DNA of 23,377 nucleotides, from positions 1-23,377 of IMG/VR virus record IMGVR_UViG_3300045241_000150. One strand, written 5' to 3'. The notes under the pieces were generated by a model, which saw only the letters and a list, made by a program, of their open reading frames with translations, was not told the DNA's origin and made no database searches. The stretch is from a virus. Position 1 is the first letter of the stretch; every line of letters begins with the position of its first letter. The position numbers were made by a program, and so were the translations under genes. This document shows positions 1-23,377 of the stretch, piece by piece.

Positions 1-371
1 GGTCCGGGGGCGGCCGGCTGCGACGGCGCGGTGGATGCCAGCGGTGGCAGGACGTCGACGACGGTCGGCCAGTCGTTCTTGTCGAGGCCGACGACGACGA
101 GGCAGGGCCGCCCGATCAGAACGGCCTTCTCGCCCTTCTTCGGATCGTGGCCGAGAAGCGCCCGGCCCCAGCGGCCGCCCTTCGACTTCGACGAGGTCGC
201 CATGCTCGACGCGCCGCCGACCGCGCTGCCGTTGTCGAGGGTGAAGTCCCACGTCCGGAAGTCGCCGTACTGGTCGGACTGCTTGACCCCCATCGCGGCG
301 AGCTTGGCCGGATAGGTCCCGGGCGGGATGTCGGTGCTGTCGCCGCCGAAGACGAACTCTTCCTCGGTCAT
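1..371 (-). CDS. Phage ssDNA-binding-like protein, N-terminal part (continues at window end)
   Basis: The gene starts at an ATG (369-371) overlapping the stop of the nuclease gene (ATGA) and runs off the window at base 1. The visible 123 residues begin MTEEEFVFGGDSTDIPPGTYPAKL, then a beta-rich stretch with YGDFRTWDFTLDNG, a Ser/Lys-rich loop and LIGRPCLVVVGLDKNDWPTVVDVLPP. I read this as the OB-fold-like layout of small phage ssDNA-binding proteins: PxGxYPAxL opening strand, xWxFxL strand and a late LxGxxxxVxV strand. The rest is a Pro/Ala linker. Using the 8-base overlap of the window ends, the frame continues into 23369-23288 and ends in an acidic DELPF tail, giving 150 residues. Such tails in bacterial SSBs recruit partner proteins. 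The neighbouring RecB-like nuclease fits a recombination or replication role. The family call rests on pattern, not on an alignment. Confidence 0.7.
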   Translation of the reverse strand, partial: MTEEEFVFGGDSTDIPPGTYPAKLAAMGVKQSDQYGDFRTWDFTLDNGSAVGGASSMATSSKSKGGRWGRALLGHDPKKGEKAVLIGRPCLVVVGLDKNDWPTVVDVLPPLASTAPSQPAAPG

Positions 372-1174
372 AGTCGCTTCCCCTTCATCGACTCGCGCCA
401 TTCGTGAAGCTCGCGGCAGGCCAGGAAGGCCATCCGCTCCGGGGTGCCGACGGCCACCTCGACCTCGCGGACCTCGTCGGCGGTGACGTGCAGGATCGTG
501 TAGCGATCGGGCATCGGCATGGGGTAGACCCGCCCGGGCAACAGGCCGTCGGTGGCCGGCTGGACGAGCTTGGCCATGCCGTAGGCGGCCATCTGGAGGA
601 CGGCCTCGTGGTAGACCGCCTTGCCGGTCTTGATGTCGGCCAGGACCGTCCGTCCGTCACGGTCGTAGCAGAGGAGGTCGAAGGTGCCGCCGAAGCCGCA
701 GGCCGGATCGGGCAGGACGACCATCGCCTCGCTGAGGCGCAGCTTCCAGCCCGACGCCTCCCACCAGCGGGCGTAGTGCTCGACACGGGCCCGGTTGGTG
801 TCGGTGAGGGTCGGCAGGGGCCTCCCTGTGACCATCATGTCGGCCAGGTTGTGGACGTCGGTGCCGAGAGCGGCGGCCTCGTCCCGCTGCCACGAGCTGC
901 GGGAGGTGAGGGCCTTGATCGCTCCCTCCCTGCCGACATTCTCGACCAGCGCATCCAGGGCGCGGATGGGGCCGAGCATCTCGAGGGCAGCCGTGGCCGT
1001 CTGGCGGGCTGCCCAGTTCATGAGCGGCCCGCTCTTGTCGAGGACGCCCAGGATGCCGGTCACGCCGGGGTAGACGACGCCCTCGTAGGTGTAGCGGTGG
1101 TCGGCCGACCGGGTGATGGCCGAACGCACCCGCGCCTCCTCCGTGTAGGTCCGGGTCTCCGCGACAGTCGTCAC
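368..1174 (-). CDS. RecB/Cas4-like PD-(D/E)XK nuclease
   Basis: 268 residues from a GTG (1172-1174) overlapping the preceding stop as GTGA. An upstream extension of this frame is only the shadow of the small HTH gene. The protein shows the PD-(D/E)XK exonuclease pattern in order: GTDVHNLAD with His108, Glu149 in LSEAMV, the core Asp166 in GGTFDLL, the Asp180-Ile-Lys182 motif (VLADIKTGK), and QMAAY with Gln194. These are the usual metal-binding and catalytic positions of the RecB/Cas4-like family. Such phage enzymes act as exonucleases in recombination or replication-end processing. It is translationally coupled to the SSB-like gene, a pairing common in phage recombination modules. No Cas4-type four-cysteine iron-sulfur cluster is apparent. 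Confidence 0.82.
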   Translation of the reverse strand: MTTVAETRTYTEEARVRSAITRSADHRYTYEGVVYPGVTGILGVLDKSGPLMNWAARQTATAALEMLGPIRALDALVENVGREGAIKALTSRSSWQRDEAAALGTDVHNLADMMVTGRPLPTLTDTNRARVEHYARWWEASGWKLRLSEAMVVLPDPACGFGGTFDLLCYDRDGRTVLADIKTGKAVYHEAVLQMAAYGMAKLVQPATDGLLPGRVYPMPMPDRYTILHVTADEVREVEVAVGTPERMAFLACRELHEWRESMKGKRL

Positions 1175-1350
1175 GACGCCTTCCGACGCATCTGGAAGAG
1201 GGCCACGTCGCGGGGGTCGTAGAGGCGCAGCGAGTTGTGCTTGTACTGGGTGTAGGGCAGCTCGGAGCGGGGATACCGGCGGACCTTCTGGTAGCTGACC
1301 CCGAGGAGCTTGGCGACGTCGTAGGTCGAGAGGAACTTCTCGTCGATCAC
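1171..1350 (-). CDS. Small HTH DNA-binding protein (excisionase/MerR-like)
   Basis: 59 residues from a GTG (1348-1350) that overlaps the preceding stop (GTGA); its own stop overlaps the GTG of the nuclease gene in the same way. The sequence includes LSTYDVAKLLGVSYQKVRRY and then LRLYDPRDVALFQMRRKAS. This is a helix-turn-helix of the HTH_17/excisionase type: a helix, the turn at LLGVS, a recognition helix, and a wing-like segment leading into YDPRDVA. The family includes phage excisionases and small regulators. No integrase is visible, so a regulatory or accessory DNA-binding role is more likely than excision. The coupled starts and stops on both sides strongly support it as a real gene. Confidence 0.78.
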   Translation of the reverse strand: MIDEKFLSTYDVAKLLGVSYQKVRRYPRSELPYTQYKHNSLRLYDPRDVALFQMRRKAS

Positions 1351-1562
1351 GGCTTGTACCCCGTCGCGTCATGGATGGCGTGGTTGAGAGCCTCGGCCGG
1401 CGTCTCCTCCGCTGGCGCCAGGACGTCGAGGATCCGCTGCACCTGGTTGCCGACGAAGATCTCCCACGAGTCGCGGTCCAGCTCGAAGGCGTTCGCCAGG
1501 GTCAATGCCCCCTGGACCTCCTCGACCGTCCGGACGAGGCGGTCCACGTCGACGTCGCTCAT
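1347..1562 (-). CDS. Hypothetical protein, 71 aa
   Basis: 71 residues, starting at an ATG (1560-1562) that overlaps the previous stop. The sequence is acidic and looks helical: VDRLVRTVEEVQGALTLANAFELDRD, then VGNQVQRILDVLAPAEETPAEALNHAIHD. No motif that I recognise. It sits in the coupled run between the methyltransferase and the HTH/nuclease pair and ends in a GTGA overlap, so it is very probably translated. Function unknown; a small helical partner of one of the DNA-processing proteins is possible but cannot be shown. Confidence 0.65.
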   Translation of the reverse strand: MSDVDVDRLVRTVEEVQGALTLANAFELDRDSWEIFVGNQVQRILDVLAPAEETPAEALNHAIHDATGYKP

Positions 1563-1963
1563 GCCGCCCCGCCGTCGATGACGTCGAAGTCCGAGCTCCA
1601 GCCGTTGCGGCGGCCCGACGTCCAGGCCCGGGAGTGGTAGGGCAGGGGAGCGGCGAGCCGGCCCGCCCCCCGCCAGCCCGACCGGATGCGGAGGGCGTGG
1701 GCGTGGGGGTAGCTGACGTGGTAGCGGTTGATCGCGGGCCAGACGTCCCCGCCCGCCTCGGCGATGGCCTCGGCCACCAGGGCGGCCGGGACGCGGGCAC
1801 GGGGCGCTGCTTTCAGCTCGGCGTGTCGCTCACCCATACACGTCGCGCACAGGCGCGGGCTGTGTTCGTGGTCGGGCAATAGACGGGGACGCGGAAAGCT
1901 GCCTGCGCTGGCAGCGGCGTCGAGCCCCGGACGACCATTATCGGAGCGGCGGTCAAGGGTCAT
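1559..1963 (-). CDS. Hypothetical protein with a single CxxC, 134 aa
   Basis: 134 residues from an ATG (1961-1963) overlapping the methyltransferase stop as ATGA. A longer upstream reading in this frame lies inside the methyltransferase gene and is not needed. The N-terminus is basic and low in structure. A central LCATCMGERHAELKA has Cys-x2-Cys plus nearby His residues (DHEH), which could bind a metal, although a second CxxC is absent. Then follows VAEAIAEAGGDVWPAINRYHVSYPHAHALRIRSGW, a helical segment with a YPHAHALRIR motif that could contact DNA. I do not recognise the family. The position between a methyltransferase and nuclease genes suggests a DNA-related role, by inference only. Confidence 0.6.
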   Translation of the reverse strand: MTLDRRSDNGRPGLDAAASAGSFPRPRLLPDHEHSPRLCATCMGERHAELKAAPRARVPAALVAEAIAEAGGDVWPAINRYHVSYPHAHALRIRSGWRGAGRLAAPLPYHSRAWTSGRRNGWSSDFDVIDGGAA

Positions 1964-2868
1964 GCCGCCACCGCCAGTGCCCGCAGGAGCTGGGCGCCGA
2001 TCCATTCGGTGTAGGCGGGCGGGATGGCCTGCGTCAGCTCATGACGGGACATCCAGTCGATGCCCATGAGCCGTTCCGCCAGCTCGAACGGCCCCTGTCG
2101 GCTATGCCGACCGCAGTCGCGGGCCTCCTTGATGAAGGCGTGCCCGGTGACGAGCAGCGCACGCCGATCCGTCGGGTGCTGGCACTGTGGCTGGAAGGCG
2201 AACCAGGAGGTCTCGAAGTTGCGGTGTCGCTGGACCCATTCGCCATCGACGGCCAGGCCGAACATCGACCCACAGAGGAAGACGCCGTGGTCGTACGGCG
2301 CACCGATGACGTTCTCGATGGCGAACGGCAGGCCCGCACCGTGCAACCGCCGACGCGTCAGGTCGTAGAGGTCGGCGTGGTTGGAGTAGTCGCGGGTGGC
2401 CGCGCTGTACGCCTGGCACGGCGGGCTGGCGTGGATCGCGTCGAAGCCGTCCAGCGGCCATGTCAGGGCGTCGGCCTGGTGGAACTCGAAGGGGTAGTGC
2501 GGCTGCGGCGCGATGTCGACGCCGACGACGTCGAAGCCCGCCCGGTGGTAGCCGACGGCGGCGCCGCCCGCGCCGCAGAAGAGATCGAGAAGCCGGGGTC
2601 TAGCGGCCCCTACTTCCGATAAGGTGAGTGTTGGCAACCGCCCACCGCGTGACTTCGGGTTGGGGACCGGGTAGGGGAGCGGCATCGCGTCATACAGCGC
2701 CTGCATCACGTCAGGCGAGACGCGCCACTCATGGGCGGGCGCATCCCCCGACACGCCGAACGGATGTGCCAGCCGTCGGTCCCAAGCCGGATATCGGAGC
2801 CGGACCGCCGCCTGGATCTCATAGGCACGGTCGAGGACGTCCCGCGCCTCGGTGTCGATCATCGCCAT
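1960..2868 (-). CDS. C5 cytosine DNA methyltransferase
   Basis: About 302 residues. Cytosine-C5 methyltransferase motifs appear in order after an N-terminal extension of about 90 residues: motif I LLDLFCGAGGAAVGYHRAG (93-111), which binds S-adenosylmethionine; motif IV ASPPCQAYS with catalytic Cys151; motif VI ENV (185-187); motif VIII QRHRNFET (213-220); and motif X near the C-terminus, AYTEWIGAQLLRAL. The target-recognition region is short, as in compact phage enzymes, so the recognition sequence cannot be read off. The enzyme probably protects phage DNA from host restriction. No cognate endonuclease is adjacent, although an HNH gene exists elsewhere. An AAGGGG sits one base before the first ATG but seven before a second ATG at 2862, so translation may start two codons later. 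Confidence 0.9.
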   Translation of the reverse strand: MAMIDTEARDVLDRAYEIQAAVRLRYPAWDRRLAHPFGVSGDAPAHEWRVSPDVMQALYDAMPLPYPVPNPKSRGGRLPTLTLSEVGAARPRLLDLFCGAGGAAVGYHRAGFDVVGVDIAPQPHYPFEFHQADALTWPLDGFDAIHASPPCQAYSAATRDYSNHADLYDLTRRRLHGAGLPFAIENVIGAPYDHGVFLCGSMFGLAVDGEWVQRHRNFETSWFAFQPQCQHPTDRRALLVTGHAFIKEARDCGRHSRQGPFELAERLMGIDWMSRHELTQAIPPAYTEWIGAQLLRALAVAA

Positions 2869-2919
2869 TCCCCTTGATCGCCCCGTGTCGGTGAGGCGTC
2901 CGTCGAGCCCGGAGAAACA

Positions 2920-2949
2920 AGACTACCGCGTCACGTCAAGGGTTGTCAG
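2920..2949 (-). promoter_or_regulatory. Candidate promoter for the early operon
   Basis: On the minus strand CTGACA (2944-2949) resembles a -35 box (5 of 6) and TAGTCT (2920-2925) is a weak -10 (3 of 6), with 18 bases between. It lies about 50 bases before the methyltransferase start. The local sequence is less GC-rich than the rest. Match quality is modest. Confidence 0.35.
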
Positions 2950-3029
2950 CCATTGCACGAGTGGGGTAGGGTAGCGGCGCTGCCGCGGGGAAGGACGGCC
3001 CAGTCCGCGCCCCCCCTGGACAGGATCAT

Positions 3030-3071
3030 GCCGGGGGGCTCTTCGGTATCGAGCCTCGGAAGCCCCCCGGC
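3030..3071. terminator. Strong G/C-rich stem-loop, possible terminator
   Basis: GCCGGGGGGCT (3030-3040) and AGCCCCCCGGC (3061-3071) are an exact 11-bp inverted repeat with a 20-base loop. It lies between the minus-strand 54-residue gene and the early promoter, so it could stop leftward transcripts before the methyltransferase operon. No T-run follows on either strand, so intrinsic termination is uncertain. A protein-binding site or processing signal is an alternative. Confidence 0.4.
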
Positions 3072-3106
3072 TCCCTCATTCTATGACCCGTGTACACTGC
3101 GCGGCA

Positions 3107-3193
3107 GAGCTGACACCTCCCACCCCACCAGACGAGCGAGCCTGCCTGTTGTTGTCAGCTCCGGGCGGGCTCGCTCAAGACGGAGAGCTGACA
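3107..3193 (+). promoter_or_regulatory. Leader with alternative, crossing base-pairings
   Basis: GAGCTGACA occurs at 3107-3115 and 3185-3193, and its exact complement TGTCAGCTC at 3153-3161. A second exact inverted pair, GAGCGAGCC (3134-3142) and GGCTCGCTC (3168-3176), interleaves with them. In plus-strand RNA the central arm can pair with either outer copy, and each option crosses the second stem, as in a pseudoknot. The last copy lies between the GGAG (3182-3185) and the ATG (3198) of the 29-residue gene, so one fold would hide its start. Confidence 0.5.
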
Positions 3194-3197
3194 CACC

Positions 3198-3287
3198 ATG
3201 AGCAAGCGACACTGGGTCCGCGACCTTCTCATCCTCGTCGCCGTTATCGCATTCCTGGCCTGGACAGGCCTCGCAGGGCGGCTCTAG
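3198..3287 (+). CDS. Single-pass small membrane protein, 29 aa
   Basis: A plus-strand ORF, MSKRHWVRDLLILVAVIAFL and then AWTGLAGRL. A basic N-terminus (Lys3, Arg4, Arg8) precedes one hydrophobic segment at residues 9-26, so it would insert in the inner membrane. A GGAG lies 12 bases upstream of the ATG, a long spacing. The stop TAG (3285-3287) shares the tetramer CTAG with the stop of the opposing 54-residue gene. Family unknown. Size and structured leader resemble type I toxins or small phage membrane peptides such as holin regulators, but that is inference. It could be a chance ORF, although the hydrophobic pattern and the shared stop argue for a gene. Confidence 0.5.
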   Translation: MSKRHWVRDLLILVAVIAFLAWTGLAGRL

Positions 3288-3448
3288 ACCGCCGCGGTGT
3301 CGTCCTCCCCGGCGGTCTCGCTCGTCACTTCGAGATCGCCGAGGCCCGCCCTGTCGAGCGCATCCCGGACGGCCTCGACGGCGATGTCCGCGGCCTCCTT
3401 GAGCTTCGCCTCGTCCACGCCCGAGACGGTGATCGTGTAATCCGCCAT
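3284..3448 (-). CDS. Small acidic protein, 54 aa
   Basis: 54 residues from an ATG (3446-3448) with a good GGAGG eight bases upstream. The sequence starts MADYTITVSGVDEAKLKEAA and continues with an amphipathic helix and an acidic tail (TSETAGEDDTAAV). A beta strand followed by a helix is the visible plan; no known family. A longer upstream reading in this frame is antisense to the plus-strand 108-residue gene and has arginine-rich shadow composition, so I reject it. The start faces the divergent 108-residue gene with only 29 bases between, and the stop overlaps the stop of the plus-strand 29-residue gene. No promoter is visible. It may be expressed by read-through of the late transcript, antisense to the intervening plus genes. 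Confidence 0.65.
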   Translation of the reverse strand: MADYTITVSGVDEAKLKEAADIAVEAVRDALDRAGLGDLEVTSETAGEDDTAAV

Positions 3449-3477
3449 TGTCAGAACCTCCAGGGGAGAATGAGTCG

Positions 3478-3804
3478 ATGGACACTGTACCGAGCGAGCC
3501 GACGACGGCGGCGGGACGTGACCCGGACGAAGCGTGGGTGCCCCCAACGCCCGCCGACTTGGATGCGCTGTTGATCCAGTGGTGGCCGTTGCAGCGGGAC
3601 GAATACGTGGCTTACATCGCGGCCCGCGCCGACGCGCTGGACGTGGAGGCGCTGCTACATCCCGAGCGACTGCGGCGGGCTGCAATCTACGTCCTGCAAC
3701 TCGCGGACAAGGACATCGGCCCGCTGCTGGGCGAGCGTCTGCGCGATGCCATCCTGAGCGATGACCGCGAGTACCGCGCCATCCTCGCCGAGCAGAAGCC
3801 ATGA
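3478..3804 (+). CDS. Hypothetical acidic protein, 108 aa
   Basis: 108 residues on the plus strand from an ATG at 3478 with GGGGAG nine bases upstream. A TTG start at 3448 is possible but has no such site. The N-terminus is Pro/Glu/Asp-rich; then WVPPTPADLDALLIQWWPLQ and mostly helical sequence follow (EYVAYIAARADALDVEALL, RRAAIYVLQLADKD, LLGERLRDAILSDDREYRAI). No catalytic motif or membrane segment. It is coupled by ATGA to the next plus-strand gene, and both share the short string ARADALD, which may reflect distant relationship. They are the longest plus-strand genes in an otherwise minus-strand genome, so they are probably expressed under separate control. Function unknown; regulator, superinfection or anti-defence roles are unproven options. 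Confidence 0.72.
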   Translation: MDTVPSEPTTAAGRDPDEAWVPPTPADLDALLIQWWPLQRDEYVAYIAARADALDVEALLHPERLRRAAIYVLQLADKDIGPLLGERLRDAILSDDREYRAILAEQKP

Positions 3805-4055
3805 GCGAGCGACTAGACGCGGCGTGGGCCGCGCTGACGACCGAAGTCGGCTACTACCTTCGTGCAGGCGACAAGAACGTACTTCCGGGCATCCTTCGCG
3901 TTCACCGTCCCGCCATCGAGGCCGAGGCCCGCGCCGACGCGCTGGATACGATCCGGGAACGGATAGCCCGCATGAACGAGCAGGGCTATGACGCGGCGAC
4001 CATGTCCGCCGTTCTCGATGTGCTCGACGCGCAGGAGGCCGAGCGCCAGCCCTAG
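3801..4055 (+). CDS. Hypothetical acidic helical protein, 84 aa
   Basis: 84 residues; the ATG overlaps the preceding stop as ATGA. The sequence is helix-rich: SERLDAAWAALTTEVGYYLRA, then ILRVHRPAIEAEARADALDT, then RERIARMNEQGYDAATMSAV and an acidic end. The last half resembles a coiled coil or helical bundle. No known motif. Its stop TAG (4053-4055) shares CTAG with the stop of the opposing 43-residue gene. It forms a two-gene plus-strand operon with the 108-residue protein, and the two may work together. The opposite strand here gives only arginine-rich translation, which supports the plus-strand call. Confidence 0.7.
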   Translation: MSERLDAAWAALTTEVGYYLRAGDKNVLPGILRVHRPAIEAEARADALDTIRERIARMNEQGYDAATMSAVLDVLDAQEAERQP

Positions 4056-4183
4056 TCGTTCTCGACGCCGATGCCAACTTCCTGGTTCTCGCCGGGGGTC
4101 GATCCGTCGGTGATGTGAGCCACGCTGACCGCGGTCTCCTCCTCGTCCGGGTCGGCCGCGATCGTGTCGTCGTCGTCCATCAT
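4052..4183 (-). CDS. Very small acidic protein, 43 aa
   Basis: 43 residues from an ATG (4181-4183) that overlaps the stop of the peptidase gene as ATGA; a second ATG follows directly. The sequence starts MMDDDDTIAADPDEEETAVS and ends GENQEVGIGVEND, so it is extremely acidic with no basic residues and probably disordered. The overlap at its start shows it to be the last gene of the late minus-strand operon. Its stop lies within a CTAG shared with the convergent plus-strand gene. DNA mimicry or binding to a basic partner is conceivable for so acidic a peptide, but nothing here proves it. Confidence 0.6.
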   Translation of the reverse strand: MMDDDDTIAADPDEEETAVSVAHITDGSTPGENQEVGIGVEND

Positions 4184-4995
4184 GCCTCCGTCACCGTGAC
4201 CTTGAAGTCAGGGTCGACCTTGATCGTCCTGTCCTTGAAGGCCCCTGTCGTGACGAGCACGACGGTGGCGCTCGATGCGCCATCGCAGGTCCGCAGCGAC
4301 AAGGGGGCCGCGCAGGACGCCTTGGAGCCGGCGCGTCCCCACGTCGCGTCCTTCCAGCGCAGGATGCAGCGCGGCCTTGATCCGCTCGGGGGTTGGACGG
4401 TGTACGTCCGGACGGTCGCACCCTTGGCGATGTGGACGGTGTAGCGGGCAGCCGCAGGCACGTACTTGGTGGTGTTCGTGGAATGGCCGGTGGACCACAG
4501 GGCGGGCTCGACGTCGGTCCACTTCGCCCACGTCCCCTGGCTGCCCTGGTCGTACAGCGGATCGAAGAACCCGACGTAGTCGACCCCGCCCGCGGTGCGG
4601 TGGCCCTTGAGCATGACGCAGTGCGAGAAATCATTCGCCTGGATCTTGAGATAGCCGGGGAGCTTGGCGTAGGTCAACGACACCGCGACCGCGAAGCCCT
4701 GCTTCACCCGCGGCAGGACGGCGTCCTTCGAGACCCCGAGGAGGCTGACCCCGAAGGCGTCCATCGTGCCTTTCCGGAGCTCCGACGACGTGTTGCCGGC
4801 CCAGTGGGGGCGGCCGCCCTTGGCCCGGATGCGGTGGCCCTCGTTGCGGCCGTCGGTGCCGATGCCGGCCCGGGTGCTGCGACAGACCATCTGGCCCGAG
4901 CAGTAACCGCAGTCGACCATGGGCCTCTCGAAGCGTTCCGAGATCACGGTGGCGACGCTGCTGGGGACTTTCCCGAACGGAAACGATCGGGCCAT
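4180..4995 (-). CDS. C39-like cysteine peptidase, lysin candidate
   Basis: 271 residues from an ATG (4993-4995) one base after the holin-like gene, with GGGAGGTG upstream. The N-terminal half fits the C39/papain-like peptidase plan: a Cys in DCGYCSGQMV (Cys29), a variable middle, KQGFAVAVSL, then a His in NDFSHCVMLKG (His125), an Asp in FFDPLYDQG (Asp145), and the terminal GTWAKWTDVEPAL block typical of C39_2 proteins. From about residue 175 the rest is beta-rich and could be a binding domain. There is no signal peptide. The position right after a two-TM protein at the end of the tail operon is that of an endolysin, so cleavage of peptide cross-bridges in the cell wall is a reasonable inference. 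A virion-associated or host-directed protease is the alternative. Confidence 0.6.
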   Translation of the reverse strand: MARSFPFGKVPSSVATVISERFERPMVDCGYCSGQMVCRSTRAGIGTDGRNEGHRIRAKGGRPHWAGNTSSELRKGTMDAFGVSLLGVSKDAVLPRVKQGFAVAVSLTYAKLPGYLKIQANDFSHCVMLKGHRTAGGVDYVGFFDPLYDQGSQGTWAKWTDVEPALWSTGHSTNTTKYVPAAARYTVHIAKGATVRTYTVQPPSGSRPRCILRWKDATWGRAGSKASCAAPLSLRTCDGASSATVVLVTTGAFKDRTIKVDPDFKVTVTEA

Positions 4996-4996
4996 G

Positions 4997-5182
4997 TCAC
5001 TCACCTCCCTTGCGGCGGATCCGCCAGCCGACGGCGAACAGGACGGCAGCGATGGCCCCCAGCAGCGCACCACGCTCGTTGATGCCGACCGACCCGGGGG
5101 TCAGGATGGCCCCGACCAGGACGAGGCAGATGGCGATGAGCGCCCACAGGGCGGCCTCGTGCGGATCGAGGTCGGACGGCAC
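4997..5182 (-). CDS. Two-transmembrane holin candidate, 61 aa
   Basis: 61 residues from a GTG (5180-5182) that shares its G with the stop of the fibre gene (TAGTG). A longer upstream reading would lie inside the fibre gene and is histidine/arginine-rich shadow. A short polar N-terminus is followed by a hydrophobic segment at about 11-28 (ALWALIAICLVLVGAIL), a loop TPGSVGINERG, a second segment at about 38-54 (GALLGAIAAVLFAVGW), and a positively charged tail RIRRKGGE. Two TM segments with a basic tail match class II holins, which permeabilise the membrane to start lysis. The cysteine peptidase gene follows after one base, supporting a lysis pair. The family cannot be assigned more closely. Confidence 0.7.
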   Translation of the reverse strand: MPSDLDPHEAALWALIAICLVLVGAILTPGSVGINERGALLGAIAAVLFAVGWRIRRKGGE

Positions 5183-5871
5183 TAGTTGATGCCGTAGAGG
5201 GTCGCCACGCTGCCGTCGACGAGGTTGCCCGACGAGGGGAACATGGTGATCCGGGTGATGGCCGCCGTGCTGGCCCACCTGCCCACGTTCTGGATGGACC
5301 GGTTGAAGGTGGTGCTGGAGTTGGACGACCATCCGACGCCATTCGCGATGATCTGCTTGTGGAAGACGGTGTCCGCGTAGCGGGCGATGAAGAACTCCCA
5401 CGACGAGGCCACGTTCGTCGTGCCCGTCGAGCCGGGGGTGACGAAGAGGTTCGCCATCGACGTCTGCGCGTCGAACGAGTCGACAGATACCGCGGTGGCC
5501 GTGCCGTACAACCGGGCCGTGTTGTAGTTGGCCCCGCTGTCGTTGTTGAAGCGGCAGGCCATCGCGACCTCGGTCGCCGCGACCTGGCTCCGCAGCGTCA
5601 TGTGGATGACGAGTGACCGGTACGAACCGGAGATCGAGGTGAAGTCGAAGTTGGCCGTCGCTCCACCCGAGGCGATCTTCTCGTCGAGGCGGGTCATCGC
5701 CCCGCCGCCCCCGGCCCCCACGTCCGAGGCCGTCCCGCTGCTGTTGACGGTCTTGTATCCGTGCGTCGTGGAGTCGATGTAGAGCCGCTGCTTGCCCGAG
5801 GCCGGGGAGGCGGGGACGGTGCCCTCGGTGATGAGGAGCGATGGGTAGGCGTTGTCGCTGGCCTTGGGCAT
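5182..5871 (-). CDS. Fibre or minor tail protein, 229 aa
   Basis: 229 residues from an ATG (5869-5871) with AAGGGG six bases upstream, which decides the start. The much longer open reading upstream is shadow. The N-terminal SGKQRLYIDSTTHGYKTVNS is a typical phage fibre motif, followed by a Gly-rich linker. The C-terminal domain, with SGSYRSLVIHMTLRSQVAAT, RFNNDSGANYN and a final VATLYGIN, is a beta-sandwich module widespread in phage tail and appendage proteins. It is probably part of the host-recognition apparatus at the tail tip. It follows another fibre-like gene by ten bases and precedes the lysis genes. No chaperone is evident. Confidence 0.72.
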   Translation of the reverse strand: MPKASDNAYPSLLITEGTVPASPASGKQRLYIDSTTHGYKTVNSSGTASDVGAGGGGAMTRLDEKIASGGATANFDFTSISGSYRSLVIHMTLRSQVAATEVAMACRFNNDSGANYNTARLYGTATAVSVDSFDAQTSMANLFVTPGSTGTTNVASSWEFFIARYADTVFHKQIIANGVGWSSNSSTTFNRSIQNVGRWASTAAITRITMFPSSGNLVDGSVATLYGIN

Positions 5872-5881
5872 CTCGTTCCCC

Positions 5882-6730
5882 TTACGTGTCGGAGTACACG
5901 AGGTCGTCCTGGGCCTCGGTCTGGATGAGGTCGGCGAAGACCAGCGGCGTCGATGGCGTGTCGCTGATGAGCAGGGTGCCGCCACCGCCGCCCGCCGCGA
6001 CGTGGGCCGCCAGGGCGGCAGCCGCGTCGGTGGCGACCTCGGCGATGGCGGCCTGGACGTCGGTCGCCGCGATCGTGCCGGTCGGCGTGAAGGTGATCGA
6101 GCTGGCCGTGCCGCCGCCCGTCGAGACACCGAGCAGGGTCCGGGCGGCGGCGGCGTCGGCGGTGTCGAGCAGGGACCGCCCGTAGGCGTCGCTGGGGGTC
6201 GCCTCGACCGTCCCCGCGCCGTACAGCTCAAGGGTGTACACCGCGGCGTCCCAGGGCACGGTCCCGGTCTGGGCTATCCGCCAGTAGCGGGCCGAGGTCA
6301 GGGCGAATTCGCGGAGGCCCTTGTCGCCGCCGGCCCCACCGGTGACCGTGTCGACGGTCGTGAACGTCCCGGTCGAGGTCGTCGACCAGGCCAGGACATA
6401 GGCCGTCGGGATCTCGTTGGCGACCGTCGAGAGGACGATCCGCCAGGCGTCGATGGCCTTGACCGCGCCGAGGTCGACGACCATGTAGGCGCCGGTCCCG
6501 CCGTTGGGGTGCCACTTCGTCGTGTCGTCGCCGTCGATGGCGAACCCCGGCAGGTCCGTCCCCGCGTTGCCCGAGTAGGGGCCGATCGATGCGCCCTCGG
6601 CGAAGGTCGCCACGTTGGCGGTGCCGAGGTAGGGCATGTCGCCTGGCAGGACCAGCGGGTGGACGTCGTGGCCGTCGTCGTCGAGGTCGCCGGCATGGCG
6701 GGCGAGGGTGACTTCCTGGGGGACGCTCAT
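5882..6730 (-). CDS. Tail fibre with discoidin (F5/8 type C)-like domain
   Basis: 282 residues; the ATG overlaps the preceding stop (ATGA). Residues about 35-172 look like a discoidin/carbohydrate-binding domain: IGPYSGNAGTDLPGFAIDGD, DDTTKWHPNGG, AYMVVDLGAVKAIDAWRIVL, SARYWRIAQTG and YTLELYGAG. That is the order usual in F5/8C domains: substitution loop, VDLG strand and the ARYWRI core. After it come an Ala-rich helix (LLDTADAAAARTLLGV) and FTPTGTIAATDVQAAIAEVA, a repeat unit common in trimeric phage fibres. The C-terminus is short. It probably binds a cell-surface glycan during adsorption. It sits between the hub protein and the second fibre gene. Confidence 0.72.
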   Translation of the reverse strand: MSVPQEVTLARHAGDLDDDGHDVHPLVLPGDMPYLGTANVATFAEGASIGPYSGNAGTDLPGFAIDGDDTTKWHPNGGTGAYMVVDLGAVKAIDAWRIVLSTVANEIPTAYVLAWSTTSTGTFTTVDTVTGGAGGDKGLREFALTSARYWRIAQTGTVPWDAAVYTLELYGAGTVEATPSDAYGRSLLDTADAAAARTLLGVSTGGGTASSITFTPTGTIAATDVQAAIAEVATDAAAALAAHVAAGGGGGTLLISDTPSTPLVFADLIQTEAQDDLVYSDT

Positions 6731-8574
6731 GCCGCCCGCCGGTAGGTGACGATCGAGGTCGCCCCGAGGGGGACCGGATAGTCGAGGGTATAGGCGCCGG
6801 AACCCGGGCTCGTCTCGTTGACCTCCGGCGTCCAGTCGAGGCCGTCGATGAGGACGTGGAGCGAACCCGGCATGTAGGCCCAGCCGGGGTCGGTCGTGAA
6901 GGCCGTCGTCGTGCCGTCACCGATCGTGTCGGTGTAGCGGACCTGCTGGCCGACCCGGGCCGCGCCGTTCGAGCACGGCGGCAGCGTCTCGAACCGGGGG
7001 TCCGGCCCCGAGACGTAGCGGGCGCCGATGGTCGAGACCCAGCCGGTCGAGTCGTTGATGATGCTGTCGACCGACTGGACGAGGCCGTAGTAGTCCGAGC
7101 GGGTCGAGGTCGGGACGTAGTCCTGGGCCTGTCCACCGAAGAGGGCCTCATGGCTGGGGTTGCCGTACTGGCCCATGTCCCAGGTGGCGACCGGACCCTC
7201 TGACGGGTTGGCGAGGCCGACGACGTGCATCCAGCCGTACAGCAGGTACGGCGATCCGGCCGGGTACGGGGCACCGCCGGAGGTCAGCGGCCAGCCGGTC
7301 GCGGTGATGCTGTAGGTCGCCCCGGCGTAGAGGGTCATGTGGCCGCCGACCCCGGGCGGGGTGAAGGTCGTGCCCGTCCGCTCGCCGGCCCAGGCGCCCG
7401 AGATGAACGCCTCGCCGCCGTCGCCGGAATCCCAGGAGACGGTGTAGTCGGTCGGGACGCAGACCCACGGCTCGTCGACCGGGATGACGATGGCGTTCGT
7501 CCCGCGCCGGTTGCGGCGTCTGACCGGGGCGCCCAGCTCGAGGGCCGCGAACCACAGTCCCTCGGCCACCCGGCCGCCCTCGCCCGTTGCCGGCTGCAAC
7601 GTCATGTGGGCGATCCGCTGCGGACTCGCCGAGAGGCCCATGACCGAGGACGTCACGGTGATGATGTCGCCGACCCGGATCAAGCCCAGCTCGGTCTCGC
7701 CGAGCGGCCCGATCTGGCACGTCCAGGTGTCACGCTCGTCCTTCTGGGAGGCGAGGAAGGCGGCCGTCTTGACGTCGAGGTCGGCCTGGCTGACGGCGTC
7801 GAAGATCTGGAGCGACTGGTGCTTGAGGCCGTCGGCGTTGTGCTGCGAGATGCTCGTGGAGTCGGTCGCCGTCGACGTCCGCCCGGTCTGGTCGCGTCCG
7901 AGGACGTCGTTGCGGAGGTCGATGCTGGTCCGCTGGCGGCGCGGCTCGATGGGGGCGAAGACGGTGGACGCCAGACCGCCCCGCTGCTGGTCGCTGATGC
8001 TGAGGCCGCAGCCGTGGCCCGAGGTCAGGCCGTGGTAGTGGAGACAGCGCCCGCCGGCCGCCTTGTCGTGGAGGAAGAGGGTCTTGCCGGTGGACTCGAC
8101 GACGTCGCTGATCAGCTCCGACCAGCCGCCGTCGGAGTCGTAGGTCTTGGCCGGCAGGGTGACCGTCCCGGAGACGAGGACCCAGGTCGTGTCCCATGCC
8201 GGCCCGTCGGCAGCGGCGAAGGCGAGGACCCGGGCCACGTCGGTCTCGCTGGATCGCGTCCTGGCGACCCTGAAGCCGTCAAGGAGGGCGTTGGCGTCCT
8301 GGACCGAGAAAGTGTGCAGCCTCGCCGTGGCGGCCGGCATGGGGCCTCTCTCGCGGTCCTGGTCGACGATGAAGCCGTCGGTCAGGCGAACGCTGCCCTC
8401 CGAGATGCGGACGGCCCGACCGTCGAGGACGCTGATCGCCGCCGTCGGGTCGGGGACCGGCACCTGGCCGATGCCGACCTCGCCGTCGAAGGCCGCGAAC
8501 TCGAGCGACAGCGAACCGAGCTGGTCGTCGTCGGGCCGGTAGGTGATCGCCGAGCCGGCAAGCGAGACGTCCAT
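6727..8574 (-). CDS. Tail hub / minor tail protein, 615 aa
   Basis: 615 residues, starting in an ATGA overlap with the tape measure stop. It occupies the slot where siphophages encode the distal tail or baseplate hub protein. The N-terminal half is beta-rich with LDGRAVRISEGSVRLTDGFI, then a hub-like region (VLAFAAADGPAWDTTWVLVS, DLKTAAFLASQ-like stretches, DIITVTSSVMG). The last 80 residues, with DTIGDGTTTAFTTDPGWAYM, LHVLIDGLDW and TSIVTYRRAA, form a separate beta module of the DGxTTxFT type often attached to phage receptor-binding proteins. Probable roles are closing the tail tube and anchoring the fibres encoded next. Exact family uncertain. Confidence 0.65.
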   Translation of the reverse strand: MDVSLAGSAITYRPDDDQLGSLSLEFAAFDGEVGIGQVPVPDPTAAISVLDGRAVRISEGSVRLTDGFIVDQDRERGPMPAATARLHTFSVQDANALLDGFRVARTRSSETDVARVLAFAAADGPAWDTTWVLVSGTVTLPAKTYDSDGGWSELISDVVESTGKTLFLHDKAAGGRCLHYHGLTSGHGCGLSISDQQRGGLASTVFAPIEPRRQRTSIDLRNDVLGRDQTGRTSTATDSTSISQHNADGLKHQSLQIFDAVSQADLDVKTAAFLASQKDERDTWTCQIGPLGETELGLIRVGDIITVTSSVMGLSASPQRIAHMTLQPATGEGGRVAEGLWFAALELGAPVRRRNRRGTNAIVIPVDEPWVCVPTDYTVSWDSGDGGEAFISGAWAGERTGTTFTPPGVGGHMTLYAGATYSITATGWPLTSGGAPYPAGSPYLLYGWMHVVGLANPSEGPVATWDMGQYGNPSHEALFGGQAQDYVPTSTRSDYYGLVQSVDSIINDSTGWVSTIGARYVSGPDPRFETLPPCSNGAARVGQQVRYTDTIGDGTTTAFTTDPGWAYMPGSLHVLIDGLDWTPEVNETSPGSGAYTLDYPVPLGATSIVTYRRAA

Positions 8575-10361
8575 CAGCCGCGGGACAGCACGTCGCCGGT
8601 GATCGACTGGTAGCGGTTCAGGTTGGCGTCGACGACCCGCCCGTTGATGTTGGTCGTGACCGGCACGGTGACGTAGACCGGCTGGGGGCCGGCCGCCTTG
8701 ACGGCGGCGACGATGGCCCGGGACGAGGCGTCGACGGCGTCGGCGATCCGCTTCTTCTCGGCGTCGATGCGGTTCTGGAGGCGGTTCTGGAGCGAGGTGA
8801 TCGCCCGCTGGGTGTCCTTGGTGGGCTTGAGCTTCTCGAGGTCGCGGACCTTCACCCGCAGCTCCTGCCGCGTCGGGTTGCTGGTGAAGGCGGCGTTACG
8901 TCGCTGGGAGGCGGACTCGGCGGCGTCCTGGGCGAGGTTCGGTGGCGGGGTAGTCAACGCCGCAAGGCCCGGTGTCGCGACGAACTGCGAATCGCCGCGG
9001 AGGATGTCCTTGAAGGGTCCGAGGTCGAGATGCGGCGTGTTCTTCGGGCCGAACGGCCATTCGAGCGTGTCACCGAGAAGCTGGGTGCCGGTGTTGGTCC
9101 GGTTCTCGAGACCGCCGCCCGGGCTGATGAGGCCGTGGATCATGTCGGCCGCCTCGGCGGCGATGCCGACCATGAACACCTTGGACACGAGGCCCACTGC
9201 TCGTGTCGCGGCGTTGGTCCCCGCGACCGGGACACCCGGTACGCCGCCGACACCGCCGTTGACGATGACGGTCGCGGCGTTGACGTTCATAAGGCCCTTG
9301 AAGGAGCTGATGACCGCCGAGATGAGGCCGCCGGCGAGGTTGGTCACGAGACCGCCGGTCAACTTGTTGATCGTGAGGCCCGCGACGGCGAGGCCCTGGA
9401 TCTCGGGCGGCAGGCTGCTGAACAGGCCGACCGCGGTCTGGATGATGGTCAGGGTCGCCGAGGCCGCCGACTGGATGACCGGGGCGGCCGACTTGGCGAA
9501 GGCGAGCATCTTGGTGATGGCGGTCGTCGCCCCGCCGCCCTCGAGGTAGCCGGACAGCTTGTCGAGGCCCTCGAGGACCGAGGGCATGATGGCGTCGATG
9601 AAGGTGCCGAAGGCCGGCACCAGCTTGTCGGCCACGACGTCGACGATGCGAGTCAGGGCCGGCAGGAGCTTCTGGCCGGCCGCCTCGCGGAGGTTGGCGA
9701 GCCTCTCGTTCAAGACCTTGAGCCTGACGTCGAGACCGCCCGACAACGCAGCCGCGGTGCCCTTGAAACGCTGGTTGAGGATGGCGATGCCGTCACCGCC
9801 CTTGGGCACGATGATGCCCATCTTCTGGAGCGCGGTGTTGCTGCCCTGGGCCGCCTTGGCGACCGCCTTGGTCGACGACTCGAGGTCGTAGCCCGAGGCC
9901 GCCAGGTCGAAGATCAAGGGCGTCAGCTTCTCGACCTGGGCGCCGGTCAGGCCCATCTGGATGAGCCGGGTCTGCTGGGCCTTGATGACCTCGTCGTCGG
10001 TGCCGGTGAGCTTCAGGAGGGCGTCCTGCTGGGCGTTCAGGGCGGCCACGTTGGCCGCCGTCACCTTGCCCGAGTTGGCGATGGCCGTGGCGTAGACGTT
10101 CTGGACCTTGGCCGCCTCCTGGCCCTCTTTCGCCGAGACGATGAGGAGGCCGGCGAGACCGGTCAGGGCGGCCGCCCCGACGGCCAGGCCGACCTTGATG
10201 CCGGTGCCGATCTGCTGGCCGGCCCTGAAGGCCCGCGTCGAGGACTTGTCGAGGCGCGTGTCGAACTTGTCGAGCGAGCCCGACGCCTTCTTCAGGGCCG
10301 GGGTCAGCTTGTCCTCGAGACCCAGCGAGGCAAGGAGCTTCGCGGTCTCAGCGAGCGCCAC
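8574..10361 (-). CDS. Tail tape measure protein
   Basis: 595 residues from a GTG (10359-10361) with GGAGG upstream and overlapping the end of the frameshifted chaperone, the standard order. The N-terminal 60 residues are charged and helical (LTPALKKASGSLDKFDTRLD), followed by a hydrophobic stretch VGLAVGAAALTGLAGLLIV, long alanine-rich helices, further hydrophobic stretches in the middle (GGLVTNLAGGLISAVISSF) and a charged coiled-coil near the C-terminus (QELRVKVRDLEKLKPTKDTQ). This is the make-up of phage tape measures, which set tail length and fill the tail tube. At the known rule of about 0.15 nm per residue, a tail near 90 nm would be expected. No lytic transglycosylase or peptidase domain is evident. 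Confidence 0.88.
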   Translation of the reverse strand: MALAETAKLLASLGLEDKLTPALKKASGSLDKFDTRLDKSSTRAFRAGQQIGTGIKVGLAVGAAALTGLAGLLIVSAKEGQEAAKVQNVYATAIANSGKVTAANVAALNAQQDALLKLTGTDDEVIKAQQTRLIQMGLTGAQVEKLTPLIFDLAASGYDLESSTKAVAKAAQGSNTALQKMGIIVPKGGDGIAILNQRFKGTAAALSGGLDVRLKVLNERLANLREAAGQKLLPALTRIVDVVADKLVPAFGTFIDAIMPSVLEGLDKLSGYLEGGGATTAITKMLAFAKSAAPVIQSAASATLTIIQTAVGLFSSLPPEIQGLAVAGLTINKLTGGLVTNLAGGLISAVISSFKGLMNVNAATVIVNGGVGGVPGVPVAGTNAATRAVGLVSKVFMVGIAAEAADMIHGLISPGGGLENRTNTGTQLLGDTLEWPFGPKNTPHLDLGPFKDILRGDSQFVATPGLAALTTPPPNLAQDAAESASQRRNAAFTSNPTRQELRVKVRDLEKLKPTKDTQRAITSLQNRLQNRIDAEKKRIADAVDASSRAIVAAVKAAGPQPVYVTVPVTTNINGRVVDANLNRYQSITGDVLSRG

Positions 10362-10976
10362 CGGTCGCCCTCCTCAGTTGTGCCACCTTGCCGTCCTCGT
10401 GGGCCTGCGCCTGGCGGACTAGCCGGCCGACGCCGAGTTCGGCCAGGAGCTGGAGTCGCCATCGGGCGACGGTGAGATCTGAACGATGCCGGCCGTCCGG
10501 GAACTCGTGGTCGAGGATGGCTTCGAGCGCTTCGGGCGCCGCGGTGAAGGCCCACTCGTCGCTGACGTCGATACGGCTGTCGGCGTAGTGGGCGAGGAGC
10601 TCGAGGCCCGGGCCACTAAAGGGCTGATCACGGCTTCCGAGTAGAGCGTGTCGGCTTCGTCGCCGACGACCATCGCCTGGTCGGGGTGGGTTAGCAGCAG
10701 CTCGCGGATGGCGGCCTTGGAGACCGGCACCGGCTTGCCACGGGCGTCCTGGACGGTCCACGACTCGATGCCGAGGAGGAGGTAGGTCTCGGTCAGGACG
10801 GCCAGCACCTCGGCCGTCGAGGCGTCGGGGTCCTCGGCCTTCAGGACGAGGAAGGCGTTGCGAGCGGTGAGGGCCTGCCTGAAGTCCAGCCGCTCGCGGA
10901 GACTGACGGTATCGCCGTCGGGGTGGCGCGTCTCGCCGTCCCCCTTCGGGGGACAGATGCAGTCGATCGTGGCCAT
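10348..10976 (-). CDS. Tail assembly chaperone fusion made by -1 frameshift (gpGT-like)
   Basis: The long chaperone reads from the ATG at 10976 to the slippery heptamer at 10617-10623, shifts back one base and continues to the stop at 10348, giving about 209 residues. The second frame encodes a helical, acidic segment (PGLELLAHYADSRIDVSDEW, PEALEAILDHEFPDG, WRLQLLAELGVGRLVRQ) that has no start of its own and looks protein-like, unlike the frame it replaces. The stop overlaps the tape measure start. In lambda-like tails the short and long products are made in a fixed ratio and act as chaperones for the tape measure during tail assembly. The position between tail tube and tape measure is exactly the expected one. 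Confidence 0.8.
10419..10976 (-). CDS. Tail assembly chaperone, unshifted product (gpG-like)
   Basis: 185 residues from an ATG (10974-10976) one base after the tail tube stop. Residues 1-118 are well formed: MATIDCICPPKGDGETRHPD, RERLDFRQALTARNAFLVLK, STAEVLAVLTETYLLLGIES and AIRELLLTHPDQAMVVGDEA. After the slippery site at codons 119-120 the zero frame stays open for another 65 residues, but the encoded Ser/Pro/Arg-rich string looks like an out-of-frame reading of the downstream chaperone segment. Most gpG-like products end soon after the slip site, so this long tail is unusual and may be tolerated filler. Confidence 0.72.
   Translation of the reverse strand: MATIDCICPPKGDGETRHPDGDTVSLRERLDFRQALTARNAFLVLKAEDPDASTAEVLAVLTETYLLLGIESWTVQDARGKPVPVSKAAIRELLLTHPDQAMVVGDEADTLYSEAVISPLVARASSSSPTTPTAVSTSATSGPSPRRPKRSKPSSTTSSRTAGIVQISPSPDGDSSSWPNSASAG
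10617..10623 (-). other. Programmed -1 frameshift site CCCTTTA
   Basis: On the minus strand the heptamer C CCT TTA fits the X XXY YYZ rule exactly with zero-frame codons CCT TTA, so both tRNAs can re-pair on CCC TTT after a -1 slip. It is placed between tail tube and tape measure, and the reading frame that looks like protein changes exactly here. A GC-rich palindrome, GGCCCGGGCC, follows within a few bases. Confidence 0.82.
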
Positions 10977-10977
10977 G

Positions 10978-12144
10978 TCAGGCCGCGGCGTGGGCCGGCT
11001 CGGCCTCGGCCTTCTTGGTGGTCTTGGTCTTCGACTTGGTCTCGCCTTCGGCCGAGGCGGCCATGAGGCCCACAGACGCAAGGCCCAGCTCGGCTTCGGT
11101 CAGGGTGGTGACCGCGGTGGACTTGAAGACGGTGTCGCCGACGTCGTCGTAGAAGGCGTGGCCGGTCAGGACGACCGTGCTGTTCTGGCCGACCTCGCCC
11201 TCGGTCCGGGTGTAGATCCGCATCGGGATGACGACGTCCCAGGCGTAGAAGGTCGAGGGCGTCGCGGCAACCTCGGTCGAGATGAAGCGAAGGCCGACGT
11301 AGCGGTTGACCGCCTGGTCCGACATCCAGCGATCGGACTCCGAATCGACGCCGACGATGTCGGCCGTCTTGGCGAAGGTCGCCTCGAGCTCGATGGTCCG
11401 GGCGCCCGGACCGTAGGCGGCCAGGTCGAACGTCTGGGCGCCGTTGGCGAATCGCTTCTGGTCGACCTCGTGGCTGAGGCGCAGGGTGAAGTTGTGGAGG
11501 GCGTCGGTGATCTGGTGGCCGAAGACGCCGGCCAGGGTGTCGCCGATCCAGATGCCGCCATCCTTGAGGTAGACGAGGGCGTCGGTCGCGCTGACGGCGA
11601 GGTCCGGGGTCGGCACCGTGCCGTCGACGGGGCTGTCGGTGGACCCCGTCGAGGCCACCGCGCCGAAGCGCCAGGTCATCGTCGTGGACAGCGGGCCGAG
11701 GCCGTCGGGGCCGGTGATCTCGAGCGACTCGAGGAGGCCGTCGCGGAGCTGGAACCAGTCGGTCAGGACGTCATCGCCGAACTCGTAGGTGAAGACGTCG
11801 GGCTCGTCGACGGTGAGCGAGGCCGGGTCGTGGACCCACGTCTTCCCGGCACCGGACCCGGTCGGGGTGATGCCGCCGCCGAAGAAGGCCGACATGAGGA
11901 TCGGGATGTTGTCGTAGGCGAGGGCCGAATCGGTCAGGCTGGCGGTCAGGTCGGGGGCAGTCCGGTAGGGCGGTGCGACCGGGTCCAGTGATCCGACGTC
12001 GACGTCCGGGTCCGTCCAGTTGAGGACGACGCTGGGGGTGCCCCCGAAGGGGTAGGCCCGGGTGGCCGGGACGGCGGTCCCGAAGTCGGCCTGGCGGCCG
12101 AACTGGTGCTTGCGAAGGCGGACGAAGCCACCGAGGATCGGCAT
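10978..12144 (-). CDS. Major tail tube protein
   Basis: 388 residues from an ATG (12142-12144) with AAAGGA ten bases upstream. It begins MPILGGFVRLRKHQFGRQAD, a pattern seen in siphophage tail tube proteins (phage tail tube / major tail subunit), and is beta-rich throughout. Examples are FTYEFGDDVLTDWFQLRDGL, TITWRFG-like strands and FYAWDVVIPMRIYTRTEG. The last 25 residues are a Lys/Ala/Glu-rich tail (ETKSKTKTTKKAEAEPAHAA) that is probably flexible and surface-exposed. It comes after the tail-completion genes and immediately before the frameshifted chaperones, which fixes the assignment by order. It would polymerise around the tape measure. Confidence 0.8.
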   Translation of the reverse strand: MPILGGFVRLRKHQFGRQADFGTAVPATRAYPFGGTPSVVLNWTDPDVDVGSLDPVAPPYRTAPDLTASLTDSALAYDNIPILMSAFFGGGITPTGSGAGKTWVHDPASLTVDEPDVFTYEFGDDVLTDWFQLRDGLLESLEITGPDGLGPLSTTMTWRFGAVASTGSTDSPVDGTVPTPDLAVSATDALVYLKDGGIWIGDTLAGVFGHQITDALHNFTLRLSHEVDQKRFANGAQTFDLAAYGPGARTIELEATFAKTADIVGVDSESDRWMSDQAVNRYVGLRFISTEVAATPSTFYAWDVVIPMRIYTRTEGEVGQNSTVVLTGHAFYDDVGDTVFKSTAVTTLTEAELGLASVGLMAASAEGETKSKTKTTKKAEAEPAHAAA

Positions 12145-12210
12145 CTGCGGGTGTCCTTTCTGTGCTGCGCTTGCTGCGGGTCCTGGCGCCTACCGACCGA
12201 CGCCAGAGGG
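12145..12210 (-). other. Short intergenic gap with a 6-bp hairpin
   Basis: CTGGCG (12183-12188) and CGCCAG (12201-12206) form a 6-bp inverted repeat with a 12-base loop just after the preceding stop. It has no T-run and could at most slow transcription or stabilise the abundant tail tube message. The gap also holds the AAAGGA ribosome site of the tube gene. Confidence 0.35.
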
Positions 12211-12642
12211 TCAGGCTTCGACCAGTCCGTAGCCCTCCAGCGAGATGCGCGTGGCGTAGAAGATCCGGGCGTCGGTATCGGACCACTCGGGCGTCCAGTC
12301 GGGCAGGTCGGCCACGTCGCGGACGGCGATGAGGCTGTTGGGGCCGGCGGCGTGGAAGCGGCTCTCGGCCCAGTCGATGAAGCCGTCGACGAAGGCGTCC
12401 CGCTGGTCGGCCGATTCGCCGTAGTCGTAGATGCCGTGGACGACGACGACCTCGGCCGTCGGGGTCCGCTGGGTGATGTTGGTCGAGTGGTCGAGGACCT
12501 CGCCGATCGTGTCGACGAACGCCTGCGGCGGGTTGATCTTGGCCGGCCGCGACCGGTAGGTGCTGAGCTTGACGCCGGCGCTGTCGGCGAAGTCGTCTAG
12601 GAGGGTCACAGCGGCGAGGCGCATGGCGGCCTGGAGGCCCAC
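12211..12642 (-). CDS. Tail terminator / minor tail protein candidate, 143 aa
   Basis: 143 residues from a GTG (12640-12642) sharing its G with the preceding stop (TAGTG). The sequence MGLQAAMRLAAVTLLDDFAD, the strands AEVVVVHGIYDYGESADQRD and IFYATRISLEGYGLVEA, and the helix RDAFVDGFIDWAESRFHAAG suggest an alpha/beta fold like the tail terminator (lambda gpU / HK97 gp11-like) proteins. These cap the tail tube and join it to the head. Order supports the call: gp10-like protein before it, tail tube after it. Sequence motifs alone would not be sufficient. Confidence 0.6.
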   Translation of the reverse strand: MGLQAAMRLAAVTLLDDFADSAGVKLSTYRSRPAKINPPQAFVDTIGEVLDHSTNITQRTPTAEVVVVHGIYDYGESADQRDAFVDGFIDWAESRFHAAGPNSLIAVRDVADLPDWTPEWSDTDARIFYATRISLEGYGLVEA

Positions 12643-13139
12643 TACGCCGCGCCGTTCCAGACGTCGACGAGGATGTCCTTCATGCTCGTCTGCTTGAGGG
12701 CCTCGACGGCGACCCGGGTGCGGAACGGGCGGGCCTCGTAGCCGCCGCCACGGCGGCCGCGGGCCTTCTTGGCGAAGACCGTCCGCGACGTCGCGATGAG
12801 GGCCTTGTACTGCTCGCCCGAGATGCCCCGCCGGCGGATGACCCGGCTGGCCCTCGAGTTGAGGCCGTGGCCCTGGGTGCCGGCGTCGACGAAGAAGCCG
12901 TGGTACATCATGTTGACCCGGGCCTCGGTGATCCGGCCGCCGGTCTTGCGGATGGCGCCGACCTTGACCGAGCGCCGGAGGGCGCCCTTGCTGTAGGGCA
13001 TGTCGTAGCCCGAGAGGGTGGACTGGGCGAGCCTGGTGGCCCGCCGCTGCCAGCGGTCGGCGCCCTGGACGGTGATCTCTTTCGCGACGGCGCCCATCCG
13101 CTTCTGGAGCGTGGCCTTGCCCTTGAGGTTGGAGGCCAT
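12642..13139 (-). CDS. HK97 gp10-like head-tail/tail completion protein
   Basis: 165 residues starting at an ATG directly after the connector stop. The basic N-terminal helix is followed by YSKGALRRSVKV, MMYHGFFVDAGTQGHGLNSR, and a C-terminal YEARPFRTRVAVEALKQTSM. YxxxxExGT-like (here FFVDAGTQ) and the RPF...A end are the usual markers of HK97 gp10-like proteins, which sit at the head-tail joint or complete the tail. The protein is very basic in its central loop (SRASRVIRRRGISG, KKARGRRGGG). Neighbours on both sides are head-tail connection genes in the usual HK97 order. Confidence 0.75.
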   Translation of the reverse strand: MASNLKGKATLQKRMGAVAKEITVQGADRWQRRATRLAQSTLSGYDMPYSKGALRRSVKVGAIRKTGGRITEARVNMMYHGFFVDAGTQGHGLNSRASRVIRRRGISGEQYKALIATSRTVFAKKARGRRGGGYEARPFRTRVAVEALKQTSMKDILVDVWNGAA

Positions 13140-13448
13140 CTAGGCCACCCCGAAGACTCTGCGGTGACCCTTGAGGAGGCGGGCGTAGGTCGGATCGCCG
13201 AGGGCCGCGGGGGCGACCTCGGGCCGGAGGGCCATCAGCTCGGCCATCCGGAGGGCGGCCTGGGAGAGGGCATCGTCGGGGGTGTCGACGTCCTCGTCCC
13301 AGTCGCCCACGTCCATCTTGACCCTGGCGATGGCCGCCGACAGGAGCCGAGTGAGCCGCGTCGGGTCCTCGCCGTCGTCGCCGTCCCAGTCGGGGGACGT
13401 GACGTCGAGGACCTGCTTCAGCTCGTCCAGCTCCGGCCAGGCTGCCAT
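13140..13448 (-). CDS. Head-tail connector (gp6-like)
   Basis: 102 residues, its ATG directly abutting the capsid gene's TAG. MAAWPELDELKQVLDVTSPD, then RLTRLLSAAIARVKMDVGDW and ALSQAALRMAELMALRP. An all-helical small protein starting WP-x-LxxLKxxLxV and with the LxxLLxxAxxxV helix is typical of HK97 gp6/phage connector proteins that form a ring under the portal. Its position immediately after the major capsid protein agrees. Confidence 0.78.
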   Translation of the reverse strand: MAAWPELDELKQVLDVTSPDWDGDDGEDPTRLTRLLSAAIARVKMDVGDWDEDVDTPDDALSQAALRMAELMALRPEVAPAALGDPTYARLLKGHRRVFGVA

Positions 13449-15077
13449 CTAGGCGCCGAGGGCGTACTTGGTGAATGAGGCTGGGTAGAGGGGTGCGAAG
13501 AAGAAGATGCTCGCCAATGCGACGTCGCGGCCGAGCTTGCTCGGGACGTCGACCTGGAGGTTGTAGGCGCCGTCCTCGCCCCAGGCGAAGCCGTTGTGAT
13601 TGCCGACCAGGACGTCGACGGCGGTCGCGTCGAGGGCCGGGACGTGGACAGGACGGAGGCCCGAGATCGAGCCACCGACACCGCCGGCTGCCGTGAAGTC
13701 GGCCCGGAGGTCGCTGTAGAGCGGCTGGTTCGTCGTCGATGCCTTGGCGTCGATGAAGGCGCCGATGGCCGCGCTCGACATCCAGATGGTGTCGGGACCC
13801 TGCTTCATGGCCCCGTAGCTCGTCGCCCAGGCATCGCCGAGGGCCAGCAGCTCGGGGTCGATGGTGCCGCCGTCGTCGACGGCGGTGGCGAGCAGGGCGG
13901 TGATGGCGGTCGATTCGGCATTGGCCGACAGGGCCTCGGCGAGAAGCTCGAGGTACAGGGTCAGGTAGCTCGGATCGCTCCGGCGGAGCAGCTGCAAGGA
14001 GATGTCACCGCCGCCGGCGATGGTGACCGGGCTGAACGTGGCCGGCGTGATCGACGTCTCCGTCGACGTGATGAGCGTCTTCTCCGTCGCCTGGATCCCG
14101 ACCGTCGGGCGGGTGACGAGCTGGGGCAGGATGAGCGACATCCCCGACGCCGGGAGGTTGAGCTGGCGGGTCGTCGAGAGGAACGGCCGAGCGGCGCTGA
14201 TGACGCCGATCATCTCGGACAGGTGGGCCGGCGGGACGACGCCCAGGTTGTCGGTGGTGATGAGGTCGCTCCAGGCCCGGAGCTGCTCCTGGGGGACCCG
14301 CTCGCCGGACAGGACCCGGAGGGCCATCGACAGCCAGTCGCCGCGGCTGGTGCCCTCGGCCGGCTGGGCTGCGATGCCGGGGATGACGATGTCGGCGCGG
14401 CTGCGCTCGGCCATCTCGTGGCGGAACTCGGCGAGGGTCGCCGTCTGGGCGTCGAGGCGGGCGCCGAGCTGGCCGACGACCTCGGCGATCGCCGTGGTGT
14501 CGATGTTGATGACCGGCTCGGCCGGCACGAGGGCGGTTTCAGTCACGGTGCGATCTCCCTCTGGTGAACGGACTGCCAGGACGGTTGCGTCGTCCCAGGT
14601 CGGCCGCCATGTGGTCGAGGCTTCGCGGAGATCCGCACCGCCCCTCTTGACGATGCGGAGGCGGTTGCCACCGCGACTGTGGATCTCGACCCCATCGGGT
14701 CGGTCGTAGAAGCCCGCCGAGACGCCGGTCGTCACGCCGTCCTGGGCGAGCGTCAGGATGTCGTCGCCGCGCTGGGTCCTCGAGACCCGGAAGGTCATGT
14801 ACGCGCCGTCGGCGCGGTCCTCGTAGGCGATGCCCTTGCCGGCCGGCGGGTTGTCATGCTCGAGGCGCAGCACGACCCGGCTCGGGTCTGGCACGTTGAA
14901 GGACCCGCGCATGTGGACCTCGGGGCCGTCGCGGGTGATGACGGGCACCTCCCACGGCACAAGGCGCATGTCGATCTCGCGGAGCGCGGCACTCCGGATC
15001 GAGATGCGGGCGTCGTTCTCGCGGACGTCGGCGAGGGCGTCGAAGTAGCGATCGACGTCGGTGGTGGTGTCCGGCAT
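13449..15077 (-). CDS. Fused HK97-type prohead protease and major capsid protein
   Basis: 542 residues in one uninterrupted frame, starting at an ATG (15075-15077) with GAGG upstream. Residues about 20-175 are a prohead serine protease: MRGSFNVPD, His74 in LRLEHDNPPAGKG, Ser120 in TTGVSAGFYDRPDG and Glu152 in LREASTTW, at the spacing of the HK97 gp4 family. After a short linker and a helical delta-like region (VVGQLGARLDAQTATLAEFR), residues about 240-542 match the HK97-fold capsid: LGVVPPAHLSEMIGVISAAR, an ITPATFSPVTIAGGG strand region, WMSSAAIGAFIDAK and a C-terminal FTKYALGA. The protease must cut itself free and trim the scaffold during maturation. Fusions of this type are known in some phages. 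A good promoter lies upstream. Confidence 0.88.
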   Translation of the reverse strand: MPDTTTDVDRYFDALADVRENDARISIRSAALREIDMRLVPWEVPVITRDGPEVHMRGSFNVPDPSRVVLRLEHDNPPAGKGIAYEDRADGAYMTFRVSRTQRGDDILTLAQDGVTTGVSAGFYDRPDGVEIHSRGGNRLRIVKRGGADLREASTTWRPTWDDATVLAVRSPEGDRTVTETALVPAEPVINIDTTAIAEVVGQLGARLDAQTATLAEFRHEMAERSRADIVIPGIAAQPAEGTSRGDWLSMALRVLSGERVPQEQLRAWSDLITTDNLGVVPPAHLSEMIGVISAARPFLSTTRQLNLPASGMSLILPQLVTRPTVGIQATEKTLITSTETSITPATFSPVTIAGGGDISLQLLRRSDPSYLTLYLELLAEALSANAESTAITALLATAVDDGGTIDPELLALGDAWATSYGAMKQGPDTIWMSSAAIGAFIDAKASTTNQPLYSDLRADFTAAGGVGGSISGLRPVHVPALDATAVDVLVGNHNGFAWGEDGAYNLQVDVPSKLGRDVALASIFFFAPLYPASFTKYALGA

Positions 15078-15190
15078 AAGGGTGACCTCGACCAGGTCCC
15101 ACCTTTTACGGACACGCCGTGGGAGCTTGGGAGGTCACGCTCGGGGATTGGGCACGAGGGCCACGACCCGACCTATTCCGGCTGGGCCGG

Positions 15191-15220
15191 ATGCTACACG
15201 GGTGGCACTGTGACAGTCAA
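15191..15220 (-). promoter_or_regulatory. Sigma70-like promoter for the capsid gene
   Basis: On the minus strand TTGACT (15215-15220; 5 of 6 to TTGACA) and TAGCAT (15191-15196; 4 of 6 to TATAAT) are separated by 18 bases. The capsid start is about 115 bases downstream, in one of the few real intergenic gaps. It would give the capsid protein its own strong transcription start. Confidence 0.6.
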
Positions 15221-15281
15221 TGGAGGCCGCGAGGCCCTGCACCGGGAAGTAGAGCCCGACCCGGAGGCTAGCCGTGATCGT

Positions 15282-15294
15282 CGCGGCCTCCGCG
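15282..15294 (-). terminator. Short GC hairpin after the repeat-protein gene
   Basis: CGCGG CCT CCGCG forms a 5-bp stem with a 3-base loop seven bases after the stop of the 688-residue gene. GGAGGCCGCG at 15222-15231 is also complementary to 15282-15291, allowing a longer-range pairing. Without a T-run this is only a weak terminator candidate, placed sensibly upstream of the capsid promoter. Confidence 0.3.
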
Positions 15295-15300
15295 GATAGC

Positions 15301-17367
15301 CTACGCCGCGAGGGCGATCACGAGGTCGTCGTCATCCACGCGTCCGGTGCCGCTGGCGGTCTGACGCGGCTGGTCGCCACCGCCGCCGGCGACGAGGACG
15401 AGACCCCTGCCGCCTGCCGTCTGACGCGCCTGGACCCCTGCGCCCCTGCCGCGGACGAGTTGCTGCCAGCGGTACGGCAGGACCGGCCGGCCACCGACCG
15501 GCAGCTCGGTGATGATCTCCGCGACGAGCCCCGAGCCGTGGGCCGTCTGGCGAGCCTGCGTCCCTGACCCGGTGCCGGTGATCTCGACGCTGACCTCGGA
15601 CACGAGGCCCGCGCCCGTGGCCGTCTGTCGCGCCTGCTGGCCGGCCCCAGAACCCGCCATCGGGGCGACATGGCTGCCGGTGCCACTCGCCGTCTGGGCG
15701 GCCTGTACAGCGGCGCCGGAACCTGCCACGGCGAGGAGGGCGGACCCCGTGCCGGCCGCGGTCTGGGTCGTCTGGTGGCCGGCGCCCGTGGGCGTGATCG
15801 TCTCGAGGCCCGTACCACTTGCTGTCTGCGCCGACTGGGTCGCGGACCCGCTGCCGGTGATGGCGAGGAGGCCGCTGCCGGTCGCGGTGGCGGTGGCCTG
15901 GGACCCGGCACCGGACCCGGTGATCGTCTCGAAGGCGGACCCGAGCGCCGTCTGCGTCGTCTGCGATCCGGCACCCGTGCCGGTATATCGCTCGATCGCC
16001 GACCCGCTGGCGGTCTGCGTGGCCTGGGTCGCTGCACCCGTCCCGCTGATCGCCTCGACGCCACTGCCGGTCGACGTCTGGGCGGCCTGGCTGCCCGCCC
16101 CGGTGCCGCTGAACGACTGGAGCGAGGTGCCGCTGCCCGACGCCGTGGACGTCCTGCCGGCGGCGGCGCCGGTGCCCGACATCGTCTCGGCGGCGGTGCC
16201 GGTCGAGCTCGAGGCGGTACCGCTGCCTGCGCCGGTGCCGGTGACGGGGGTGAGGCCCGGTGTCCACGCCACCCGGAGGGCCATGTAGCCGACCATCGCG
16301 ATCCGGGTACTGGCGGTGTCCTGGGTGACGCGCATGACAGGCGCCGTGCCGAGGGTGACCGTCGGGCTGGCGGTCAGCGTCCCGAGCGAGCCCTTCCAAC
16401 CGGTCGGCCAGGTGCCCGCCGCGACGCCCGACCAGAACGCCGCAGCCGTGCCACTCGCGCCGAGGGCGACGGTCGTGATGGCCGGGTTGCTGACGTTACC
16501 GACCTTGCCCAGCTTGGCGCTGGTCGTGACCGGGGCGGCGGTGCTGATGACGTCCTGGACGGCGAGGACCGTGCTGCCCGAGGCGATGCCGCCGACGGTG
16601 TACGTCTGCAACGTGGCGTCGTAGTTGACGCTGGCGTTGCTGGTCGCGTTGCGGATCTGGGCCGTGGTGCCGGTGTCGGCGACCGCCGTCGGCGGCTGGT
16701 TGTTGACCGCGTCCCAGAGGCCGGTCGTGGCACCGGAGCCCGTCGTCCAGCCGGTGCCCACGGCGGAGTCGGCGGTGGGCAGGAGGTCGATGACCTTCGA
16801 CGACGAGAGGAAGCCGGCCGAGTCGATGATGACGTCGTCGATGTAGACGGTGCACGCCTCGCCATTCGGGACGCCGTACATGCCCATCTGGTAGACCGTT
16901 CCGGAGAACGTCGCCGTCGCCGCCGCGGCCGAGACCCCGTCCACGACCAGGAACGGGACGCTGGTCCCCGACGACATCCTGAAGCCGATCCAGTGCCACG
17001 AACCCTCGGTGATGTTCATCACCGCGCCGAGGCCCGTGGTGCCGTTGAAAGCACGGAGGTTGACCGTTCCGGAGCCGGCGACGGGGATGAAGCGGAGGTT
17101 CGCGCCGACGTTCCCCTGGCCGACCACGGCGCCGTTGATCGAGCTGCTGCTGAACGACGTCTCCACGTACAGGGCGAAGTTGACGAACGAAGAGCCCGAC
17201 GGGATCGTGAAGAACGAGGACGTCGTCGCGCCGACGGCGCAGCGGATCGACCGCGTCCCCGTCCGTGCCTGCGTCGTCGAATACGTGGGCGCGGTTACGC
17301 CCGCCAGCGTGATCCCGTCGAGCGCGGGGTCGGGGGCCTCGAACCCGGTGAAGAGGGTGACGGCCAT
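15301..17367 (-). CDS. Large appendage protein: two beta domains plus about 13 GTGAGxQ-type repeats
   Basis: 688 residues. Residues 1-190 resemble a LamG/concanavalin-like jelly roll (FTGFEAPDPALDGI, RTGTRSIRC, INEGSWHWIGFRM-like strand, VYIDDVIIDSAG). Residues 195-375 are a second beta-rich domain (LLPTADSAVGTGWTTGSG, VNNQPPTAVADTG). Residues 377-688 are about thirteen copies of a roughly 21-residue unit with consensus G-[TS]-G-A-G-x-Q-x-x-Q-T-A-x-G-[ST]-G-x-x-x-I-[TS]. Copies are exact in length in the centre and drift at both ends. The protein is probably a surface fibre or head decoration that binds host glycans. It lies between portal and capsid, an odd place for a tail fibre. No membrane segment or signal peptide is seen. 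A promoter and a weak hairpin separate it from the capsid gene. Confidence 0.65.
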   Translation of the reverse strand: MAVTLFTGFEAPDPALDGITLAGVTAPTYSTTQARTGTRSIRCAVGATTSSFFTIPSGSSFVNFALYVETSFSSSSINGAVVGQGNVGANLRFIPVAGSGTVNLRAFNGTTGLGAVMNITEGSWHWIGFRMSSGTSVPFLVVDGVSAAAATATFSGTVYQMGMYGVPNGEACTVYIDDVIIDSAGFLSSSKVIDLLPTADSAVGTGWTTGSGATTGLWDAVNNQPPTAVADTGTTAQIRNATSNASVNYDATLQTYTVGGIASGSTVLAVQDVISTAAPVTTSAKLGKVGNVSNPAITTVALGASGTAAAFWSGVAAGTWPTGWKGSLGTLTASPTVTLGTAPVMRVTQDTASTRIAMVGYMALRVAWTPGLTPVTGTGAGSGTASSSTGTAAETMSGTGAAAGRTSTASGSGTSLQSFSGTGAGSQAAQTSTGSGVEAISGTGAATQATQTASGSAIERYTGTGAGSQTTQTALGSAFETITGSGAGSQATATATGSGLLAITGSGSATQSAQTASGTGLETITPTGAGHQTTQTAAGTGSALLAVAGSGAAVQAAQTASGTGSHVAPMAGSGAGQQARQTATGAGLVSEVSVEITGTGSGTQARQTAHGSGLVAEIITELPVGGRPVLPYRWQQLVRGRGAGVQARQTAGGRGLVLVAGGGGDQPRQTASGTGRVDDDDLVIALAA
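15304..16239 (-). repeat. Tandem degenerate repeat encoding about thirteen 21-residue units
   Basis: The stretch codes for GTGAGSQxxQTAxGSG-type units, mostly 63 bases long. Units 3 to 7 (counting from the N-terminal side) are exactly 21 residues. Later units carry 2 to 20 extra residues, including one long insert with GRPVLPYRWQQLV. Copies differ widely at the DNA level, so recent slippage is not obvious. Confidence 0.8.
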
Positions 17368-17381
17368 CTAGTGGCCCCCGG

Positions 17382-17801
17382 TCAGCCCTTCTGGACGGTG
17401 AAGGTCAGCGCGGTCACCGACACCGCGGCGCCCGTCACGATGCTCGTCGTGTTGAGGTTGATCGTGGCCGACGAGGCAGCCACCGAGCCGTCCCAGACGG
17501 CGGACGTGCCGTCCGCCTTGAAGGTCCGGAACCACGACGCCGTCCCGGTCGCGTTGGCCGAGCTGTCGGCGGTCAGCGCGCTGAACGTGATGACCCCGTT
17601 GCTGGCGCCGGGGGCCGACGTCGCGGCGAACCTCAATTCGGCGAGGATGACCTGGGAGCCGATGGCGGTGTCGACGGTGGCCGGCTGGCCGGTGCCGCCG
17701 GTCGAGTCGTAGATCCTGAGCCAGCCGTTGTCGAGGAGGCGGGCGAGGGCGTCGGCCTCGGCCGATGCGGTGGCGTTGCTGATCCGGGTCGTGTCGGCCA
17801 T
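17382..17801 (-). CDS. Beta-rich structural protein, 139 aa
   Basis: 139 residues; the ATG overlaps the portal stop (ATGA). It starts with a helix, MADTTRISNATASAEADALA, then GWLRIYDSTGGTGQPATVDT, and continues with alternating strands (VILAELRFAA, GTASWFRTFKADGTSAVWDG, VSVTALTFTVQKG). The pattern of an N-terminal ISNA helix, LRIYD, ILAEL, WFR...DG, then VSVT strands recurs in many uncharacterised phage proteins encoded near head genes. It is a likely virion component, perhaps a head fibre or decoration protein working with the large repeat protein that follows after 14 bases. Exact role unknown. Confidence 0.65.
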   Translation of the reverse strand: MADTTRISNATASAEADALARLLDNGWLRIYDSTGGTGQPATVDTAIGSQVILAELRFAATSAPGASNGVITFSALTADSSANATGTASWFRTFKADGTSAVWDGSVAASSATINLNTTSIVTGAAVSVTALTFTVQKG

Positions 17802-19474
17802 CAGGCGACCCCCTCCTCGATGATGCTGATGAGGCCCTGCTCATCGCGGCGGATGCGCTTGACGGAGGGTGTCCGGTCGGGCGCCGGCATCGTGAACTCG
17901 TTGCGGACCTGGGCCGGCTGGACGTCGACGTTGACGACCGGCGGCGCAGGCTCCGGGCGGGCGGTCAGGATCGCCACGGCCTCGGTCAGGGTCCGGAGCA
18001 TCTGGCGCTCGAGGGATTCGGGCTCGGGCGGGACGACGGTGGCGGTCAGGACGATGTCGGGCGGGGCCGATCGCTCGGCGACGGCGGCCGTGGCGTAGGC
18101 CCCCGTGTACTCCTTGCCGCACCTTCGGCAGACCCCGCTAAAGACGCCGGTCTCGGCCAGCAGGGCGTTGCACGGCCGGAGTACACCGCGCAGCACCCGC
18201 TGGCCGTCGCAGCGAAGGGACTGCGATCGGGATTGCAGGGTGTCGTCGGGGAGCGACGTCGGGACGGCGGCGGGCGGTGCCGGCGCCACCGGCATCGTCT
18301 CGATGTCACCGGGCAGGTAGCCCTCCTCGCGGCGGGCCTCCTCGGTGGTGATGACGCCGAGCGGGATGCCCAGGTTGTACGAGTCGAAGCGGGTCTTGAT
18401 GTCGGCCCGCAAGAGGTTCTTGGTATTGAACCGGGCGGCCTGCGACCGCGGCAGGAGGTCGCTCATGTGGGCCTCGATCTTCTCGAGGTACGACGGCTGG
18501 AGGCAGCCCCGCAGGAACTGGACCCAGACGTCGGCCACGTTCTGGTAGGTCAGGCTCGAGCCGGGGCTGTTGAACTCCAGGAGGGCGCCCGGGATGCGGA
18601 ACATCCGGGCCACGTCGCCGTTGTTGGCCTGGCGGGCGTCGAGCATCTGGGCGCCTTGCGGGTTGTAGTCGAGCTGCTGGATCTCGTCGATGCCGGGGTC
18701 GATGACCTTGGGCACGTTGTTGTCGCCGGCCAGCCAGCCGGCCTTGAGACGGCCGGCCTCGGTCAGGCCGTCGTCGCCGGTGGAGCCGTCGAGCTCGACC
18801 GCCGACTTGATCACCAGCGGCGGGACCCCGCCGCCGGCGAAGAAGTTGCTGGCCCAGAGCTGGGCCTCGACCGCGACCGAGACGGCCGCCCCGCACATCT
18901 GCAACGGGCCGACGCCGCGGAGGGCGTTGGCCTCGCGGTGGTAGGTGACGTGGACGAAGTCGCCGTCGCGACTGGCGAGGCTGTAACGGGTGCCCTTGGT
19001 GCGGCCCCAGGTGTAGACCGGGTGGAGCCGGTTGCGGGGGTTCTGCTCGACGGTCAGCTCGACCGGCGGGACGTTGACGAGGGCGAGCGGGTAGCCGAGG
19101 CTGTCGCGCTTGGCGATCCAGCCGACGGCCTCGCCGTAGGCGGCCAGGCCGAAGCCGACCGCGCTGTAGTAGTCGACCGGGGTCTCGTACGGATCCGGCC
19201 GGCCGAGGACGGTCGGCGTGTCGTCCATCGGGACGCCGTTGAACCAGCCCTGCATCGAGAGCGAGCCGACGGTGTGGCTGATGAGGGTCACGGCACCCTC
19301 GATGGCCGGCACCGAGAGGGCCTCGCCGACGCTGATCCGGCGGTGGCGGTCGTAATCGCGGATGTTGGCGAGCTGGGTGGCGAGCGGCGGCAGGGGGTCG
19401 TAGAAGCTCGACGCCAGGACGGCCCGCTCGTGGAGCGGCTCGACCGCCAGGAATCGCTTGATCGAGTCGAACAT
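17801..19474 (-). CDS. HK97-family portal protein with zinc-ribbon C-terminal extension
   Basis: 557 residues, starting directly after the terminase stop (TAGATG). Portal hallmarks in order: SVGEALSVPAIEGAVTLISH, YGEAVGWIAKRDSLGYPLAL, WGRTKGTRYSLASRDGDFVH, RGVGPLQMCG, ANNGDVARMFRIPGALLEF, SSLTYQNVADVWVQFLRGCL and LGVITTEEARREEGYLPGD. The core ends near residue 395, where many portals of this family stop. An extension follows with four cysteines, C422, C435, C449 and C452 (LRPCNALLAETGVFSGVCRR, then CGKEY), similar to the zinc motif of phage Mu Com, then a helix and a proline-rich tail. The portal is the dodecameric DNA gate of the head. The purpose of the zinc module is unknown. Confidence 0.9.
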   Translation of the reverse strand: MFDSIKRFLAVEPLHERAVLASSFYDPLPPLATQLANIRDYDRHRRISVGEALSVPAIEGAVTLISHTVGSLSMQGWFNGVPMDDTPTVLGRPDPYETPVDYYSAVGFGLAAYGEAVGWIAKRDSLGYPLALVNVPPVELTVEQNPRNRLHPVYTWGRTKGTRYSLASRDGDFVHVTYHREANALRGVGPLQMCGAAVSVAVEAQLWASNFFAGGGVPPLVIKSAVELDGSTGDDGLTEAGRLKAGWLAGDNNVPKVIDPGIDEIQQLDYNPQGAQMLDARQANNGDVARMFRIPGALLEFNSPGSSLTYQNVADVWVQFLRGCLQPSYLEKIEAHMSDLLPRSQAARFNTKNLLRADIKTRFDSYNLGIPLGVITTEEARREEGYLPGDIETMPVAPAPPAAVPTSLPDDTLQSRSQSLRCDGQRVLRGVLRPCNALLAETGVFSGVCRRCGKEYTGAYATAAVAERSAPPDIVLTATVVPPEPESLERQMLRTLTEAVAILTARPEPAPPVVNVDVQPAQVRNEFTMPAPDRTPSVKRIRRDEQGLISIIEEGVA

Positions 19475-20854
19475 CTACATCACCTTCGGGGTCGCGTGGC
19501 GGGGACCGGACGGCAGCCAGACGGCCCGGACGGCGGCCAGGGCTGCGGTGATCGGCCGCCCGTCGTGGGCCTTCACCGCCTGCCACTGGCCGCCGTCGTG
19601 GGCCTTGTCGCGGGCCGTCCAGGGAAGGTCGGCGGTGATCTCGGCCGCCCGCTCCCAGCGCAGGTTTCCGCTCTCGACGAGGGTCGCGAACTTGCCCGAG
19701 GCGGCGCCGTGGTCGCGGGTCCCGACCGGCTTGGCACCCGGCAGGTAGCGGGCCAGGTCGGCGTCGGTCCAGGGGTCGAACCAGAAGCTGCGGACCTTGA
19801 GCTGGCTCGCCAGCTTGCGGAGGTCGGGGCCGAAGCGGGCGACGTCGATGGGGTCGCCGGTGACGTCGGCGACGACCTCGAGGCCGACTCGCGTCTCGTC
19901 GATCGGCCAGGCGATGACGGCCGAGGCCCGCTTGCCCGAGGGGTCCATCGCGATGCCCATGGAGGGCTGGGTGATCCGCCCGGGCTCGGCGTGACAGCGC
20001 AGCCAGGCGGCCTCGTCGACGAGCTTGGGCTGCATCGAGACGACCCAGCGGCAGAGGTGCTCGGTCTCGAAGACGGAGCCCGGGAAGCTGGTGTGGAAGC
20101 CGGCCAGGGTGTCCTCGGTGATGGTCACCCCGAGGGCCGGGTTGGCCTCGGCCCAGCCGCGCCGGTCGTCGAGCCGGCGGTCGGGTGCGGCCGACCACTC
20201 GAGGTAGGCAAGCTCGGGGTCGGTGTCGGCCTTCTCGCGGAGGTCGTTGAGGACGACCGATCCGGAATCGCCGGCGTTGCTGAGGTAGATGATCTGGGGG
20301 TTGCGGCTGGCGGTCAGGGTCGGCTTGATGGCGGCCATGAGGTCGAAGGCCCGCTGCTCGCGGACCTCGTCGATGAGGACGTCGTCGACGGAGTGACCGC
20401 GGACCCGGGGCCTCGGGGCGACCAGGGTGTAGCGGCCGCCGTTGGCGTAGCGGATGACCTCCTGGCCGTTGGCGAAGCGGATGTCGACGACGTCTGGATC
20501 GCCGTTCAAGGCCGACGCCAGGCGCAGGAAGGTGTCCCGCGGCAGGCTCCGGTTGTGGGCGGTGTGGAGGATCCGCCGACCCTGGCGGAGGCCCATGACG
20601 ATGCGCGGCAGGAGCAGCTCGGTCTTGCCGTTCTGGCGGGCGACGACGATGCAGACCGAGCGCCAGCGCCAGCGCTTGCCCGAGGTGGCGGTCATGTAGC
20701 GGGCGGCGATGCGCTGCCAGGGCATGAGGCTGATGCCGAGGTCGGCGGCGGTGGCCTCGTACTCGGCGAGGAGGCTGCGGGCCGGCGTCGGCGGGGCGAT
20801 CCGGGGCCTGGCGACACCGTGCCGATCGGCGTGGGCCCTGACCGCCAGGGCCAT
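19475..20854 (-). CDS. terL: Terminase large subunit
   Basis: 459 residues; the ATG overlaps the HNH stop (ATGA). The ATPase domain shows a Walker A-like ARQNGKTE (72-79) and a Walker B VDDVLIDE ending at Asp162-Glu163, with a coupling motif in IIYLSNAGDSGS. The C-terminal nuclease half has the spaced acidic residues of the RNase H-like fold: GIAMDPSGKRASAVIAW, RSFWFDPWTDADLARYL and RDKAHDGGQW. Length and motifs fit HK97-type/Terminase_1 proteins that pump DNA into the prohead and cut it. There is no recognisable small subunit upstream; the HNH endonuclease takes that place. Confidence 0.93.
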   Translation of the reverse strand: MALAVRAHADRHGVARPRIAPPTPARSLLAEYEATAADLGISLMPWQRIAARYMTATSGKRWRWRSVCIVVARQNGKTELLLPRIVMGLRQGRRILHTAHNRSLPRDTFLRLASALNGDPDVVDIRFANGQEVIRYANGGRYTLVAPRPRVRGHSVDDVLIDEVREQRAFDLMAAIKPTLTASRNPQIIYLSNAGDSGSVVLNDLREKADTDPELAYLEWSAAPDRRLDDRRGWAEANPALGVTITEDTLAGFHTSFPGSVFETEHLCRWVVSMQPKLVDEAAWLRCHAEPGRITQPSMGIAMDPSGKRASAVIAWPIDETRVGLEVVADVTGDPIDVARFGPDLRKLASQLKVRSFWFDPWTDADLARYLPGAKPVGTRDHGAASGKFATLVESGNLRWERAAEITADLPWTARDKAHDGGQWQAVKAHDGRPITAALAAVRAVWLPSGPRHATPKVM

Positions 20855-21330
20855 CAGGCCGGTCGTCCGAAGTACATCCGCCGCTGGCGTCGGCCGGAAG
20901 CGACAGCGGCCGTCTGAAGCCGTCCAGGACGGGCTGGGGACGGCTGGATCGGGCTAGGCAGGGCTGAGATGCGGGGAGATTGCAGGAGCGCATCTTCCAC
21001 ACCCCGACCGCCAAAGAACCGACCCCCCTCGGCTCTCACCCGGTGGAAGCCCGTGCCCTCGCTCCCAGCCCGTGAGAACGGGGTGCGTGGGGTGGTCGCG
21101 TTCATCGCCTTCGACCAGCCTGGCCTGCCACCCGGTGAGCGGCTGCTGTTGCACGGCCCGCAGGCTGCCACCAGGTTGCCGAGATCCCACCACGGCCCAC
21201 CCTCGGCGACGGCGATGACGTGGTCGACGCTGTTGGCCGGCCCACCGCACCAGTTGCACGTGAAACGATCACGCTCGAGGACGACGAGGCGCACACGCTG
21301 CCACCTGCGACTCGACCGGAAGTCACCCAC
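20854..21330 (-). CDS. HNH endonuclease next to terminase
   Basis: 158 residues. The HNH module occupies residues 1-75: RLVVLERDRFTCNWCGG with the first Cys pair, NSVDHVIAVAEGGPWWDLGN with the catalytic Asp-His, and LVAACGPCNSSR with the second Cys pair. The remainder is Arg/Pro/Gly-rich and low in structure. Phage HNH proteins encoded beside the terminase (HK97 gp74 type) assist DNA cleavage at packaging. The start is a GTG (21328-21330) without a recognisable ribosome binding site; an in-frame TAA at 21337-21339 excludes anything further upstream. A 10-bp inverted repeat sits three bases before this GTG. Confidence 0.85.
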   Translation of the reverse strand: MGDFRSSRRWQRVRLVVLERDRFTCNWCGGPANSVDHVIAVAEGGPWWDLGNLVAACGPCNSSRSPGGRPGWSKAMNATTPRTPFSRAGSEGTGFHRVRAEGGRFFGGRGVEDALLQSPRISALPSPIQPSPARPGRLQTAAVASGRRQRRMYFGRPA

Positions 21331-21333
21331 GGG

Positions 21334-21372
21334 ACGTTACGGTACACCACGACTCCAAGCGCACCGTAACGT
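21334..21372. promoter_or_regulatory. 10-bp inverted repeat before the packaging operon
   Basis: ACGTTACGGT (21334-21343) and ACCGTAACGT (21363-21372) are exact reverse complements with a 19-base spacer, filling most of the 61-base gap between the zinc-finger gene and the HNH gene. Spacing of arm centres is 29 bases, close to three helical turns, which suits an operator. As RNA it would form a hairpin ending next to the GTG start. Confidence 0.45.
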
Positions 21373-21391
21373 TCCGCGAAGTGAAGCGGTC

Positions 21392-21823
21392 TCAGGCTTG
21401 CCTCAAGCGCCGAGCAGAGGCAAGCTCTTGACGAAGTCGGAAATAGATCGCAGCAAGGTCTCGCGCCTCCTGCGTGTCATCGATCCTCCAGTAACGTATC
21501 GCTGTCGGATGGAACTTCCTCTGATACTCGCGTTGCCAACAGCGGGTGGAACAGTACTTGCGTGGCCAGCCGTCGTGCTTGGTCATCAGCAGTCCGCAAC
21601 TGGCACAGCCCTCGACCCGTATCGGGCAGGATGACCCGATGAGCCGCTGCTGATAGTCGGATGCACTCTTGGCACGAGCCGATCCGAGGGCGACCATGAG
21701 GCCCGTTCCGCGGTAGCACGGAAGTGAGCAGTAGCGCGGTGGCCGCCCGCGGCCATGACTGACCCTGCCGACGAACTCTGCGCCGCATCCTGCACAAGTC
21801 GCGGCTATGCGGCGGTTAGGCAC
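21392..21823 (-). CDS. Double zinc-finger protein, 143 aa
   Basis: 143 residues from a GTG (21821-21823) that overlaps the previous gene's TAA, with GAGAAGG just upstream. An open reading 17 codons longer exists but lies in the neighbouring gene. Two treble-clef-like zinc sites are visible: C10-x2-C13 with C32-x3-C36 (TCAGCGAEF ... RYCSLPC) and C73-x2-C76 with C91-x3-C95 (GCASCGLLM ... KYCSTRC). Each follows the C-x2-C...RYCS-x2-C pattern seen in many phage HNH-associated and regulatory proteins, but no HNH core is present. The C-terminus is helical (ARDLAAIYFRLRQELASARR). Base composition is less GC-rich than its neighbours, suggesting later acquisition. Probably binds DNA or RNA. Confidence 0.72.
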   Translation of the reverse strand: MPNRRIAATCAGCGAEFVGRVSHGRGRPPRYCSLPCYRGTGLMVALGSARAKSASDYQQRLIGSSCPIRVEGCASCGLLMTKHDGWPRKYCSTRCWQREYQRKFHPTAIRYWRIDDTQEARDLAAIYFRLRQELASARRLRQA

Positions 21824-22079
21824 TTGCCTTCTCGTCCTCAGCCTCGAGCTCGGCCTCAAGCAACGGGATGCCACCCGTCCGATTCATCTGACGGCGGTAC
21901 TCCATCTCGAGCTTGAGGCTCGACAACATCTTGCCGACCGCGTTCGTGACCGCGTTGGCATTCGCCGGCGAGGTGGTCTGTGCCGCCAGATCGCGTATCT
22001 GGTCAGAGAGCACGATGCGTATATCCGTCATCGACATCAGCGAACCGCGTTCGCCTTCGATCCGTTCGACCTTTGCCAT
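21816..22079 (-). CDS. Small helical phage protein, 87 aa
   Basis: 87 residues from an ATG (22077-22079) with a clear GGAGG six bases upstream. A GTG at 22157 would add 26 residues but would put the hairpin region inside the gene and has no good ribosome site. The sequence includes TDIRIVLSDQIRDLAAQTTS, NAVGKMLSSLKLEMEYRRQM, IPLLEAELEAEDEKASA. The GKxxxxxKLEMEYxxxxxxxxxIPxL pattern occurs in many phage proteins of unknown function. The structured leader described at 22095-22151 suggests that its translation is controlled. Confidence 0.72.
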   Translation of the reverse strand: MAKVERIEGERGSLMSMTDIRIVLSDQIRDLAAQTTSPANANAVTNAVGKMLSSLKLEMEYRRQMNRTGGIPLLEAELEAEDEKASA

Positions 22080-22094
22080 GAGGAACCTCCGTCC

Positions 22095-22151
22095 GGTCCC
22101 GAACACAATGTGTCCTGGCTCGACGGTCGGGACCATCGCCCGTCGAGCCAG
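22095..22151 (-). promoter_or_regulatory. H-type pseudoknot in the leader of the 87-residue gene
   Basis: Read on the minus strand, CTGGCTCGACGG (22151-22140) pairs exactly with CCGTCGAGCCAG (22126-22115), 12 bp. The 13-base loop ends with GGTCCCGA (22134-22127), which pairs exactly with TCGGGACC (22102-22095), 8 bp, downstream of the stem. There is no base between the second stem's first arm and the first stem's second arm, so the two helices can stack. Connecting loops are 5 and 12 bases. The GGAGG ribosome site starts four bases later. This resembles the translational control pseudoknot of T4 gene 32, in arrangement only. Confidence 0.65.
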
Positions 22152-22160
22152 ATTCACCGC

Positions 22161-22523
22161 TTATGCCAGCGCATCCCCGATGCGCCCTTCGGTGAGGTCA
22201 CCCGGTCGCCACACGAACGTCTCGCAGCCTGCCGCCCGGAGCATCGACATGACGTAGAACTGGTCTGCCGTCAGGTCGTCGCCCAGCTCCCGCTTGATCT
22301 CCACGTACAGCGTCCTGCGCTTGAGCGGATGGACCAGGACGAGATCGGGCCAGCCCTTGCCCAGCGGTCCCTCGACGGGCGTCCGCCAGCCACGTTCTGT
22401 CCTCGCAGGACGGAAGTGGACCCACGACCAGCCGTAGATCGTGGCGAGTTCGGTCACGAGACGCTGCAGCTCGGCCCCCGACGTATGGCGATCGAGCCGC
22501 TGGGCCTCGGTCAGGAGGGGCAT
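22161..22523 (-). CDS. VRR-NUC family nuclease
   Basis: 120 residues, one base after the upstream stop. VRR-NUC hallmarks: an N-terminal helix with SGAELQRLVTELATIYGW, then EGPLGKGWPDLVLVHP with Asp60, TLYVEIKRELG with Glu75 and Lys77, TADQFYVMSMLRAAG with Gln88, and TFVWRPGD at the end. These are the PD-(D/E)XK-like catalytic residues of the family, whose small phage members cut branched DNA such as Holliday junctions. Likely used to resolve recombination or replication intermediates before packaging. Its neighbours are the putative initiator upstream and the 87-residue gene downstream. Confidence 0.85.
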   Translation of the reverse strand: MPLLTEAQRLDRHTSGAELQRLVTELATIYGWSWVHFRPARTERGWRTPVEGPLGKGWPDLVLVHPLKRRTLYVEIKRELGDDLTADQFYVMSMLRAAGCETFVWRPGDLTEGRIGDALA

Positions 22524-22524
22524 C

Positions 22525-23160
22525 TCAGATGATCCCGCTGTCGCGCAGCTCCTCGACCGTCCAGGGCTGCTTCAATGTTGCGTCCTTACTAGAGAAGTAG
22601 TAGTTCCCTAGACCATGAGCCTCTATCTCTGTCCATGTGGCCTTGGACGCAACATTGACTTTCAAGCGTGAAAGGCGGGCCTGGGCGGCCTCCCACCAGC
22701 GGTGGACGCGCTCCTTGGCGGCCTTCCGGAAGCGGTCCCGGCCGTCGTCCTTGAAGCGCCGGAAGATGACCAGCCCTGCCCACCGGCCCCGTCCCACGAT
22801 GTAGGCGATCAGCCCCCAGGCCGAGAACTTGACCAGCGCCCGGGACACCGTCGAGGGCGCCATCCGGAGCTCGGCGGCCATCTCCCGCATGGTCAGCCCG
22901 CGACCTCCCTCGATCATCTCAAGGGCCAGGACGAGGACCCGCTTCTGCTTGGGGGTGATGGCCTGCGGCCGGCCGTCGGCGTCGTCGATCCAGACGAGCT
23001 GGGCGCCCGGGTTCATCCGCTGCCAGAGACCGAAGCCGCGACCCATCGGGACCGTCGCCCGACCATTGGCAGCCGGGTCCTGGACAGGGTTCCGCTCCAT
23101 CCGGTCGGCGATGTCGGAGTAGATGCGCTCGCGAAGGAGGATTGACTGCGTCGACGTCAT
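22525..23160 (-). CDS. Winged-HTH DNA-binding protein, replication initiator candidate
   Basis: 211 residues from an ATG (23158-23160) with GAGAGG about ten bases upstream. Residues about 68-135 contain a winged helix-turn-helix: ITPKQKRVLVLALEMI, then GGRGLTMREMAAELRMAPST, VSRALVKFSAWGLIAYIVGR and a beta wing GRWAGLVIF. The remainder is basic and helical (KAAKERVHRWWEAAQARL). The C-terminal codons 168-197 lie in a stretch of lower GC content bounded by a 14-bp inverted repeat. Phage replisome organisers often carry the origin inside their own gene, as in lambda O, so initiation is a reasonable inference. A transcriptional regulator is the main alternative. No helicase loader or primase is recognisable nearby. 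Confidence 0.7.
   Translation of the reverse strand: MTSTQSILLRERIYSDIADRMERNPVQDPAANGRATVPMGRGFGLWQRMNPGAQLVWIDDADGRPQAITPKQKRVLVLALEMIEGGRGLTMREMAAELRMAPSTVSRALVKFSAWGLIAYIVGRGRWAGLVIFRRFKDDGRDRFRKAAKERVHRWWEAAQARLSRLKVNVASKATWTEIEAHGLGNYYFSSKDATLKQPWTVEELRDSGII
22572..22658. repeat. Nested inverted repeats of lower GC content inside the winged-HTH gene
   Basis: TCAATGTTGCGTCC (22572-22585) and GGACGCAACATTGA (22645-22658) are an exact 14-bp inverted pair 59 bases apart. Inside lies a second, CTAGAGAA (22589-22596) and TTCCCTAG (22604-22611), matching at 7 of 8 positions around a 7-base loop. By my count 27 of the 59 spacer bases are G or C, far lower than the surroundings. The codons here use AT-rich synonyms (AAT, GTT, ACA, ATA, CTA, AGT) that the rest of the gene mostly avoids. 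Confidence 0.7.
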
Positions 23161-23284
23161 CTTGATAATCCCTCTCTATGCGGTCTAGGCGGATCGCTAC
23201 GAGGAACGGACCGGCCGGCTGTGACTCGAGGTATGCCATTCGCTCTCGACATGCGACGATCAACCGCCGGTCCTCCTCCCTCAT
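22919..23284 (-). CDS. Small ORF overlapping the winged-HTH gene, 121 aa at most
   Basis: The frame opens at an ATG (23282-23284) four bases after the SSB-like stop. The first 41 residues (MREEDRRLIVACRERMAYLE, then SQPAGPFLVAIRLDRIERDY) are protein-like and helical. From 23160 downward it overlaps the winged-HTH gene in another frame, and the remaining 80 residues are Pro/Arg/Gly-rich, as expected of a shadow. Either a short leader gene with a tolerated overlapping tail exists here, or the first part belongs to the HTH gene through a frameshift. A ribosome site is poorly placed. No family recognised. Confidence 0.4.
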   Translation of the reverse strand: MREEDRRLIVACRERMAYLESQPAGPFLVAIRLDRIERDYQDDVDAVNPPSRAHLLRHRRPDGAEPCPGPGCQWSGDGPDGSRLRSLAADEPGRPARLDRRRRRPAAGHHPQAEAGPRPGP

Positions 23285-23287
23285 CCT

Positions 23288-23377
23288 CTAGAACGGAAGT
23301 TCGTCGCTGTCCGCCTCCGTGACCATGTTGGGCAGCGGTCCTGCCGGCTCAGGGGTCGCCGTCGCAGCCGGTCCGGG
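23288..23377 (-). CDS. Phage ssDNA-binding-like protein, C-terminal part with acidic tail
   Basis: Reading from the window edge, this 29-residue tail is Pro/Ala-rich and ends NMVTEADSDELPF followed by TAG (23288-23290). The cluster of acidic residues followed by a final hydrophobic-Pro-Phe is the hallmark of SSB C-terminal tips, which bind helicases, nucleases and recombination proteins. The start lies outside this end of the window. Joining this segment to bases 1-371 through the shared GGTCCGGG keeps a single frame, so the two pieces are most likely one gene split by linearising a circular sequence. Direct end-to-end joining without the overlap would put the two pieces in different frames. 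Confidence 0.7.
   Translation of the reverse strand, partial: PGPAATATPEPAGPLPNMVTEADSDELPF

Follow-up and report, generated by a model that had tools for sequence, protein, structure and literature searches.

Leaders in which a pseudoknot forms at or upstream of a ribosome binding site (RBS) have been described for both bacterial and phage genes. One example is rpsO: in both E. coli and M. smegmatis its leader alternates between a two-hairpin form and a mutually exclusive pseudoknot at the RBS, and in M. smegmatis the pseudoknot precedes the start codon (PMC8470358). The gene 32 operator of phage T4 contains a pseudoknot of approximately 28 nt, located approximately 67 nt ahead of the start codon, and its ligand is the phage SSB. 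Downstream of this pseudoknot, the RBS is embedded in an unstructured, UUAAA-rich stretch of more than 40 nt (PMC535899, PMC3014915). A 2010 review noted that the T4-type gene 32 pseudoknot is possibly the only viral example in translational autoregulation (PMC3014915). A different use of a pseudoknot is seen in the gag-pol signal of MuLV, where a spacer of 8 nt separates a UAG from the H-type pseudoknot (PMC4178896).

The window analysed here is an IMG/VR virus record at its full length of 23,377 bases, with a G+C content of approximately 70%. The gene order on the minus strand is the end of an SSB gene, an HTH protein, a VRR-NUC nuclease, an 81-nt gap that contains the element under study, an 87-aa ORF, a Zn-finger/HNH-like protein, an HNH protein, TerL, portal, and the capsid region. 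The SSB C-terminal end (...SDELPF) is at the record edge (23288-23377, minus strand), upstream of the HTH and VRR-NUC genes; the record is cut within an SSB/recombination module. Matches of the VRR-NUC protein are to Arthrobacter, Brevibacterium, and Rothia phages, and those of TerL are mostly to Mycobacterium, Gordonia, Microbacterium, and Arthrobacter phages at approximately 30% identity; the proteins of the window thus point to actinobacterial phages. Within the 3' portion of the HNH gene, immediately ahead of TerL, GCGC at 20988-20991 (minus strand) is flanked exactly by the ends of a relative (23,324 bases, TerL 91%) that ends ...GTGTGGAAGAT and begins TCCTGCAATC; the first bases of a second contig (L005) are likewise TCCTGCAA. 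These look like the natural termini of a genome at a cos site, with a 3' overhang of four bases (GCGC), or like termini trimmed by as much.

The original prediction placed two exact helices of 12 and 8 bp at 22095-22151, with loops of 5, 0, and 12 bases and an end four bases before GGAGG. We found exactly one interlocked pair of helices there, all of it Watson-Crick. In the mRNA sense (minus strand) the loop lengths agree, and they become 12, 0, and 5 when the plus strand is read. The distance to GGAGG, which precedes the 87-aa ORF on the minus strand, is likewise exact. Read in this direction the gap is TAA-GCGGTGAAT-CTGGCTCGACGG-GCGAT-GGTCCCGA-CCGTCGAGCCAG-GACACATTGTGT-TCGGGACC-GGAC-GGAGG-TTCCTC-ATG, where TAA (22163-22161) is the stop of VRR-NUC and ATG (22079-22077) is the start of the 87-aa ORF. 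The features are as follows.

22161-22523, minus strand: VRR-NUC nuclease gene, upstream of the element (Pfam PF08774, E 1.6e-5).
22140-22151, minus strand: stem 1, 5' strand (CTGGCTCGACGG), 9 nt past the VRR-NUC TAA, in exact pairing with 22115-22126.
22135-22139, minus strand: loop 1, 5 nt (GCGAT), from the helix search.
22127-22134, minus strand: stem 2, 5' strand (GGTCCCGA), within the loop of hairpin 1, from the helix search.
22115-22126, minus strand: stem 1, 3' strand (CCGTCGAGCCAG), adjoining stem 2 with a junction of 0 nt, from the helix search.
22103-22114, minus strand: loop 3, 12 nt (GACACATTGTGT), containing the only ACACANTGTGT palindrome of the window, from the helix and repeat searches.
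22095-22102, minus strand: stem 2, 3' strand (TCGGGACC), with an alternative partner at 22082-22087, from the helix search and folding.
22086-22090, minus strand: Shine-Dalgarno (SD) sequence GGAGG, 6 nt before the ATG, from the sequence.
22082-22087, minus strand: GGTTCC, competitor for GGGACC (22095-22100), from folding.
21816-22079, minus strand: 87-aa ORF, an orphan predicted to be all-helical, from the ORF list, homologue searches, and structure prediction.

The pair at 22095-22151 ranks first among all interlocked pairs of the window with 20 base pairs, followed by two sites with 18 (3134-3193 and 6110-6166). In simulated genomes of the same length and composition (third-order Markov), the expected number of pseudoknots with at least 20 exact pairs was 0.033 per genome. 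Dinucleotide shuffling of the 81-nt gap yielded at least 20 pairs in none of 3000 shuffles, and a 12-bp stem likewise in none of 3000. When hairpin 1 was kept in place, 64 of 20000 shuffles (0.3%, p ~0.003) produced a second helix that interlocked with it and had 8 bp or more. Compact stems of at least 10 bp spanning no more than 60 nt fall in gaps in three of four cases, while gaps make up approximately 6% of the sequence, where the gene set is our own reading of the ORF list. The inverted repeats could still have arisen by chance in a G+C-rich genome, since the window holds two 12-bp stems, one of them intragenic, and simulated genomes average 0.65 each; the shuffles, the simulated genomes, and the location in a gap nevertheless make this explanation highly improbable. 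At the level of sequence the feature is genuine and unusual. The 12-bp hairpin very probably exists and, judged from the complementarity, the pseudoknot fold is plausible.

Other structured sites occur in the window. A near-perfect 22-bp hairpin at approximately 21325-21380 (minus strand) occupies the gap between the Zn-finger and HNH genes and ends at the HNH start codon; together with the element at 22095-22151 it brackets the 87-aa/Zn-finger gene pair. The intergenic region 3030-3193 contains a hairpin of 11 bp at 3030-3071 and, at 3107, 3153, and 3185, three copies of a repeat, alternately GAGCTGACA and TGTCAGCTC, that can give mutually exclusive hairpins and an interlocked pair of 9 + 9 bp.

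The codon score of the gap is -0.43, far below that of the flanking genes, and the 87-aa ORF in the same frame scores +0.31; scores as low as that of the gap are found in 1.6% of 26-codon windows in the genes of this phage. The original prediction had taken the gap to be non-coding, and this is borne out, as is the non-chance character of the pairing. The VRR-NUC and 87-aa ORFs (22523-21816, minus strand) occupy one frame with a single TAA between them, after which approximately 27 codons are open. A pseudoknot here might act in recoding, by stimulating readthrough of the VRR-NUC TAA into a VRR-NUC/87-aa fusion with approximately 27 linker codons and no further stop. The order of stop codon, 8-9 nt spacer (9 nt here), and putative H-type pseudoknot resembles that of the MuLV signal, as does the open frame beyond, which here runs into the 87-aa ORF. 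By contrast with MuLV, the stop is UAA and not UAG, the linker is not coding-like, the next gene has its own SD, and the ribosome would be that of a phage-infected bacterium. An open in-frame gap of this kind has approximately a 15% chance of occurring, and in the relatives of VRR-NUC the stop codon, usually TGA, comes at a similar residue position. Because the linker scores as non-coding and the 87-aa ORF has a separate and strong SD, we consider readthrough very unlikely. Pseudoknot-driven readthrough is established for eukaryotic ribosomes, and we know of no phage case.

To gain a view of the competing folds, we compared calculated energies. Hairpin 1 alone has -25.1 kcal/mol. The best nested fold of 22151-22077 has -38.7 kcal/mol and contains hairpin 1 without stem 2; in addition, GGGACC (22100-22095) is paired in it to GGUUCC (22087-22082), and this pairing overlaps the SD. 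This sequestering hairpin has six pairs, including one G-U, contributes -7.9 kcal/mol, and extends over the two final SD bases. Pseudoknots are not modelled by ViennaRNA. The energy of the putative pseudoknot was estimated from stacking sums with penalties that we assumed, 7 to 12 kcal/mol being the range of common pseudoknot models; it is -42.5 kcal/mol with the lowest penalty and -37.5 kcal/mol with the highest. From these calculations the two states appear to be close in energy; what they have in common is the 3' strand of stem 2. Opening GGAGG is calculated to cost 4.2-5.9 kcal/mol, which drops to 1.4-2.1 kcal/mol once this strand is engaged elsewhere. Sequestration of the SD was rejected as a stand-alone signal, as an equally stable sequestering hairpin is found in 8-18% of spacer shuffles and is not significant alone. 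The opening cost of the RBS of the 87-aa gene is mid-range among the genes of this phage. For these two reasons the switch is put forward as a proposal and not as a finding.

The main rival to such a switch is a plain intercistronic stem-loop, in which hairpin 1 would act at a gene border in the processing or stability of the mRNA or in rho-type termination, and the second helix would be coincidental or minor. The best nested fold agrees with this, since it keeps hairpin 1 and lacks stem 2, and other gaps also carry stem-loops (the 22-bp hairpin before the HNH gene and the 11-bp hairpin at 3030-3071). However, the rarity of a second interlocking helix in shuffles with hairpin 1 in place argues against a coincidental stem 2, and no U-tract follows the hairpin. 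We judge the plain stem-loop unlikely, while giving it real weight. An intrinsic terminator, defined as a G+C-rich hairpin with a U-tract, was not found anywhere in 21300-23377, and no Rfam family reached its gathering score; the only matches were at chance level (E up to 5) and none was within the gap.

The imperfect palindrome GNACACANTGTGTNC / GAACACAATGTGTCC at 22101-22115 lies mostly in loop 3 and includes the only ACACANTGTGT of the window. It could be an operator or a site for the pairing of two RNAs. A site that acts at the DNA level, either an operator or a recombination site, would mean that the inverted repeats merely resemble RNA helices; this near-palindrome and the long inverted repeats would suit such a site, as would the HTH protein encoded two genes upstream. 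Against this, the palindrome is single-copy in the window, no sigma-70-like promoter was seen in the gap, and no integrase was found among the ten proteins scanned. A DNA-level site is improbable on this evidence.

We tentatively favour, at somewhat less than an even chance, an intercistronic cis-acting RNA control element that sets translation of the 87-aa gene, with a pseudoknot that leaves the SD open and a two-hairpin form that hides it. In this model we infer transcription, folding, the switching and the direction in which it works, and any ligand. One leftward operon would be transcribed through the 81-nt gap that separates VRR-NUC from the 87-aa gene, and the 12-bp hairpin 1 would fold first. 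Its 13-nt loop could then capture the downstream TCGGGACC to give a coaxially stacked H-type pseudoknot in which GGAGG is open. When the loop is unavailable, GGGACC would pair with GGUUCC and part of the SD would be buried. Expression would track the balance of the two states; a protein, ribosomes on the gene upstream, or cotranscriptional folding might shift this balance. We favour a control element because the exact helices are far above the level in shuffles, compact stems are mostly in gaps, the two states have similar estimated energies with a fall in the SD opening cost, the rpsO leaders offer a precedent (PMC8470358), and the gap has neither a U-tract terminator nor a sigma-70-like promoter. 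The case is weakened because the sequestering hairpin is not special and the RBS opening cost is mid-range, because the protein and leader have no homologue in the collections searched, and because the pseudoknot energies rest on assumed penalties and the element comes from a single genome.

The 87-aa protein is predicted to form three helices (pLDDT 69); the predicted structure had no significant fold match and no RNA-binding signature was found in the protein. Searches for its homologues found none in IMG/VR, in GTDB genomes, in phage records (E up to 10), in seven related virus records, or among all open frames of the retrieved loci. Exact 19-20-mers of the leader DNA are absent from IMG/VR, and blastn of the leader in phages and plasmids gave short chance matches only. 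With VRR-NUC as bait we obtained one relative at 66% and ten viral loci with an alignment. Among the readable loci, the next gene follows the VRR-NUC stop directly or overlaps it in most cases, and none has a comparable structured gap after the stop. A two-row VRR alignment had no match in GTDB genomes, and no relatives were found with the HTH and Zn-finger proteins as bait. In the closest TerL relative (91%) the module upstream of HNH differs and has been replaced. Within the data at hand, the element is lineage-specific.

The original prediction had also proposed the logic of T4 gene 32, in which the 87-aa protein would bind the pseudoknot and repress its own translation. The likeness to the T4/RB69 gene 32 leaders is that of a putative intercistronic pseudoknot upstream of the RBS of a phage gene. 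By contrast with the approximately 28 nt of that pseudoknot and the tens of nucleotides that follow it, the knot here spans 57 nt and ends 4 nt from the SD. The 15 nt from its end to the ATG are G+C-rich without UUAAA repeats. The product is a predicted helical 87-mer and not an SSB; the phage encodes its own SSB elsewhere, at the window edge. Two defining features of a gene 32-type operator thus fail, namely the unstructured UUAAA-rich stretch with the RBS and SSB as the regulated gene. The gene 32 claim is not supported, and autogenous repression of this type by a protein with no RNA-binding signature found is quite improbable.

The closer likeness is to the rpsO (S15) leaders, in that this leader could adopt either of two mutually exclusive forms beside the SD, one with two hairpins and one with an H-type pseudoknot. 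The estimated energies of the two forms are near-equal, but the sequestering hairpin is not above chance. It differs in that the gene is not S15, no ligand is known, and the leader lies between two cistrons of a phage operon. Stem 1 has no U-G/C-G motif because it is all Watson-Crick. By analogy, the element resembles the rpsO leaders in design and would not be a member of their family. Whether it is a bistable phage leader, with a hairpin loop that captures a downstream strand and opens the RBS (the pseudoknot being the ON state) and with an origin independent of both rpsO and gene 32, is doubtful at present. At present this is one orphan case, open to a clear mutational test. If the proposal is true, the element would be a second and unrelated phage leader of such a kind beside gene 32, found in a small genome and strong and easy to test in its design, and pseudoknot-based control would be more widespread.
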